The notes under the pieces were generated by a model, which saw only the letters and a list, made by a program, of their open reading frames with translations, did not search any database and was not told the origin of the DNA. From Nocardioides sp. 503 (lineage in GTDB: Bacteria > Actinomycetota > Actinomycetes > Propionibacteriales > Nocardioidaceae), in contig NZ_SPUI01000004.1 in NCBI RefSeq assembly GCF_004522095.1, forward strand, positions 496,001 to 560,000: 64,000 nt of DNA. The letters are read 5' to 3'. This document shows, piece by piece, positions 1 to 64,000 of the stretch. A program made the translations under genes and the position numbers. The first letter of the stretch is position 1, and each line of letters begins with the position of its first letter.

Positions 1-2250
1 TTCTGGGTCCGACCCGACACCAAGGGCAACTGGATCAACCTGTTCCACATCGGTGACGGGCTGGAGGGGGCCGGGAGCTTCTTCCAGGTCCAGATGCAGA
101 CCCAGGCCGACGGCAACACCGGCCTGGCCGCCACCTTCAAGGCGAAGGGCTCCAACCTGCAGGAGCGGATCTACGCCAACCCCACGCGCGACGTGGACGC
201 CGGCGCCTGGAACCACGTCGTGGTCACCCGTGAGGGTGCCACCGCGACGCTCTACCTCAACGGCGAGGAGATCGCGTCCCGCGACGACCTCACCATCGAC
301 ATGACCGACGTGGGCCCGACCAGCAACAACTGGCTCGGCCGCAACGGCTACCCGGACCCGGCCTTCGACGGTCTCATGGACGAGGTGCGGCTCTACCGCA
401 GCGCGCTCACCGACACCGACGTCGCGGCCCTGTACGCCGACGGCGCCTCTCTCCGCACGACCACGACCGTCACGGTCGACCCCGCCTCGCCCTCGCCGTT
501 CGGCGAGCCGCTGTCGGTGTCGGCGCAGGTCGAGGACGAGGCGGACGCGGCGGCCGGTGGCGAGGCCGAGCTGTGGGTCGACGGCGCGCGCGTCGGCGTA
601 CCCGTGGCCCTGGTGTCCGGTGCGGTCACGTTCCCCGAGCTCACCCTGAGCCCGGGCGAGCACGAGATCGAGGTCCGCTACCTGGCGGCCGACGGCTGGC
701 GACCCTCCCGAGCGAGCGTCACGCACACGGTCGAGCGGCCGCCGCCGGGTGAGGGCGTGCCGATCCACTACGCCTTCGACGAGAACGCCGGCACGACGTC
801 GGCCAACACCGGCAGCGACCCCTCGGTGGGTGCCGCGACGCTCCTCGGCGAGACCGGCTGGGCGCCGGGCAAGCACGGCGCAGCCGCGTCGCTGCCCGGC
901 GGCGGCGGTGGCAGCAGCAACTACGTCGACCTGCCCGACAACATCGACGCGGGCCTGGACGAGGAGTTCACCGTGTCCCTGTGGGCCCGGCCGGACGCCC
1001 TGCCCAACTGGGTCCCGCTGCTCCAGATCGGCAGCAGCACGGACACCTTCTTCCTGCTGCAGTCCTCCACGCAGGCCAACGGCCCCACCGGGTTCGCGGC
1101 GACGTTCAAGGCGCCGGGCAACCCGACGCAGGAGAGGCTGACGCTGGGCGGGGGCACCGATCTGCCCATCGGCGACTGGACGCACGTGGTCTTCACCATG
1201 AGCGGCTCGACCGGGCGGATCTACTTCGACGGCGAGCTGATGAACACCCGCAACGACTTCACCCTGGGCATCGGGGACATCGGAGTGGGTGGGGAGACCA
1301 CGGTCAACGCACTCGGCAGCACGAGCTGGCCCGACCCGAAGTTCGACGGCCTGATCGACGACTTCCGGATGTACGGCTACGAGCTGACCGAGGACCAGGT
1401 CTCCGAGCTGTACGAGGCGCCGGTCGGGTCCGCGGACTCCTACAGCACCGGCCAGGGCCAGGCCCTGACGGTCCCGGCGCCCGGCGTGCTGGCCAACGAC
1501 ACCGACGCCCAGGACGACGTGCTGACGGCGACCGACGCCACCCAGCCGACCCACGGCCAGGTGACGCTGGAGACCGACGGCTCGTTCACCTACACCCCCG
1601 CGCCGGGCTTCTCCGGCACGGACCGCTTCACCTACAAGGTCCGGGGTGGCGAGCTCTCCTCGAGCCCGACGGAGGTCACCATCACGGTGGCCCCGGCCTC
1701 CGGGACCACGGTGTCCGCGACGGCCGGTCGGGTGACCTACGGCCGGGCCGGCACGGTGGCGGTCACGGTGACGCCGGCGACGGCGACCGGGCGGGTGGAG
1801 GTGCTGAGCGGTTCGAAGCTCCTGGGCTCCGGCACGGTCACGGCCGGCAAGGGCTCGGTCGTGCTGCCGGCGAGGGCACTGCCCCCGGGCACGCACGCGC
1901 TGACCCTGCGCTACGCCGGGGACGAGGCGCACGCGGCGTCGACGGGCCAGCTCCGGCTGGCGGTGGTCAAGGCCGTGCCCAGCATGAAGGTCAAGGCCCC
2001 GACGAAGATCAAGAAGGGCAAGCGGGCCACTGTCTCGGTCACGCTGGCCGCGCCGGGCGTCACGCTCACCGGCCAGGTGCGCGTCACGGTGAACGGCAAG
2101 AAGGTGGTCGGGACGGTCCGCAACGGACGGGTGGTCCTCCGCCTGCCGAAGGCGGCGCGCGTCGGTCGTCTCAAGGCGACGGTCGCCTACCTCGGCAGTC
2201 CCTACGCGGCAGCCGTGACCCGCAGCGTCACGATCCGGGTCACCCGGTAG
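1..2250 (+). CDS. LamG/Ig-repeat surface protein (5' truncated)
   Basis: The reading frame is open from the first base of the window, so the N-terminus lies upstream; 749 codons are visible. The first ~145 residues form a LamG/concanavalin-like jelly roll (FWVRPDTKGNW, then GLMDEVRLYRSALTDTDV). A short Ig-like segment follows, then a second LamG unit at about 245-470 (FTVSLWARPD, FDGLIDDFRMYGYELTEDQV). A cadherin/VCBS-like unit at about 475-560 carries GVLANDTDAQDD and GSFTYTPAPGFSGTD. Two bacterial Ig-like (Ig_3-type) units end the protein. There is no visible sortase motif or C-terminal membrane anchor. LamG folds usually bind glycans or proteins, so a secreted adhesin or the non-catalytic tail of a secreted hydrolase is likely; any catalytic domain would be outside the window. 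Two large palindromes follow the stop codon. Confidence 0.85.
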   Translation, partial: FWVRPDTKGNWINLFHIGDGLEGAGSFFQVQMQTQADGNTGLAATFKAKGSNLQERIYANPTRDVDAGAWNHVVVTREGATATLYLNGEEIASRDDLTIDMTDVGPTSNNWLGRNGYPDPAFDGLMDEVRLYRSALTDTDVAALYADGASLRTTTTVTVDPASPSPFGEPLSVSAQVEDEADAAAGGEAELWVDGARVGVPVALVSGAVTFPELTLSPGEHEIEVRYLAADGWRPSRASVTHTVERPPPGEGVPIHYAFDENAGTTSANTGSDPSVGAATLLGETGWAPGKHGAAASLPGGGGGSSNYVDLPDNIDAGLDEEFTVSLWARPDALPNWVPLLQIGSSTDTFFLLQSSTQANGPTGFAATFKAPGNPTQERLTLGGGTDLPIGDWTHVVFTMSGSTGRIYFDGELMNTRNDFTLGIGDIGVGGETTVNALGSTSWPDPKFDGLIDDFRMYGYELTEDQVSELYEAPVGSADSYSTGQGQALTVPAPGVLANDTDAQDDVLTATDATQPTHGQVTLETDGSFTYTPAPGFSGTDRFTYKVRGGELSSSPTEVTITVAPASGTTVSATAGRVTYGRAGTVAVTVTPATATGRVEVLSGSKLLGSGTVTAGKGSVVLPARALPPGTHALTLRYAGDEAHAASTGQLRLAVVKAVPSMKVKAPTKIKKGKRATVSVTLAAPGVTLTGQVRVTVNGKKVVGTVRNGRVVLRLPKAARVGRLKATVAYLGSPYAAAVTRSVTIRVTR

Positions 2251-2267
2251 CCACCAGGTAGCACGAC

Positions 2268-2301
2268 AGCGGGCCCGGAGGACATGTCCTCCGGGCCCGC
2301 T
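2268..2301. terminator. perfect 34-nt palindrome, terminator-like
   Basis: The 17-nt arms (2268-2284 and 2285-2301) are exact reverse complements, rich in GC, 17 nt after the stop of the LamG gene. There is no U-tract, which is usual for high-GC actinobacterial terminators. It sits between convergent genes and may act in both directions. Confidence 0.65.
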
Positions 2302-2340
2302 TCGTCGTACGCCGGCCGGCAGCCGGCTGGCAACCGCCCT

Positions 2341-2412
2341 ATGTAACACGTCGTCCCCGGTACTTCCCGCCCGTTGCAACGGGATGGAAGTACCGGGGAC
2401 GACGTGTTACAT
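2341..2412. repeat. 72-nt palindromic element with nested palindrome
   Basis: Two 27-nt arms (2341-2367 and 2386-2412) are exact reverse complements. The 18-nt centre contains its own 14-nt palindrome, CCCGTTGCAACGGG (2370-2383). The element ends 11 nt past the tautomerase stop, between convergent genes. It could be a bidirectional terminator, but 27 perfect base pairs is far more than termination needs, so a dispersed palindromic repeat is a fair alternative. Confidence 0.7.
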
Positions 2413-2423
2413 GCTCTCTGAGG

Positions 2424-2651
2424 TCAGCTCTCGTCGGCGAGGGCCGCCACGACCCCGGCGCGGCTCTGGTCCTCGCTGGCGAGCACGCCGCCGTTGGCCA
2501 CGATGTCGGGGGTGATCTCGGAGAAGACCATGCGGACGTCCTGGCGGCGCGCGCCCAGGATCTCGACGGCCTGGTCGGCGACGGCGGCGGCGAAGGCGCG
2601 GCGCTGCTCGACGGTGCGGCCCCGGAGGAGCTCGACGGTGATGTTGGGCAT
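2424..2651 (-). CDS. 4-oxalocrotonate tautomerase family protein
   Basis: 75 residues, close to the 60-80 usual for this family. The start was placed at MPNITVELLRG because the family uses an N-terminal proline, exposed after Met removal, as catalytic base; this start also has a good SD (AGAAGGGA). A longer frame to 2723 would bury the proline. The body matches the family: TVEQRRAFAAAVADQA in helix 1, then VRMVFSEITPDIVANGG. Members isomerise enol/keto acids, often in aromatic breakdown; the substrate here cannot be told. It is divergent from the copper gene, with shared repeats between the two. Confidence 0.85.
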   Translation of the reverse strand: MPNITVELLRGRTVEQRRAFAAAVADQAVEILGARRQDVRMVFSEITPDIVANGGVLASEDQSRAGVVAALADES

Positions 2652-2703
2652 GGGTGGTCCCTTCTCGTCGGTCGCCGGCGCGGAGGTCCACATGGGCGGC
2701 CTG

Positions 2704-2761
2704 GGTTCATTGATGTGAACCACACGATACGGGATTCCAGCCGCAGTTCACATTCTTGACA
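2704..2761. promoter_or_regulatory. dyad and half-site cluster between divergent genes
   Basis: GGTTCA-ttgatg-TGAACC (2704-2721) is an 18-nt dyad. ATGTGAAC (2713-2720) recurs inverted as GTTCACAT (2746-2753), and GGTTCA appears again at 2764-2769 and 2777-2782. A TTGACA box (2756-2761) could be a -35 for the copper gene. This looks like binding sites for an unidentified repressor serving both genes. No dedicated regulator lies beside it. Confidence 0.45.
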
Positions 2762-2868
2762 TTGGTTCAGCGCGCTGGTTCAGTGACGGTCGTCACGGCG
2801 CCCGACCGGCGACCTCGACCCCCCTCGGACCCAGCCCGCGCTCCAGCCCTCGACCCAGGACGTGACCC

Positions 2869-4527
2869 GTGAACCGGTGGCGACGCGTCGCGCACCTCGT
2901 CCTCGTGGCGGTGGTGGCGCTGCTGGTGCTGGGCACCGCCGCGCCGGCGAGCGCGCACGCGACGCTGGTCGCCAGCGACCCGGCCGAGGGGGCGGTGCTG
3001 GAGTCCGCCCCCGAGCGCATCGGGCTCACCTTCGACGAGGCGGTCGCCGGCGTGCCCGACGGCGTCCAGGTCTTCGACGCCGAGGGCGAGTCGGTGGCGT
3101 CGTCCTCGTCGGTCAGCGGCAAGGAGCTGGCCGTCGAGCTCGGCGAGGACGTCGGCGACGGCACGCTCGTGGTGGTCTGGCGCGTCCTCTCCGAGGACGG
3201 GCACCCCATCAGCGGCTCCCTCAGCTTCTCCGTCGGCGCGCCCAGCGCCCGCGTCACGCCTCCGGCGCAGACCACGGCCACGGACGCCCCCTGGACCCTG
3301 GGCGCGGCCCGCGTCGTCGGCTACGTCGGGCTGCTGCTGACGGCGGGGCTCACGGTCTTCACGCTCCTCCTCCTGACCCCGGCGGTGCCGGCGGCGGCCC
3401 GCCGGCGGCCGGCACGCGTCGCCCGCCTCGGCGCCGTCGCGGCGGCGCTCGGCTGGCTGACCGGCCTCCCGCTCACCGTCGCCTACCAGGTCGGCGGCGG
3501 CCTCGACTCCCTCTCCCGGTCGGCGACCTGGTCGGCCCTCCCACCCACGGAGTACGGCGTGACGGCCGCGGTCGTCCTCGGCTCGGTCGTGGCGGTCGTG
3601 CTGCTCGGCCACGGGGCGCCCGGACGTGGACGCGGGCGGGCCGCGCTCGGGGCGGGCGCGGTGGCGCTCGCGGGGCCGGCCCTCACCGGCCACACCCGCG
3701 CGGCCAGCCCGGAGGCGCTGGCGGTCGCGGCGGACGCGCTGCACTTGGTGGCGGGCAGCGTCTGGCTCGGCGGGCTGGTGGGTCTCGCGCTGGTGCTCCC
3801 GGGGCTGACCGGGCGCGACGCCGCCGGGGGAGAGGTCCTGGCCCGCTTCTCCGGGGTGGCGGCCGGTGTCCTGGCGGCGTTGACCGTCACCGGTGTGCTG
3901 CTCGCCTGGCGCATCGTCGGTGCCTGGCGCCCGCTGGTCGACACCGACTACGGGCTGCTCCTGCTGGGCAAGGTCGCGCTCGTGCTGGTCGCGGTGGCGA
4001 TCGCGGCGTGGAACCGCTTCGCCCTGCTGCCGCGCCTCCAGCGCGCGGTCAAGCGCCGCGACCGCGACAGCGGCAGCCGGCTGGTGGCGCGCTCGACGTT
4101 CGCCGAGGCCGGCGTGCTGCTGGCGGTGCTGCTGGTCACCGGCGTGCTGGTGGACGAGAGCCCGGAGCCCGAGGCCGCCGCCGCGAGCGCGGCCGACCCC
4201 ACCCGCGGCGGCCCCCAGGTGGCGCCGCTGGACGACGTCACGGTGGAGGCCGAGCTCTCCCCGCAGGCCGTCGGACCCACCACGCTCACCCTCCGGCTGC
4301 GCGACTCCACCGGCGCGCCGGCGGTGTTCTACGAGCCGCCGCGGGCGCGGCTGTTCTCCGAGCAGGTCGACCTCGGGACCGTGCCGCTCACCTCGACGGT
4401 CGCCGGCACCCACACCGCGCAGCTCGTGCTGCCCTCGCCCGGGACCTGGCGGCTGCAGGTCTCGCTGCGCACCGGCGAGTTCGACAACCCCGTGACCTAC
4501 CTGGAGTTCGTCGTCGGCGAGCCGTAG
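2869..4527 (+). CDS. CopC-CopD copper resistance fusion
   Basis: 552 residues. A signal peptide ends at ...APASA, exposing His as the first mature residue (HATLV), as in CopC where it binds Cu(II). The CopC domain runs to about 125 and keeps the second conserved His (SEDGHPISG). A CopD membrane domain with about eight hydrophobic segments spans about 145-425. A soluble C-terminal beta domain (about 450-552) resembles the extracellular tail of YcnJ-type proteins. Such fusions bind copper outside the cell and probably move it across the membrane. The GTG start was chosen because it begins the basic n-region MNRWRR. No cue-type regulator or ATPase is adjacent. Confidence 0.88.
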   Translation: MNRWRRVAHLVLVAVVALLVLGTAAPASAHATLVASDPAEGAVLESAPERIGLTFDEAVAGVPDGVQVFDAEGESVASSSSVSGKELAVELGEDVGDGTLVVVWRVLSEDGHPISGSLSFSVGAPSARVTPPAQTTATDAPWTLGAARVVGYVGLLLTAGLTVFTLLLLTPAVPAAARRRPARVARLGAVAAALGWLTGLPLTVAYQVGGGLDSLSRSATWSALPPTEYGVTAAVVLGSVVAVVLLGHGAPGRGRGRAALGAGAVALAGPALTGHTRAASPEALAVAADALHLVAGSVWLGGLVGLALVLPGLTGRDAAGGEVLARFSGVAAGVLAALTVTGVLLAWRIVGAWRPLVDTDYGLLLLGKVALVLVAVAIAAWNRFALLPRLQRAVKRRDRDSGSRLVARSTFAEAGVLLAVLLVTGVLVDESPEPEAAAASAADPTRGGPQVAPLDDVTVEAELSPQAVGPTTLTLRLRDSTGAPAVFYEPPRARLFSEQVDLGTVPLTSTVAGTHTAQLVLPSPGTWRLQVSLRTGEFDNPVTYLEFVVGEP

Positions 4528-4540
4528 CCGCGGGAAGGGC

Positions 4541-4558
4541 AGCGCCCCTCGGGGCGTT
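4541..4558. terminator. short GC hairpin after copCD
   Basis: AGCGCCCC and GGGGCGTT pair over about 7-8 bp with a minimal loop, 14 nt after the CopC-CopD stop and before the next gene's GTG start. It may weakly terminate or insulate the two genes. Confidence 0.4.
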
Positions 4559-4566
4559 GACCCGGG

Positions 4567-5532
4567 GTGAGGCTCTCGCTGCTGGACCGCTCCCGGACCC
4601 GGGCGGGACGTCCCGACGCCGAGGGGGTCACCGGCACCGTCGCACGCGCCGTCCACGCCGAGACGGTCGGCTACGAGCGGTTCTGGGTCGCGGAGCACCA
4701 TGCCGTGCCCGGCATCGCGTCCGGCGCCCCCGCAGTGCTGCTGGCGGCGGTCGGCGCGGCCACCTCACGGATCCGCATCGGGTCCGGTGGCGTGATGCTG
4801 CCGCACCACCAGCCGTTCGTCGTGGCCGAGCAGTTCCGCGTGCTCGAGGCGCTGCACCCCGGTCGCGTCGACCTGGGGCTGGGCCGGTCCCTGGGCTTCA
4901 CCGCGCCCGTCCGCCGCGCGCTGCGCCACGAGGCGGACGCGCCGGACACCTTCGAGGCCGACCTGCTCGAGCTGCGCGGTTACCTCGAGGGCACCGCGGC
5001 CCTGACCGTCCGACCTGCCACCGCGCCGGTGCCCATGCACGTGCTGGCCACCGGGCGCGGGCTGCGGCTGGCGGCCGGGCTGGGCCTGCCGGTGGTGCTG
5101 GGCGGCCCGATCCTGGACGACCCGGACGTCGGCGAGGCGCTGGCCGCCTACCGTCGGGACTTCCGACCCCACCGGGGCAGCGCCGCCGGCGTCACGGTCT
5201 CCCTGGACGTCACGGTGGCCGCCGACGACGCGACGGCCCGCGAGCTGGCGCTGCCGGAGGCCTGGGCCATGGCGCGCTCGCGGCAGACCGGCGAGTTCCC
5301 GCCCCTGGAGAGCCCACGAGACATCCGCTCGCAGCCCTGGCCCGACCAGGTACGCCGACGGGTGGATGCCTCCCTGGAGCGGGCCGTGGCGGGCGGGCCG
5401 GCCACCGTGCGCCGGGCGCTCGGGCGGCTCGCCGAGCGCACGCAGGCGGACGAGCTGATGGCCAGCACGTCGACGTACGACCGCGAGGCGCTGCTGGCCT
5501 CCGACGCGGCGCTGCGCGACCTCGTCGGGTGA
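4567..5532 (+). CDS. LLM-class flavin monooxygenase (MsnO8-like)
   Basis: 321 residues, a bacterial luciferase-like TIM barrel. It opens with LSLLDRSRTRAG, as in the MsnO8 subgroup, followed by RFWVAEHH, the very conserved ...IRIGSGGVMLPHHQP and LHPGRVDLGLGRS. Family members use FMNH2 or F420 to oxidise small molecules; the substrate is unknown. The GTG start lies 39 nt after the copper gene, behind a small hairpin. The stop is 6 nt from the end of the convergent kinase gene. Confidence 0.85.
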   Translation: MRLSLLDRSRTRAGRPDAEGVTGTVARAVHAETVGYERFWVAEHHAVPGIASGAPAVLLAAVGAATSRIRIGSGGVMLPHHQPFVVAEQFRVLEALHPGRVDLGLGRSLGFTAPVRRALRHEADAPDTFEADLLELRGYLEGTAALTVRPATAPVPMHVLATGRGLRLAAGLGLPVVLGGPILDDPDVGEALAAYRRDFRPHRGSAAGVTVSLDVTVAADDATARELALPEAWAMARSRQTGEFPPLESPRDIRSQPWPDQVRRRVDASLERAVAGGPATVRRALGRLAERTQADELMASTSTYDREALLASDAALRDLVG

Positions 5533-5538
5533 GCCGCC

Positions 5539-7485
5539 TCAGCCCGTCGTGCGGCTCAGGGGCAGCCGGACCGTGAACGTGCTGCCCGCGCCCAGCGCCG
5601 AGTCCAGCAGGATCGACCCGCCGTGGCGCTGCACGATCCGGCGCACGATGCTCAGCCCGAGCCCGGTGCCCGGCAGGGCCAGGGCCTCGGGGTTGGTCGA
5701 GCGGAAGAACTCCGAGAACAGCTCCTCCTGGTCGTGCTTGCTGATGCCGTAGCCGGTGTCGTGGACCACCAGGCGCACGAAGCGCTCCGTCCGCGCGGTC
5801 GACACGGTGACGGTGCCGCCGGCGGGGGTGTACTTGACGGCGTTGCCGACCAGGTTGAGGGCCACCCGCTCGAGCTCGTCGCGGTCGCCGCTGATCAGCA
5901 GCGGTCCGGCGTACGGCAGCACCCGGAGGGTGACGCCCTTCTCCACCGCCAGCGGGCGGATCGAGGACGCGGCGTCGACGGCCGCCTGCTGCAGGTCGAC
6001 GACGCCCGAGACGGTGGGGACGTCGGCGTCGGTGACCTGCTTGAGGGTGAGCAGGTCGTTGATGAGCGTCATCACGCGCTCGAGGTTGCGACCGATCACG
6101 CGGAAGCTCGACTCCGGGGCCGCGGCGGGGTCGTCCTCGACCAGCTCGAGGTGGCCCTTGATCGACGTCAGCGGGGTGCGCAGCTCGTGGGACACCGTCG
6201 AGATCAGGTCGCTCTTGTAGTGGTCGAGCGCCTCCAGCTGGCCCACGAGCACGTGCTCGCGCTCGAGCAGCCGGGCGTTGAGGACCGCCTGCCCGAGGTT
6301 GCGGGCGATCTGGCCGGCCGCCTGGACCTCGTGGGGGGAGAAGTCCGGACGACCCACGCGCCGTACGGCGATCAGGTAGCCCAGGCAGTCGGGTCCGGCG
6401 CCGAGAGGAGCGAGCAGCAGCGTCTGGGCGCCGAGCGGCCTCAGGTAGTCGGTGAGCGCCTCCTGCTGCGGTCCGGTCGGGTCCAGCCGGCGCGCCCGAC
6501 GGGGCACCCAGCCGGCGCGCCCGCCCGCCACCTCGACCCGTTCGCCGGTCTCGAGGCGGGGCCGGGTGGGTGCCGCGGTGCGCCCGGTCAGGACGGGAGT
6601 GACCCGCGCCGCCGAGGAGTCCTCGATCCGCGCCAGGGCGATCTGCCCCTTGGCCCAGGCGTCCCGGGCGGAGCGCGCGACGATCTCGAGCAGCTCGTCC
6701 GGTGCGGGCCCGAGCTCGTCGGGGTAGCGGGCGCCGATGCCCGAGACCCGGTCGCCGTCCCCCAGCGCGCGCAGCCACAGGCTGTCGGCGCCGAGGGCCT
6801 CGGCGATCGGGTGGGCGCTGCTGCCGATGACGTGGGTGACCTCGAGCGAGCGCGTGGCGTTGCTGTGGATCGCCTCGACGGCGGCGGCCAGCCGGACCTG
6901 CTCCTCCAGGTCGGAGGCCCGGCGGGCGTTGTGCAGCGCGATGCCGGCGAGGTCGGAGTACATCTCCAGCAGCTCGCGGCGCGCCTGGTCCGGCCGCCTG
7001 CCGTCGACCGGCATGTCCACCGACAGCAGGCCGAGGAGCTCGCCCGCGGGGGAGCGCAGTGGTGAGCGCAGGGTGTCCTCGGGTCGCCATCGGTCGGGGT
7101 CCGGCTGCTCGTCCGTCTCCGGGTCCGCCGCGGGGAACCACCCCGTCGACACGTCCCCGAGCCGCTCGGCGGGGATGAACAGCAGGGAGCCCCATCGCTC
7201 GGCGAGGGCGAGCTCGTCCTCCATGGAGGCCAACGAGACCTCGTGGCCGAGGAGCTGCTCGCGGGCCTCGGCGCTGCCGGAGACCGCCGAGATGTGGAAG
7301 GTCAGGTCACGGGTGAGGTAGCTGATCGCCGCCACCTCGAAGCCCACGGCCTGCGCGACGCCCTCGGCCACCGCGTCGAGCACGGAGTCGACGTCGGCGC
7401 CGCCGTTGATGCGGCGCATGATCTGGTAGATCGGTCGGAGCTCTCCGACGTGTGCTCGGACCGGGCTCACGGCCACCTCCCCCAC
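5539..7485 (-). CDS. cytoplasmic GAF-GAF sensor histidine kinase
   Basis: 648 residues, no membrane segment. Two GAF-type sensor regions lie at about 20-190 and 200-405. A short coiled linker (LLEREHVLVGQLEALDHYKS) leads to a HisKA domain with phospho-acceptor His433 in VSHELRTPL. The ATPase domain has the N box with Asn548 (NLVGNAVKY), G1 HDTGYGIS (575-582), F box SEFF and G2 GTGLGLS (606-612). All catalytic motifs are intact, so it should be active. No response regulator is next to it, so it is an orphan. GAF domains suggest a small-molecule, redox or nucleotide signal; no haem-binding motif could be assigned. Co-transcription with the upstream DUF4235 gene is possible, but the 32-nt gap proves nothing. 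Confidence 0.92.
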   Translation of the reverse strand: MGEVAVSPVRAHVGELRPIYQIMRRINGGADVDSVLDAVAEGVAQAVGFEVAAISYLTRDLTFHISAVSGSAEAREQLLGHEVSLASMEDELALAERWGSLLFIPAERLGDVSTGWFPAADPETDEQPDPDRWRPEDTLRSPLRSPAGELLGLLSVDMPVDGRRPDQARRELLEMYSDLAGIALHNARRASDLEEQVRLAAAVEAIHSNATRSLEVTHVIGSSAHPIAEALGADSLWLRALGDGDRVSGIGARYPDELGPAPDELLEIVARSARDAWAKGQIALARIEDSSAARVTPVLTGRTAAPTRPRLETGERVEVAGGRAGWVPRRARRLDPTGPQQEALTDYLRPLGAQTLLLAPLGAGPDCLGYLIAVRRVGRPDFSPHEVQAAGQIARNLGQAVLNARLLEREHVLVGQLEALDHYKSDLISTVSHELRTPLTSIKGHLELVEDDPAAAPESSFRVIGRNLERVMTLINDLLTLKQVTDADVPTVSGVVDLQQAAVDAASSIRPLAVEKGVTLRVLPYAGPLLISGDRDELERVALNLVGNAVKYTPAGGTVTVSTARTERFVRLVVHDTGYGISKHDQEELFSEFFRSTNPEALALPGTGLGLSIVRRIVQRHGGSILLDSALGAGSTFTVRLPLSRTTG

Positions 7486-7517
7486 GAGCCGTCAGTCTCG
7501 CAGGTGGGCGGCGGTGC

Positions 7518-7835
7518 TCAAGAGACCGGCGTGGGGGCGTCCTTGTCCTGACCGTCGCGCTGCAGGCCGGGAGGCAGGTGGCCGGTCTGCTTGGCGAAGA
7601 CGTGGGCGGCCTGGCGGGTGGCGAACATCCGGGCCAGCGCGATGAGCGTGCCGCTCACCGCGGCCCAGGTCACGGCCTCCCACACGTTGACGTCGGGATC
7701 GGCCGGGTTGGCCGGCGGGTTCTTGCCGGTCGCCGCCTTCCAGGACGCGTTGAGGCCCTTCTTCGCCATGGCGGCGGCGCCGAGGGCGGAGGCGAGCGAG
7801 ACGGCGGAGAAGAGCTTGGAGCTGTCGGAGGCCAT
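7518..7835 (-). CDS. DUF4235 small membrane protein
   Basis: 105 residues. The start at MASDSSKLF was preferred to the upstream ATG at 7877 because family members begin near this point. It has two short hydrophobic stretches (SAVSLASALGAAAMA and EAVTWAAVSGTLIALARM) separated by the family's KAATGKNPPANP loop; the tail is polar. DUF4235 proteins are common in actinobacteria and have no known function. The gene is divergent from the SARP regulator, and upstream of the histidine kinase in the same direction. Confidence 0.75.
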   Translation of the reverse strand: MASDSSKLFSAVSLASALGAAAMAKKGLNASWKAATGKNPPANPADPDVNVWEAVTWAAVSGTLIALARMFATRQAAHVFAKQTGHLPPGLQRDGQDKDAPTPVS

Positions 7836-7909
7836 GCGGGGGCGGTACCCACGCGTGCCCGGTCCCATCCGGACCACGGAATCTCCCGCCGTCGAGCCGT
7901 CGTCTTTCC

Positions 7910-7915
7910 TAGGCT
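7910..7915 (+). promoter_or_regulatory. -10 box TAGGCT, leaderless start
   Basis: TAGGCT ends 6 nt before the ATG of the SARP gene at 7922 and no SD is present, so transcription probably starts at the start codon. Confidence 0.5.
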
Positions 7916-7921
7916 GGGCGG

Positions 7922-10900
7922 ATGCAGATCGCCGTCCTGGGACCCGTCGAGGCGCGCGACGGCGACCGCGTGGTCGACCTCGGGACCCGGAGGCAGCGCG
8001 CCATCCTCGCGGCCCTGGCGGTCGCCGACGGCGGTCCCGTGCCGACGCCGACGGTCATCTCGCGCGTCTGGGGCGAGCACCCGCCGGCGGGGGCCCTGGC
8101 CACGCTGCACGGCTACGTCGCCGCCCTGCGTCGTGCCCTGGAGCCCGAGCGGGCTCCGCGCCAGTCGCCACGCCTGCTGGTCACCGTGGAGGGCGGCTAC
8201 GCGCTGCACGTGGCGCGGTCCGACCGCGACGTCTCCGTGCTCGAGCGGGCGGTCGCCGAGGCCCGGTCGCTGCTTGGCGACGTGCCCGACCACCTGCGTC
8301 CACGGACGGGCGGCCGAGGTCCGGAGCCGCTCCTCGAGGCGCTGGGCCTCCTCGACCACGCGCTGGGTCTGTGGCGCGGCGAGCCCTACGTCGAGCTGGG
8401 CGACGACCCCACCGCGGTGGCCGAGCGCGCCCGCCTCGGAGACCTCCGTGCGGCGGGCGAGGAGCTCCGGGTGGTCGCCCGGCTGGGGCTCGGCGGGCAC
8501 GCCGAGGTGGTGCCCGAGCTGACCCGGATGACCGTGGCCCACCCGCTGCACGAGCGGTGGTGGGCGCTGCTGGCGGTCGCCCTGGCCCGCAGCGGGCGTC
8601 AGGCGGACGCGCTCTCCGCACTGCAGTCGCTGCGCGCCCTGCTGGCCGACGAGCTCGGGGTCGACCCCAGCCAGGCGGTGCGCGAGCTGCACCTCGCGAT
8701 CCTGCGCCAGGACCCCACGCTCGACTGGGCGGGTGGCGAGGCGGGCCGGCAGGCCCACGGCCTCGACCGGGCCGCGGTCGTCCGTCGCACCCGCTACCGC
8801 GAGTCCCCGCCCCTGCCCCGCTGGCCCCTGGCCGGTCGCGTCGCCGAGACCGCCCGCCTGCGCGAGGTGCTGGCCCAGGTCGCCGGCGGACGGCCCTACG
8901 TCGTGCTCCTCACGGGGGAGGCGGGCGTCGGCAAGTCGCGGCTGACCCAGGAGCTGTCGGCGCTCGCCTTCGAGCAGGGCTTCACCGTCGCGGTGGGTCA
9001 GTGCTCGGCCGACGGTCCGCCTCCGCTGTGGCCGTGGCGCTCGATCGCCGCGTCCCTGGGCGAGCAGCTCACGGACGCCCCCGACGTGCAGCGTCTCCTC
9101 GACACCGCCCCGGCCTCGGAGTTCGCCACCTGGGACGCCGTGGCCCGGGAGGTGTGCCGTACGGCGAGGCGCAGCCCGCTGCTCCTGGTCCTCGAGGACG
9201 TCCAGTGGGCCGACGAGCCCACGCGCCGCCTGCTGGTGCACCTGCAGTCCGTGGCCCGTCACGAGCCGCTCTGCGTGGTCGTCACCGCGCGCGTCGACGC
9301 CGTGACCGACCAGGCCCTGAGCGACCTCGCGGCCGAGCTGGCGCGCGGGCAGACGCTCCGCCTGGACCTGGCCGGGCTGGCCGAGGAGGACGCGGCGGCC
9401 CTGGTCCGGGCGGTGGCGGGCACCGCGGACCGCGACTCCGTGCGGACCCTGTGGGAGCGCGCCTCGGGCAACCCCTTCTTCCTGACCGAGCTCGCCCTCT
9501 CGGGCGGTGCGCTGTCGGGCTCGCTGGCCGACGTCGTGCTCAGCCGGTTGCGCGCCCTGCCGGACGCCACCGTGGCGATTCTCGAGGCCGCGGCGGTCGT
9601 CGACGTCGTGTTCGACCTGGACCTGCTCGCGCTCACCGTCGAGCGCACCCAGGGCGAGACCGTGGAGCTGCTCGGTCCCGCGATCGAGGCGGGCCTGGTC
9701 GTCGACGAGGGCCGCGTCGACGCCGCCTACCGCTTCGCGCACGGCGTCGTCCGGGAGACCCTCCACGAGCACCAGCCGCAGCAGGTCCGGGCCGGCTGGC
9801 ACCGGGCGGTGAGCCGGGTGCTCGAGCGGCACAGCGGCCTGCGCCGTCCCGACCAGCGCGCCGTCCTCGCCCACCACTGGGAGCTCGCGGGCTACGGCCA
9901 CGTCGGGGAGGCGTGGCGCTCGGTGCTGGTGGCCGCCGAGCAGGCACGGCTGGACGGCGCCTGCGACGAGGAGGCGCGGCTGCTGCGCCGCGCCGTGGGG
10001 TGGCAGGAGCTCGACCTCGGCAGCGGTGACGGTCAGCGCTTCGAGCTGCTGATGATGCTGGCCGACGCGTGCCGGTGGAGTGCCGACTGGAGCGGTGTCT
10101 CCGACGCGGTGGACGACGCCGTGGCGGTGGCCGAGCGCCTCGGGGACCCGGTGCTCGCGGCGCGCGCCGCGATCTCGACGATGGAGGGCGCGCTGTGGCA
10201 GGTGCGTCCCTTCGGGGTCGTGCACCGGCCGATCGTCGAGGCGCTGGAGCGCGCGCTCGCCGCGCTGCCGGAGGCCGAGCGCGGCCTGCGGTGCCGGGCC
10301 CAGCTGGCGCTGGCGATGGAGCTTTACTACGGCGGCGACGTCCAGCGCATCGACTCCCTCGTGGCGCAAGCGCTCGCCGTCGCCGGGCACCTCGAGCCGC
10401 GGCTGCGCGCGGTCGCCTACCTCGGCGCGTTCTCCGCGCGCTCCCGCGCGGACGCGATGCGGGACCGCGCCCACTACGTCGCCGCGGCGCGCGAGGCAGC
10501 GGACGCCGCGGGTGACACCCGCCTGCGGCTGCTGGTCGACGCGCTGGGCGTCTCGGTCGCGAGCGAGCTCGGAGACGCCGCCGAAGTGCGTGCCGCGCTG
10601 CCGCACCTGAGCGACCAGTGCCAGCGGCGAGGGCTGGCCACGGCCGAGGCGTTCCTGCGGGTGCTCGAGGTGCCGTGGCTGACCATGTGGGGCGACCTGG
10701 AGGCCGCCGACGCGTCCCTGGTCCGGCTCGGCGAGCTCGCCCAGCGGCTGCGGATGCCCAACCTGGTCGACGCGCTCACCGTGACGACGGCGGCGCGGCA
10801 CATGCTGGCCGGCGAGTACGACGAGCTCATCGCGGCGATGGGCGCCCTCGTGGCGGACACCTCCATCCCGGCCGGCCCCGTGGCCGTGGTGGTGCTGCTG

Positions 10901-11266
10901 CGGGCGGGGCAGGTCGAGGCGGCCCGCGCCGTCCACGAGCAGCAGGGCGTCGACCTCTCCGAGGAGACCTTCGTCGGTCTGGTCTACGCCTGCCTGGCGT
11001 GCGAGATCGCGCTCGGCCTCGGGGACCGGGACCTCGCCGCCGCGGCGTACCCACTGGCCGCGCCGTACGCCGGCCGGATGTGCGCCGCGGGCAGCGCGGT
11101 GCCGATGGGACCGGTCGACGCCTTCCTGGCGTGGGGGGCGGTCGCGCTCGGGGACGACGAGGCGGCGTCGGCACACGCCGACGCCGCCGTCGCCCTCGCC
11201 CGCGAATGGGGGCTGGCGCGGGTGGAGTCCGAGGTGGTGCAGGTGCGGGAGCGCTACGCGGTCTGA
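7922..11266 (+). CDS. SARP/AfsR-type regulator with AAA ATPase and TPR-like tail
   Basis: 1114 residues. Residues 1-95 are an OmpR-like winged helix (MQIAVLGPVEARDGDR, LGTRRQRAILAALA, VISRVWG), and about 100-265 a BTAD domain, the pair that defines SARP activators. An AAA/STAND ATPase follows: Walker A GEAGVGKS (332-339) and Walker B LLLVLEDVQWAD (about 420-431). The C-terminal ~500 residues are alpha-helical and TPR-like. There is no C-terminal LuxR helix-turn-helix, so DNA binding must be N-terminal. SARPs bind tandem 7-mers spaced 11 bp; such an array lies at 14091-14141, about 3 kb away. It is usual for these proteins to switch metabolic or development genes, but no biosynthetic cluster is here. 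Its 3' end overlaps the convergent thioredoxin gene by 13 nt. Confidence 0.9.
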   Translation: MQIAVLGPVEARDGDRVVDLGTRRQRAILAALAVADGGPVPTPTVISRVWGEHPPAGALATLHGYVAALRRALEPERAPRQSPRLLVTVEGGYALHVARSDRDVSVLERAVAEARSLLGDVPDHLRPRTGGRGPEPLLEALGLLDHALGLWRGEPYVELGDDPTAVAERARLGDLRAAGEELRVVARLGLGGHAEVVPELTRMTVAHPLHERWWALLAVALARSGRQADALSALQSLRALLADELGVDPSQAVRELHLAILRQDPTLDWAGGEAGRQAHGLDRAAVVRRTRYRESPPLPRWPLAGRVAETARLREVLAQVAGGRPYVVLLTGEAGVGKSRLTQELSALAFEQGFTVAVGQCSADGPPPLWPWRSIAASLGEQLTDAPDVQRLLDTAPASEFATWDAVAREVCRTARRSPLLLVLEDVQWADEPTRRLLVHLQSVARHEPLCVVVTARVDAVTDQALSDLAAELARGQTLRLDLAGLAEEDAAALVRAVAGTADRDSVRTLWERASGNPFFLTELALSGGALSGSLADVVLSRLRALPDATVAILEAAAVVDVVFDLDLLALTVERTQGETVELLGPAIEAGLVVDEGRVDAAYRFAHGVVRETLHEHQPQQVRAGWHRAVSRVLERHSGLRRPDQRAVLAHHWELAGYGHVGEAWRSVLVAAEQARLDGACDEEARLLRRAVGWQELDLGSGDGQRFELLMMLADACRWSADWSGVSDAVDDAVAVAERLGDPVLAARAAISTMEGALWQVRPFGVVHRPIVEALERALAALPEAERGLRCRAQLALAMELYYGGDVQRIDSLVAQALAVAGHLEPRLRAVAYLGAFSARSRADAMRDRAHYVAAAREAADAAGDTRLRLLVDALGVSVASELGDAAEVRAALPHLSDQCQRRGLATAEAFLRVLEVPWLTMWGDLEAADASLVRLGELAQRLRMPNLVDALTVTTAARHMLAGEYDELIAAMGALVADTSIPAGPVAVVVLLRAGQVEAARAVHEQQGVDLSEETFVGLVYACLACEIALGLGDRDLAAAAYPLAAPYAGRMCAAGSAVPMGPVDAFLAWGAVALGDDEAASAHADAAVALAREWGLARVESEVVQVRERYAV

Positions 11267-11607
11267 GCGGCGCGGCGCCCGTCCGGTGCCAGGGCGACCA
11301 GCAGCTCGCGCACGGTGCGCCGGGGGCGCGCCCCCACGATCGAGAGCACCAGCTCGCCCGAGACGAAGACGAGCAGGGTCGGGAGGCCGGTCACCCGGTA
11401 GGCCGCGGCGGTCACGGGCTCCGCGTCCACGTCGAGGCGGACGAAGCTCATCCAGTCCAGCTCGGCGGCCAGCTCGTCCAGGACCGGCTCGAGCTGGCGG
11501 CACGGGCCGCACCAGTCGGCGTGGAAGTCGACGAGCACCGGGGTCACCGCGCCCAGCACGACGTCGCCGAAGTCGGCGTCGCCGACCCGGGCGACGACGC
11601 CGTTCAC
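11254..11607 (-). CDS. thioredoxin-family protein
   Basis: 117 residues with the classical active site WCGPCR after VDFHADW, and the cis-proline segment VTGLPTLLVF. This is thioredoxin size and cytoplasmic, so it should reduce or isomerise disulfides in protein partners. The GTG start overlaps the stop of the hemerythrin gene (GTGA), implying translational coupling. Thioredoxin next to a hemerythrin suggests joint redox work, which is inference. It is the last gene of a four-gene chain. Confidence 0.92.
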   Translation of the reverse strand: MNGVVARVGDADFGDVVLGAVTPVLVDFHADWCGPCRQLEPVLDELAAELDWMSFVRLDVDAEPVTAAAYRVTGLPTLLVFVSGELVLSIVGARPRRTVRELLVALAPDGRRAAQTA

Positions 11608-12320
11608 GCGCCCACGTCCTCGGGCACGAAGACGAACGCCGCGCGCTCCAGCCGGCCGAAGCGCGGTCGTCCCAGGCGGAGCAGGACCCGGAACGGGAGC
11701 CCGGCCTCGGCCAGGAGCGGTCGGCTGACCTCGTCCGGAAGCGCTTCGACGCACCACGGAAGGAGGCGAACGAGGTCCCCGGGTGCCAGCCCGCCGCGGA
11801 GCTCGGTGCGCTCGAGCTCGGCCCACTCCTCGCCGGGCACGTAGCGCTGGAGGATCTCGATCGCATCCTGCTCCTCGTGCCCGAGGTGGGCGCCGAGCTC
11901 GTCGCGGGCGCGCGCCAGGTCGGCGGCCAGGCCCGTCTGCGCCGTGGGGGAGGGGCCGGCGGCCAGCGAGGAGAAGCCGCTGCGCACCGCCTCCAGCAGC
12001 GGGTCGATGGTGGCGTGCTCGGCCTCCATCTCGTCGAGCACCCGGGCCGCGTCGAGGTCGCCCGCGGCCTCGACCTTGCCGCGCAGGAGTGGCCAGAGGT
12101 GCTCGTCCTCCTTGTGGTGGTGGTCGTGGAGCAGGCGGGCGAAGAGGTCCCACCGCTCGAGGAGGGCCCGCCAGGTGGCCCGCTCGTCCAGCGGGGTCAG
12201 CCGCGCGGCCGCGACGAAGCGGGCGAGGTCGCGCCGGAAGCCGTGGTGCAGCACGTACATCATCGACAGGTCGGCCGGGCCGGCCGGTGCGGCGGCCTGG
12301 CCGGGGAGGAGCGTGGTCAC
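11604..12320 (-). CDS. hemerythrin (HHE) domain protein
   Basis: 238 residues. A helical bundle with the hemerythrin ligand pattern: HHGFRRDL near residue 25, DHHHKEDEHLWP near 65, EHATIDP near 100 and HLGHEEQD near 145. These His and acidic residues could hold a di-iron centre that binds O2, NO or peroxide. The C-terminal ~70 residues (after about 165) are extra and not recognised. The GTG start overlaps the preceding SRPBCC stop by 4 nt. Such proteins act in oxygen or NO sensing and iron repair; which applies is not clear here. Confidence 0.85.
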   Translation of the reverse strand: MTTLLPGQAAAPAGPADLSMMYVLHHGFRRDLARFVAAARLTPLDERATWRALLERWDLFARLLHDHHHKEDEHLWPLLRGKVEAAGDLDAARVLDEMEAEHATIDPLLEAVRSGFSSLAAGPSPTAQTGLAADLARARDELGAHLGHEEQDAIEILQRYVPGEEWAELERTELRGGLAPGDLVRLLPWCVEALPDEVSRPLLAEAGLPFRVLLRLGRPRFGRLERAAFVFVPEDVGA

Positions 12321-12796
12321 GGGTGGACTCCTTCGGAGGGTCGGTCGTGGTGCCGGGTGAGCACCTCGGGCAGGTGGAGCAGGTCCGCGCGGTCGGCGCG
12401 GCGGTAGGAGGGGGTGAGCACCGGCGCGAACGGCCGCAGCGCCCCCATGAGCCGGACGTGCGTGGTCGTCGTGACCTCGCAGTGCCGGTCGTCGACGGGC
12501 GTGACCCGGCGGGTGCCCCGGACGAGCACCGCGCCGGACCCGCCGTCGTACGACGCACTGAGGGGGGTGGTGCGTCGTACGACGGTCTCGGTGCGGAAGG
12601 TGAGCCCGGCGAAGCGGAGCTCCTCCCGCAGGATCTGGCCGGGGCGCGCGCGCCCCGGCGGCTCGCAGGTGAAGCGGAGGACCTGGGCCCGCCACTGGGG
12701 GTCGTTGCCCCAGTCGAGGACGAAGCCGGCCACGACGGCGGCGGGCAGCGGCACCCGCACCGAGGACTCGAACGTCGTCTCGCGCCCGGCGCTCAT
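12317..12796 (-). CDS. SRPBCC-family protein
   Basis: 159 residues. The pattern is that of polyketide-cyclase/START-like lipid-binding folds: N-terminal strand TTFESSVRVPLPAAVVAGFVLDWGNDPQWRA, central strands ending in TPVDDRHCEVTTTTHV and a long C-terminal helix. Such proteins bind hydrophobic ligands or act as cyclases or hydratases. No catalytic residues could be assigned. It overlaps both neighbours by 4 nt, so it is translated with the hemerythrin and the beta-propeller gene. Confidence 0.8.
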   Translation of the reverse strand: MSAGRETTFESSVRVPLPAAVVAGFVLDWGNDPQWRAQVLRFTCEPPGRARPGQILREELRFAGLTFRTETVVRRTTPLSASYDGGSGAVLVRGTRRVTPVDDRHCEVTTTTHVRLMGALRPFAPVLTPSYRRADRADLLHLPEVLTRHHDRPSEGVHP

Positions 12797-14040
12797 CGCC
12801 GCACCCGCACGGGACGCGAGGTCGCGGTCGCCGAGCCGTGCCCGGCCTTGCGGGCCGTGGCCCGGACGACCAGGGACCGGCCGCGGTCGGCCCGGACGAC
12901 GCGGTGGGTGCGCCCGCGTCCCACGACCTTGCCGCCGCGCAGCCACTGCAGCAGCACCTGGGGACCCGGGACGTTCCAGGCGCCGGGAGCGGCCCGCAGC
13001 ATGCGGCCCACCACGGCCTTGCCGGTGATGGTGGGGCGTCGGGTGTTGCGCACGGCCACCGGCGCCGGAGCGCTCAGCGGAGCCGGTGACCAGTGCGGCT
13101 CGGAGCCGCCGGGCAGGACGAGCGTGGAGGGGACGGTGCAGTCCAGCCCTCCGGAGCGGGTCCAGATGCCGTCGTCCTCCTGCCAGGCCAGCGACGCGTC
13201 GTCGGGGCCCCAGGTCGGGTTGGTGATGCCGGGGACCGACCCGATCTGGCAGGCGTCCTCGTCGCGGGGACGGGCGGGGGGCGGCCCGCTGGTGGCGTCG
13301 CCCACCACCCGGAACCACGCTAGGTAGGTCTCTCCGCCGTCCTCGAAGACCCCCGCGAGCAGCCGCCCGTCCCGGCTCAGCTCGGTGTTGCCGAAGTCGC
13401 CCGTCTCGGTCGAGAACCAGTGCTGCTGGCGTCCCCCGAGGTCGTGCAGGTTGACGTGGGAGCCGGCACCACCTGTCTGCAGGGTCCGGGAGCTGCCGAC
13501 CCAGGAGGGGTCCCAGAAGAACGTCGAGCCGTGCTGCGCCGGGCTGGTCAGCCGGTCGGCGGCGGTGTAGCCCGTGGCCGAGCGGAAGCCGGTGCCCGGG
13601 CCCAGGTGCTTGGTGAACGTGTAGGCGATCCGCCGGCCGTCGGGGGAGATCGCCGCGTCGACCGGCATGCCGTCGATGCGGACGCCCATCGAGGTCGGCA
13701 GCGAGCCGGGGTCGATGCGGTTGAGGACGCGGCCCTGCTGGGTCATCCGCACGAGGTCCTGGTTGTAGGTGGCGACGACGGTGCCGGCGTCGGACTGTGT
13801 GGGGGAGCCGTAGGGGAACGCCGCGGTGCCGTCCTGGGTGAGCCGGCGCGCTCCGGAGCCGTCGCCGCGGGCGATCCACACGTCGTGGGAGCGGATGAAC
13901 ACGATCGTGCCGGCAGCAGTGCCTCTGCGTGCGGCCCCGGCGTCGGAGCCCGGCGCCGTGGCCGAGGAGGGGGTGGGCGAGGCGGTGAGCGCGGCCAGGG
14001 CCACGGCGCTCGCGAGGAGGGCGCGGGAGGTGCGGGACAT
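12793..14040 (-). CDS. secreted PD40/TolB-like beta-propeller protein
   Basis: 415 residues with a signal peptide (RALLASAVALAALTASPTPSSA). The middle part has repeated propeller blades: SHDVWIARGDGSGARRLTQDG, DAAISPDGRRIAYTF and NPTWGPDDASLAWQ. The last ~80 residues are a separate beta domain common in actinobacterial surface proteins (PTITGKAVVGRMLRAAPGAW, LLQWLRGGKVVG). It is probably exported and may bind a ligand or protein. It heads the four-gene chain whose other members look cytoplasmic, which is odd. Its promoter region is shared with the divergent Ig-repeat gene and carries the 11-bp repeat array. Confidence 0.82.
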   Translation of the reverse strand: MSRTSRALLASAVALAALTASPTPSSATAPGSDAGAARRGTAAGTIVFIRSHDVWIARGDGSGARRLTQDGTAAFPYGSPTQSDAGTVVATYNQDLVRMTQQGRVLNRIDPGSLPTSMGVRIDGMPVDAAISPDGRRIAYTFTKHLGPGTGFRSATGYTAADRLTSPAQHGSTFFWDPSWVGSSRTLQTGGAGSHVNLHDLGGRQQHWFSTETGDFGNTELSRDGRLLAGVFEDGGETYLAWFRVVGDATSGPPPARPRDEDACQIGSVPGITNPTWGPDDASLAWQEDDGIWTRSGGLDCTVPSTLVLPGGSEPHWSPAPLSAPAPVAVRNTRRPTITGKAVVGRMLRAAPGAWNVPGPQVLLQWLRGGKVVGRGRTHRVVRADRGRSLVVRATARKAGHGSATATSRPVRVRR

Positions 14041-14090
14041 CGGTGCTCCAGGGGGTCGGTTGCTGGTCGTCCCGACTCTGGACCTGCCCC

Positions 14091-14141
14091 CTGGGACCGC
14101 CCTGGGAGCCGAGTCCCAGCGCCGTCCCAGAGCCGTCCCAG
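14091..14141. promoter_or_regulatory. five 7-mers at 11-bp spacing (SARP-type site)
   Basis: CTGGGAC (14091), CTGGGAG (14102), GTCCCAG (14113), GTCCCAG (14124) and GTCCCAG (14135) are each separated by exactly 4 nt. The first two are the reverse complement of the last three (one mismatch), so the array is arranged for both divergent genes. A weaker match, GTCCCGA, sits two turns upstream at 14069. SARP activators are known to bind direct 7-mers with this 11-bp period just upstream of the -10. Confidence 0.6.
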
Positions 14142-14188
14142 CGCGCTCGCCCACGGTGAGGGCTCCTCCCACCAGAAAGAGACGGACC

Positions 14189-15802
14189 ATGTCTGCACCT
14201 CCCACCCCCTCCCGCCGCGTCGCCCTGGCGCTGCTGGCCGGACTCCTGCCGCTCGCCGTCCTGCTCGGCCTGCTTCCCGCCTCCTCCGCCGTCGCCTCGG
14301 CGCCCGGCGGCGGCGGTGGCGAGCCGCCCCCGCTCGACGTCACCGTCACCAAGACCCAGGAGCCGCGCTACGGCGACGACCTGGTCTTCACCGTCCGTAG
14401 CAGCGGCAGCGAGCAGACCGCCACGGTCGTGCGTGGCGACGAGGTCCTCGCCTCCCAGGAGATGACCAACAGCATCGCCCACTTCGCGATCCCCACGCTC
14501 GGTCGCTTCCGGGCCGGGACCGAGTACCGGCTCAAGGTCTTCGTCGCCACCGAGACCTCGTCCGGTGAGAGCCAGCTGACGGTGAAGCCGTGGTACGTCG
14601 GCGCCCACGTCACCATCGCCAACCCCACGATCAGCTACAGCGCCCCGCTCTACGGAGACCTGGTCCCGGACCGCGAGACGGTGGTCGAGCCCGACGGGGG
14701 CACCATGGCGATGTTCCAGGGCGAGGCGGTGCGCAGCACCTACGTGATCCGTCGCGACGGCACCTTCGCACTACGCGACCTGAGCATGACGCCGGGCGTC
14801 TACCCGCAGGCCCACGTCTACTACTCCGGCGACGCGAGCTACGGCCCGACCTCGGTCGGCATGGGCTCGTTCCTGGGCGAGGTCACGGTCGTGAGGATGC
14901 CGACCACCACCTCGGCCGCCATCAGCGGCTCCGTGGTCAGCCAGGGCGACCCCGTCTCCGTCCTGGGCGCGGCGCGGTCCGCCGACCCCGGGACGGTGGC
15001 CGACGTGAAGGGCGACCTCGTCGTCTGGGCGGCACCGGCCGGCTCCCAGGACTTCACCGAGATCGCCCGCGCCGCCTACCCCGGCGGCAACCAGGCGCTC
15101 CCCGTGTCCCTGACCGGGTGGGCGGCGGGTCGGACCGGCACCTGGACGATCCGGGTCGGGCACTCCGGCACCGACATCTCGGCGCCGTCGGTTGCCGAGG
15201 ACCTGCTGCTGACCGTCGACGCTCCCGGCGCCATGGCCACCACGACCGGTCTCACGCTCGACCGCGCGACCACGACGGCGTACGGCGCACCGGTCACCGC
15301 GACCGCGCGGGTGACCGCGGCCGACGGCAGCGTCCCCACCGGCGACGTCGCCTTCCTGGTCGGCGGCGCTCGCGTCGCGACCGTGCCCGTGCGCCCCGAC
15401 GGCAGTGCCGTCGCGAGGATCCCCGCCGGCGCCGCCGGCACGCGCGCGGTGTCGGCGACCTACCTGGGGACGACCGGCCACGCGGCCTCGTCGAGCAGTG
15501 CGCTGCCCGTGCGGGTGGCCCGGGTCGGCTCCCGGACGGTCGTCACCTCGGCGAAGGCGCGGCACCGCAAGGTCCGGCTCGGCATCCAGGTCACCTCGAC
15601 GGCGCCCGTCGCCGGCACGGTGCTCGTGCGCCTGGGCAGCAAGGTCGTCGCCCGAGGTGTGCTGAGGGCGTCCGCTCGCGGCCGGCTGGTGCTCGTGACC
15701 AAGCGGCTTCCGGCCGGACGGCGGACGCTCGTCGTCAGCTACGCCGGCTCACGCGACGTGGTGGCGTCCCGGTCCCGCGCGAAGGTCGTGCGGGTGCGCT
15801 GA
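14189..15802 (+). CDS. secreted Ig-like repeat protein
   Basis: 537 residues. The signal peptide is RRVALALLAGLLPLAVLLGLLPASSAVASA, and an SD-like AGAAAGAGA precedes the ATG. The mature part is beta-rich with several Ig-like units: TVTKTQEPRYGDDLVFTV near 50, a middle region at about 150-340, and an Ig_3-type unit at about 350-450 (TTTAYGAPVTATARV, GTRAVSATYLGTTGHA). A final basic beta unit ends in KVVRVR. It shares the Ig_3 style with the LamG protein at the window start. No enzyme domain or anchor was seen. It is probably an extracellular structural or binding protein under the control of the 11-bp array. Confidence 0.8.
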   Translation: MSAPPTPSRRVALALLAGLLPLAVLLGLLPASSAVASAPGGGGGEPPPLDVTVTKTQEPRYGDDLVFTVRSSGSEQTATVVRGDEVLASQEMTNSIAHFAIPTLGRFRAGTEYRLKVFVATETSSGESQLTVKPWYVGAHVTIANPTISYSAPLYGDLVPDRETVVEPDGGTMAMFQGEAVRSTYVIRRDGTFALRDLSMTPGVYPQAHVYYSGDASYGPTSVGMGSFLGEVTVVRMPTTTSAAISGSVVSQGDPVSVLGAARSADPGTVADVKGDLVVWAAPAGSQDFTEIARAAYPGGNQALPVSLTGWAAGRTGTWTIRVGHSGTDISAPSVAEDLLLTVDAPGAMATTTGLTLDRATTTAYGAPVTATARVTAADGSVPTGDVAFLVGGARVATVPVRPDGSAVARIPAGAAGTRAVSATYLGTTGHAASSSSALPVRVARVGSRTVVTSAKARHRKVRLGIQVTSTAPVAGTVLVRLGSKVVARGVLRASARGRLVLVTKRLPAGRRTLVVSYAGSRDVVASRSRAKVVRVR

Positions 15803-15817
15803 CCCGACTACGTCTCC

Positions 15818-16222
15818 TCAGAAGGCGGAGGAGGACACGAAGCGCTCGACCTCGATGCGGATGGCGACGCGGGTGGGGTTCTCCCGCGGCGTGCGGTAGC
15901 GGGCGGCGTACCGCTCGCACGCGCGGGCCACGGACGCCGGATCGCTCAGCACGGTGCCGTGACCCTCCAGGGTCGACCAGCGGCCGCCGTCGACCTGGCA
16001 GGTGGCGACGAGCCCGCCGCCTGCCAGGTTGCGGGCCTTGCGGGAGGCGTCGTTGGTGATGACCCAGGCGCACTGCTGCTCCACGTCCAGCGCCACGCCG
16101 ACCGGGACGACGTGGGGCCGCCCGTCGGGCCGCAGCGTCGTGAGGGTGCACAGGTGTCGCTCGGTCCAGAAGTCCAGCAGCGGCTGGGGGAACGCGTCCC
16201 AGCCGGGTCGCCACGCGGTCAT
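15818..16222 (-). CDS. PPOX-class (F420/FMN) oxidoreductase
   Basis: 134 residues, a single split-barrel flavin-binding domain. Family marks are LLDFWTERHLCTLTTLRPDGRPHVVPVGVA at the N-terminus, then VITNDASRKARNL and VDGGRWSTLEGHGTVL. In actinobacteria this size class often uses F420H2 to reduce small substrates. The gene appears leaderless (TAGGCT box 7 nt before the ATG). It converges on the Ig-repeat gene with a 15-nt gap. Confidence 0.82.
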   Translation of the reverse strand: MTAWRPGWDAFPQPLLDFWTERHLCTLTTLRPDGRPHVVPVGVALDVEQQCAWVITNDASRKARNLAGGGLVATCQVDGGRWSTLEGHGTVLSDPASVARACERYAARYRTPRENPTRVAIRIEVERFVSSSAF

Positions 16223-16229
16223 GCCCGAG

Positions 16230-16235
16230 AGCCTA
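16230..16235 (-). promoter_or_regulatory. -10 box TAGGCT, leaderless start
   Basis: On the minus strand TAGGCT is followed after 7 nt by the ATG at 16222; no SD is visible. Confidence 0.5.
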
Positions 16236-16276
16236 GGGCCTGCGCGCGGCGCCGCGGCCTCAGCACGTCTCGACCC

Positions 16277-17977
16277 TCAGATCCAGCGCTTGAACCAGAT
16301 CCGGTCGAGCCACTCCCCGCGGGTGAGGAGCTCGTTGGTGTAGATGGGCCAGAACCAGGCGAAGTTGACCAGCACCAGCACGAAGAAGGACCCCGCCACG
16401 ACCACGCCCGCCGTCCGTCTCGAGGACGGCAGCCGGGAGGGCCCGATCAGCCGGCCCATCGTCAGGGTGATGGCCACGACGATGAACGGCAGCATCGCGA
16501 CGGCGTAGAAGAGGAAGATCGGGCGGTCGTCGTAGCGCAGCCACGGCAGCCAGGTCGAGGCGGTGCCGACCACCGCGAAGCCGAAGCGCCAGTCGCGGGC
16601 GCCGACCCAGCGGACCACGGCGTAGAGCAGCGCCAGGATGCCGCCCCACCACAGCATCGGCGTCCCGAGCAGCAGCACCTGCCGCAGGCAGGTGCTGTCG
16701 GAGGGCGCCTGACAGCCGTCGGTGCCGGGGGCGATGTCGGTGTGGGCCGCGACCCCGACGGGCCGGTTGAGCAGCAGCCAGCCGGCCGGTTGCGAGCGGT
16801 AGGGGTGGTCGCTGCAGTTGAGGAAGTGGGTGTGGAAGGTGAACAGGTCCTGGTGGTAGCTCCACAGCGACCGCAGGGACTGCACCACCTCGCCAGGGCC
16901 TGTCGCGTCGGGCTGGGACGCGGTGGGCCAGCGGTCGTCGCCCAGGGTCGGCTCGTCGTCGCAGGTGGCCCCCTCGGCCACGAAGCGGGTGTACTGCGTG
17001 CTGGAGAGGTGCTCCTCGTACTCGCCCGCGTGCACGAGCCAGCCGGTCCAGGTGCCGACGTAGACCACGAACGCGACCAGGACCAGCTGCGCGAACGCCG
17101 GCAGCCCGTCGGCGACCGCCGAGCGCAGCAGCGGCCAGCGGACCCCGAACGAGCGGCGGGCGCCGGCGCTCCACAGCCAGACCATGACGCCGAACGCCGC
17201 CAGCGGCACGGCCGCGGTCCACTTGGTGCCGATGGCCAGGCCGAATAACACCCCGGCCAGCACCAGCCAGGGCCTCAGCAGCACCGGCCGGACGGGTCCC
17301 CACGAGGACCGGGCGAGCGGGCCGTCGACCGCGGCGGCCAGCCGGGCGCGGTACCAGTCGCGGTCGACCACCAGGCAGGTCACGGCGCAGAGCAGGAAGA
17401 ACGCCAGGAAGATGTCGAGCAGCGCCAGCCGCGAGAGCACGAAGTGCAGCCCGTCGAGGCTGAGCAGCAGGCCGGCGACGCAGCCGAGGGCGGTCGAGCC
17501 GGTCAGGCGGCGTACGAGCCGGCACATCACGAGCACCATGAGCGCGCCGACGACGGCGGCCGAGACCCGCCAGCCGAACGGGTCCATGCCGAAGGCCTTC
17601 TCGCCCAGCGCGATGACCCACTTGCCGGCCTCGGGGTGGACGATCATCGAGGGGTCGTCGGTCCAGACGCCCGACGTCTTCCCGTCCAGGATCAGCTTGT
17701 CGGCGTCCTCGACGTACTCGCGCACGTAGCCGTGGTTGGCCATGGACCAGGCGTCCTTGGCGTAGTACGTCTCGTCGAACTCGAACTCCTTCGGCGTGCC
17801 GAGGTGCCACAGCCGCAGGAACAGCGCGAGCAGCGTGACGCCGAGCGCGGCGCCCCACGAGGTCAGCGGGTCGTCCAGGTCGCGACGACGACGGGCCCGC
17901 TCGCGTGCCGGCGGCACCGGGCGCCCGTCGGCGGTGGTGGACAGGCCCTCGCTCGGCGCGCGGTCCACGGTCGTCAC
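16277..17977 (-). CDS. pmt: dolichyl-phosphate-mannose-protein mannosyltransferase
   Basis: 566 residues, about ten or more membrane segments. The family's catalytic acidic motif appears early as [12 protein letters not shown], followed by [12 protein letters not shown] and [17 protein letters not shown]. It is a GT39/GT-C enzyme that moves mannose from polyprenyl-phosphate to Ser/Thr of exported proteins. The C-terminal half has the family's long extracytoplasmic loop and final membrane helices, ending [24 protein letters not shown]. The GTG start at 17977 gives the short cytoplasmic head typical of the family. It is divergent from rsmI, an arrangement conserved in actinobacteria. Confidence 0.93.
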
Positions 17978-18003
17978 GGGGCAGGACTCTACGTGCCGCG
18001 GTG

Positions 18004-18009
18004 GCATGA
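18004..18009 (+). promoter_or_regulatory. -10-like box CATGAT before rsmI
   Basis: CATGAT lies 7 nt upstream of the rsmI GTG at 18017, and no SD is present, which fits a leaderless start. The match to TANNNT is imperfect. Confidence 0.35.
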
Positions 18010-18016
18010 TCGCCGC

Positions 18017-18868
18017 GTGACGAACGACGAGCGCGGACCCGGTGTGCTCGTGCTGGCCGCGACCCCGATCGGCCGGGTCGCGGACGCGCCGCCGCGCCTG
18101 TCGGAGGAGCTGGCCGGCGCCGACGTGGTCGCGGCCGAGGACACCCGGCGGCTCAAGCGCCTGACCTCCGACCTGGGCGTCACCGTCACCGGACGGGTGG
18201 TCTCCTACTTCGAGGGCAACGAGTCGGCGCGCACCCCCGTGCTGCTCGAGGCCCTGCTCGACGGCAAGCGGGTCCTCCTCGTCACCGACGCCGGCATGCC
18301 GAGCGTCTCGGACCCCGGCTACCGCCTGGTCGCCGCCGCGGTCGAGGCCGGGGTGCCGGTCACCGCCGTGCCGGGGCCCTCCGCGGTGCTGACGGCGCTC
18401 GCGGTGTCGGGGCTGCCGGTCGACCGCTTCTGCTTCGAGGGCTTCCTGCCGCGCAAGCAGGGGGAGCGGGGGCGCCGGCTGGCCTCGCTGGCGGGCGAGG
18501 AGCGCACGATGGTCTTCTTCGAGGCCCCCCACCGCACCGAGACGGCCCTGCGCGCGATGGCCGAGGCCTGGGGCGAGGACCGGGCCGCCGCCGTGTGCCG
18601 CGAGCTCACCAAGACCCACGAGGAGGTGCGCCGCGGTCCGCTCGGCGAGCTCGTGGCCTGGGCCGCCGAGGGCGTCCGCGGCGAGGTCACGATCGTCGTC
18701 CAGGGCGCCGACGGCGGACCGTCGGTGGCCTCCGACGAGACCAGCCTGCGCGACGCCGTGCGCGAGAGGGAGGATCGGGGCATGAACCGCAAGGACGCGA
18801 TCGTCGAGGTCGCCAAGCTGGCCGGCGTGCCCAAGCGCGAGGTCTACAACCTGGTGCACGGCGCATGA
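18017..18868 (+). CDS. rsmI: 16S rRNA 2'-O-ribose methyltransferase (C1402)
   Basis: 283 residues, usual length. The SAM-dependent tetrapyrrole-methylase fold is seen in [47 protein letters not shown] and [20 protein letters not shown]. RsmI methylates the 2'-OH of C1402 in the decoding centre. The GTG start was chosen for the conserved first strand [11 protein letters not shown]. The stop overlaps the next ATG (ATGA), so the hydrolase gene is translationally coupled. Confidence 0.95.
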
Positions 18869-19700
18869 CGCGACGCATCCGCACGCTCACCCGCGACGGC
18901 CTGACCTTCGACGTCCTCGACGAGGGCCCGATCGAGGGCGACGTCGTCGTGCTGCTGCACGGCTTCCCCGAGCGCGCCACCTCCTGGCGCCACGTGGCGC
19001 CGCTGCTGCACGCCGCGGGGCTGCGCACGCTCGCGCTCGACCAGCGGGGCTACTCCGAGCGCGCCCGCCCCTCCGGGCGGCGTGCCTACCGGCTGACCGA
19101 GCTGGTCGACGACGTGGCCGCGCTCATCGAGCGGGTCGGGGGGTCGGTCCACGTGGTCGGGCACGACTGGGGCGCCGCCGTCGCCTGGGGGCTGGCCGCG
19201 CGCCGCCCGGTGCTCGTGCGCAGCCTCACCGCCGTGTCCGTGCCCCACCCCGCGGCGTTCCAGAAGGCCGTGCTGACCTCGCCGCAGGGGCTGCGGTCCT
19301 GGTACATGCTGCTGTTCCAGGCGCCGTACGTCGTGGAGCTCGCGGCGCGCCGCCGCGGCGGCCCCTTCGACCTGGGCCTGGCCTCGGCCGGGATGACCCG
19401 CGAGGAGGTCGCCCGCTGCCGCCGCGAGGTCGTCGACACGGGGGCACTCACGGGCGGGCTGTCGTGGTACCGCGCGATCCCCTTCGTCGACCGCGAGCTC
19501 GCCACCCAGCACACGACGGTCCCGACGACGTTCGTCTGGAGCGACGGCGACACCGCGATCGACCGGCGCGGCGCCGAGCTGACCGAGTCCTACGTCGACG
19601 CGCCGTACTCCTTCGTCGAGCTCGCCGGCGTCACCCACTGGATCCCGACCCAGGCGCCCGAGCAGCTGGCCAGCGCCGTGCTGGACCGCGTGTGGTCGGT

Positions 19701-19704
<4 letters not shown>
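18865..19704 (+). CDS. alpha/beta hydrolase, epoxide-hydrolase-like
   Basis: 279 residues. The oxyanion motif is HGFPE, the nucleophile elbow GHDWGAA has Asp as nucleophile (as in epoxide hydrolases and haloalkane dehalogenases), the acid is in WSDGDTAID and the base is His in VTHWIP. With an Asp nucleophile, epoxide opening is likelier than simple ester hydrolysis. It overlaps rsmI by 4 nt upstream and tatD by 4 nt downstream. In many actinobacteria metG lies between rsmI and tatD, so this gene occupies an unusual place. Confidence 0.9.
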
Positions 19705-21961
<2,257 letters not shown>

Positions 21962-21991
21962 GCCCGGGTCGCGGCCACTACCGTGGCCGTC

Positions 21992-22855
21992 ATGTCTGAC
22001 ACCTCTGCCGGTCCGAGGCTTCTCGGGCCGGCAGAGGTGCGTCAGCTCGCTGCCCGCCTCGACCTGCGCCCCACCAAGCAGCGCGGGCAGAACTTCGTGA
22101 TCGACCCCAACACCGTGCGTCGCATCGTGCGCGAGTCCGGCGTGGGGCCCGACGACGTGGTGGTGGAGGTCGGCCCCGGCCTGGGCTCGCTGACCCTCGG
22201 GCTGCTCGGCGTGGCCTCCCGCGTGGTGGCGATCGAGGTCGACGAGCTGCTCGCCGGGCTGCTGCCCGAGACCGTGGCGACGTACGCCCCCGAGCAGGCC
22301 GACCGCTTCGAGGTGCTGCTGGACGACGCCATGCGCATCGCCGCGCTGCCGGGTCCCGCGCCGACCGCGCTGGTCGCCAACCTGCCCTACAACGTCTCGG
22401 TGCCGGTCCTGCTGCACCTGCTCCAGCTCCTGCCCTCCCTCGAGCGGGGGCTGGTGATGGTCCAGGCCGAGGTCGCCGACCGGCTGGCCGCACCTCCGGG
22501 CTCCAAGGTCTACGGCGTCCCGTCGGTCAAGGCGGCCTGGTACGCCGACGTCCGCCGGGCCGGCGCCATCGGGCGCAACGTCTTCTGGCCGGCGCCCAAC
22601 GTCGACTCCGGGCTCGTCGCCTGGACCCGCCGCGAGCCGCCGGCCACGTCGGCCAGTCGCGAGCAGGTGTTCTCGGTCGTCGACCTGGCGTTCGCCCACC
22701 GGCGCAAGGTCCTGCGCGGCGCCATCCGCCCCCTGGTCGGCTCCGCCGAGGAGGCCTCGGCCGTGCTGGAGCGCGCGGGCGTCGACCCCATGGCCCGGGG
22801 CGAGTCCCTGTCCGTCGTCGAGTTCGCCAGGATCGCCGAGGTGCTCCACCCGTGA
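21992..22855 (+). CDS. rsmA: 16S rRNA A1518/A1519 dimethyltransferase
   Basis: 287 residues (KsgA). The family opening LLGPAEVR...[20 protein letters not shown] is present, then SAM motif [13 protein letters not shown], acidic motif IEVDE and the catalytic motif [10 protein letters not shown] (NLPY). It dimethylates two adjacent adenines in the 3' hairpin of 16S rRNA. The ATG at 21992 was chosen; a GTG at 21983 is also in frame. A very stable hairpin lies in codons 3-16. The stop overlaps the ispE GTG. Confidence 0.95.
22000..22039 (+). other. 18-bp hairpin inside the rsmA start region
   Basis: CACCTCTGCCGG (22000-22011) pairs perfectly with 22028-22039, and the inner CCGAG/CTCGG (22013-22017/22022-22026) extends it, joined by one T-G pair around a GCTT loop. 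It begins 8 nt after the ATG. It could attenuate read-through from rpfB or slow rsmA translation. Confidence 0.6.
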
Positions 22856-23785
22856 CCGCCATGACCACCCCGGGTGCGACGCCCGTGACCGTGCGCGCCG
22901 CCGCCAAGATCAACCTGCACCTCGGGGTCGGCGCCGCCCGCGAGGACGGCTTCCACCCGCTCACGACCGTCTACCAGGCGGTCGGTCTCTGCGACGACGT
23001 CACGGCCCGCGACGACGAGCCCGGCTGGGACCTGCGGCTGCAGGTGGCCGACTGGGTCGACGCCGGCGCGATCCCCGTCGACAGCGGCAACATCGTCACG
23101 CGCGCCGCGTCGCTGCTGGCGCGCCACCACGGCATCGCCGCCGACGGGCACCTGCTCATCGAGAAGGCCATCCCGGTCGCGGGCGGCCTGGCGGGCGGAT
23201 CGGCCGACGCCGCCGCCGCGCTGGTCGCGCTGGACCGCCTCTGGGACGTGCAGACCAGCGACGAGGACCTGCTCGCGATCGCGGCCGAGCTGGGCAGCGA
23301 CGTACCGTTCGCGCTGCTCGGAGGCACCGCGCTCGGCACCGGCCGCGGTGAGGTCGTCACGCCCCTGACCGACGCCGGCACCTGGTGGTGGGTCCTGGTG
23401 CCGAGCCTCGAGGGGATGTCGACCCCGGAGGTCTACGCGCACTTCGACAAGCTCTTCCCCGACGCCTCGCCCACCCCGCCGCCCGCCGATGAGCTCGTCG
23501 CCGCCGTCGCCTCGGGTGACGCGCACCGGCTGGCGCGGCTCCTGCGCAACGACCTGCAGGAGCCCGCGATCGACCTGCGGCCCGACCTCGGGCTGCTCCT
23601 CGACCAGGGCGAGGAGGAGGGCGCGCTGCGCGGCCTCGTCAGCGGCTCCGGCCCGACCTGCGTCTTCCTGTGCGAGTCCGCCGACCATGCCCGCGACCTC
23701 GCGGGCGCGATGATGCGCCTCGGGCACGGCATCGTCCTGGTCGCCAACGGTGCCGTGGCGGGCGCCCACGTCGTCGGAGGACACC

Positions 23786-23793
<8 letters not shown>
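22852..23793 (+). CDS. ispE: 4-diphosphocytidyl-2-C-methyl-D-erythritol kinase
   Basis: 313 residues, a GHMP kinase of the MEP isoprenoid pathway. Motif 1 is [14 protein letters not shown], the phosphate-binding motif is [15 protein letters not shown], and motif 3 is [12 protein letters not shown]. It phosphorylates CDP-ME on the way to IPP and DMAPP. The GTG at 22852 overlaps the rsmA stop (GTGA); an ATG at 22861 would remove three residues. The end overlaps the ABC-F start by 8 nt. Confidence 0.95.
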
Positions 23794-25564
<1,771 letters not shown>

Positions 25565-25591
25565 CTCCCCGCACCCCTGACGCTGCGCCAC

Positions 25592-27085
25592 TCAGTGCCC
25601 CGTCGCCCCCTCGCGTGCCCGCTCGGGCAGCAGGAACGTCAGGGCGAAGGCGAGCGCCATGAACCCGGCGGCGAGCAGCATCGAGACGCCGGCGGCGTCT
25701 CGGTAGGCGCCGACCCGGGTCGCCGCGTCGCTGTGGGCCAGGACGTGGAGGAAGGCCGTGCCGAGCGCGGCGATGCCGAACGCGCCGCCGAGCTGCTGCA
25801 CGGACGTGAGCACGCCCGAGGCCGAGCCGGACTCCTGGTCGTCCACGCCGGCCAGCACCAGGTCGAAGAACGGCGCCATGGTGAGTCCCATCCCCAGGCC
25901 GACCACCGCGAGCGCGGGCGCCATGGAGCCGATGCCCACGGAGTCGCCCGCCAGGCCCAGCGTGAGCACGAAGCCGCCGAACCCGGCCGCCGCGACGGCC
26001 TCGCCGATGTGCATCAGCCGGCGGCCGCCGAGCCGCGCCGTGAACGGCTCCGAGGCGACGAACCCCACGACCATCCCGACGGCCTGCGCGACGCCGGCGA
26101 GGCCGGCCTTGAGCGGGGAGTAGCCGAGGCCGAACTGCACGAAGAACGTGAAGGCGATGCTCATGCCCATCAGCGACCCGAAGAGCGCCATCCCGGTGAC
26201 GATGCCGCCGGTGAACGCCCTCTTGCGGAACAGCGAGGGCGTCACCAGCGTGACCAGCCCCGCCCGGTCGCGGGCGACCTCGATCCGGGCCAGCAGCGCG
26301 AACCCGGCGACCCCGGCCGCGATCATCGCGAAGGTCCAGGCGGGCCAGCCGTGCTCCTGGCCCTGGATGAGCGGGTAGACCAGCAGGAACATCGACGTCG
26401 CGGCGATCGCGACGCTCGTGAGCTCGATGCGGATCGTGGGGTCGGGGCGCGAGGCGGGCAGCAGCCGGAGCCCGGCGACGAGGGCCACCAGGCCGATCGG
26501 CACGTTGATGGCGAAGATGGTCCGCCAGCCCCAGCCGAACAGGTCGGCGTCCACCAGGAACCCCGCGAGGATGGGGCCGCCGACGGCGGACAGCCCCATG
26601 ACGGGGCCGAAGGTGCCGAAGGCCTTGCCCACCTCGTCCTCGGGGAACATCTCCTTGATCAGGCCGAGCCCCTGGGGCAGCATCACCGCGCCGACGAGCC
26701 CCTGCAGCACCCGGCTGCCGATCAGCATCTCGGGCGACTGCGCCAGCGCGCACACCAGGGAGAGCAGCGTGAAGCCGGCCATCCCCACGAGGAACATCCG
26801 GCGCCGCCCGAAGATGTCGCCCAGGCGCCCGCCGAGCAGCAGCCCGCTGGCCATGGCGAGCGTGTAGCCAGCCCCGAGCCACTGCACCAGCGTCTCTCCG
26901 CCGCCGAGGTCGGCGACGATCGTGGGTCCCGCGATCGAGGTGATGAGCGCGTCGAGGAGGTCCATGACCTCCGCGGCGAGCACGACGAACAGGGCGGGCC
27001 AGCGCAGCGCGTACGCCGCGCGGGCCAGGCCTCCGGTGCCGGCCGCGGCGGCCGCGGCCGACGGCTCGGGGGGAGTGGTGGACAT
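25592..27085 (-). CDS. MFS drug exporter, DHA2 type
   Basis: 497 residues, about 14 hydrophobic segments. The MFS motif A GGRLGDIFGRRRMF is in the loop after TM2, and the antiporter motif C region is GPVMGLSAVGGPILAGF. The EmrB/QacA type exports toxic compounds by proton antiport. The start MSTTPPEPS was chosen because it has a good SD (CAGGAG) and lies outside the operator region; the upstream ATG at 27127 would sit within it. A TetR gene is divergent with three palindromic sites between, so expression is probably released by the drug. Confidence 0.92.
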   Translation of the reverse strand: MSTTPPEPSAAAAAAGTGGLARAAYALRWPALFVVLAAEVMDLLDALITSIAGPTIVADLGGGETLVQWLGAGYTLAMASGLLLGGRLGDIFGRRRMFLVGMAGFTLLSLVCALAQSPEMLIGSRVLQGLVGAVMLPQGLGLIKEMFPEDEVGKAFGTFGPVMGLSAVGGPILAGFLVDADLFGWGWRTIFAINVPIGLVALVAGLRLLPASRPDPTIRIELTSVAIAATSMFLLVYPLIQGQEHGWPAWTFAMIAAGVAGFALLARIEVARDRAGLVTLVTPSLFRKRAFTGGIVTGMALFGSLMGMSIAFTFFVQFGLGYSPLKAGLAGVAQAVGMVVGFVASEPFTARLGGRRLMHIGEAVAAAGFGGFVLTLGLAGDSVGIGSMAPALAVVGLGMGLTMAPFFDLVLAGVDDQESGSASGVLTSVQQLGGAFGIAALGTAFLHVLAHSDAATRVGAYRDAAGVSMLLAAGFMALAFALTFLLPERAREGATGH

Positions 27086-27110
27086 GGTGGCTCCTGAGCT
27101 GACGAGGACG

Positions 27111-27167
27111 GCGAACACTGTTCGCACACGAGGACGAACAGTGTTCTACACGCGAACAGTGTTCGCG
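27111..27167. promoter_or_regulatory. three GAACA-n-TGTTC operators
   Basis: Dyads GCGAACA-C-TGTTCGC (27111-27125), GAACA-G-TGTTC (27136-27146) and CGCGAACA-G-TGTTCGCG (27151-27167) lie between the MFS and TetR genes, centres 23 and 18 nt apart. The third covers the -35 region of the TetR promoter. They are the expected sites for the adjacent repressor. Confidence 0.8.
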
Positions 27168-27172
27168 TCAAC

Positions 27173-27178
27173 TAGGAT
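27173..27178 (+). promoter_or_regulatory. -10 box TAGGAT of the TetR gene
   Basis: TAGGAT lies 7 nt before the ATG at 27186, giving a leaderless transcript. It overlaps an upstream ATG at 27177, which argues against using that codon. Confidence 0.6.
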
Positions 27179-27185
27179 GGGCGTG

Positions 27186-27914
27186 ATGAGCCCGTCCCGC
27201 AGCCCGTCCCCTGCCCAGGTCCGCGCGCGCGCCGCGCGGCTGCGTCGACGTCCCACCCTCGGCCTGGAGGCGATCGTCGACGTCGCCCTGGAGATCGTGG
27301 ACGCCGAGGGCGTCGAGGCGGTCTCCATGCGCCGCGTCGCCGCGGCGTTCGACTCCGGGCCGGCGAGCCTCTACGCCTACGTCGCCAACAAGGACGCGCT
27401 GCTCGGCCACGTGCTCCGGCGCGTGATCGACGAGATGGAGCTGCCCAGCGGGGGGACCTGGCAGGAGCGGCTGCGCTCCTGGGCGTACGAGTCCCGGGCC
27501 GTCATGGCGCGTCACGGCGACGTCGCCCGGCTCACCTTCGGCACGGTCCCGGTCACCGAGCGGGTGCTCGACGGCATCGAGACGAACCTGACCGCGATGA
27601 TCGAGGCGGGGGTCCCCCCGCAGGTGGCGACGTGGGCCCTCGACATCCTCTCGCTCTACGTCGGCGCCGACGTCTTCGAGGGCTGGCTGATGTCCCAGCG
27701 CTTCGACGACGGCTCGGGACGCGACGCCGAGGAGATCGGGTCGGAGTACTTCGAGGCCGTCCAGCGGGAGTTCGCGGCGCTGCCTCCGGAGCGCTACCCC
27801 TACCTCGTGCGCCACCTCCCGCTGATGATGAACGGCGACAGCGACGCCCGGTTCGCGTTCGGCATCGACATGCTCATCGCGGGCTTCGCGGCGCAGATCC
27901 CCGCGCCGTCCTGA
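27186..27914 (+). CDS. TetR-family repressor of the MFS exporter
   Basis: 242 residues. The N-terminal helix-turn-helix is IVDVALEIVDAEGVEAVSMRRVAAAFDSGPASLYAYVANKDALL. The C-terminal region (GTWQERLRSW, ATWALDILSLYVGADVFE) resembles the TetR_C_1-type ligand domain. The ATG at 27186 fits a leaderless start; 27177 is also in frame. It probably represses itself and the divergent exporter through the GAACA/TGTTC sites. Confidence 0.9.
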   Translation: MSPSRSPSPAQVRARAARLRRRPTLGLEAIVDVALEIVDAEGVEAVSMRRVAAAFDSGPASLYAYVANKDALLGHVLRRVIDEMELPSGGTWQERLRSWAYESRAVMARHGDVARLTFGTVPVTERVLDGIETNLTAMIEAGVPPQVATWALDILSLYVGADVFEGWLMSQRFDDGSGRDAEEIGSEYFEAVQREFAALPPERYPYLVRHLPLMMNGDSDARFAFGIDMLIAGFAAQIPAPS

Positions 27915-27921
27915 CGTCGCC

Positions 27922-28407
27922 TCAGGCGTACGGAGCCAGCAGCGTGCGCAGCAGGCCCGCGAGCCGCTTCTGCTGGGCCGGGGCCAGGTCGGCCAGGAGC
28001 GCGCGCTCGGCCTCGAGCAGCGCCTCGAAGGCGGCGTCGACGGCGGTCTTGCCCTCGCGGGTGAGTCGGACGATCACCCCGCGCCGGTCCTCGGGGTCGG
28101 GATAGCGCTCGACGAAGCCCCGGGCGGCCAGGCGGTCGACGCGGTTGGTCATGGTCCCGCTGGTCACGAGCGTCTCGCGCAGGAGGCGTCCCGGCGACAG
28201 CTCGTAGGGCGCGCCGGCGCGGCGCAGCGCGGCGAGCACGTCGAACTCCCACGACTCGATCCCGTGCGCGGTGAACGCGGCGCGGCGGGCCAGGTCGAGG
28301 TGGCGCGCGAGGCGGCTGATGCGGCTGAAGACGGCGACCGGCTCGAGGTCGAGGTCGTCGCGCTCGCGCGCCCACGCCTCGACCAGCTCGTCCACCTCGT
28401 CCCGCAT
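27922..28407 (-). CDS. MarR-family regulator
   Basis: 161 residues. Winged helix: ESWEFDVLAALRRAGAPYELSPGRLLRETLVTSGTMTNRVDRLAARGFVER, with the wing DPEDRRGVIVRLT. Helical ends form the dimer interface. MRDEVDEL was chosen as start; upstream frame sequence runs into the operator. It is divergent from the methyltransferase gene, and overlapping TCGAGA/TCTTGA half-sites lie between them, so it probably controls both. Confidence 0.9.
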   Translation of the reverse strand: MRDEVDELVEAWARERDDLDLEPVAVFSRISRLARHLDLARRAAFTAHGIESWEFDVLAALRRAGAPYELSPGRLLRETLVTSGTMTNRVDRLAARGFVERYPDPEDRRGVIVRLTREGKTAVDAAFEALLEAERALLADLAPAQQKRLAGLLRTLLAPYA

Positions 28408-28428
28408 GGCAGCAGCGTAGCGGATGCG

Positions 28429-28466
28429 TCGAGAATCTTGACATCGAGATAAATCGGTCGCACGAT
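28429..28466 (+). promoter_or_regulatory. promoter with overlapping MarR-type dyads
   Basis: Half-sites TCGAGA (28429), TCTTGA (28436) and TCGAGA (28444) alternate, giving the near-perfect dyad ATCTTGA-CA-TCGAGAT (28435-28450). A consensus -35 TTGACA (28438-28443) sits inside it, with a 17-nt spacer to CACGAT (28461-28466), and the ATG of the methyltransferase gene 7 nt on. Confidence 0.6.
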
Positions 28467-28472
28467 GGAGCG

Positions 28473-29258
28473 ATGGCACCGACTCCGACCCACAGCTGGG
28501 CCCCCGACCGCTACCTCACCTACGCCGACGAGCGCGGCCGCCCGTTCGTCGAGCTGCTGGCCCGCGTCGACGCCGACGCGCCCGCTCGCGTCGTCGACCT
28601 GGGCTGCGGCCCGGGCAACCTCACCGCGCTGCTCGGCCGGCGCTGGCCCGACGCGGAGGTCGTGGGCGTCGACTCCAGCGAGGAGATGATCCGCGCCGCG
28701 CACGAGGCGCAGCCCGACGCCCGGTTCGAGGTGGGCGACGTCCGCACCTGGCAGCCGCCGGAGGGTGGTGTCGACGTCCTGGTCAGCAACGCCACGCTCC
28801 AGTGGGTGCCGGGGCATCGCGAGCTCCTGCCACAGCTGGTCGAGGCCGTGCGGCCGGGAGGGTGGCTCGCCTTCCAGGTGCCGGGCAACTTCGACCAGCC
28901 GAGCCACACGCTGCGCGCGGAGCTCGCGGCCGAGGAGCCCTACGCCCAGCACGTGCAGGGCATCGCCAGCCCGGCCAGCCACGACCCGCAGGTCTACCTC
29001 GAGGACCTCACCGGCCTCGGCTGCGAGGTCGACGCCTGGGAGACGACCTACCTGCACGTCCTCACCGGCGAGGACGCCGTCTTCACCTGGGTCTCGGCCA
29101 CCGGCGCCCGGCCCACGCTGCAGGCGCTTCCCGACGACCTGCGGCCCGCCTTCGAGGACGAGTTCAAGCGCCGCCTGCGCGCGGCCTACCCCGAGCGCGA
29201 CGGCCGGGTCGTGCTCCCGTTCCGACGGATCTTCGTGGTTGCGAGGCGCGCGTCGTGA
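28473..29258 (+). CDS. tam: trans-aconitate 2-methyltransferase
   Basis: 261 residues, class I SAM methyltransferase. Motif I is VVDLGCGPGNLTALLG. The rest follows Tam: DSSEEMIRAAHEA, VDVLVSNATLQWVPGH, WLAFQVPGNFDQPSH and a C-terminal RAAYPERDGRVVLPFRRIFVVARR. It would methylate trans-aconitate, a spontaneous inhibitor of aconitase. The gene appears leaderless and is divergent from marR. A related small-molecule methyltransferase is the alternative. Confidence 0.85.
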   Translation: MAPTPTHSWAPDRYLTYADERGRPFVELLARVDADAPARVVDLGCGPGNLTALLGRRWPDAEVVGVDSSEEMIRAAHEAQPDARFEVGDVRTWQPPEGGVDVLVSNATLQWVPGHRELLPQLVEAVRPGGWLAFQVPGNFDQPSHTLRAELAAEEPYAQHVQGIASPASHDPQVYLEDLTGLGCEVDAWETTYLHVLTGEDAVFTWVSATGARPTLQALPDDLRPAFEDEFKRRLRAAYPERDGRVVLPFRRIFVVARRAS

Positions 29259-29644
29259 GGCTCCACCACGTCCAGGTCGCCTGCCCTCCGGGCGGCGAGG
29301 ACGTCGCCCGCCGCTTCTACGCCGGCGCGCTCGGCCTGCAGGAGGTCGACAAGCCCGAGGCGCTGCGCGCCCGAGGCGGCGCCTGGTTCCGCGCCGTCGA
29401 CGAGTCGGGGGCGGTCACCGCGGAGATCCACGTCGGGGTGGAGGACCCCTTCGCCCCGGCGCGCAAGGCCCACCCGGCGCTGGTGCTGAGCAATGCCGCC
29501 GACCTCGACGCCGTACGACGCCGCCTGGACGACGGCGGCTACGACGTCGACCTCAGCCAGCGCGACACGTTCCCCGGACACGACCGGGTGCACACCTTCG
29601 ACGGGCACGGCAACCGCGTGGAGCTGCTCGTCGCCCGCGACTGA
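29255..29644 (+). CDS. VOC-family (glyoxalase-like) protein
   Basis: 129 residues, two beta-alpha-beta-beta-beta units. LHHVQVACPPGGEDVARRFYAGALGL opens the first, AEIHVGVEDPF closes it, and HTFDGHGNRVELL ends the second with the usual metal Glu. His4, His/Glu of AEIHV and Glu of NRVEL are candidate metal ligands. Function within VOC (isomerase, dioxygenase, resistance) is not evident. The GTG overlaps the tam stop, so it shares the MarR-controlled promoter. Confidence 0.85.
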   Translation: MRLHHVQVACPPGGEDVARRFYAGALGLQEVDKPEALRARGGAWFRAVDESGAVTAEIHVGVEDPFAPARKAHPALVLSNAADLDAVRRRLDDGGYDVDLSQRDTFPGHDRVHTFDGHGNRVELLVARD

Positions 29645-30676
29645 TCAGAGCAGCGAGAGCGTGCCCAGCTCGCGGATGGCCGCGCACGAGCGTGCCACCA
29701 TCGTCGCGAACATCCGGTCGCCGCGCTCGCTGCGCGTCCCGTAGGCGCACCCGAAGGTCGCCACGAGCGGGCCCTGCACCATCGCGAACCGGTAGTCGTC
29801 CCAGCACTCCTCGAGACCGTGCCCGCTGACGCCGTAGCCCAGCAGGGCCTGGTGGTACGCCGCCACGAGGTCGCGCTCGTGCACCCGGCGCACCTCGGGG
29901 TCGAGCGACGTCCCGACGAAGTAGGCGAGGTCGCGCGCAGGCAGGCCCAGCGACAGCGTCTGCCAGTCGAGGGCCACCGCGCCGCCGTCGGGGTGGAACA
30001 TCAGGTTGTCGAGCCGGTAGTCGCCGTGCACCAGTGCGTAGCGCTCGCTGCGCGCGTAGCTCCACGGGCCCACGACCTGGGCCACCTCGCGCAGCGTGAC
30101 GCGGTCCTCCTCCGAGACCAGGTCGCCGAGGCCGTCGACGAACAGCTCGGTCGTCGGCCCCGCGAGCTCGGCCAGCAGGTCGATCTGGTCGGTCGGCGTG
30201 AGCGCGAGGTGGTCGAAGTCCTCCAGCGTCGGGTCGCACCAGCGCGGACCGTGCAGGCCGGCCAGGTTGACGACCGCGTCGCGCGCCTGGTCGACGGTGC
30301 AGCCGCCGATCTGGTCGCCCTGGCGGGCCGGCGCGAGATCCTCCATCACCAGGACGAAGTCGCCGCTGTCGGGAGTGAGGGCGGCGTAGTGGCACACCGG
30401 GACCCGCACGGCCACCGTGGGCGCGATGTCGGCGTAGAACGTCAGCTCGCCGCGGTAGGCGCCGGCCAGCAGGTCGCGGGAGCCCTGGTCGGCCGCAGGC
30501 AGCTTGACGAGCACGGAGGAGGGGACGCCCTCGCCGGTGAGCTCGAGTCGGTAGCAGGTGCCGATCTGACCGGTCCCGACCGGCGTGGCGACGACGTCGA
30601 CGACGCGCGCGCCCAGCGCCTCGCTCAGCCAGGCGGCGGTGAGGCCGTCGGCCTCGGTGACCACGCCGGCGCTCAC
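29645..30676 (-). CDS. APH/EcKinase-like phosphotransferase
   Basis: 343 residues with a kinase-like fold. Nucleotide-loop region VGTGQIGTCYRLEL, ion-pair region VLVKLPA, FVLVMEDLAPAR in the hinge, the catalytic loop VHGDYRLDNLMF (HxDxxxxN) and the metal Asp in VALDWQTLSLG. Such enzymes phosphorylate small molecules such as aminoglycosides, choline or CoA-linked compounds; the substrate is unknown. It overlaps the LLM gene by 4 nt, so the two probably work together. The stop is adjacent to the convergent VOC stop. Confidence 0.85.
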   Translation of the reverse strand: MSAGVVTEADGLTAAWLSEALGARVVDVVATPVGTGQIGTCYRLELTGEGVPSSVLVKLPAADQGSRDLLAGAYRGELTFYADIAPTVAVRVPVCHYAALTPDSGDFVLVMEDLAPARQGDQIGGCTVDQARDAVVNLAGLHGPRWCDPTLEDFDHLALTPTDQIDLLAELAGPTTELFVDGLGDLVSEEDRVTLREVAQVVGPWSYARSERYALVHGDYRLDNLMFHPDGGAVALDWQTLSLGLPARDLAYFVGTSLDPEVRRVHERDLVAAYHQALLGYGVSGHGLEECWDDYRFAMVQGPLVATFGCAYGTRSERGDRMFATMVARSCAAIRELGTLSLL

Positions 30677-31779
30677 CGGGCCCACCCCGGGTTGGTCGGC
30701 AGTGCGTCGAAGCGCCCCTCGGGACGCAGCGACCGCCAGGCCTCGACGACCGGCGCCAGCTCGGCCGGCGTCGCGCCGTGCAGCACCACGCTGTCGGCGC
30801 CGGCGTCGAGCTGGTCCAGCACCCGCCGCGCACAGGTCTCCGCGGTGCCGGTGGCCGACGCGGCCAGCCACTCGGCGGGCAGCAGCTCCTCGCGCAGGTA
30901 GGTCAGCTGCTCGGTGGTCCCCACGGCGTCGAACGCCCCGGCGTACCCCTGGACCAGCGGGTCCTCGCGGAAGCGCTGCAGGTCGGCGGGGTCCCAGCCG
31001 TTGGCCCGCACCAGCACGTCGCCGTAGCCCTGGAGGTACGTCGCCAGCCGCCCGACCAGCTTGCGCAGCGCGAGCTCCTCGGGCACCGACTCCTCGACGA
31101 CGGCGAGCACCGCCCAGATCCGTACGGCGGACGGGTCGCGGCCGGCGGCGGCGGCCGACTCGCGCACGGTGCGCACCGAGCGCGCGAGCGTCTCGTCGCC
31201 CAGGAACGTGTGCAGCACGACCCCGTCGGCCACGCGGCCGGCGAGCGCGAGCGACTTCTCGCCGATCGCCATCATCAGCACCGGGATGTCCTCGTCGAAG
31301 GAGCCGTCCTGGCTGAGGTAGGGGTAGCTGCCGGCCGGGCCCTCGTGCCCGAACGCCTCGCCGTGCCACAGGCGCCGGTAGATGCCGACCGCGTCGGTCA
31401 TCTGCGCCCCGGTGACGCGCGGGACGCCCATCACGTCGAAGAGCAGGTCGAAGCCGCGGCCCAGTCCGAGCGCGTAGCGACCGCCGCTCATACGGTGCAG
31501 CGTCGTCGCCATGGTGGCGGTGACCAGCGGGTGGCGGGTGTTGTGGTTGGTGGCCGCGGTGGCGACCCCGATCGTGGTGGACGCGGCCACCGCTGCGCCG
31601 GCGAGCACCGCGGCGTCCTTGAGGTTGAAGCGCTCGGAGAGGAACACCGAGCCGATCCCGAGGCGCTCGGCCTCCCTCACCTCGCCGATCAGGTCGGCGG
31701 GCGACGCGCTGTGCCCGGCCAGGCCGTAGCAGGCGAGCTCCGGCAGCTCCTGGCGGCCCGCGGGTGTGGTGTGCGTCAC
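30673..31779 (-). CDS. F420-dependent LLM-class oxidoreductase
   Basis: 368 residues, luciferase-like TIM barrel. Marks include ELACYGLAGHSASPADLI, GSVFLSERFNLKDAAVLAGA, IGVATAATNHNTRHP and MSGGRYALGLGRGFDLLFDVMG, a pattern of the TIGR03857 F420 subgroup. It probably transfers hydride to or from an unknown substrate, possibly a lipid or steroid-type compound. The GTG start at 31779 has dyads upstream. It forms an operon with the phosphotransferase. Confidence 0.87.
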   Translation of the reverse strand: MTHTTPAGRQELPELACYGLAGHSASPADLIGEVREAERLGIGSVFLSERFNLKDAAVLAGAAVAASTTIGVATAATNHNTRHPLVTATMATTLHRMSGGRYALGLGRGFDLLFDVMGVPRVTGAQMTDAVGIYRRLWHGEAFGHEGPAGSYPYLSQDGSFDEDIPVLMMAIGEKSLALAGRVADGVVLHTFLGDETLARSVRTVRESAAAAGRDPSAVRIWAVLAVVEESVPEELALRKLVGRLATYLQGYGDVLVRANGWDPADLQRFREDPLVQGYAGAFDAVGTTEQLTYLREELLPAEWLAASATGTAETCARRVLDQLDAGADSVVLHGATPAELAPVVEAWRSLRPEGRFDALPTNPGWAR

Positions 31780-31801
31780 GCTGGCGGACGCTAGCAGTAC
31801 T

Positions 31802-31845
31802 TGACACGTGTCAGGTGGCGCGCGGCGAAGTTACCCACTGGTAAC
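31802..31845. promoter_or_regulatory. two dyads between divergent LLM and DUF4442 genes
   Basis: TGACACGTGTCA (31802-31813) is a perfect 12-nt palindrome. GTTACC-cact-GGTAAC (31830-31845) is a second one, partly covering the -10 of the + strand gene. They look like sites for two different regulators or one dimeric pair; no regulator gene is adjacent. Confidence 0.5.
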
Positions 31846-31847
31846 GT
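31842..31847 (+). promoter_or_regulatory. -10 box TAACGT, leaderless start
   Basis: TAACGT lies 8 nt before the ATG at 31856 and overlaps the second dyad, so a bound protein would block it. Confidence 0.5.
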
Positions 31848-31855
31848 CTGCCGGC

Positions 31856-32335
31856 ATGAGCCAGGTCCTCACCCTCTGGAAGCGCGCCAACGCCCTGCCC
31901 GTGCTGGGCCCCGCCGTCGGGCGGCGCCTCTTCTCGCTGGCCTTCAGCCAGCGGGCGCCGTACTTCGCGACGATCCGCCCGCGCTTCGTCGACATCCGCC
32001 CCGACCGCGCCGAGCTGCTGATCCCCAAGCGCCGCGGCGTGCACAACCACCTCGGGACCGTGCACGCCATCGCGCTCTGCAACGGCCTCGAGGCCGCGAT
32101 GGGCGCGCTGGCCGAGGCGAGCATCCCGCCGGGCAGGCGCTGGATCCCCAAGGGCATGGAGGTCGCCTACACCGCCAAGGCCACGAGCGACATCACCTGC
32201 ATCGCCGAGACCGACCCCGACCAGTGGACCTCCGAGGACCCCGACCTGCCGGTGCGGGTCCGCGGCGTCCGTGACGACGGCACCGTCGTCGTCGAGGGCG
32301 TCATCCGGCTCTGGGTCACGCCGAAGACGCGCTGA
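31856..32335 (+). CDS. DUF4442 hotdog-fold thioesterase-like protein
   Basis: 159 residues. The pattern APYFATIRPRFVDIRPDRAELLIPKRRGVHNHLGTVHAIALCNGLEAAMG is typical of DUF4442/PaaI-like hotdog proteins, with a conserved HNHLGTVHA before the long helix. These act on, or bind, acyl-CoA thioesters; exact activity is unproven. The ATG at 31856 fits the leaderless promoter. It converges on gluD with a 3-nt gap. Confidence 0.8.
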   Translation: MSQVLTLWKRANALPVLGPAVGRRLFSLAFSQRAPYFATIRPRFVDIRPDRAELLIPKRRGVHNHLGTVHAIALCNGLEAAMGALAEASIPPGRRWIPKGMEVAYTAKATSDITCIAETDPDQWTSEDPDLPVRVRGVRDDGTVVVEGVIRLWVTPKTR

Positions 32336-32338
32336 TCC

Positions 32339-33202
32339 TCAGAGCGGGCCGGTCGCGGTGCCGTCGGCGGCGGGCCGGGTGATCATCGAGACCTCGAGCG
32401 GCTTCCTCTCCCCGACCAGCTTGTGCTGCAGCCAGGTCGCGAGCGCGGTGAGCAGCAGGTTGACGAGGATGTAGAGGCTCGCGATGACGATCATCGTGGG
32501 CACCCGGTTGTCGAACTCCAGGAAGATCTGCTTGTAGATCCTGGTCAGGCCGGGAGCCAGGACGTACTGCCCGAGGGCGGTGTCCTTGAGCGCCACGATG
32601 CACTGGCTGATGATCGCCGGCAGCATGATCTTGACGGCCTGTGGCAGCAGCACGATGTTCATGACCTGCGTCTTGCGCATGCCGATCGCGTAGGCCGCCT
32701 CGCGCTGGCCCTTCGGGACCGCGTTGACGCCCGCCCGCAGCACCTCGGCCAGCACGGACCCGTTGTAGAGCGTGAGGGCGATGACGACCGCCCAGAAGGA
32801 CGACCCCTCCTTGTTGATGCCGAGCACGAACCACGTGAAGACCATGAGCAGGAGCACGGGGACGGCGCGGAAGAACTCGACCACCAGCCAGGAGGGCCAC
32901 CGGACCAGACGGTGGTCCGAGAGCTTCCCGACGCCGAGCAGGGCGCCGAGCACGCACGCCCCCACGATCGCGGCGCCGGCCATCTTCAGGGTGTTGAGCA
33001 GGCCGTCGACCAGGATGACCCGGACGTAGTCGGGGGTGACGAACACCTCCCACTTGTCGCCCTCGAACGTCCCGGCGTCGTAGAAGCGATGGAGGACGAA
33101 GGCGAGCACCCCGAGGACGAGGAGCGCCCCGAGCGCGCCGTAGAGGCGGTGGCGACGGATGGTGCGCGGACCCGGTGCGTCGAAGAGCACGCTGTTGCTC
33201 AT
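32339..33202 (-). CDS. gluD: glutamate ABC transporter permease GluD
   Basis: 287 residues, amino-acid-type (HisM/GlnP) permease. About five or more membrane segments with the N-terminal LYGALGALLVLGVLAFVLHRFYD. EAA-like motif: VLAEVLRAGVNAVPKGQREAAYAIGM, the contact with the ATPase. The C-terminal tail is polar. It overlaps gluC by 4 nt (ATGA). Assignment to glutamate rests on the gluABCD order seen in corynebacteria and streptomycetes. Confidence 0.9.
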   Translation of the reverse strand: MSNSVLFDAPGPRTIRRHRLYGALGALLVLGVLAFVLHRFYDAGTFEGDKWEVFVTPDYVRVILVDGLLNTLKMAGAAIVGACVLGALLGVGKLSDHRLVRWPSWLVVEFFRAVPVLLLMVFTWFVLGINKEGSSFWAVVIALTLYNGSVLAEVLRAGVNAVPKGQREAAYAIGMRKTQVMNIVLLPQAVKIMLPAIISQCIVALKDTALGQYVLAPGLTRIYKQIFLEFDNRVPTMIVIASLYILVNLLLTALATWLQHKLVGERKPLEVSMITRPAADGTATGPL

Positions 33203-33888
33203 GTGGCCACCCTCCATCGGCGCTCGAGTCTGTAGGACAGGAACGAGAAGACCTCGACGATCACGATGTAGCCGAGCGCGAAGCAGGCGAAGATCCCGAA
33301 GCGCTGGGTGGCCCCGAAGTCGTTGAGCAGGCTGCGCATGTTGGCGGTGGCCTCGGCGATGCCGAAGACCGCCGCCACAGAGGTGTTCTTGATGAGGGCG
33401 ATCTGGACGCTCGCCAGCGGCGGCAGCGCGGCGCGGAAGGCGAGGGGCAGCACGACCTGCCTCATGACGCCACCGAACGGCAGCCCGATCGCGCGGGCGG
33501 CCTCGGCCTGGCCCAGCGGCACGGCGTTGATGCCCGCTCGCAGCGCCTCGCACACGAACGTCGAGGTGTAGAGCGTCAGGGACAGCACGGCGTAGCAGAA
33601 CAGCGAGGTGAAGTCGTAGTCACCGATGCTCACCTTGAACCAGTTGAACTGGATGCTCAAGGTGGGGCCGGCGAAGGAGAAGAACGCGAAGACGATGACC
33701 AGGGGCGTGTTGCGGACCACGGTGACGTAGACGCCCGCCGCCGAGCGGAGCACGGCCACGGGGCCGACGCGCATGGCGACGAGCACCGTGCCGAGAAGGA
33801 GCGAGAGCACCCCGGACACGAGGAACAGCGCGAGGGTGTAGCCGAACGCCTGCAGGTAGGCGTCGAACTCGTCGAACACGGCCTTCAC
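33199..33888 (-). CDS. gluC: glutamate ABC transporter permease GluC
   Basis: 229 residues, five or so membrane segments. Family segments are VYVTVVRNTPLVIVFAFFSF and FVCEALRAGINAVPLGQAEAARAIGLP (EAA loop). It pairs with GluD in the membrane channel. The GTG start is preceded by AGGAGAGG at a longer than usual spacing. A stable hairpin lies just upstream, after gluB. Confidence 0.92.
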   Translation of the reverse strand: MKAVFDEFDAYLQAFGYTLALFLVSGVLSLLLGTVLVAMRVGPVAVLRSAAGVYVTVVRNTPLVIVFAFFSFAGPTLSIQFNWFKVSIGDYDFTSLFCYAVLSLTLYTSTFVCEALRAGINAVPLGQAEAARAIGLPFGGVMRQVVLPLAFRAALPPLASVQIALIKNTSVAAVFGIAEATANMRSLLNDFGATQRFGIFACFALGYIVIVEVFSFLSYRLERRWRVAT

Positions 33889-33914
33889 GGGCTCGCTCCT
33901 CTCCTAGGGGCACG

Positions 33915-33948
33915 CGTCCGGGGCGACGCGCACGCGCCGCCCCGGACG
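33915..33948. terminator. hairpin between gluB and gluC
   Basis: CGTCCGGGGCG (33915-33925) pairs perfectly with 33938-33948, and the loop can pair further (GCG/CGC). Inside an operon such a hairpin often stabilises the 3' end of the binding-protein mRNA or partly terminates, giving more GluB than permease. Confidence 0.6.
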
Positions 33949-33959
33949 TCAGTGGTCGG

Positions 33960-34859
33960 TCAGGCTGCCGGGCACTCGTCGAGCGTCGGCGGGTCGGGGG
34001 TCTCGACGCCCGAGGGGCCGAGCGTGTCCTCGAACGCCTTCTCCCACGAGCCGTTCTCGAAGCTCTCCTCGAGCACGCCGTTGATCCACTCGCACATCTC
34101 GGGGTGCTCCAGGCTGTAGCCGACGCCGATGTTCTCCTCGGAGAACTCGTCGCCGATGACCTTGAGCTGGCCCTCGTTCTGGGCGGCGAAGCCGGCCAGG
34201 ATCGAGCCGTCGGTCGACATCGCGGAGACCGTGCCGTCGAGGACCTTCTGGACGCACTCGGAGTAGCTGTCGAAGCCGACGCCCTTGGCGCCCTCCTCGT
34301 TGATCCGGTCGATCGAGGTGGAGCCCGTCACCGAGCAGACCTCCTCGCCCTTCAGGTCGGCGATGCTCTCGACGTCGCTGTCGGACTTCACGAGCACCTG
34401 CTGGCCGGTGGTGAAGTAGGGGCCGGTCTGCCCCACGACCTGGCGGCGCTCGTCGGTGATGGAGTAGGAGGCGAGCACGAGGTCGACCTTGCCCTGCTCC
34501 AGGAACGGCTCGCGGTTGTCGGAGATGGTCTCCTCCCACGTCGTCGCGTCCGTGTCCGCCGGGTCGATGCCGAGGTCGGCCACCAGGAGCTTGGCGATCT
34601 CGACGTCGAAGCCGGACGGGATGTCGTCGGTCGCGCCCTTGAAGCCGAGACCGGGCTGGTCGTACTTGACGCCCACCGTGATCTTGCCCGCCTCGGCGAG
34701 CTCCTTCATGTAGGTGCCGTCGTCGAACTCGTCGGCCGCGTTCTCCTTCACCTCGACGTCGGCACCACCGTCGTCGTCGCTGCCCGCGTCGCCGCAGGCG
34801 GCCAGGCTGAGGCTCAGCCCGAGAACCGCGATCGCGGCCTTGATCCTCGTGTGTCGCAT
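33960..34859 (-). CDS. gluB: glutamate-binding lipoprotein GluB
   Basis: 299 residues. The lipobox LSLAAC (Cys22) anchors it to the membrane. The periplasmic-binding type II fold is seen in KITVGVKYDQPGLGFK, PSGFDVEIAKLLVADLGI, KVDLVLASYSITDERRQVV and GSTSIDRI. It delivers glutamate to GluCD. A strong SD (AAGGAGA) precedes the ATG. It lies 14 nt after gluA. Confidence 0.93.
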   Translation of the reverse strand: MRHTRIKAAIAVLGLSLSLAACGDAGSDDDGGADVEVKENAADEFDDGTYMKELAEAGKITVGVKYDQPGLGFKGATDDIPSGFDVEIAKLLVADLGIDPADTDATTWEETISDNREPFLEQGKVDLVLASYSITDERRQVVGQTGPYFTTGQQVLVKSDSDVESIADLKGEEVCSVTGSTSIDRINEEGAKGVGFDSYSECVQKVLDGTVSAMSTDGSILAGFAAQNEGQLKVIGDEFSEENIGVGYSLEHPEMCEWINGVLEESFENGSWEKAFEDTLGPSGVETPDPPTLDECPAA

Positions 34860-34873
34860 CTAGGCAATCTCCT

Positions 34874-35650
34874 TCAGTGCTTGAGGATCTTGCCGAGGAA
34901 GTCCTTGGCTCGATCGCTCTGGGGGTTGGTGAAGAACTGCTCGGGGGTGTTCTCCTCGACGATCCGGCCGTCGGCCATGAACAGCACGCGGTCGGCCGCC
35001 GTGCGGGCGAAGCCCATCTCGTGGGTGACCACGACCATCGTCATGCCGCGCTCGGCGAGGTCGACCATGACGTCCAGGACCTCCTTGATCATCTCGGGGT
35101 CCAGGGCCGAGGTGGGCTCGTCGAAGAGCATCACCTTGGGCTCCATCGCCAGCGCGCGGGCGATCGCGACGCGCTGCTGCTGGCCGCCGGAGAGCTGCGC
35201 GGGGTACTTCGAGGCCTGGTGGCCGATCCCGACGCGGTCGAGGAGCTCGTGGGCGCGGGCGTCGGCGTCGGCCTTGGACTTCTTGCGCACCTTGATCGGG
35301 CCGAGCGTGACGTTCTCGAGGATCGACTTGTGGGCGAAGAGGTTGAAGCTCTGGAACACCATGCCGACCTCGGCGCGCAGGTTGGCCAGGGCCTTGCCCT
35401 CCTGGGGCAGGGGCTCGCCGTCGAGCGTGATCGTGCCCTTGTCGATGGTCTCGAGGCGGTTGATGGCCCGGCACAGCGTCGACTTGCCCGACCCGGAGGG
35501 CCCGATCACGACCACCACCTCGCCGCGGTGGACGGTGAGGTTGATGTCCTGGAGCACGTGGAGCTCGCCGAACCACTTGTCGACGTGATCGAGCACGACG
35601 AGCGGCTCTCCCGTCCCCGGGGTCCGTTCCTCGTTCTCCAGCGCAGTCAT
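34874..35650 (-). CDS. gluA: glutamate ABC transporter ATPase GluA
   Basis: 258 residues. Walker [11 protein letters not shown]-loop VFQSFNLF, signature LSGGQQQR, Walker [14 protein letters not shown] and H-loop VVTHEM are all intact. Polar-amino-acid uptake type, energising GluCD. The start MTALENEER was chosen because a -10 box lies 7 nt before it; the frame upstream of it is not conserved in style. First gene of the operon, divergent from miaB. Confidence 0.94.
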
Positions 35651-35657
35651 GCGGGGG

Positions 35658-35663
35658 ACCCTA
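35658..35663 (-). promoter_or_regulatory. -10 box TAGGGT for gluA
   Basis: On the minus strand TAGGGT is followed after 7 nt by the gluA ATG, suggesting a leaderless gluABCD transcript. Confidence 0.45.
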
Positions 35664-35750
35664 GCGGCACATAGTCCGATCGGGCCATGTCGAGACAGGG
35701 GTGTTGCAGACCCGTGACCCGGGGGATTCGGGCGGGCGGGGGCGCCGCCG

Positions 35751-35756
35751 TACCCT
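35751..35756 (+). promoter_or_regulatory. -10 box TACCCT for miaB
   Basis: TACCCT lies 9 nt before the miaB ATG; no SD is visible, so the 5' leader would be at most about 3 nt. Confidence 0.45.
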
Positions 35757-35765
35757 TTCGGGGTC

Positions 35766-37271
35766 ATGTCTGCCACTCCCGCGAGCCCGCCCACCAGCAC
35801 TCCCGCCGGCACCGCACGCACCTACGAGGTGCGCACCTACGGGTGCCAGATGAACGTCCACGACTCCGAGCGGCTGACCGGGCTGCTGGAGACGGCCGGG
35901 TACGTCGCTGCGCCGGCCGCGACGCAGGCCGACGTCGTCGTGTTCAACACCTGCGCGGTCCGCGAGAACGCCGACAACAAGCTCTACGGCAACCTCTCGC
36001 ACCTGGCGCCGATCAAGGCCGCCAACCCGGAGATGCAGATCGCCGTCGGCGGCTGCCTGGCGCAGAAGGACCGCGACACGATCACGGCCAAGGCGCCGTA
36101 CGTCGACGTCGTCTTCGGCACGCACAACATCGGCGCCCTGCCGGTCCTGCTCGAGCGCGCGCGGGTGCAGCAGGAGGCCCAGGTCGAGATCCTGGAGTCC
36201 CTGGACGTCTTCCCCTCCACGCTGCCGACCAAGCGGGAGTCGGCCTACGCCGCGTGGGTGTCGATCTCGGTGGGCTGCAACAACACCTGCACGTTCTGCA
36301 TCGTCCCGGCGCTGCGCGGGAAGGAGAAGGACCGCCGTCCCGGCGACGTCCTGGCCGAGATCGAGGCGCTGGTCGCCGACGGCGTCTCCGAGGTGACCCT
36401 GCTCGGGCAGAACGTCAACGCCTACGGCGTGGAGTTCGGCGACCGCCAGGCCTTCTCCAAGCTGCTGCGCGCCTGCGGCTCCCTCGAGGGCCTCGAGCGG
36501 GTGCGCTTCACCTCGCCGCACCCGGCGGAGTTCACCGACGACGTCATCGAGGCGATGGCCGAGACCCCCAACGTGATGCCGTCGCTGCACATGCCGCTGC
36601 AGTCCGGCTCCGACGCGGTTCTCAAGGCGATGCGCCGGTCCTACCGCTCGACGAAGTACCTCGGCATCATCGAGCGGGTGCGCGCCGCGATGCCCGAGGC
36701 CGCGATCACCACCGACATCATCGTCGGCTTCCCCGGCGAGACCGAGGAGGACTTCCAGGCCACGCTGGACGTCGTGCGGCAGTCGCGCTTCTCGGGCGCC
36801 TTCACCTTCCAGTACTCCAAGCGCCCCGGCACCCCGGCCGCGACGCTCGACGAGCAGGTCCCGCCCGACGTGGTCAAGGACCGCTACGGCCGCCTGGTCG
36901 AGCTGGTCAACGACATCGCATGGCAGGAGAACCAGCGCCTGGTCGGTCGCCGCGTCGAGTTGATGGTCGCCGAGGGCGAGGGCCGCAAGGACGCCGAGAC
37001 GCTGCGGCTGTCCGGCCGCGGCCCCGACAACCGCCTCGTGCACTTCCTCGCGCCCGCGGAGCCGGTGCGGCCCGGGGACCTGGTCACGGTCGACATCACC
37101 TACGCCGCCCCGCACCACCTGGTCGCCGACAGCGTCGCCGTCGTACGCCGCACGCGCTCGGGCGACGCGTGGGAGGCCCGCCAGGGTCGTCCCGTGGACG
37201 CCGGCGTCTCGCTCGGCATGCCCTCGCTCGGCGTCCCCGCGCCGCTCCCCGCCGCGCCGGCCTGCCGCTGA
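35766..37271 (+). CDS. miaB: tRNA-2-methylthio-N6-dimethylallyladenosine synthase
   Basis: 501 residues. UPF0004 domain with cluster Cys in [19 protein letters not shown] and VGGCLAQKD; radical-SAM motif CNNTCTFC; C-terminal TRAM domain ([15 protein letters not shown]...). MiaB adds a methylthio group to i6A37 of tRNAs reading UNN codons, following MiaA, whose gene is 2.4 kb downstream. The stop overlaps the peptidase E ATG by 1 nt (TGATG). Confidence 0.96.
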
Positions 37272-38002
37272 TGGCCGCCGACGCCCCGACCATCCTGGCC
37301 ACCTCCGGGGGCATCGTCGCCGGGTCCCGCACGCGCTGGGAGGTCGGGCCGCTCACGAGGCACGCCGTCGACCTGGCCGGCGTCACCGGCCGGGCTCCCC
37401 GGGTCTGCTACGTCGGCACGGCGGGCGGCGACGCGGCGGAGGGGATCCGCAACTTCTACGACATGGCCCAGCTGGCCGGCTTCGCCGGCTCGCACCTGTC
37501 GCTCTTCACCATGCCCAACGTCCCCGACATCAGGGAACACCTGCTGGCCCAGGACGTCATCTGGGTGTTCGGCGGCAGCGTCGCCGGGCTGCTGGCGACC
37601 TGGGAGCTGCACGGCGTCGGCGACGCGATGCGCGAGGCGTGGGAGGCGGGCGTCGTGCTCACCGGCGTCTCGGCCGGCTCCATCTGCTGGCACGTCGGCG
37701 GCACCACCGACTCCTTCGGCCCCGACCTGCGCCCGATCACCAACGGCCTGGCCCTGCTGCCCTACTCCAACGGCGTCCACTACGACTCCGAGGAGCAGCG
37801 CCGCCCGCTCTTCCAGTCGCTCGTCGCCGACGGCACCCTCCCGCCCGGCTACGCCACCGACGACGGCGCCGGCCTGCTCTACCGCGGCACCGACCTCGTC
37901 GAGGCCCTCGCCGAGAACGGCTCCGCCGGCGCCTACGCCGTCCACCGCGGCCCCGACGGCACCGCCCTCGAGACCCCGCTCGACGTGCGCCGCCTGGCGT
38001 AG
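37271..38002 (+). CDS. peptidase E (S51 family)
   Basis: 243 residues. Nucleophile Ser in GVSAGSICW; other family segments are ILATSGGIVAGSRTRW, PRVCYVGTAGGD and DVIWVFGGSVAGLLATW. S51 enzymes cleave N-terminal Asp dipeptides or related substrates such as cyanophycin products. It is translationally coupled to miaB, a pairing with no obvious functional logic. It is followed by a complex palindromic element. Confidence 0.88.
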   Translation: MAADAPTILATSGGIVAGSRTRWEVGPLTRHAVDLAGVTGRAPRVCYVGTAGGDAAEGIRNFYDMAQLAGFAGSHLSLFTMPNVPDIREHLLAQDVIWVFGGSVAGLLATWELHGVGDAMREAWEAGVVLTGVSAGSICWHVGGTTDSFGPDLRPITNGLALLPYSNGVHYDSEEQRRPLFQSLVADGTLPPGYATDDGAGLLYRGTDLVEALAENGSAGAYAVHRGPDGTALETPLDVRRLA

Positions 38003-38011
38003 CGCCGGGCG

Positions 38012-38082
38012 GTGAGTTTCACCGGGTACCCGGTGAAACTCACGCTTCCGGTAGGAAACTTCGTACCGGAAGCGTGAGTTTC
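38012..38082. repeat. two overlapping, mutually exclusive hairpins
   Basis: A perfect 32-nt palindrome (38012-38043) overlaps a second hairpin with exact 19-nt arms (38035-38053 and 38064-38082). The shared 9-mer GAAACTCAC can pair with GTGAGTTTC on either side (38012-38020 or 38074-38082), so only one hairpin can form at a time. It follows the peptidase E stop, between convergent genes. Confidence 0.7.
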
Positions 38083-38111
38083 GGGCGGGGAGTGGGCGCC
38101 GGTCACGCGGC

Positions 38112-38206
38112 TGGTCCAGATGCGCCGGTCGACCGCCGAAACTGGCGCCGGACCGACGAAGTCTCAGCGGTCATGGTCCAGATTCGTCGGTCGACCGGCG
38201 AAGCTG
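38112..38206. repeat. pair of 33-nt direct repeats
   Basis: 38112-38144 and 38174-38206 match at 29 of 33 positions and both contain the palindrome CGGTCGACCG. GACCGACGAA (38151-38160) also pairs with TTCGTCGGTC (38183-38192). Together with the hairpins at 38012-38082 these fill the 226-nt gap; no gene is seen in it. Confidence 0.6.
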
Positions 38207-38228
38207 CACCACCCCCGGGAGCACAGGC

Positions 38229-38522
38229 TCAGTCGGAGCGCGGGTCCTTGCTGGAGTAGCCGGCCTTGGGCTCGAGGCCGTCGGGGCTGGGCTCGTGGCC
38301 GCCGCGGGACTGCTCCGGCGGGGCGTCCTCGGGCGACGTCGCGCGACCCTCGCTGGTGTCGCGGACGCCGGTGGCGGCGTGCTGGCCCGGGCCGGCGTGG
38401 CCCTCGCGCTCGCTGCTCACGCCCAGGTCGCCGGACGGGTCCTGGTCGGAGTCCTGGATGTCGTAGTCGTCGTCCGGAACGTCGGGACGAGCCTCGTGAC
38501 CCTCGGCGCCCTCGGTGCTCAT
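38229..38522 (-). CDS. hypothetical acidic, disordered protein
   Basis: 97 residues, rich in Asp, Glu, Ser, Pro and Gly, with no hydrophobic core, cysteine or recognisable domain (MSTEGAEGHEARPDVPDDDYD...). It is expected to be disordered in the cytoplasm. The ATG overlaps the stop of the preceding acidic gene by 4 nt. I do not recognise a family. The coding call rests on the coupled overlaps and on the frame; a non-coding frame is possible. Confidence 0.6.
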   Translation of the reverse strand: MSTEGAEGHEARPDVPDDDYDIQDSDQDPSGDLGVSSEREGHAGPGQHAATGVRDTSEGRATSPEDAPPEQSRGGHEPSPDGLEPKAGYSSKDPRSD

Positions 38523-38803
38523 ACGGGGTTCTCCCGGTCGGCCTCGTCGGCGCCGCCGGTGTTGTCCTCGTCGGTGTCGGTCTCGGTGGCCTCGGTGGAG
38601 GTGTCCTCGCCCTCCTGGACCTCGTCGGGCTCGTCCTGGATCGCGGGGTTGTCCTGCGGGTCGAGGTCGGCCGGCGTCGGGCTGCCGTCGGAGGCCTCCC
38701 CGTCCACGCCGTCGCCGTGGTCGATCGCGTCGACACCGCCGGGGTTGGGCTCGCCGGGCTCGATCTCGGGCTCGGGCTTGGGGCCTAGGTCTGCGTCAAC
38801 CAT
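38519..38803 (-). CDS. hypothetical acidic, disordered protein
   Basis: 94 residues, extremely acidic (PEPEIEPGEPN, DPQDNPAIQDEPDEVQEGED, TETDTDEDN). No known domain. It starts 12 nt after the NUDIX stop and overlaps the next acidic gene by 4 nt. The composition resembles its neighbours at 38229 and 39307, so three similar acidic proteins are encoded in one operon. The function is unknown; a solute, nucleic-acid-mimic or stress role would be guesswork. Confidence 0.6.
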   Translation of the reverse strand: MVDADLGPKPEPEIEPGEPNPGGVDAIDHGDGVDGEASDGSPTPADLDPQDNPAIQDEPDEVQEGEDTSTEATETDTDEDNTGGADEADRENPV

Positions 38804-38815
38804 GCGGCGTACTCC

Positions 38816-39310
38816 TCAGAATCCGAAGGTGGTGTAGGGCTTCGTGGTACCCGACCGCAGCGACTGCAACACAGCCAGCTCGTGGGGCACGACGGGGTCG
38901 GGCAGCGCGTCGAGCGCGCACCAGCGCAGCTCGGCGCACTTCTCGGGCTCGACCACTCGTGGGTCGCCCGTCCAGCTGCGGGCCGTGAAGAAGAAGTCGA
39001 CCCGCTCGTCGATCGCGGCGGCGTGGCGGGTGCGCTGCATCGAGGTCACGAACTGCAGGTCCAGCCCGCCGACGCCGATCTCCTCGGCGGCCTCGCGGTG
39101 CGCGGCGTCGTACGCCGTCTCCCCACGCTCGACATGACCGGCCGCGGCCGCGGCCCAGTGGTCGTCCATGTAGCCGGTGTTCTGGCGCAGCTGCAGCAGC
39201 ACCTCGGGGCCGGTGACCCCGTCGCGCAGCAGGAAGACGTACGCCGCCGGCACGACCACGAAGCGGCCGTGGGTCTCGTCGGTCCCGGCGTCGGTGACGG
39301 GGTCCGTCAC
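38816..39310 (-). CDS. NUDIX hydrolase
   Basis: 164 residues. The Nudix box is complete: GHVERGETAYDAAHREAAEEIGV (G-x5-E-x7-REAAEE-x-G). The surrounding strands (FVVVPAAYVFLLRD, EVLLQLRQNTGYMDDHWA, ERVDFFFTARSW) fit a nucleoside diphosphate-X hydrolase of the MutT type. Substrates could be oxidised dNTPs or nucleotide sugars. The GTG start overlaps the small acidic gene by 4 nt. Confidence 0.9.
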   Translation of the reverse strand: MTDPVTDAGTDETHGRFVVVPAAYVFLLRDGVTGPEVLLQLRQNTGYMDDHWAAAAAGHVERGETAYDAAHREAAEEIGVGGLDLQFVTSMQRTRHAAAIDERVDFFFTARSWTGDPRVVEPEKCAELRWCALDALPDPVVPHELAVLQSLRSGTTKPYTTFGF

Positions 39311-39468
39311 TGGGACGGCTGGTCCTCGGTGGTGCCGGCGTTCTCCTCCTGGAGCGGGCCGGTGTGCGGGTCGTCCTGCTCGTCGGGCAGCTCGCTGGCG
39401 TGCTCGCCCGGGGGAGTGTCGAAGGGCTCGCCGGTCAGCTCGTCGTCGGTGGTCGGTGACTCGCTCAT
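39307..39468 (-). CDS. small acidic protein, 53 residues
   Basis: Reads MSESPTTDDELTGEPFD... and ends ...TTEDQPSQ. Its ATG overlaps the stop of the antitoxin-like gene (ATGA) and its stop overlaps the NUDIX GTG (GTGA), which supports it being translated. It is acidic, with no hydrophobic segment, and is not recognised. It bridges two clear genes in a coupled row. Confidence 0.6.
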   Translation of the reverse strand: MSESPTTDDELTGEPFDTPPGEHASELPDEQDDPHTGPLQEENAGTTEDQPSQ

Positions 39469-39668
39469 CGCAGGTCGTCGTTCTTGCCGTCGAGCTTGTC
39501 CAGCCCGTCCTTGGCCTTGGCCTGCACCTTGGCGATCTTGTCGGCGTGCTTGCCGCCGGTCTTCTGGTCCGCAGCCGCGGCGGCCTTGTCGATGCCGTCG
39601 GAGATCTTGTCCCCGTGCTTGTCCACGGCGTCGGTCAGCTTCTTCTTCGCGTCGTCCAGGAAGCTCAT
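39465..39668 (-). CDS. MT0933-type antitoxin-like protein
   Basis: 67 residues, mostly one amphipathic Lys/Asp-rich helix region: MSFLDDAKKKLTDAVDKHGDKISDGIDKAAAAADQKTGGKHADKIAKV. This matches the small Rv0909/MT0933 antitoxin family. The usual SRPBCC-type toxin partner is not next to it, so an antitoxin role is uncertain and a stress (CsbD-like) role is equally possible. A strong GGAGGAG SD precedes it. First gene of the acidic/NUDIX operon, divergent from miaA. Confidence 0.75.
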   Translation of the reverse strand: MSFLDDAKKKLTDAVDKHGDKISDGIDKAAAAADQKTGGKHADKIAKVQAKAKDGLDKLDGKNDDLR

Positions 39669-39716
39669 GTCGCTCCTCCGTGTCGGGTGAGGATGGTTGG
39701 TTGCCACACTAGCCAC

Positions 39717-40628
39717 ATGGCCCTTCCCCCGATCGTCGCGCTCGTGGGCGCGACCGCCTCGGGCAAGACCGGGCTGTCGCTCGACCTCGCGCAGGCGCTG
39801 GGCGGGGAGGTCGTCAACACCGACGCCTTCCAGGTCTACCGCGGCATGGACATCGGCACCGCCAAGGTGCCTCCGGCCGAGCGCCGCGGCATCGCGCACC
39901 ACTTGCTCGACCTGCTGTCGGTGCGCGAGCCGCTCACCGTCGCCCACTTCCAGGACCAGGCGCGCGAGACCGCGGCGCGGCTGCGGGCGGGCGGCACGAC
40001 CCCGGTCCTGGTCGGCGGCAGCGCGCTCTACACCCGCGCGGTCCTCGACCGCTTCGACTTCCCGGCCACCGACGAGGCCGTGCGGGCGCGGTGGGAGGCC
40101 GAGCTCGAGCGGGTCGGCGCCCGCGCCCTGCACGCCCGGCTGGCCGAGATCGACCCGGGCGCCGCCGCCCGGATGGTGCCCGACAACGGACGCCGCGTCG
40201 TGCGCGCCCTCGAGGTCATCGAGATCACCGGCGAGCCGTGGTCCGCGGCGCTGCCGGACCTGACGTACGCCGACCCGGCGACCGTCCAGGTCGGGCTGAG
40301 CATCGACCGGCCGACCCTCGACCGACGCATCGAGCAGCGCGTCGCGGAGATGTTCGAGGCCGGCCTCGTCGCCGAGGTCGAGCGGCTGCTGGACGAGGGT
40401 CTCGCCGAGGGCCGCACCGCGTCGCGCGCGATCGGCTACCGCGAGGTCGCGGCCTTCCTCGCCGGCGAGATGAGCCTCGATGCCGCGCGCGAACGCACGG
40501 TCATCGGGACCCGGCAGTTCTCCCGACGCCAGGACGCGTGGTTCAAGAAGGACCCCCGCGTCGTGTGGGTGCCCTTCGACGCCCCCGACCGGCTCGAGCA
40601 GGCCCTCGCGGCGGTCCACAACACCTGA
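39717..40628 (+). CDS. miaA: tRNA dimethylallyltransferase
   Basis: 303 residues. P-loop GATASGKTG, substrate-site Asp/Thr in VNTDAFQVYRGMDIGTAK, GGSALYTRAVLD and the C-terminal ERTVIGTRQFSRRQDAWFKKD. It adds dimethylallyl to A37 of tRNAs, using DMAPP from the MEP pathway whose ispE lies in this window, and provides the substrate for MiaB. A CACACT box 6 nt before the ATG suggests a leaderless start. Confidence 0.95.
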   Translation: MALPPIVALVGATASGKTGLSLDLAQALGGEVVNTDAFQVYRGMDIGTAKVPPAERRGIAHHLLDLLSVREPLTVAHFQDQARETAARLRAGGTTPVLVGGSALYTRAVLDRFDFPATDEAVRARWEAELERVGARALHARLAEIDPGAAARMVPDNGRRVVRALEVIEITGEPWSAALPDLTYADPATVQVGLSIDRPTLDRRIEQRVAEMFEAGLVAEVERLLDEGLAEGRTASRAIGYREVAAFLAGEMSLDAARERTVIGTRQFSRRQDAWFKKDPRVVWVPFDAPDRLEQALAAVHNT

Positions 40629-40677
40629 GCAAGTTCGGTCGGGCGCCCGGCGCCCCGGTCGCGCCAGACTGGTCGAC

Positions 40678-41592
40678 ATGGAGGGACGTGACCGGCTGCG
40701 CGAGCTGCTCGACGCCGTGCTGGACGAGGAGCACCGCACGCTGGGCGACATGGCGGGCGGCGCGCACTCCTCGCCCTACCACTTCAGCCGGCTGCTCAGC
40801 CGCGACACGGGGGAGCCGCCCGTGGCCATGCGGCGCCGGGTGCTGCTGGAGCGGGCGGCCTGGCGGCTGCGCCGCGGCACGTCGGTCACCGACGCGGCGT
40901 TCGAGGCCGGCTACGAGTCGGTCGAGGGCTTCAGCCGTGCCTTCCGACGTGCCTTCGGCCACGTGCCCAGCCAGGCCTCGGTCGCCGAGAGCCCGGGCGG
41001 CCACTGGCTGCCCGCCCCCAACGGCATCCACTTCCACCCGCCCACCTCGCTGTGGGTCCATGCCCAGGAGCACTCGATGAACCCCGTGACCGAGCTGATG
41101 GTCCAGCACGACCTGGACGACACCCGCGCCCTGATCGACCTCGCCAAGGGCGTGGGGGATGGCGACTACCGCCACGAGCACCTGCCGGGCAACACGGTCC
41201 TGACGTGGGACGGCGAGGAGTCGTCGCTCGCGGCCGTGCTCGAGCACCTGGTGTGGAGCAAGGAGGTCTGGCTGGCCTCGGTCGAGGGCGCCGAGCTCCC
41301 CGCCCGCGGTGGCGACGACGCGATCTCCCTGCTGGCCCGGCACGACGCCGTCGCGCCGCGCTGGCTGGCGACCGTGCGCGAGATCGACCGGCGCGGGGGC
41401 TGGGAGGACCGGCTGGTCGACGCGCTCTGCGAGCCGCCGGAGAGCTTCGTCATGAGCAGCGTGGTCGCCCACGTGCTCACCTTCGCGGCGCACCGGCGCC
41501 ACCTGGCCCGCCAGCTGCTGCGCGCCGGCGGCCACGCGGTCGACCACGGCGACCCGATCGACTGGCTGCGGGCCCGGACGGGAGTGGCCTGA
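40678..41592 (+). CDS. AraC-type HTH fused to DinB-like domain
   Basis: 304 residues. The N-terminal ~100 residues are a double helix-turn-helix of AraC type: HTLGDMAGGAHSSPYHFSRLLSRDTGEPP and VTDAAFEAGYESVEGFSRAFRRAFGHVPS. From about 135 a DinB-like four-helix bundle follows: ELMVQHDLDDTRALIDLAK, EHLVWSKEVWLASVEG and HVLTFAAHRRHLARQLL, with His residues placed as in metal-binding DinB folds. The DinB part probably senses or transfers a thiol ligand; that is inference. It is coupled (TGATG) to the reductase gene. Confidence 0.82.
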   Translation: MEGRDRLRELLDAVLDEEHRTLGDMAGGAHSSPYHFSRLLSRDTGEPPVAMRRRVLLERAAWRLRRGTSVTDAAFEAGYESVEGFSRAFRRAFGHVPSQASVAESPGGHWLPAPNGIHFHPPTSLWVHAQEHSMNPVTELMVQHDLDDTRALIDLAKGVGDGDYRHEHLPGNTVLTWDGEESSLAAVLEHLVWSKEVWLASVEGAELPARGGDDAISLLARHDAVAPRWLATVREIDRRGGWEDRLVDALCEPPESFVMSSVVAHVLTFAAHRRHLARQLLRAGGHAVDHGDPIDWLRARTGVA

Positions 41593-42143
41593 TGGTGCGG
41601 ACGACGTACTACACGGCGACCACGCTCGACGGGTTCATCGCCGACGAGCACGACTCGCTGGACTGGCTCTTCGTGCAGGACCAGGACGAGTCGGGTCCGC
41701 TGAACTACGGCGACTTCATCGCGGGCGTCGGCGCGATCGCGATGGGCGCCACGACCTACGAGTGGGTCCTGGCCCACAACGCCAGGACGGGTGACGCCTG
41801 GGCCTACGACGTGCCCGCCTGGGTGTTCACCCACCGCGACCTGGAGCCGGCCACCGACCGCGTCACGATCACCTCCGCGCCGGTGCCGCAGGTGCACGCC
41901 GAGATGGCCGCGGCCGCGGCCGGCAAGGGGGTCTGGGTGGTGGGCGGGGGAGACCTCGCGGGCCAGTTCGCCGACGCCGGCCCGCTCGACGAGATCGTCG
42001 CCTACGTCGCGCCCGTCACCCTCGGCGCCGGTCGCCCGGTCTTCCCGCGCCGCCACGCCCTGCGGCTGCTGGAGGTCGCCCAGAACAAGGCCTTCGTCTG
42101 CGTCCGCTACGAGGTGCTCGGGCCCCCTACGCTGTGGGGGTGA
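41592..42143 (+). CDS. RibD/DHFR-like reductase
   Basis: 183 residues. A reductase Rossmann-like fold: TTYYTATTLDGFIADEHDSLDWLF, the dihydrofolate-reductase-like GAIAMGATTYEWVL, VWVVGGGDLAGQFADAGPLDEIVAYVAPVTLGAGRPVFP. Family members reduce pyrimidines or unknown small molecules with NADPH. The ATG shares one base with the previous stop, and the end overlaps the next GTG. It is probably co-regulated with the AraC-DinB protein. Confidence 0.9.
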   Translation: MVRTTYYTATTLDGFIADEHDSLDWLFVQDQDESGPLNYGDFIAGVGAIAMGATTYEWVLAHNARTGDAWAYDVPAWVFTHRDLEPATDRVTITSAPVPQVHAEMAAAAAGKGVWVVGGGDLAGQFADAGPLDEIVAYVAPVTLGAGRPVFPRRHALRLLEVAQNKAFVCVRYEVLGPPTLWG

Positions 42144-42775
42144 GCACCTCCACCTGGCCCGAGATCAGCACGCTCGACGAGCTCGTCGACCTGCTCGGCG
42201 AGCCCAACGCGCGGGCGGTCGGCAAGGGGCGCACGGCGCTGCTCGACGTCGACCGGGACTGGCTCGCCGCCTCGCCGTTCTGTGTCATGGCCACCTCCAG
42301 CTCCTCGGGTGCCTGCGACGCCTCTCCCAAGGGCGACCCCGCCGGCCAGCTCGTGCACGTGATCGACGACGTCACGATCGCCCTCGCGGAGCGGCCCGGC
42401 AACCGGCGGGCCGACGGCTACAAGAACATCCTGGACAACCCCCACGTCGGGCTGAACTTCCTGATCCCCGGTCGCGGCGACACCCTGCGCGTCAACGGCC
42501 GCGCCCGGCTGGTCAGTGACGCGCCGTTCTTCGACGAGCTCGTGGTCAAGGGCCACCGGCCGATCCTCGCGGTGGTCGTCGACATCGAGGAGATCTTCTT
42601 CCACTGCACCAAGGCGTTCCTGCGCTCGCGGCTGTGGAAGCCGGAGACGTGGGACCCCACCGGGACCGTGCCGCGCCGCGCCGTGCTCGCCCACGACGTG
42701 GAGCCCAGCGGCAAGACCATCGAGGAGCTCGACGAGTACTACGGCCCCTCCTACGAGGAGCAGCTCTACGCATGA
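42140..42775 (+). CDS. FMN-binding PPOX-type protein (MSMEG_1061-like)
   Basis: 211 residues. Pyridoxamine-oxidase-like barrel: PFCVMATSSSSGACDASPKGDPAG, NRRADGYKNILDNPHVGLNFLIPGRGDTLRVNGRARL and IFFHCTKAFLRSRLW. It is longer than the F420-type protein at 15818 and fits the FMN-binding subgroup. The reaction is unknown. It overlaps dapF by 4 nt (ATGA). A TACGCT box (42128-42133) could give it its own leaderless promoter. Confidence 0.85.
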   Translation: MSTSTWPEISTLDELVDLLGEPNARAVGKGRTALLDVDRDWLAASPFCVMATSSSSGACDASPKGDPAGQLVHVIDDVTIALAERPGNRRADGYKNILDNPHVGLNFLIPGRGDTLRVNGRARLVSDAPFFDELVVKGHRPILAVVVDIEEIFFHCTKAFLRSRLWKPETWDPTGTVPRRAVLAHDVEPSGKTIEELDEYYGPSYEEQLYA

Positions 42776-43593
42776 CCTACGACTTCCTCAAGGGCCACGG
42801 CACGGAGAACGACTTCGTGCTCCTGCCCGACCACGACGGCAGCGTCCACGGCGACCTCGACCCGGCGCGGGTGCGCGCGCTGTGCGACCGGCGCGCCGGC
42901 ATCGGCGGCGACGGCGTGCTGCGCGTGGTGCGCGCCGACGCGATCGAGGCCGGCCGCGGCCAGGACGCCGAGTGGTTCATGGACTACCGCAACCACGACG
43001 GGTCGCTCTCGGAGATGTGCGGCAACGGCGTCCGGGTCTTCGCCCTCCACCTGGTGCAGGAGGGCCTCGTCGACCCGGCCGCGCCGATCCCGGTCGCCAC
43101 GCGTGACGGCGTCAAGGTGCTGACGATGCGCGACGACGGGCTGGTCACCGCCGACATGGGCACGCCGAAGGTCCTGGGCGAGACCGAGGTGTCGGTGCCC
43201 GGTCACACCTGGTCTGCCACGCACGTCGACGTCGGCAACCCGCACGCGGTCGCCTTCGTCGACGACCTCGCCGACGCCGGGGAGCTGGTGGTCCCGCCGA
43301 CCCACGACGAGGCGGTCTACCCCGACGGCGTCAACGTCGAGTTCGTCGTACGCCGGGGGGCGGCCCACGTCGCGATGCGCGTGCACGAGCGCGGCTCCGG
43401 GGAGACCCGCTCCTGCGGCACCGGAGCGTGCGCGGTGATGGTCGCCGCGGCCGTCGCCGACGCGGCGCCGCGCGACACGACGTACCGGGTCGACGTGCCG
43501 GGCGGCACGCTGTCGATCGTGTGGACGGCCGACGACCGGATGCTCATGACCGGGCCCGCCGTGCTCGTGGCCCGCGGCACCACCGACCTGTAG
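42772..43593 (+). CDS. dapF: diaminopimelate epimerase
   Basis: 273 residues. Both catalytic cysteines are present: Cys in SEMCGNGVRVFA and in TRSCGTGACAVMVAA. Other marks are FLKGHGTENDFVLL and DRRAGIGGDGVLRV. It converts LL-DAP to meso-DAP for lysine and peptidoglycan. The position after miaA is conserved in actinobacteria, here with three extra genes in between. Confidence 0.96.
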   Translation: MTYDFLKGHGTENDFVLLPDHDGSVHGDLDPARVRALCDRRAGIGGDGVLRVVRADAIEAGRGQDAEWFMDYRNHDGSLSEMCGNGVRVFALHLVQEGLVDPAAPIPVATRDGVKVLTMRDDGLVTADMGTPKVLGETEVSVPGHTWSATHVDVGNPHAVAFVDDLADAGELVVPPTHDEAVYPDGVNVEFVVRRGAAHVAMRVHERGSGETRSCGTGACAVMVAAAVADAAPRDTTYRVDVPGGTLSIVWTADDRMLMTGPAVLVARGTTDL

Positions 43594-43599
43594 CGCTAC

Positions 43600-43605
43600 T
43601 AGAGT
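43600..43605 (+). promoter_or_regulatory. -10 box TAGAGT, leaderless start
   Basis: TAGAGT lies 7 nt before the ATG of the SDR gene; no SD is present. Confidence 0.5.
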
Positions 43606-43612
43606 CCGGCTC

Positions 43613-44389
43613 ATGGAACTCACCGGATCTTCTGCCATCGTCACCGGCGGCGCCTCGGGCATCGGCGCGGCCGCCGCCCGCGCGCTCGCCGCCCGCGGCG
43701 CGACCGTCGTGGTCGCCGACCTCCAGGCCGACAAGGGCGAGGCCCTCGCCGAGGAGATCAAGGGCGTCTTCGCGCAGGTCGACGTCACGAACACCGACCA
43801 GATCGCGGCCGCGGTCAAGGCCGCCGCCGAGATCGCGCCCCTGCGCGCGGTGGTCAACTCCGCCGGCATCGGCTGGGCCCAGCGCACCATCGGCCGCGAC
43901 GGCCAGCTGGAGTCGGCGCACTCCCTGGAGGCGTTCACCAAGGTCGTGCAGATCAACCTGATCGGGACCTTCGACATGGTCCGCCAGGCCGCCACCGTCA
44001 TGAGCCTCAACGAGCCCGACGAGGACGGCTGCCGCGGCGCGATCGTCAACCTCGCCAGCGTCGCGGCCTTCGACGGCCAGATCGGCCAGGCGTCGTACTC
44101 CGCGTCCAAGGGCGGCGTGGTCGGCATGACCCTCCCCGTCGCGCGCGACCTGTCCGCCTCGGGCATCCGCCTCAACACCGTGGCCCCCGGCCTGATCGAC
44201 ACCCCGATCTACGGCGAGGGCCCGGACTCGGACGCCTTCAAGGAGAACCTCGGCAAGAACGTGCTGTTCCCCAAGCGTCTCGGCACCCCCGCGGAGCTCG
44301 CCAGCATGGTCGTCGAGTGCCTCACCAACGCCTACATGAACGGCGAGGTCGTCCGCGTCGACGGCGGCATCCGGATGCCCCCCAAGTAG
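43613..44389 (+). CDS. SDR 3-hydroxyacyl-CoA dehydrogenase-type oxidoreductase
   Basis: 258 residues. Cofactor motif TGGASGIG, acidic strand end VVADLQAD (NAD preference), VNSAGIG, catalytic Ser and YSASKGG (YxxxK) and APGLIDTPIYG. The long insert around WAQRTIGRDGQLESAHSLEAF and the overall order resemble type II 3-hydroxyacyl-CoA dehydrogenases (HSD17B10-like). It would oxidise 3-hydroxyacyl-CoA in fatty acid or branched-chain breakdown. A repeat element follows its stop. Confidence 0.9.
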   Translation: MELTGSSAIVTGGASGIGAAAARALAARGATVVVADLQADKGEALAEEIKGVFAQVDVTNTDQIAAAVKAAAEIAPLRAVVNSAGIGWAQRTIGRDGQLESAHSLEAFTKVVQINLIGTFDMVRQAATVMSLNEPDEDGCRGAIVNLASVAAFDGQIGQASYSASKGGVVGMTLPVARDLSASGIRLNTVAPGLIDTPIYGEGPDSDAFKENLGKNVLFPKRLGTPAELASMVVECLTNAYMNGEVVRVDGGIRMPPK

Positions 44390-44404
44390 CCCCCGGGGCG
44401 CCGT

Positions 44405-44450
44405 TGGTCGAGCGGCACTCCTCGCCTAGCGGCTCGTCACTGCTCGACCA
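44405..44450. repeat. intergenic palindromic repeat overlapping a gene end
   Basis: TGGTCGAGC (44405-44413) pairs with GCTCGACCA (44442-44450), with an inner GCC-TAGC-GGC hairpin. The sequence style (CTCGCCTAGCGGCTCGTC core) resembles dispersed repeats I know from Nocardioides-like genomes; that is recollection, not a search. It covers the last codons of the minus-strand kinase. Confidence 0.5.
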
Positions 44451-45069
44451 CCGGACCGGCGAGGTCGGTGAGGTCGAGGAGGAGGTCGGCGCGGCCGGCC
44501 GCGGCCTCGACCCGCAGCGCGTTGGACTGGTCCACGCGCTCGACCCAGGCGCGGGCCTCGTCGGGGGTCTTGCCGAAGCGGACGTGGCGCGCGACGAGCC
44601 GCTCCAGGCGCAGCTCGTCGTCGACCACCACGTGCCACACGTCGTCGAGCTGGGCGCGCACGCGCGGCCAGGGCTGCTCGGGCAGCAGCAGGTAGTTGCC
44701 CTCGGTGACGACGAGCGCGGCGTCGCCGGGCACGGGCAGCGCGCCCGCGAGCGGCTGCTCGAGCCCGCGCTCGAACGCCGGCGCCAGCACCAGGTCCTCG
44801 CGGTCGCGGACCCGCCGCAGCAGCGCGGCGTAGCCGGCGGCGTCGAAGGTCTCCGGTGCGCCCTTGCGGTCGCGCAGGCCGCGGCGCTCGAGCTCCACGT
44901 CGGCGAGGTGGAAGCCGTCCATCGGGACGACGGTCGCGCCGTGGCGGGCGGCCAGCAGCGCGGCCAGCGTCGACTTGCCGGCGCCCGGGGCACCCGTCAG
45001 GCCCAGCATCCGGCCCACGGCCGGCAGGAGGTCGGCCAGCTCGTGGCCGTCGGGGGAGAGGCGCAGCAC
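44437..45069 (-). CDS. P-loop nucleoside/uridine kinase-like protein
   Basis: 210 residues. Walker A GAPGAGKST, the substrate motif VPMDGFHLADVEL, the pair VVTEGNYLLL and a lid with FGKTPDEARAWVERVDQ. This is the uridine kinase/phosphoribulokinase/pantothenate kinase class, substrate not assignable. The GTG start has a GGAGG SD. It lies 10 nt after the DinB-like gene, so the two form an operon. Its last codons lie in the repeat. Confidence 0.88.
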   Translation of the reverse strand: MLRLSPDGHELADLLPAVGRMLGLTGAPGAGKSTLAALLAARHGATVVPMDGFHLADVELERRGLRDRKGAPETFDAAGYAALLRRVRDREDLVLAPAFERGLEQPLAGALPVPGDAALVVTEGNYLLLPEQPWPRVRAQLDDVWHVVVDDELRLERLVARHVRFGKTPDEARAWVERVDQSNALRVEAAAGRADLLLDLTDLAGPVVEQ

Positions 45070-45079
45070 GCCTCCAGTC

Positions 45080-45622
45080 TTACGCCGTCCGGCCCATCCG
45101 CGCGAGCAGCCGCACCTGACGCGGTGCGTCGGCCGGCGCCTCGAGCGGCGGCTTGCAGATGCCCTCGGCGTAGAGGTGCTCCCCGAAGCCGTCCAGCGCG
45201 GTGTCGATGCGGTCCATCTCGGCCTCGTCCCACACGACGTCGCGGCCCAGCGCCCGGGCGACGTCCCAGTGGTGGACGAGGAGGTCGAAGCCGTAGAAGC
45301 GGGCCAGGGTGTCGGCGACGGTCGTGCGCCCGAAGTAGCCGTCGTACTCCAGGGTGACGAACGCGTCGTCGGCGACCGTGCGCCGCACCGCGTCGGTGTG
45401 GGCGGCCCACATCTCGTCCGGCGTCCCGGCGGGCCTCTCGCCGAGGTCGGCGTCGCGCTGGGCGAAGAAGCCGCGCTGGGTGTCGACGACGTGGTCGACG
45501 ACGTCGGCGGCACTCCAGCCCTCGCACGGGCTGGGCGCCGACCAGTCGGTGTCCTGGGCGGAGGTGAGCAGGTCCGTGAAGCGGTCCGCGTCAGCGAGGT
45601 ACTGGTCGGTGAGGTCGGTCAT
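45080..45622 (-). CDS. TIGR03086-type DinB/mycothiol-dependent-like protein
   Basis: 180 residues. MDMPI-like N-terminal bundle: DADRFTDLLTSAQDTDWSAPSPCEGWSAADVVDHVVDTQRGFF, with the typical PSPCEGW and DHVVD. A later helix has GFDLLVHHWDVARALG with a paired His. Relatives are maleylpyruvate-isomerase-like or mycothiol transferases, which would fit an actinobacterial thiol chemistry. It is divergent from the AraC gene. Confidence 0.85.
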   Translation of the reverse strand: MTDLTDQYLADADRFTDLLTSAQDTDWSAPSPCEGWSAADVVDHVVDTQRGFFAQRDADLGERPAGTPDEMWAAHTDAVRRTVADDAFVTLEYDGYFGRTTVADTLARFYGFDLLVHHWDVARALGRDVVWDEAEMDRIDTALDGFGEHLYAEGICKPPLEAPADAPRQVRLLARMGRTA

Positions 45623-45659
45623 GCCTCCATCGTCGAGGGTGCGGTGTCGGTGGGTCTGG

Positions 45660-45665
45660 TAAGAA
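45660..45665 (+). promoter_or_regulatory. -10 box TAAGAA, leaderless start
   Basis: TAAGAA(T) lies 8 nt before the ATG of the AraC gene at 45674; no SD is present. Confidence 0.45.
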
Positions 45666-45673
45666 TCCGACAC

Positions 45674-46516
45674 ATGCCCGAGGAGACGGTCCCACCCCGC
45701 GCCGTCGACCCGACCGAGCGCGCTCACCTGCGTGACGCCCAGGGCTTCGGCCCGCCCGTGCACCGCTTCGTGCCCTCGCCCGAGCTGGCCGACGTCGTCC
45801 GCCGCTACTGGCTGCCCGTGTGGTCGCTGCCGCCGGGCCGGGTGACGGCGCAGCGGGTGCTGCAGTACCCCGTCTGCCTGCTCGTGGTCTCCGAGGACTA
45901 CGCCAGCGTCGTGGGCCCGTCCTCGGGGCTGTCGATCAAGGAGCTCGCGGGATCCGGCTGGGCGGTCGGCGCCATGCTCCAGCCGGGCGCCGGCTCGCCA
46001 CTTCTCGGCGGTCCGGTGTCGCTGACCGACGGGCAGCTCGACCTGGACACCCTCGCGACGATCGACGGGTCCGCGCTCGCCGCCGCGGTCCGCGCCGCGA
46101 TGTCGCCCGCGCCCGACGACCCCGAGCGACGGCGCTCCGCGGTGCTCACGGTCGAGGCGGCGCTGAGGCCCCTGGCCCCCCTCGACGGGGAGGGACTGCT
46201 CGTCAACGCGGTGGTCGAGTACGTCGAGGGCGACCCTCGCGTGCACCGGGTGGGCCAGATCTGCGAGAAGTTCGCGCTCACCGAGCGCAGCCTCCAGCGC
46301 CTGGCCGCGCGGCGCATCGGCCTGAGCCCCAAGTGGCTCATCCAGCGCCGCCGCCTCCACGAGGCCGCCGAGCGGCTGAGCGCCGACGGGTCGGTCGACC
46401 TGGCCCGCATCGCGGCCGACCTGGGCTACACCGACCAGGCCCACTTCGGCCGCGACTGGCGCCGCGTCACGGGGGTCACGCCCGGCGAGTACGCCGCCCA
46501 GCCGCGCCTGTCCTAG
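45674..46516 (+). CDS. AraC-family regulator (DUF6597-type N-terminus)
   Basis: 280 residues. The N-terminal part (HRFVPSPELADVVRRYWLPVW, GWAVGAMLQPGAGSPLLG) is the sensing domain typical of DUF6597 regulators. The C-terminal double helix-turn-helix is VGQICEKFALTERSLQRLAARRIGLSPKWLIQRRRLHEAAERL and IAADLGYTDQAHFGRDWRRVTGVTPGEYA. The target is perhaps the divergent DinB-like/kinase pair; no clear operator was identified. Confidence 0.88.
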   Translation: MPEETVPPRAVDPTERAHLRDAQGFGPPVHRFVPSPELADVVRRYWLPVWSLPPGRVTAQRVLQYPVCLLVVSEDYASVVGPSSGLSIKELAGSGWAVGAMLQPGAGSPLLGGPVSLTDGQLDLDTLATIDGSALAAAVRAAMSPAPDDPERRRSAVLTVEAALRPLAPLDGEGLLVNAVVEYVEGDPRVHRVGQICEKFALTERSLQRLAARRIGLSPKWLIQRRRLHEAAERLSADGSVDLARIAADLGYTDQAHFGRDWRRVTGVTPGEYAAQPRLS

Positions 46517-46559
46517 GCCGCTCACCCCAAAGGGGTTCGCGCAGCACCCGTCGCCGACC

Positions 46560-46565
46560 TACTCT
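46560..46565 (+). promoter_or_regulatory. -10 box TACTCT before hflX
   Basis: TACTCT lies 9 nt before the hflX ATG. A GGAGG follows it, but any leader would be only about 2-3 nt, too short for use as an SD if this promoter is right. Confidence 0.4.
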
Positions 46566-46574
46566 GGAGGGCGT

Positions 46575-48104
46575 ATGACTACCGCAAACGCTGACGACTT
46601 CTCCCTCGACCACGAGCTCGAGGCCACCGACGACTGGGACGACGCGTCGTCCGAGGACGCGCCCGACGACACCCCCGACTCCTCCTGGGCCGACGACCCG
46701 GACCCCGAGGAGCCCACCGCGGGCGCCATGGAGCTGGCCGAGCGCCACCAGCTGCGCCGCGTCGCGGGGCTGCGCACCGAGCTCGAGGACATCACCGAGG
46801 TCGAGTACCGCCAGCTCCGCCTGGAGCGGGTCGTCCTCGTCGGGGTGTGGACCGACGGCACCGTGCAGGACGCCGAGAACTCAATGGCCGAGCTCGCGCT
46901 CCTGGCCGAGACGGCCGGCTCGGAGGTGCTCGAGGCGATCTACCAGCGCCGCCAGGCGCCCGACCCGGCGACGTACGTCGGTCGCGGCAAGGTGGAGGGC
47001 ATCGCCGAGATCGTGCACGCCACCGGCGCCGACACCGTCATCTGCGACGGCGAGCTGGCGCCCAGCCAGCTGCGCAACCTCGAGGACCGGGTCAAGGTCA
47101 AGGTCGTCGACCGCACCGCGCTGATCCTCGACATCTTCGCCCAGCACGCCCGGTCCGCCGAGGGCCAGGCCCAGGTCGAGCTGGCCCAGCTGAGCTACAT
47201 GAAGCAGCGGCTGCGCGGCTGGGGTGGCAACCTGTCGCGCCAGGCCGGTGGCCGGGTCGGCGCCGACGGCGGCGGCATCGGCGGCCGTGGCCCCGGTGAG
47301 ACCAAGATCGAGACCGACCGGCGCCGCATCAACGACAAGATCGCCAAGCTGCGCCGCGAGCTCAAGGCGATGAAGGGCACCCGCGACACCAAGCGCCAGG
47401 ACCGCCAGCGCCACCAGATCCCCTCGGTCGCGATCGCCGGCTACACCAACGCCGGCAAGTCCTCGCTGCTCAACCGGCTCACCGGCGCCGGGGTGCTGGT
47501 CGAGGACTCGCTGTTCGCGACGCTCGACCCCACCACCCGCCGCACGACCACCAGCGACGGACGCGTCTACACGATGAGCGACACGGTCGGCTTCGTGCGC
47601 CACCTGCCCCACCAGCTCGTGGAGGCGTTCCGCTCGACGTTGGAGGAGGTCGCCGACTCCGACCTGATCCTGCACGTGGTCGACGGCTCCCACCCCGACC
47701 CCGAGGGCCAGATCGGCGCCGTGCGCGAGGTGCTGGCCGAGATCGGCGCCGACAAGGTGCCCGAGGTGGTCGTCATCAACAAGGCCGACGCCGCCGACCC
47801 CCTGGTGCTGGCCCGGCTGCGCCAGCGCGAGCCGCACTCGGTCGTCGTCAGCGCCAAGACCGGCGAGGGCATCGCCGACGTCCTGGCGCTGGTCGAGGAC
47901 GAGCTGCCGCGCCCCGACGTGGAGTTCCGGGCGCTGCTGCCCTACGAGCGCGGCGACCTGCTCAACCGGATCCACCAGCAGGGCGAGATCGCCTCGCTCG
48001 AGCACACCGGCGACGGCACCCTGGTCAGCGGTCGCGCCAACGAGGACCTCGCCGGCGACCTGGCGGCGTACGCCACGGACGCGGCGGACGCACCGAGTCG
48101 CTGA
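46575..48104 (+). CDS. hflX: GTPase HflX, ribosome rescue factor
   Basis: 509 residues. A ~50-residue acidic head is followed by the HflX domain (RVVLVGVW, YVGRGKVEGIAE, LAPSQLRNLEDRVKVKVVDRTALILDIF), a helical middle region (GGRVGADGGGIGGRGPGETKIE) and the G domain: G1 GYTNAGKSS, G3 DTVGF, G4 NKAD. HflX splits stalled or heat-damaged ribosomes. The gene order dapF...hflX is conserved; dinG, which usually follows nearby, is 11 kb away here. Confidence 0.95.
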   Translation: MTTANADDFSLDHELEATDDWDDASSEDAPDDTPDSSWADDPDPEEPTAGAMELAERHQLRRVAGLRTELEDITEVEYRQLRLERVVLVGVWTDGTVQDAENSMAELALLAETAGSEVLEAIYQRRQAPDPATYVGRGKVEGIAEIVHATGADTVICDGELAPSQLRNLEDRVKVKVVDRTALILDIFAQHARSAEGQAQVELAQLSYMKQRLRGWGGNLSRQAGGRVGADGGGIGGRGPGETKIETDRRRINDKIAKLRRELKAMKGTRDTKRQDRQRHQIPSVAIAGYTNAGKSSLLNRLTGAGVLVEDSLFATLDPTTRRTTTSDGRVYTMSDTVGFVRHLPHQLVEAFRSTLEEVADSDLILHVVDGSHPDPEGQIGAVREVLAEIGADKVPEVVVINKADAADPLVLARLRQREPHSVVVSAKTGEGIADVLALVEDELPRPDVEFRALLPYERGDLLNRIHQQGEIASLEHTGDGTLVSGRANEDLAGDLAAYATDAADAPSR

Positions 48105-48126
48105 AAGCACACCAGGCCCGGCCCGC

Positions 48127-48888
48127 GTGACGGATGATGGTGAGGTGGTCCTCCGGGGGGTTGCGGCGCGCAAGCCGCTCGTGCTGACGCTGCTGGCTGC
48201 CCTGCTGGCGACGGTCGTGCTCACCTTCCAGCTCACCGACGACGCGGAGGGCGCCTTCGCGAGGCGCTGCGAGCGGTTCGCGGAGGCGTCGTCCTGGCGG
48301 GCCCAGCACGACAACCAGCACGACGGCGACGACGGCGACGACGGCTCCGGCGACCGGGTCGTGGTGATCGGCGACTCCTACTCGGCCGGGCTACGGCTGG
48401 ACCGGCCCCAGGAGTCCTGGCCGGCGCGCCTGCCCGGCCACGTCCACGTCGACGGCTTCTCCGGCTCCGGGTTCAGCGCCCGGGCCAGCGGCTGCGGTCC
48501 GGTGTCCTTCGCCGACCGGGCGCACCGCGCCCTGGCGGACGGTGCCGACCTCGTCGTGGTCGAGGGCGGCCTCAACGACTACGACCGGACCGCCGCCGAG
48601 ATCACCGCCGGCTTCCTCCGCCTCGTGCGTGCGGTCGGCGACGTGCCGATGCTGGTCGTCGGCCCACCGCCGGCGCCGCTGCGAGGCCGCCACGTCGCGC
48701 GCGTCGACGAGATCCTGCGGGACCTCGCCGCGCGCCACGACGCGACGTACCTGTCGATGGCCGACGTCGACCTGCGCTACCTCGACGACGGCCTCCACCT
48801 CACCGCGGGCGGCCACGAGGAGTTCGGCGACCTGGTGGCCGCCTCAGTAGTCCAGGTGGTCCAGGTAGAGGTGGCCGACCGCCGCTGA
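48127..48888 (+). CDS. exported SGNH/GDSL hydrolase
   Basis: 253 residues. A signal anchor (PLVLTLLAALLATVVLTFQL) precedes an Asp/Gly-rich linker. SGNH blocks: I VVIGDSYSAG, III-like GGLNDYD and V DGLHLT, so Ser, Asn, Asp and His are present. The likely role is an extracellular esterase on cell-wall or polysaccharide acyl groups. The start may be GTG 48127 or, if leaderless after a GATGAT box, GTG 48145. The last 45 nt overlap the end of the convergent TIM-barrel gene. Confidence 0.82.
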   Translation: MTDDGEVVLRGVAARKPLVLTLLAALLATVVLTFQLTDDAEGAFARRCERFAEASSWRAQHDNQHDGDDGDDGSGDRVVVIGDSYSAGLRLDRPQESWPARLPGHVHVDGFSGSGFSARASGCGPVSFADRAHRALADGADLVVVEGGLNDYDRTAAEITAGFLRLVRAVGDVPMLVVGPPPAPLRGRHVARVDEILRDLAARHDATYLSMADVDLRYLDDGLHLTAGGHEEFGDLVAASVVQVVQVEVADRR

Positions 48889-49803
48889 GGTGAGCGGGGA
48901 GACGTCGGGGGTGTCGTTCTCCACGATGTACTCCTCCACCGTGTGGCTGCGGAAGATCCGCGCGAAGTCGACCACGCCCGTGCCGAGGTCGGCCATGTCG
49001 CCCGTGGCGCCGTCGCGGTCCTTGACGTGGAACTGCCGCACCCGCTGCGGCGCGCGCCGCACCACGTCGATCGCGAACCTGTCGGGGTCGGCCACCCCGA
49101 GGTTCACCCCGGCGGTGAAGACCCAGTAGAGGTCCACCTCGAGGTGGACCAGGCGCGGGTCCAGCCGCTCGGTGAGGATCTCCCAGGGCGTCACCCCGCC
49201 GCCGAGGTCGGTCGTGAACTCGTGGGCGTGGTTGTGGTAGCCGTAGCGCAGGCCCCAGCGCTTGGCCTGCCGCGCCTCGGCGTTCATCTGGTCGGCCCAC
49301 TGCTCCCAGTCGGCACGGACGGCCGAGTTGAGGTACGGCACGACGACGTACTGCTGGCCCAGGATGGCGGCGTTCTCCAGCTTGGTGCTCAGCGCCGCCG
49401 GGGTGGTGCTGATGCCGTCGTGGCTCGACGTGGCGCGGATGCCCAGCCCGCGCAGGAAGCGCCGCAGCTCGGTGGCGGTGCGGCCGTAGTAGCCGGCCAG
49501 CTCGACCTTCTCGTAGCCGTACTGGGCCAGTCGTTGCAGCACGACGTCGAAGCCCGGCTGGCCGCCGAGGGCCGCGCGCAGCGTGTAGAGCTGGATGCTG
49601 ATCTTGTCGTGCGGCACCGACCGGGGCCGGGAGCGACCCCGCCCCTGCGCGACCGTCGCGGCGCCGGCCTCGGAGGCCAGCCCGGACGTGAGCCCGAGCG
49701 CCGCCACCCCCGCCGCCGCTCCGCGCAGCACGTGGCGCCGCGGGGCGCCCTTCTCCACCAACGAGCGCCGCAGCGCTGCCTCACCGTCATACCCGAAACA
49801 CAT
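48844..49803 (-). CDS. Tat-exported sugar isomerase/epimerase-like protein
   Basis: 319 residues. The N-terminus has a twin-arginine signal (APRRHVLRGAAAGVAALGLTSGLASEAGAA). The rest is an AP-endonuclease-family-2 TIM barrel: KISIQLYTLRAAL, YEKVELAGYYG, YHNHAHEF, HLEVDLYW and QFHVKDRDG, with metal ligands Glu/His/Asp kept. It probably isomerises or epimerises a carbohydrate outside the membrane. Co-directional with the cytoplasmic isomerase at 49877, 73 nt away. Confidence 0.85.
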   Translation of the reverse strand: MCFGYDGEAALRRSLVEKGAPRRHVLRGAAAGVAALGLTSGLASEAGAATVAQGRGRSRPRSVPHDKISIQLYTLRAALGGQPGFDVVLQRLAQYGYEKVELAGYYGRTATELRRFLRGLGIRATSSHDGISTTPAALSTKLENAAILGQQYVVVPYLNSAVRADWEQWADQMNAEARQAKRWGLRYGYHNHAHEFTTDLGGGVTPWEILTERLDPRLVHLEVDLYWVFTAGVNLGVADPDRFAIDVVRRAPQRVRQFHVKDRDGATGDMADLGTGVVDFARIFRSHTVEEYIVENDTPDVSPLTSAAVGHLYLDHLDY

Positions 49804-49876
49804 GACGTATGTCCATCTTCTCGGATCCCGACCGTTCGGGACCGACGTGCGTGACCCCCCTGGGCCCCCTACGGCG

Positions 49877-50875
49877 TCAGCTGCTGAACGCCGCGTCGAA
49901 CGACTGCGCGGGCGGGTCGTAGTCGAACCGCCTGAGGAACTCCAGCGCCTCGGGCGCACCGTGCAGCCGGTCCATGCCGGCGTCCTCCCACTCGACCGAG
50001 ACCGGCCCGGCGTAGCCGATGGCGGCCAGCGCGCGGAAGCAGTCCTCCCACGGCACGTCGCCGCGGCCGGTGGACACGAAGTCCCAGCCCCGGTGCTGGT
50101 CGCCCCAGGGCAGGTGCGAGGACAGCACGCCGTTGCGGCCGCCGCCCAGGCGCATGCGGGTGTCCTTGCAGTCGACGTGGTAGATCCGGTCGGCGAAGTC
50201 GGTGATGAACGCGACCGGGTCGAGGTGCTGCCACATCATGTGGCTGGGGTCCCAGTTGAGGCCGAACGCCGAGCGGTGCCCGATCGCCTCGAGGGTGCGC
50301 ACCGTGGACCAGTAGTCGTAGGCGATCTCGGAGGGGTGCACCTCGTGGGCGAAGCGCACGCCGCACTCGTCGAAGACGTCGAGGATCGGGTTCCAGCGGT
50401 CGGCGAAGTCCTGGTAGCCGGCCTCGATCGTGGAGGCGGGCACGGGCGGGAACATCGCGACGTACTGCCAGATGGCGGAGCCGGTGAAGCCGATGACGGT
50501 GTCGACGCCGAGCTTCTGCGCCAGCCGCGCGGTCAGCTTCATCTCCTCGGCGGCGCGCTGGCGCACGCCCTCGGGGTCTCCGTCGCCCCACACCTGGGGG
50601 CGCACGATGGCCTGGTGCCGCGCGTCGATCGGGCTGTCGCAGACCGCCTGCCCCGTGAGGTGGTTGGAGATCGCCCACACCTTGAGCCCGTGGCGCTCCA
50701 GCAGCTCGAGACGCTCGGCGACGTAGTCGTCGTCGTCCCAGCGCCAGGCGTCGAGGTGCTCGCCGGAGACCGCGATCTCCAGGCCGTCGTAGCCCCAGCC
50801 GGCCGCCAGGCCCGCGACCTCCTCGAGGGTGAGGTCGGCCCACTGTCCGGTGAAGAGGGTGAAGCGCTTGCCCAT
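49877..50875 (-). CDS. sugar phosphate isomerase/epimerase
   Basis: 332 residues, xylose-isomerase-like TIM barrel: [72 protein letters not shown] and VDCKDTRM, ending [11 protein letters not shown]. The Glu, Asp, His and Glu metal set is present. The start MGKRFTLF was chosen; the frame runs far upstream without support. It lies 41 nt after the dehydrogenase gene, as in inositol or keto-sugar catabolic operons. Confidence 0.9.
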
Positions 50876-50916
50876 GAGGCCTCCTAGGTCGTCTGCTGCT
50901 CGTCGGGTGGAGATCG

Positions 50917-52059
50917 TCACACGTCGACGCAGGTGCCGGAGCGCGCGTCGCTGGCCTCGATCGCGGCCAGCACCCGCTGCACGGCGAGGCCGTCCTCGAA
51001 CGACGGCGCCGGGGCCACGTCGTTGGCGACCGCGGTCAGCAGGTCGGCCGCCTGCGAGGTGAAGGTGTGGTCCCAGCCGAGCGTGTGGCCCGGCGGCCAC
51101 CACGCCGCGAGGTAGGGGTGGCTCTCCTCGGTGACGAGGACTCGGCGCATCCCGGTGCCGTCGTCGATGCCGAGCTCGTTGAGCCGCTCCAGGTCGAAGC
51201 TGAGCGCGCCCTCGGAGCCGTAGACCTCCAGGCTCAGGCCGTTCTTGCGGCCGGTGGCCATGCGGCTGACCTCGACGCTGGCCACGACGCCGGAGGCGGT
51301 CTCGAGGGTGGCCCACGCGGCGTCGTCGACGGTGACGGGCTCACGGCCGTCGCGGCCGTCGCGCTCGGTCACGAAGGTCTGCAGGTGGCCGCGGGCGGTG
51401 ACGACCCGCTCGCCGAGCAGGGAGTGCAGCTGGTCGACGACGTGGGAGCCGAGGTCGCCCAGCGCGCCGGAGCCGGCCTCGTCCCGGCGCAGGCGCCAGG
51501 TCATGGGGGCGGTCTCGTCGGAGAGCCAGTCCTGGAGGTACGCCGCCCGCACCTGCCGCACCCGGCCGATGCGGCCCTCGGCGATCACCTGCCGGGCCAG
51601 CGCGAGCGCGGGCACCCGGCGGTAGTTGAAGCCGATCATCGAGCGGCCGGTGGCCGACGCGGCGGCCGCGACCATGGCCTCGGACTCCGCCACCGTGTTG
51701 GCCAGCGGCTTCTCGACCAGCACGTGCTTGCCGGCGGCCAGGGCCGCGAGCGCGATGTCGGCGTGCAGGTGGCCGGGGGTGCAGATGTCGACGATGTCGA
51801 TGTCGTCGCGCTCGATGACCGAGGCCCAGTCGGTGGCCGACTCCGCCCATCCGTAGCGCTCGGCGGCGGTCTTGACCGCCGCGGGGTCGCGGCCGACGAG
51901 CACCTGCTGGCGCACCGGGGGCACATCGGGGTAGAACGCGCCGACGTTGCGCCAGGCGTTGGAGTGGGCCTTGCCCATGAAGGAGTAGCCGATGACGGCG
52001 ACCCCCAGGGGGCGTGGGCCGTCGGCAGGCCCGGTCACGGGGTGGTCAGTAGAGGACAT
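50917..52059 (-). CDS. Gfo/Idh/MocA-family sugar dehydrogenase
   Basis: 380 residues. NAD(P) motif [17 protein letters not shown], then [35 protein letters not shown] with the catalytic Lys (EKP), and the C-terminal part [15 protein letters not shown] with family His. It oxidises a hydroxyl of a sugar or cyclitol. Its ATG lies 14 nt inside the end of the preceding epimerase gene, so they are translated together. Substrate unknown. Confidence 0.92.
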
Positions 52060-52918
52060 GGGATGTGTCTCCGTCCAGGGAGCGCAGGAACGCGAGCCCG
52101 TCGCGTGCGAGGTCGTCCGGCGAGGCCGCGAGCGGCCGCCAGATCGACGCCGCCACGGCGATCGACGCGTTGTCGGGGGTGAAGCTCTCGATGTTCAGCG
52201 GGCCGGCGTAGCCGACCTCGTCCAGCGCCGCGACGAGTGCGGGCCAGTCGGTCTGGTCGCCGCCGGGGGCGCCGCGGTCGCTGCCGCAGACCTGCACGTG
52301 CACGAGGTGGCGTCCGGCCGCGCGGACCGCCGCGGCGCTGGAGCGCTCCTCGATGTTGAGGTGGTAGGTGTCCAGCGCGAGGCCGACGCCCTGCTCCAGC
52401 AGCGGGCCGAGCCCGGTGAGCGCCTGGTCGACGGTGTTGACCAGGGATGTCTCGTAGCGGTTGAGCGGCTCGACGCCGATCCGCACGCCGGCCGCGGCCG
52501 CGTGGTCGGCCACGGGCGCGAGGTGCTCGCGCCACTCGGCGTACGCCGCGGTGCGCTCGTCCTCGCTCAGCCGCCACACGCGGCCGGTCTGGGCGTAGAA
52601 CGGACCGCAGACGCTGGTCGCGCCGATGGCCTCGGCCAGGTCGACGGCGCCGCGGAGGTAGTCCTGGGTGCGTGCGACGGTCGCCGCGTCGGTCGCGACG
52701 AGGTCGCGGCCGGGCGCCATGGCCGCTACGACGTACGGCGTGAGGCCGGCCTCGGCGAGGCTCGCGGCGGTGCGGGCGGGGTCGAGGTCGCCGACGTTCT
52801 CGAGCGGCAGCTCGACGGCGTCGAAGCCGAGCTCGGCGATGCGCGCGAGCAGGCCGGGCAGCACCGCGTCGGTCAGCGGTGACGTCCACACCCAGGTGTT
52901 GATGCCGATCGCGCGCAT
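52046..52918 (-). CDS. ketose 3-epimerase-like protein
   Basis: 290 residues, TIM barrel of the D-tagatose/D-psicose 3-epimerase type: GINTWVWTSPLTD, FDAVELPLENV, GVEPLNRYETSLVNTVDQAL, LALDTYHLNIEE, HVQVCGSDRGAPG and PLNIESFTPDN. The metal Glu in GVEPLNR and Glu in NIESF, plus Asp and His, are conserved. It would interconvert ketoses at C3. First of the catabolic genes after the transporter genes, with a 120-nt gap that holds a terminator-like hairpin. Confidence 0.9.
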   Translation of the reverse strand: MRAIGINTWVWTSPLTDAVLPGLLARIAELGFDAVELPLENVGDLDPARTAASLAEAGLTPYVVAAMAPGRDLVATDAATVARTQDYLRGAVDLAEAIGATSVCGPFYAQTGRVWRLSEDERTAAYAEWREHLAPVADHAAAAGVRIGVEPLNRYETSLVNTVDQALTGLGPLLEQGVGLALDTYHLNIEERSSAAAVRAAGRHLVHVQVCGSDRGAPGGDQTDWPALVAALDEVGYAGPLNIESFTPDNASIAVAASIWRPLAASPDDLARDGLAFLRSLDGDTSHVLY

Positions 52919-52998
52919 GGAAGGACCTTCGGAGGGGAGGGGCCGCGGGGGAGGGCCCGCGGCGTGGTGCAGGGGGCAGAGCAGGTGCAGGGAGCGTG

Positions 52999-53032
52999 GG
53001 CCGGCCGGCGGTGAGGAGACCGCCGGCCGGCC
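52999..53032. terminator. 14-bp hairpin after binding-protein gene
   Basis: GGCCGGCCGGCGGT (52999-53012) pairs perfectly with 53019-53032 around a 6-nt loop, 7 nt after the stop of the sugar-binding gene. It probably ends or trims the transporter mRNA before the isomerase genes. The rest of the 120-nt gap is featureless. Confidence 0.7.
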
Positions 53033-53038
53033 ACACGG

Positions 53039-54283
53039 TCAGGGGATCTTGCGGTCCTGCCACACCTGCGGGTAGCCGGGCAGGTCCTCGCCACCGAACT
53101 TGGCGTAGTGACCGTCGGGCATCCCGTCGTTCTCCTCCAGGAAGTCGGCCCGCTCGTCCTCGGTGATCGGCGTCTGCGGGAGCACCCACTCGGTGGGGAT
53201 GGCCTCGCCCTTGACGATCTTCTCGACCGCCAGGAGCGTCGTGCGCCACTGGAAGTTGGAGTAGACGGGGGCCAGGCCGGTGAGGCCGGTCTCCTCCCAC
53301 TTGCGCAGGAAGCTCATCTCGTCCTCGCCGGTCATGACGGGGAGGTCGACGCCGGCGTCCTCGAACGCCTCGATGGCGGCGACGGCACCGTCACCGGCGT
53401 CCATCCACACGCCCTTGACGTCGCCCTTGACGAGCTCGTCGGAGATGATCTGCTTGATCTTGCTCGGGTCGGCGCCGGTGAAGTAGTCCACCGCGTCGAT
53501 GCCGTTGTCCTTGAAGATCTTCTCGGCGGCGGCCCAGCGCGTCTCGAGCACGTCGACGCCGGGCAGGATGCGCAGGGCCACGACCTTGTCGCCCTCCTCG
53601 AGGTTGTCGCTGAGGAAGTTGGCGGTGTCGATGCCCCACGCGTAGCCACCGATCGGGTGGATGAACGAGGTGTAGCAGTCGGTGTTGACGCCGCGGTCGA
53701 AGACGATGACCGGCTTGCCGGTCTCGCAGGCGCGCTCGACGGCCGGCGTCATGGCCGCCGTGGAGTTGGGGGAGATGATGAAGACGTCGCAGTTGCCCTC
53801 GGTGATGAAGTAGTCGATGTCGGCGATCTGCGTGTTGTCGTCGTCCTGCGCGTCGCGGGTCTCCATCTCGCCGATGACGTTCGAGTCCTGCAGGGCCTTG
53901 AGCTGCTGGTTCATGGTGATCCAGCCGGTCTGGCGCCAGGGGTTGCTGATCGAGGCGTTGGCGAAGCAGACCTTCTGCGCCTCCTGCGTCGCGTACTTCT
54001 TGGTGTCGGTCATCGGGCCGTCGATGTACTGCAGCCACGGGGTGGCCTCGTCACCCTCGAACGTCGCGGAGCGCTGGGCGTCCTGCTCGTCGAAGTCGGC
54101 CTGCACGAACCACTCGGTGTCGGCCGAGGAGTCGGCCGGGGCGTCGGCCGACTCGGAGGTCTCCGGGTCCGCGCCGGCGTCCGGTGCCGGGTCGTCGACC
54201 GAATCGTCGGTGCTACATGCCGCGAGCACGAGCAGCGCCGCAGCGGACACGACGGCGCCTCTCAGCAGTGGACTCTTGCGCAT
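53039..54283 (-). CDS. sugar ABC transporter binding lipoprotein
   Basis: 414 residues. Lipobox VLAACS with an Asp/Ser-rich linker, then a periplasmic-binding type I (ribose-like) fold: NTQIADIDYFITEGNCDVFIISPNSTAAMTPAVERACETGKPVIVFDRG and GVWMDAGDGAVAAIEAFEDAG. It captures a sugar or polyol for the adjacent permeases. The ATG shares one base with the stop of the permease gene (TGATG). Confidence 0.92.
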   Translation of the reverse strand: MRKSPLLRGAVVSAAALLVLAACSTDDSVDDPAPDAGADPETSESADAPADSSADTEWFVQADFDEQDAQRSATFEGDEATPWLQYIDGPMTDTKKYATQEAQKVCFANASISNPWRQTGWITMNQQLKALQDSNVIGEMETRDAQDDDNTQIADIDYFITEGNCDVFIISPNSTAAMTPAVERACETGKPVIVFDRGVNTDCYTSFIHPIGGYAWGIDTANFLSDNLEEGDKVVALRILPGVDVLETRWAAAEKIFKDNGIDAVDYFTGADPSKIKQIISDELVKGDVKGVWMDAGDGAVAAIEAFEDAGVDLPVMTGEDEMSFLRKWEETGLTGLAPVYSNFQWRTTLLAVEKIVKGEAIPTEWVLPQTPITEDERADFLEENDGMPDGHYAKFGGEDLPGYPQVWQDRKIP

Positions 54284-55395
54284 CAGTTGTCTCCATTGGT
54301 CGTGCCCGGGGTGGGCGTGGTGGGGATCCGAGTAGAGGGGGCCCGGCGGGCGGACCCGCGCGGGCGACGGCCGGCCTGCCAGCCACGGGCGGCGACGGCG
54401 ACGGCGACGATGATGATCACGCCCTGCACGGTGTCGCGCCACGTGGACTCGACCTCCTTGACCGTGAGCAGCGTGAAGAGGAGCTCGAGGGCGATGGCAC
54501 CCGCCGCGGCGGAGAGCACCCAGCCGCGGCCGCCGCCGAGCAGGACGCCGCCGAGCACGACCGCGGTGATCGCGGTGAACTCGTAGCCGTCGCCCACCGA
54601 CGGGTGCACCCCGGCGTAGCCGACGAGCAGGATGCCGGAGACCGAGGCGGCGAGGGAGGAGATCATGAAGGCGCGGGTCTTGAGCCACCACACCGACGTG
54701 CCGGAGCGCTCGGCCGACTCGGGGTTGTCGCCGACGGCGAGCAGGTTGCGCCCGAACGGGCGGCGCATCAGCAGGGTCGCGGCGATCGCCAGGACGACCA
54801 GGATGATCAGCGGGTAGGGGAGGAACTCCAGGACCGGGACGTTCTCGAAGCGGCCGCGGCCGATCTCGCGGAACTCGTCGACGGGGTTGCCGGTGGCCGC
54901 GCCGCCGGTGAGGTAGGAGACCAGGCCGCCCAGCGCCAGCATCATGCCCAGGGTGACGATGAAGCTCGGCACCTTCAGCAGGGTGGTCAGCACGCCGTTG
55001 GCGAAGCCGACCGCCGCGCCGACCAGCAGCATCAGCACGGTGACGGGCACGACCTTGTCGGGGTCCTCGCCGATCATGTTGCCGGCCAGGACGACCTGGG
55101 TGCCGATGACGGCGCCCATCGAGAGGTCGAACTCGCCGGAGACGATCACGTAGTACTGCCCGATCGCCGCGATCGCGATGGGGGCGGTGCGACCCAGGAA
55201 GAGCATGATCACGCCGGGGTCGCCGAAGTTGGGGTTGGCCTGGATGGTCGCGACCAGGAGCACGGCGGCGAGCACGAAGACGGCGCCGCCGGGGGTCAGG
55301 ACCGCCGCGAGCAGCCGACCGCCGAGGCCGCGCTGGTGCGCGGGGATGGCGGTCCGGGCGGGCGCCGGCGTCGAGGTGGTCACGGGGGTGCTCAC
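54283..55395 (-). CDS. ribose-type ABC permease 1
   Basis: 370 residues, about eight to ten membrane segments of the BPD_transp_2 class: TAPIAIAAIGQYYVIVSGEFDLSMGAVIG, VPSFIVTLGMMLALGGLVSYLTGG and FTAITAVVLGGVLLGGGRGWVL. Pro/Thr-rich ends lie in the cytoplasm. The GTG overlaps the second permease stop by 4 nt. It forms a heterodimer channel with the next permease. Confidence 0.92.
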   Translation of the reverse strand: MSTPVTTSTPAPARTAIPAHQRGLGGRLLAAVLTPGGAVFVLAAVLLVATIQANPNFGDPGVIMLFLGRTAPIAIAAIGQYYVIVSGEFDLSMGAVIGTQVVLAGNMIGEDPDKVVPVTVLMLLVGAAVGFANGVLTTLLKVPSFIVTLGMMLALGGLVSYLTGGAATGNPVDEFREIGRGRFENVPVLEFLPYPLIILVVLAIAATLLMRRPFGRNLLAVGDNPESAERSGTSVWWLKTRAFMISSLAASVSGILLVGYAGVHPSVGDGYEFTAITAVVLGGVLLGGGRGWVLSAAAGAIALELLFTLLTVKEVESTWRDTVQGVIIIVAVAVAARGWQAGRRPRGSARRAPSTRIPTTPTPGTTNGDN

Positions 55396-56405
55396 TTGGT
55401 CTCCTGCAGGACGGCGTCCAGGCCGGTGGGCCGGTCGAAGCGGGCGGGGCGCCGGTCGATCTCGCGACCGGCGTAGACGGCGACGGCGGCGACGATGACG
55501 AGGCCGCGGATGACGTCCTTGAGGAAGGGGTTGACCTGCATGACGCCCATGACGTTGTCGAGGACCGCGAAGATCGCGACGCCCGCGAGCGTGCCGACGA
55601 TGTTGCCCTTGCCGCCGGCCAGCAGCGTGCCGCCGAGGACCACGGCCGCGATCGACATCAGGTCGTAGTCGCCCTGGCTGCCGATGGTGGGGCTGCCGAC
55701 GCTGAGGCGGGAGAGGAGCAGCAGCCCGGCCACGGCGGCGAGGACGCTGCACAGGACGTGGGCGGCGATGACCGGCACGGAGGTGCGGATGCCGGACAGG
55801 CGCGCGACCTCGGGGCTGCCGCCGACGGCGTAGAGGTGGTGGCCCAGGCGGGTGCGGCGCAGCATGACGATCGCCAGCAGCGCGCAGCCGAGCATGATCA
55901 GGAAGGTGAGCGGGACCGGGCCGATCTGGGTGGCGTCGATGAGCCGGAAGGAGCGCGGCGCGAGGCCGTGGCTGCCCTGGTAGTTGCTGCCGAGGTAGCC
56001 GCTGATGATCAGGCCCATGCCGAGCGTGGCGATGAAGCCGTGGACCTTGAGGAAGCTGACGACCAGGCCGTTGGCCAGGCCGATGACCGCGGCGATGCCG
56101 AGGGCGAGGAGCACGGCGGGCACGACGTTGGCCGGCTCGCCGGCCATCTGGCCCGCGGCGACGACGCTGGTCAGGCTGACCACGAACGGCACCGAGAGGT
56201 CCAGGCTTCCGACCAGGATCACCAGCGTCTGACCGATGGCGATGAGGCCGAGGATCGAGCAGCCGGTGAGGACCGCGTCGATGTTGCCGCTGCTCAGGAA
56301 GTTGCGGCCCTCGACTGCGGTCAGGATCGCTCCGACGACCAGGCTGAGCACCAGGACGGCGACGACGATGCCGGTCGAGGTGAGGGGCTGCAGTCGGCTC
56401 CTCAT
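55392..56405 (-). CDS. ribose-type ABC permease 2
   Basis: 337 residues, same class: TGCSILGLIAIGQTLVILVGSLDLSVPFVVSL, VHGFIATLGMGLIISGY, LMSIAAVVLGGTLLAGGKGNIVGTLAGVAI. The ATG overlaps the ATPase stop by 4 nt. Two different permeases show a heteromeric transporter as in RbsC-like pairs. Confidence 0.92.
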   Translation of the reverse strand: MRSRLQPLTSTGIVVAVLVLSLVVGAILTAVEGRNFLSSGNIDAVLTGCSILGLIAIGQTLVILVGSLDLSVPFVVSLTSVVAAGQMAGEPANVVPAVLLALGIAAVIGLANGLVVSFLKVHGFIATLGMGLIISGYLGSNYQGSHGLAPRSFRLIDATQIGPVPLTFLIMLGCALLAIVMLRRTRLGHHLYAVGGSPEVARLSGIRTSVPVIAAHVLCSVLAAVAGLLLLSRLSVGSPTIGSQGDYDLMSIAAVVLGGTLLAGGKGNIVGTLAGVAIFAVLDNVMGVMQVNPFLKDVIRGLVIVAAVAVYAGREIDRRPARFDRPTGLDAVLQETK

Positions 56406-57946
56406 CGGGCGACCTCCTCGGTGGGCGCGTCCGTGGGCGCGGGGGTGGTGGTCGTGGGGGCGACGGTGACGCCGGTGGCGAGCTGGAGGACGGTCTCTTC
56501 CGAGGAGCCCGCGGGCAGCTCGCCGGCCAGGCGCCCGTCGCGCATGACCAGGATCCGGTCGGACATCCCGATCACCTCGGGGAGCTCGCTGGAGACCATG
56601 AGCACGGCCACGCCGTCGGCGGCCAGCGAGCGCATGAGCTCGTAGATGGAGTGCTTGGCGCCGACGTCGATGCCACGGGTGGGCTCGTCCATCAGCACGA
56701 CCCGCGGCTCGGTGGTCAGCCAGCGGGCCAGGACCACCTTCTGCTGGTTGCCGCCGCTGAGGAACTGCACCTCCTGGTCCGTCGCGCGGGCCGAGACCTC
56801 GAGCGAGGACAGCAGGCCGGGGACGTCGCGGCGAGCCTGCGCCGTACGACGGGGGAAGACGGCGCGCACGACGCCGAGGGCGTTGTCGAGGATGGTCTGG
56901 TTGAGCGCGAGGCCGGTGGCCTTGCGGTCCTCGGTGACCATGGCCAGGCCGGCGCGGATCGCCGCGCGCGGCGAGCGCGGCCGGACCTGCGTGCCGGCGA
57001 TCGACATGGTGCCGCGGGTGAACGGGCGGACCCCGAAGATCCCCTCGAACAGCTCGGTGCGGCCCGAGCCCTGGAGGCCGGCGATGCCGACGACCTCGCC
57101 GGCGCGCAGCGTGAGGTCGACGCCGTCGACGTAGCCGTTGCCGGCGTCGCGCAGCTCGAGCGCCGGCTCGCCGACGACCGTGCCCTCGACCGGGTCGGGG
57201 AAGAACGAGGAGATGGAGCGGCCGACCATGAGCCGGACCAGCTCGGCGTCGTCGAGGCTCGAGGCCGGCTGCGTGGTGACCTGGCGGCCGTCCTTGAGCA
57301 CGGTGATCGTGTCGCAGAGGCGGAAGATCTCCTTGAGGCGGTGGGAGACGTAGAGGATGGCGACGCCGCGGGCCGTCAGCGTGCCGATGATGCCGTAGAG
57401 GAGCTCGACCTCGTGCTCGGCGAGAGCGGCGGTGGGCTCGTCCATCGAGATGATGCGGGCGTCGTAGCTGACCGCCTTGGCGATCTCGACGATCTGCTGC
57501 TCGGCGACCGAGAGCGACCGCACGCGCTGGCCTGGGCGCAGGCCGGTGACGCCGAGGCCGGTGAGGAGCTCCTCGGTGTCGCGGTGCATCTGGCCGACGT
57601 CGACCAGGCCGAGGCGGCGCGGCTCGCGGCCGAGGTAGATGTTCTCCGCGACCGAGCGCTCCGGCAGGAGGTTGAACTCCTGGAAGACCGTCGAGATGCC
57701 GGCCTGCTGGGCCTGGACGGGGTGGCTGAACGAGACGGCCTCGCCGTTCAGCTCGACGGTGCCGGAGTCGGGGGAGTGGACCCCGGCGAGGATCTTCATG
57801 AGGGTCGACTTGCCCGCGCCGTTCTCGCCGACCAGGCCGAGCACCTCTCCGGCGCGGAGCTCGAGGTCGACGTCCTCGAGGACGGTGTGGCCGACGAAGC
57901 TCTTGGTGAGCCCTCGGGCCTGGAGGACGACAGATGTTGCGGGCAC
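56402..57946 (-). CDS. sugar ABC transporter double ATPase (RbsA-like)
   Basis: 514 residues, two ABC cassettes. First: Walker A GENGAGKST, signature LSVAEQQ, Walker B IISMDEPTAAL, H-loop YVSHRL. Second is the degenerate RbsA type: GLQGSGRTE for Walker A, LSGGNQQKV, VVLMDEPTRGIDVG. Start GTG at 57946 was chosen because VPATSVVLQARGLTKSF begins the cassette; the longer frame would run into the ROK promoter. First gene of the transporter operon, divergent from the ROK gene. Confidence 0.93.
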   Translation of the reverse strand: MPATSVVLQARGLTKSFVGHTVLEDVDLELRAGEVLGLVGENGAGKSTLMKILAGVHSPDSGTVELNGEAVSFSHPVQAQQAGISTVFQEFNLLPERSVAENIYLGREPRRLGLVDVGQMHRDTEELLTGLGVTGLRPGQRVRSLSVAEQQIVEIAKAVSYDARIISMDEPTAALAEHEVELLYGIIGTLTARGVAILYVSHRLKEIFRLCDTITVLKDGRQVTTQPASSLDDAELVRLMVGRSISSFFPDPVEGTVVGEPALELRDAGNGYVDGVDLTLRAGEVVGIAGLQGSGRTELFEGIFGVRPFTRGTMSIAGTQVRPRSPRAAIRAGLAMVTEDRKATGLALNQTILDNALGVVRAVFPRRTAQARRDVPGLLSSLEVSARATDQEVQFLSGGNQQKVVLARWLTTEPRVVLMDEPTRGIDVGAKHSIYELMRSLAADGVAVLMVSSELPEVIGMSDRILVMRDGRLAGELPAGSSEETVLQLATGVTVAPTTTTPAPTDAPTEEVAR

Positions 57947-57994
57947 GGCGCCACTGTGGCACGCGTCACTGACTTCTGTCGAGACTTTGGCAAA

Positions 57995-58019
57995 AGTTCT
58001 TCGCTGGACGTTCAGAACT
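57995..58019. promoter_or_regulatory. AGTTCT/AGAACT dyad in the ROK-transporter gap
   Basis: AGTTCT (57995-58000) and AGAACT (58014-58019) form a dyad with a 13-nt spacer, and GTCA-C-TGAC (57965-57973) is a smaller one nearby. Both lie between the divergent genes and are candidate ROK sites. Confidence 0.4.
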
Positions 58020-58040
58020 CCCGCATGGAAGACTCCCGGG

Positions 58041-59198
58041 GTGCGGACCAGCGACGTCTTCGAGCTCCTGCGCGACGGCCGCCCGCGGACGCGCGCCGAG
58101 CTCGCCGACGCCTCGGGCCTGGCCCGGTCCACCATCGCCTCGCGCATCGACGTGCTGATGCGCATGGGGCTGGTGGCACCCTACGGCGGCGGCGTCAGCA
58201 CCGGCGGCCGCCCGCCGTCGCTCCTCGCGCTCAACCCGCGCGCCTGGGTCGTGGTCGGCGTCGACATCGGCGCCACGCACGCCAGCGCGGCCCTGGCCGA
58301 CCTCTCGGGCACGATCCTGGTGGAGCGCCGCGCCGACATCGACGTGGCCACCGGCCCGGAGCACGTGCTCGGGTGGGTGGAGGAGGTCGTGGCCGAGATG
58401 CTCGCCGACCAGGAGCGCACCGTCTCCGAGCTGGCGGCGATCGGCATCGGGCTGCCCGGCCCCGTCGAGCACGACACCGGCCGCGCGATCAACCCGCCGA
58501 TCATGCCGGGCTGGCACCGCTACGACGTACCGGCCCGGGTGCAGCGGGCCTTCCCCGTGCCGGTGCTCATCGACAACGACGTGAACATCATGGCGCTGGG
58601 CGAGCAGCACGCCCACCTGCCCAACGTCGACAACCTGGTCTTCATCAAGGTCAGCACCGGCATCGGCGCCGGGCTGATCTCCGGCGGCGAGCTCCAGCGC
58701 GGCGCGCAGGGCACGGCCGGCGACCTCGGGCACGTGCGCGTCTCGCGCGCCGACGACGTCACCTGTCGCTGCGGCAACCAGGGCTGCCTCGAGGCGGTCG
58801 CCGCCGGCCCCGCCATCGCGGAGTCCCTGCGCCGCGCCGGGGTCGAGGTCGGCGCCGGGCAGGACGTGGTCGCGCTCGTCCAGGGCGGCGACGCCCAGGC
58901 CGTCCAGGCCATGCGCCAGGCCGGTCGCGACCTCGGCGAGGTCGTCGCCGTGCTCGTCAACGTCATCAACCCCTCGGTCATCGTCATCGGCGGATCGCTG
59001 GCCGCGGCGGGCGAGAGCCTGCTCGCCGGCATCCGCGAGGTCGTCTACCAGCGCTCCCTGCCGCTGGCCACCGAGCACCTGCGCATCGTCACCGCCCAGG
59101 CCGGTGAGCGCGCCGGCGTCCTCGGCGCCGCGGCCCTCGCCATCGGCCACGTCCTCTCGCCCGACTACATCGAGGCGCGGAGCCTGGCGCTGGCGTGA
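58041..59198 (+). CDS. ROK-family transcriptional repressor
   Basis: 385 residues. A winged helix-turn-helix at 1-60 (RTRAELADASGLARSTIASRIDVLMRMGLV) precedes a ROK sugar-kinase-like domain: VVVGVDIGATHASAALADLSG, IGIGLPGPVEHDTG, LIDNDVNIMALGE and the zinc motif CRCGNQGCLE. It probably binds the imported sugar and releases the divergent transporter operon. GTG 58041 is in frame; the ATG at 58025 is not. Confidence 0.92.
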   Translation: MRTSDVFELLRDGRPRTRAELADASGLARSTIASRIDVLMRMGLVAPYGGGVSTGGRPPSLLALNPRAWVVVGVDIGATHASAALADLSGTILVERRADIDVATGPEHVLGWVEEVVAEMLADQERTVSELAAIGIGLPGPVEHDTGRAINPPIMPGWHRYDVPARVQRAFPVPVLIDNDVNIMALGEQHAHLPNVDNLVFIKVSTGIGAGLISGGELQRGAQGTAGDLGHVRVSRADDVTCRCGNQGCLEAVAAGPAIAESLRRAGVEVGAGQDVVALVQGGDAQAVQAMRQAGRDLGEVVAVLVNVINPSVIVIGGSLAAAGESLLAGIREVVYQRSLPLATEHLRIVTAQAGERAGVLGAAALAIGHVLSPDYIEARSLALA

Positions 59199-59214
59199 GG
59201 GTGCGCCGGGTGAC

Positions 59215-59302
59215 GTTTCCCCAAGGTATGTAGGGAAGCTGTCACTTCCCGGGGGTTGTACGTCGAGGGAAGTGACGCTCCAGGTGCATCCCTTGGGGAA
59301 AC
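59215..59302. repeat. 88-nt complex palindromic element
   Basis: Outer 12-nt arms GTTTCCCCAAGG (59215-59226) and 59291-59302 are exact, extended by a further imperfect ~5 bp. An inner stem GTCACTTCCC/GGGAAGTGAC (59241-59250/59267-59276) is nested. It follows the ROK gene and precedes the helicase promoter, so it may terminate the ROK transcript. The rest of the 173-nt gap holds only the helicase promoter. Confidence 0.65.
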
Positions 59303-59359
59303 TGCGCGCCACGACCGCCCGCCTGGGGACGGCGACCTCAGGCGGTCGGTGGGCGCGGC

Positions 59360-59365
59360 TAGGGT
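59360..59365 (+). promoter_or_regulatory. -10 box TAGGGT, leaderless start
   Basis: TAGGGT lies 6 nt before the GTG of the helicase gene at 59372; no SD is seen. Confidence 0.5.
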
Positions 59366-59371
59366 TCTCGG

Positions 59372-61348
59372 GTGTCCGAGCCCGCCCCCCCGCTGCAGCA
59401 GGTGCTGGCGACGGCGGTCGAGGCGCTCGGCGGCAAGGAGCGCAGCGGTCAGGTGACCATGGCGGAGGCCGTGGCCACGGCGATGACCGGCAAGCAGCAC
59501 CTCCTCGTCCAGGCCGGCACGGGCACGGGCAAGTCGCTGGCCTACCTCGTGCCGAGCCTGCTGCACGACGAGCGCGTGGTGGTGGCGACGGCGACGCTGG
59601 CGCTCCAGCACCAGCTGGTCGAGCGGGACCTGCCGCGGCTGGTCGAGGCGGTCAAGGACGTGCCGGGCGTCGACACGTCGTACGCCGTGCTCAAGGGCCG
59701 CTCCAACTACGCCTGCCTGCACCGCGTGCGTGAGGGCGTCCCCGACGAGCAGGGCGCGCTGGTCGACCTGCCGGCCGGGTCGATGGGGCAGAAGATCCTC
59801 GAGCTGCGGGCCTGGGCCGAGGAGGAGGCCAAGGACGGCGGCAGCGGCGAGCGCGACTCCGCCCCGCGTCACATGGACAAGGACTGGCGCCAGGTCAGCG
59901 TCAGCCACCGCGACTGCCTGGGTGCGGCCAAGTGCCCGTTCGGGCAGGAGTGCTTCGCCGAGCTGGCGCGGGAGAAGGCCCACCGCTCCCACCTGGTCAT
60001 CACCAACCACTCGCTGCTGGCGATCGACGCCATCGAGGGCGTGCCGATGATCCCCGACTACGACGTCGTGGTGATCGACGAGGCCCACGAGCTGACCGCA
60101 CGGGTCACCCAGGCCGCCACCGACGAGCTCACCGCCACCGACGTCGAGCGCGCCTCGCGCCGCTCCCAGCGCCACGTCGACGGCCCCGAGGCCGACGACC
60201 TCGCCGACGCCGCGGGCGCACTGCGCGACGCGATGACCGGCGCGCGACCCGGCCGGTTCGAGAAGGTGCCGGAGGAGATCGCCGACGCGCTCGCGCTCGT
60301 GCGCGACGCCGCGCGCACCTGCTTGTCGGCCTACCCCAAGGGCGAGGGGGGCGACAGCGACGCCGATGCCGGCCGCACCCAGGCACGCGGCTCGGTGCAG
60401 GACGTCTTCGTCACCGCCGAGCGCATGGCCGCCGGCTCCGACGCCGACGTGCTCTGGCTCAGCGAGGGCACCGAGCGGATCCCGCCGCGCCTGTGCGTCG
60501 CGCCGTTGCAGGTGTGGGGGCAGATGCGCGACAAGCTGCTCACCGACAAGACCGTCGTGATGACCTCGGCCACCCTCATGCTCGGCGGCGACTTCTCGGC
60601 GCTCGCCAGCAGCGTGGGGCTCAAGCCCTCGGAGCGGCTGGTCGACGGCTCGTCGGTCCGCAAGAGCGAGAGCGTGCTGCCCTGGGTCGGCATCGACGTC
60701 GGCTCGCCGTTCGACTACGGCCAGCAGGCGATCCTCTACGTCGCCAAGCACCTGCCGCCCCCCGGCCGCGACGGGCTGGTCAAGGCGCAGCTCGACGAGA
60801 TCTGCGAGCTGGTCGACGCCGCCGACGGCCGCACCCTGGGGCTGTTCTCCAGCCGACGGGCCGCCGAGGCCGCCGCCGAGCACGTCCGCGAGCAGCTGCC
60901 CCACCTCACGACGCTCGCCCAGGGCGACGCGCAGCTGCCCGAGCTCGCCAAGCAGTTCGTCAGCGACCCCCACACGTGCCTGTTCGGCACGCTGAGCCTC
61001 TGGCAGGGCCTCGACGTGCCCGGCGAGACCTGCCAGCTCGTGCTCATCGACCGGATCCCGTTCCCCCGCCCCGACGACCCGCTGATGAGCGCGCGGCAGA
61101 AGGCCGCCGACGCCGCCGGCGGCAACGGCTTCATGCAGGTCGCCGCCACCCACGCCGCGCTCCTGCTGGCCCAGGGCGCGGGGCGGCTGATCCGCACCAC
61201 TGACGACCGCGGCATCGTCGCCGTCCTCGACCCGCGGCTGGCGACCGCCCGCTACGGCGGCTTCCTCAAGGCCAGCCTGCCGCCGATGTGGACCACCACC
61301 GACCCCGCTGTGGTCCGCAAGGCGCTGAAGCGCCTGGCCAAGGTCTGA
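59372..61348 (+). CDS. DinG/XPD-type ATP-dependent DNA helicase
   Basis: 658 residues, superfamily 2. Walker A AGTGTGKS near residue 50, FeS-cluster cysteines in NYACLHR, then CLGAAKCPFGQEC, DEAH box VVIDEAHE, motif III TSATLM and motif VI GAGRLIRTTDDRG. It unwinds DNA from a 5' overhang, resolving R-loops or repair intermediates. It is the actinobacterial DinG-like helicase normally found near hflX and lexA; lexA is not seen downstream here. Confidence 0.93.
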   Translation: MSEPAPPLQQVLATAVEALGGKERSGQVTMAEAVATAMTGKQHLLVQAGTGTGKSLAYLVPSLLHDERVVVATATLALQHQLVERDLPRLVEAVKDVPGVDTSYAVLKGRSNYACLHRVREGVPDEQGALVDLPAGSMGQKILELRAWAEEEAKDGGSGERDSAPRHMDKDWRQVSVSHRDCLGAAKCPFGQECFAELAREKAHRSHLVITNHSLLAIDAIEGVPMIPDYDVVVIDEAHELTARVTQAATDELTATDVERASRRSQRHVDGPEADDLADAAGALRDAMTGARPGRFEKVPEEIADALALVRDAARTCLSAYPKGEGGDSDADAGRTQARGSVQDVFVTAERMAAGSDADVLWLSEGTERIPPRLCVAPLQVWGQMRDKLLTDKTVVMTSATLMLGGDFSALASSVGLKPSERLVDGSSVRKSESVLPWVGIDVGSPFDYGQQAILYVAKHLPPPGRDGLVKAQLDEICELVDAADGRTLGLFSSRRAAEAAAEHVREQLPHLTTLAQGDAQLPELAKQFVSDPHTCLFGTLSLWQGLDVPGETCQLVLIDRIPFPRPDDPLMSARQKAADAAGGNGFMQVAATHAALLLAQGAGRLIRTTDDRGIVAVLDPRLATARYGGFLKASLPPMWTTTDPAVVRKALKRLAKV

Positions 61349-61422
61349 GCCAGACGCTCCCTCCTGCTCGCCGATGTGAGTGAGGCTGCGCGCCGCAGGG
61401 TTGTGTGTCGGAGACCGCGCCA

Positions 61423-61484
61423 GGGCGCTGCCTGCGGCACACGACCCGCACGTGACAGCCGGGCGCTGCCTGCCGCACACGACC
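61423..61484. repeat. 24-nt direct repeat pair in convergent gap
   Basis: 61423-61446 and 61461-61484 match at 23 of 24 positions (GGGCGCTGCCTGC...CACACGACC). CCGCAGG (61393-61399) can pair with CCTGCGG (61431-61437). This lies between the convergent helicase and phosphatase genes and may serve as a terminator. No gene is seen in the 142-nt gap. Confidence 0.55.
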
Positions 61485-61490
61485 GACGGC

Positions 61491-62777
61491 CTAGATCCGC
61501 GCGCGCCCGTCCCAGCCGCGGCGCGGCTTGCCGGCACCGAAGAACGACGCCACGGTGGGCGCGACGTCGACGGTGCGGGCCAGGGCCGAGGACGCCTTGC
61601 GCTGCGGGATGCGCGGGTGGCCGCCGGCGATGAAGAACGGGATCGGTCGGGTGGCCGGGTGCCCGTGGTTGCCCGGGATCGGGTTGTCGGTGACAGGGTT
61701 CGGGTCGCTGAAGCGCCAGCCGGCCTTGCAGAACACCACGACGTCACCGGCGTTGGGCCCCAGCCGCAGCGCCTTCGCGTCGCGCCGCGGCGCCGAGAGC
61801 ACCCCCGGCGTCGCGAGGGCGATCTGCCGCATCCGGTGGATCGCGCGCGGCCGGGCGGCCGAGGCGCCGGTCCAGTAGAGGAGGTCCGCTCCGCCGTTGG
61901 CGGAGATCTGCACCTTGCCCGCGAGCAGCGGGTCGGCGTCCATGGAGGCCTGCAGCGAGATCACCTGGTCCGGCGTCGACCAGTCCATCGAGTGGTCGGC
62001 CAGCACGATCAGCATGGAGTGGCGCCAACGTCCGGTCGACTTCAGCAGGTCGACGAACTGTCCGACCAGGCGGTCGGTGTCGGCCAGCGCGAGGCGCCGC
62101 GCGAGCCGGACCGTCGTACCGGTGAAGTCGGAGTGGCCGAACCGGTCGATGTCACCGAGGTTGACGAACATCAGGTGCGGGTCGTACTCCCGGATCATCG
62201 TCCGCGCTGCGCGCATGGTGAAGACGTCGGGCGCGTGGCCCGACACGGGGATGATCGGCGCCGGCTCCCAGCGGTGGGTGGCGCGGGCGCCGAAGACGCC
62301 GTAGAGGTACTCCTTGCTGAGCACCGTGCCGGTGCGGTAGCCGCGACGGTTGAGCCGCTGGATCACGGTGTCGACCCGGATGTCGGAGGCACGGTCCATG
62401 GTGCGGGTGGCGCCGAGCAAGCGGTCGTAGATCGCGTTGGCCGGCACGCCCGTGCGGTCGGGGCGCATGCCGGTCATCATCATCACGTGGTTGGGGATCG
62501 TCTCCATGATCGGCATCGAGACCGCCCGCGGGAAGCGGTAGCCGCCGTCGCGCAGAGCGCGCAGGTTCGGCGTCAGGCCGCTGTCGATCTCGCCCGGGAT
62601 GCAGCCGTCGATCACGAGCACGTAGGCCCGCTTGCGGTTGCCGGGCGGCGGGCCCGCGGCCGCTGCCGCCGTACCGACCGCGGTGGAGAAGGCCAGGCCG
62701 GCGCCGCCGACCTTGAGCAACGTACGGCGCCCGGTGCGGATCTCGGCCAGGCCGGCCTCGAACGGAGAGGGAGGCAT
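61491..62777 (-). CDS. Tat-exported alkaline-phosphatase-fold protein
   Basis: 428 residues. Twin-arginine signal RTGRRTLLKVGGAGLAFSTAVG. The body is of the type I phosphodiesterase/nucleotide pyrophosphatase class: YVLVIDGCIPGEI, TPNLRAL, METIPNHVMMMTGMRPDRTGV, VNLGDIDRFGHSDF, IVLADHSMDWS and NHGHPATRPIPFFIAGG. Metal Asp and His residues fit; the usual nucleophile position is METIPN (Thr). It likely cleaves phospho-esters outside the cell. ATG shares one base with the phoD stop. Confidence 0.88.
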   Translation of the reverse strand: MPPSPFEAGLAEIRTGRRTLLKVGGAGLAFSTAVGTAAAAAGPPPGNRKRAYVLVIDGCIPGEIDSGLTPNLRALRDGGYRFPRAVSMPIMETIPNHVMMMTGMRPDRTGVPANAIYDRLLGATRTMDRASDIRVDTVIQRLNRRGYRTGTVLSKEYLYGVFGARATHRWEPAPIIPVSGHAPDVFTMRAARTMIREYDPHLMFVNLGDIDRFGHSDFTGTTVRLARRLALADTDRLVGQFVDLLKSTGRWRHSMLIVLADHSMDWSTPDQVISLQASMDADPLLAGKVQISANGGADLLYWTGASAARPRAIHRMRQIALATPGVLSAPRRDAKALRLGPNAGDVVVFCKAGWRFSDPNPVTDNPIPGNHGHPATRPIPFFIAGGHPRIPQRKASSALARTVDVAPTVASFFGAGKPRRGWDGRARI

Positions 62778-64000
62778 CAGCCCACCGGCCGATCCACCGG
62801 CGTCACCTTGGCGGTGCCGGCCTTCGTCTGCCACGACGCGGTGTGGCTGACGCGGGTCCGGCGGTCGCGCCGGTCGCCGATCACGAACCAGTCCATCTGG
62901 GCGCGCGTGGGGGTGATGTCGAGGACCGAGAAGCCGTGGTCGTCGAAGTTGACGTACTTGATGTGCCGGTTGTTGGCCAGGATCACCCGCTCGACCGCCA
63001 GGCTGGCGGGGCTGCGGGGCGGGGTGCCGAGCTGGTCCTTGAGGTTGTTGGACGTGACCGACGTGCACACGAACTCCACGCCGGCGGAGCCGTCGATGAC
63101 GGGATAGGTGGAGGCGTCGTAGGGCAGGTCGCAGGCCCACGCGCCGTGGATGTCGCCGGTGATGAAGACGGCGTCGGCGATCCGGTGGTCGCGGATGTGC
63201 GCGAAGACCTCGCGGCGGTCGTCGGTGTAGCCGTCCCACGCGTCCACGTTGAGCGGGAAGCCGTCGTCGGGCAGGACCTCGAGCACGTTGTTGACCGGGC
63301 GGAGCACGTCGTCGGGCAGTCCCTGCAGCCCCAGTGGCGCGATCATCACCGGGTTGCCGATGATCTTCCACTGAGCGCCGCGGCGGCTCAGCGAGTCCTT
63401 GAGCCAGCGCATCTGCTGGCGTCCGACGATGGTCCGGGCGGGGTCGCTGATGGCGGCCTCGGTGGCGGGCGCGGGGAAGGGCAGCGCCGTGCTCACCTGC
63501 CGGCTGCGGTGGGTGCGCAGGTCGAGCATGCTCAGCTCGGCGAGCCGGCCGAAGCGCAGCCGCCGGAAGAGGCGGTCGCCGTCACCGAGCCGGGCGGTGC
63601 CGTCGATGCGCACGGGCATCCACTCGTCGTAGGCGCGGTGGGCGCGCGCCCGGCGGCGGGCGTAGCTGCCCTCCCCGGCGTTGTGGTTCTCCGCGCCGTC
63701 GCTCCACTGGTCGTTGGCGACCTCGTGGTCGTCCCAGGTGACGATGAACGGGTACTTCGCGTGCAGGTCCTGCAGGTCGGGGTCGCGCTTGTACTGCGCG
63801 TGACGCTGCCGGTAGTCGGCGAGCGTGACGATCTCACGAGCCGGCTCGTGCCGACGCACGTCGACGTCGTCCGAGCCGGCGCCGTACGCCCCGGGTGCGT
63901 ACTCGTAGAGGTAGTCGCCGAGGTGGATGACCGCGTGCAGGTCGTCGCGGCGGGCCAGGCCGCGGTAGGCGCTGAACCAGCCGGCCTGGAGGTTGGCGCA
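62777..64000 (-). CDS. phoD: alkaline phosphatase PhoD (5' truncated)
   Basis: The frame runs off the right edge; 407 residues are visible and the N-terminus, probably with a Tat signal, is missing. Metal-binding marks of PhoD: VIHLGDYLYEY, TWDDHEVANDQWSD, GNPVMI, FITGDIHGAW and VNFDDHGFSVLDI. It is a Ca/Fe-type phosphodiesterase/phosphomonoesterase acting on extracellular phosphate esters. It is coupled to the second phosphatase-like gene, suggesting joint phosphate scavenging. Confidence 0.92.
   Translation of the reverse strand, partial: CANLQAGWFSAYRGLARRDDLHAVIHLGDYLYEYAPGAYGAGSDDVDVRRHEPAREIVTLADYRQRHAQYKRDPDLQDLHAKYPFIVTWDDHEVANDQWSDGAENHNAGEGSYARRRARAHRAYDEWMPVRIDGTARLGDGDRLFRRLRFGRLAELSMLDLRTHRSRQVSTALPFPAPATEAAISDPARTIVGRQQMRWLKDSLSRRGAQWKIIGNPVMIAPLGLQGLPDDVLRPVNNVLEVLPDDGFPLNVDAWDGYTDDRREVFAHIRDHRIADAVFITGDIHGAWACDLPYDASTYPVIDGSAGVEFVCTSVTSNNLKDQLGTPPRSPASLAVERVILANNRHIKYVNFDDHGFSVLDITPTRAQMDWFVIGDRRDRRTRVSHTASWQTKAGTAKVTPVDRPVG

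Follow-up and report, generated by a model that had tools for sequence, protein, structure and literature searches.

Probable back-to-back SARP operators between divergent genes beside a large SARP gene in Nocardioides sp. 503

SARPs are known chiefly as activators of antibiotic clusters, and the SARP operator is a known kind of element. The heptamer of the small SARPs ActII-ORF4 and DnrI is TCGAGCG. Sections of PMC10936776 describe SARP promoters with repeats 11 or 22 bp apart and the 3′ repeat 8 bp from the −10 element; at afsS the −10 element is CACTGT, the downstream repeat spans −29 to −19, and AfsR T88 and R92 contact repeat bases 5 and 3. Sections of PMC10972967 report three-repeat sites for ActII-ORF4 and DnrI and a PhoP site that overlaps the AfsR repeats at afsS, and a section of PMC5930380 gives CGGCAAG as the SARP-LAL heptamer. 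Among open-licence PMC papers, we found neither the box described below, nor its regulon, nor a hemerythrin–SARP link.

The window, a 64-kb stretch of the Nocardioides sp. 503 genome, contains a 148-bp intergenic gap (14041–14188) flanked by start codons at 14040 (−) and 14189 (+). Within the gap lie five boxes at a step of exactly 11 bp (CTGGGAC, CTGGGAG and three copies of GTCCCAG, starting at 14091, 14102, 14113, 14124 and 14135), whose orientation flips after the second box; the earlier note had placed all five heptamers, their steps and the switch correctly. Judged from sequence comparison, the gap very probably holds two back-to-back SARP operators, with the local large SARP as the most likely activator of both units. 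The features concerned are as follows.

7922..11266, + strand: large SARP of 1114 aa (Trans_reg_C + BTAD + AAA_16, Pfam), the proposed activator
11254..11607, − strand: thioredoxin (Pfam), at the distal end of the left unit; overlaps the stop codon of the hemerythrin gene
11604..12320, − strand: hemerythrin HHE protein (Pfam), its GTG start overlapping the SRPBCC stop
12317..12796, − strand: SRPBCC / Polyketide_cyc2 protein (Pfam)
12793..14040, − strand: propeller-like protein, first gene of the left unit (PD40 at 20.6 bits, cut-off 20.9)
14075..14080, − strand: CAGAGT, predicted −10 element for the left promoter, 10 bp past the last box (from the fixed spacing in relatives)
14091..14097, − strand: promoter-proximal box of the left operator, GTCCCAG on the − strand (from the sequence)
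14102..14108, − strand: second box of the left operator, CTCCCAG on the − strand (from the sequence)
14113..14119, + strand: distal box of the right operator, GTCCCAG (from the sequence)
14124..14130, + strand: middle box of the right operator, GTCCCAG (from the sequence)
14135..14141, + strand: promoter-proximal box of the right operator, GTCCCAG (from the sequence)
14152..14157, + strand: CACGGT, predicted −10 element for the right promoter, 10 bp past the last box (from the fixed spacing in relatives)
14189..15802, + strand: Ig-like protein (Big_3_5, Pfam), the gene of the right promoter

The left unit runs in the order propeller, SRPBCC, hemerythrin and thioredoxin, neighbouring genes overlapping at their stop and start codons, and the right transcription unit is the Ig-like gene alone. 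Both the propeller-like and the Ig-like protein have signal-like N-termini, as judged by eye, and are predicted to be exported. The neighbours named in the earlier note (SARP, hemerythrin, thioredoxin, propeller-like and Ig-like proteins) are all present, with the Polyketide_cyc2 (SRPBCC) gene in addition. The SARP gene and the left unit are convergent, and 2.8 kb separate the end of the SARP gene from the array. Its product carries the Pfam domains Trans_reg_C (PF00486), BTAD (PF03704), AAA_16 (303–453) and AAA_22, giving the layout of a large SARP: an OmpR-type DNA-binding domain, then BTAD, and a C-terminal NOD/AAA ATPase. Residues 1–273 match the solved structures of AfsR (8hvr, E 7e-36) and EmbR (2fez, E 1.6e-25). 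A Pfam search at E 1e-3 found no TPR family, and the C-terminal part has no Pfam assignment. Upstream of this SARP gene itself, no such operator site was found.

The five-box array (14091–14141) is not a product of chance. It is the best phased five-box array in the window, with a total mismatch of 1; the best arrays in 300 dinucleotide-preserving shuffles had total mismatches of 4 (8 shuffles), 5 (63), 6 (190) or 7 (39). The genome search for GTCCCAG-n4-GTCCCAG that the earlier note had proposed returned two exact matches in the whole genome, both in this gap. When the box pair was combined with the −10 position, the gap's two promoters were the sole matches with 0–1 mismatch in the genome, and with up to three mismatches there was no excess (17 matches versus 36 for a reversed control). 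The bare pair occurs in 10 of 147 genus genomes, this one included, and its reversed control is commoner. Enrichment thus belongs to the full geometry beside SARP genes, and the bare pair is not enriched.

We searched the SARP against 215 genus genomes at E 1e-150 and obtained matches in 41. Identity was 84% in G166, 75% in G079, 62% in G141, 61% in G178, 58% in G080 and in G047, 49% in G164 (over residues 2–658), 47% in G033, 44% in a second G178 copy and 43% in G042, and at most 42% in the remaining matches among the 41 genomes. The G166 locus is L131 (Nocardioides lijunqiniae S-531), and the first G178 gene lies in L132 (Nocardioides sp. URHA0020). Nearest relatives were defined by at least 43% identity, leaving out G141, whose contig ends inside the SARP. 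All nine testable loci of these full-length relatives carry at least one site, defined as two or more boxes on an 11-bp step plus a hexamer with A2/T6 located 10 bp downstream: three sites in L095 and in L213, two in L096 and in L131, and at least one in L104, L112, L113, L132 and L212. Six of the nine loci (L112, L113, L131, L132, L212 and L213) were chosen by their SARP alone; L096 was also found by the box pattern, and L095 and L104 were found by the propeller. The 11-bp spacing, whose absence from relatives the earlier note had named as grounds for refutation, is therefore kept beside the nearest SARP relatives, together with the 10-bp gap and the orientation toward genes.

In N. lijunqiniae (L131), the gene order from SARP to PNPOX is identical to that of the window, and each direction has three boxes of its own; between the innermost boxes of the opposing triplets, the start-to-start distance is 21 bp, off the 11-bp phase. 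Because L131 has a separate triplet per direction, the operator unit is a direct repeat, and the 2 + 3 boxes of the window are two abutted operators. The earlier proposal of one array driving two operons thus holds in that the array lies between divergent genes, and is amended in that it consists of two abutted direct-repeat operators. The abutment of divergent operators also explains the inverted symmetry, which could instead be taken for an RNA or DNA hairpin, that is, a 5′ UTR structure or terminator with complementary outward arms. The segment 14085–14147 does fold better than its shuffles (z −3.50 on the + strand and −4.65 on the − strand), as do the arrays of L131 (−4.12) and L096 (−5.48). 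However, one-direction arrays exist (L097, L113, L120 and L212); moreover, with a 10-bp gap separating the boxes from the −10-like hexamers, on either side the predicted start site lies downstream of the array, and the array is therefore predicted to be in neither mRNA. We regard the hairpin as very improbable.

An accident of 11-bp slippage, leaving a functionless tandem duplication, seems even more far-fetched. TRF does find an 11-bp repeat of 2.9 copies at 14113–14144, and a tandem run of GTCCCAGGCAT copies in L009 (G136, ~1495–1560) may be such a case of plain slippage. Against slippage, relatives with 43–84% SARP identity differ in spacers and copy number but retain the boxes, at a fixed distance from the hexamer.

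Several other loci show variations on this arrangement. Among 17 propeller-homolog loci, the array recurs in L019 (G033) besides the window's own locus and is degenerate in L018 (G140); the others have no phased GTCCCAG array. Upstream of a propeller homolog in L029 (1430–1458, reverse complement; G146), CAGGGAC, GTCCCTG and CCGGGAC follow each other at 11-bp steps in alternating orientation. The propeller of L112 (12700–12900; G079) seems internally deleted, its signal-like start and last residues being left in a short frame, and a SARP-type promoter is retained upstream of the SRPBCC gene. In L094, L099, L106, L122 and L123, SARPs matched over the N-terminal part only adjoin propeller genes, and CCAG-type arrays lie ahead of FAD oxidases, propellers and hemerythrins. 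The start codon lies 31 and 34 nt from the hexamers in the window and 6–7 nt past the hexamer at relatives' sites in L095, L096, L097, L104, L113, L120, L132 and L218; this spacing suggests that transcripts from these eight may be leaderless.

The geometry was quantified in nine loci, window included. Box pairs with at most one mismatch per box peaked at a step of 11 (21 pairs), followed by 22 (8 pairs), and the A2/T6 positions of a −10 hexamer stood exactly 10 bp past 10 of 17 array ends, the next most frequent distance being 21 (3 ends; 10 + 11). A two-box composite (boxes, gap and NANNNT, with up to two mismatches) gave seven matches, in six of eight SARP-related loci, and none in 29 others, where L097 is one of the eight that was picked by its boxes and L120 was grouped after its site had been seen; leaving out L097 gives six matches in a set of seven loci. 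Forty permuted boxes in the same composite averaged 0.05 matches in the SARP-related loci and 0.10 in the others. When three boxes were sought generically, with no letters fixed, the gap of 10 did not stand out, because heptamers slide in register.

Twelve SARP loci (L115–L119 and L124–L130) came from the 29 negatives. Ten of them have the same architecture, with a box that is mostly CTCCAAG or a near variant; among the twelve, it was not seen in L128 and L130. The letters of a three-box pattern were taken from this look at twelve loci (NNYC(C/A)AG three times, step 11, gap 10, then NANNNT, with at most two mismatches), and the pattern was written after 40 further SARP loci had been fetched. 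In the full set of 69 Nocardioides SARP loci (1.25 Mb), it has 91 sites in 65 loci, including 39 of the 40 later-fetched ones. Control gaps of 5–9 and 11–15 gave 0–4 sites, control steps of 8–10 and 12–14 gave 0–1, and five block shuffles gave 1–4. Among the 69, no three-box site was found in L112 and L132, which have two-box sites only, or in L130 and L224; L130 has the recognition helix of the window, TLHGYVAALRRAL, yet no site in its fetched 20 kb. Twelve loci without a match to the SARP N-terminal domain (239 kb) contain two three-box sites, one of them L097. In the named loci L133–L209 (n = 77, among the matches listed; L134 and L135 duplicate loci of the genus set), there are 20 sites at gap 10 and at most 5 at other gaps, and 14 of these 20, again among the matches listed, are outside Nocardioides. 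Within three-box sites, position 4 is C, position 6 A and position 7 G in at least 82%, frequencies that lean on the search pattern.

The box also varies with the SARP. The window's SARP group uses CCCAG and most paralogs CCAAG. In a midpoint-rooted tree of 59 SARP domains, the window's group comprises 15 rows (SH-aLRT 93); base 5 of the box is C in the majority for all 15 rows and A in the majority for 38 of the 44 others. Across the 59 loci, G or not-G at SARP residue 64 is associated with a C or A majority at base 5 (Fisher p 0.013). This does not establish a code leading from residue 64 to base 5: with only three supported independent pairs in the tree, such a rule cannot be told apart from shared ancestry. 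SARPs with the helix QGYVAG are found with an asymmetric operator, mostly before MMPL genes, in which the middle box has C and the outer boxes A at position 5 (A-C-A, 10 sites; L231, L233, L235–L238, L240 and L243–L245).

These distributions bear on the possibility that a different OmpR/PhoB-type winged-helix regulator, either a response regulator or another SARP of this genome, binds the repeats. In its favor, PhoP is a response regulator and overlaps the AfsR repeats at afsS, according to sections of PMC10972967, and the linkage between SARP and array is genomic, not biochemical, in kind. Nor is that linkage absolute: in G047, the SARP gene is 35 kb away from an array of four direct boxes plus hexamer (L097, 9466–9505). 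This hexamer is separated by 6 nt from the ATG of a gene whose product has a signal-like N-terminus, possibly a distant regulon member with a leaderless start. On the other hand, sites accompany nearly all fetched SARP loci (65 of 69), base 5 of the box tracks the SARP group, and the only 0–1 mismatch sites of this genome adjoin the local SARP. We consider another regulator unlikely. The array, its spacing, its conservation and its genomic linkage to SARP genes strongly support in silico the SARP-operator reading of the earlier note.

Under the SARP-operator reading, downstream of each operator would lie a promoter whose −10 element is weak and which has no recognisable −35. The SARP encoded at 7922–11266 most likely binds the 11-bp repeats as head-to-tail protomers and would recruit RNA polymerase as AfsR does, acting as an activator and not as a repressor. 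Rightward, it would switch on the Ig-like protein, predicted to be exported; leftward, the propeller–SRPBCC–hemerythrin–thioredoxin operon.

An ORF of at least 50 aa starts within 110 nt past each of the 91 three-box sites, a weak test because the DNA is so GC-rich, and some picks are plainly wrong frames. BLAST grouped the proteins behind 82 of the 91 sites into six clusters: FAD oxidases (29), MMPL proteins (23), hemerythrins (12), propellers (11), Ig-like proteins (4) and SRPBCC proteins (3), with 9 singletons; the Pfam check covered nine chosen proteins. Hemerythrin genes occur in 42 of the 69 genus SARP loci, where about one is expected in 1.25 Mb given 45 hemerythrin domains in ~58 Mb (13 genus genomes), although the two counts come from different tools (BLAST versus HMM) and the loci are related. 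In the named loci L131–L209, among the matches listed, 20 of 79 have a hemerythrin at E 1e-4, some of them weak; named hemerythrin–SARP loci include Geodermatophilus, Nocardia, Kribbella and Nonomuraea. Ten residues are invariant in ten members of the hemerythrin family (H25, H26, H65, H67, H68, E71, H102, H145, H148 and E149), putative diiron ligands by the general pattern of the family. Hemerythrin may be a SARP partner.

It is conceivable, though on balance doubtful, that large SARP ATPases act together with hemerythrins as a signalling module, widespread among actinobacteria and outside antibiotic biosynthesis, that responds to redox state, oxygen or NO. In that case, the SARP would read NNYC(C/A)AG arrays, in which the letter at position 5 is specific to the SARP group, and activate its hemerythrin together with interchangeable effectors (exported propeller or Ig proteins, an FAD oxidase, or MMPL), and the window's array would be one example, legible in sequence, of an operator code shared across the family. 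With this fixed geometry, sequence could indicate likely targets for dozens of large SARPs that are as yet uncharacterised. The natural box variants (CCCAG, CCAAG and mixed A-C-A) offer material for studying box choice by the recognition helix, and the tie of SARPs to hemerythrins and exported proteins gives a lead on what SARP ATPases sense.

Among described systems, AfsR/afsS of S. coelicolor, as portrayed in sections of PMC10936776 and PMC10972967, likewise combines a large SARP (ODB, BTAD and NOD) with two 11-bp direct repeats and a weak −10 element (CACTGT at afsS; CACGGT and CAGAGT, both predicted, here). If the afsS −10 spans −12 to −7, which is our own reading, both systems have an 11-bp repeat, 6 bp and then the hexamer. 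The box differs, being CGTT(T/C)ATCGNN in the quoted part of PMC10972967 versus GTCCCAGCGNN here, with A6, C8 and G9 in common. AfsR T88 and R92 align with G64 and A68 of the window's SARP, numbering having been placed via the residue pattern. AfsR has a TPR domain and targets afsS and antibiotics, whereas the window's SARP has no Pfam TPR match and its putative targets are exported proteins (predicted) and hemerythrin.

The PimR/SanG/PolR SARP-LALs, as far as the section of PMC5930380 goes, are also large SARPs with two or three heptamers and 4-bp spacers. Their CGGCAAG has C4, A6 and G7 in common with GTCCCAG and five of seven letters with the paralog box CTCCAAG. It differs from GTCCCAG at letters 1–3 and 5, and with three of seven letters shared, assignment to the PimR-type SARP-LAL operator was rejected. 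In that section, the main PimR operator does not overlap the −35, and the targets are antibiotic regulators or clusters. The earlier contrast with a TCGAGxx-type consensus stands in that GTCCCAG differs from it, and is too narrow in that TCGAGxx is not the sole published comparison, CGGCAAG sharing C4, A6 and G7 with the box.

Repeats number two leftward and three rightward in the window and two to four in relatives, all direct heptamers at an 11-bp step, 11 and 22 bp being the steps published for SARP operators. ActII-ORF4 and DnrI are small SARPs of antibiotic clusters that likewise use direct heptamers; read in a shifted register as CCCAGCG, the box shares five of seven letters with TCGAGCG, differs at letters 1 and 3, and ends 8 bp before the hexamer. 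The 10-bp distance of the GTCCCAG register is the same as 8 bp in this one, and with the predicted hexamers as −10 elements, both sides of the gap agree, after alignment of the register, with the geometry published for SARPs.
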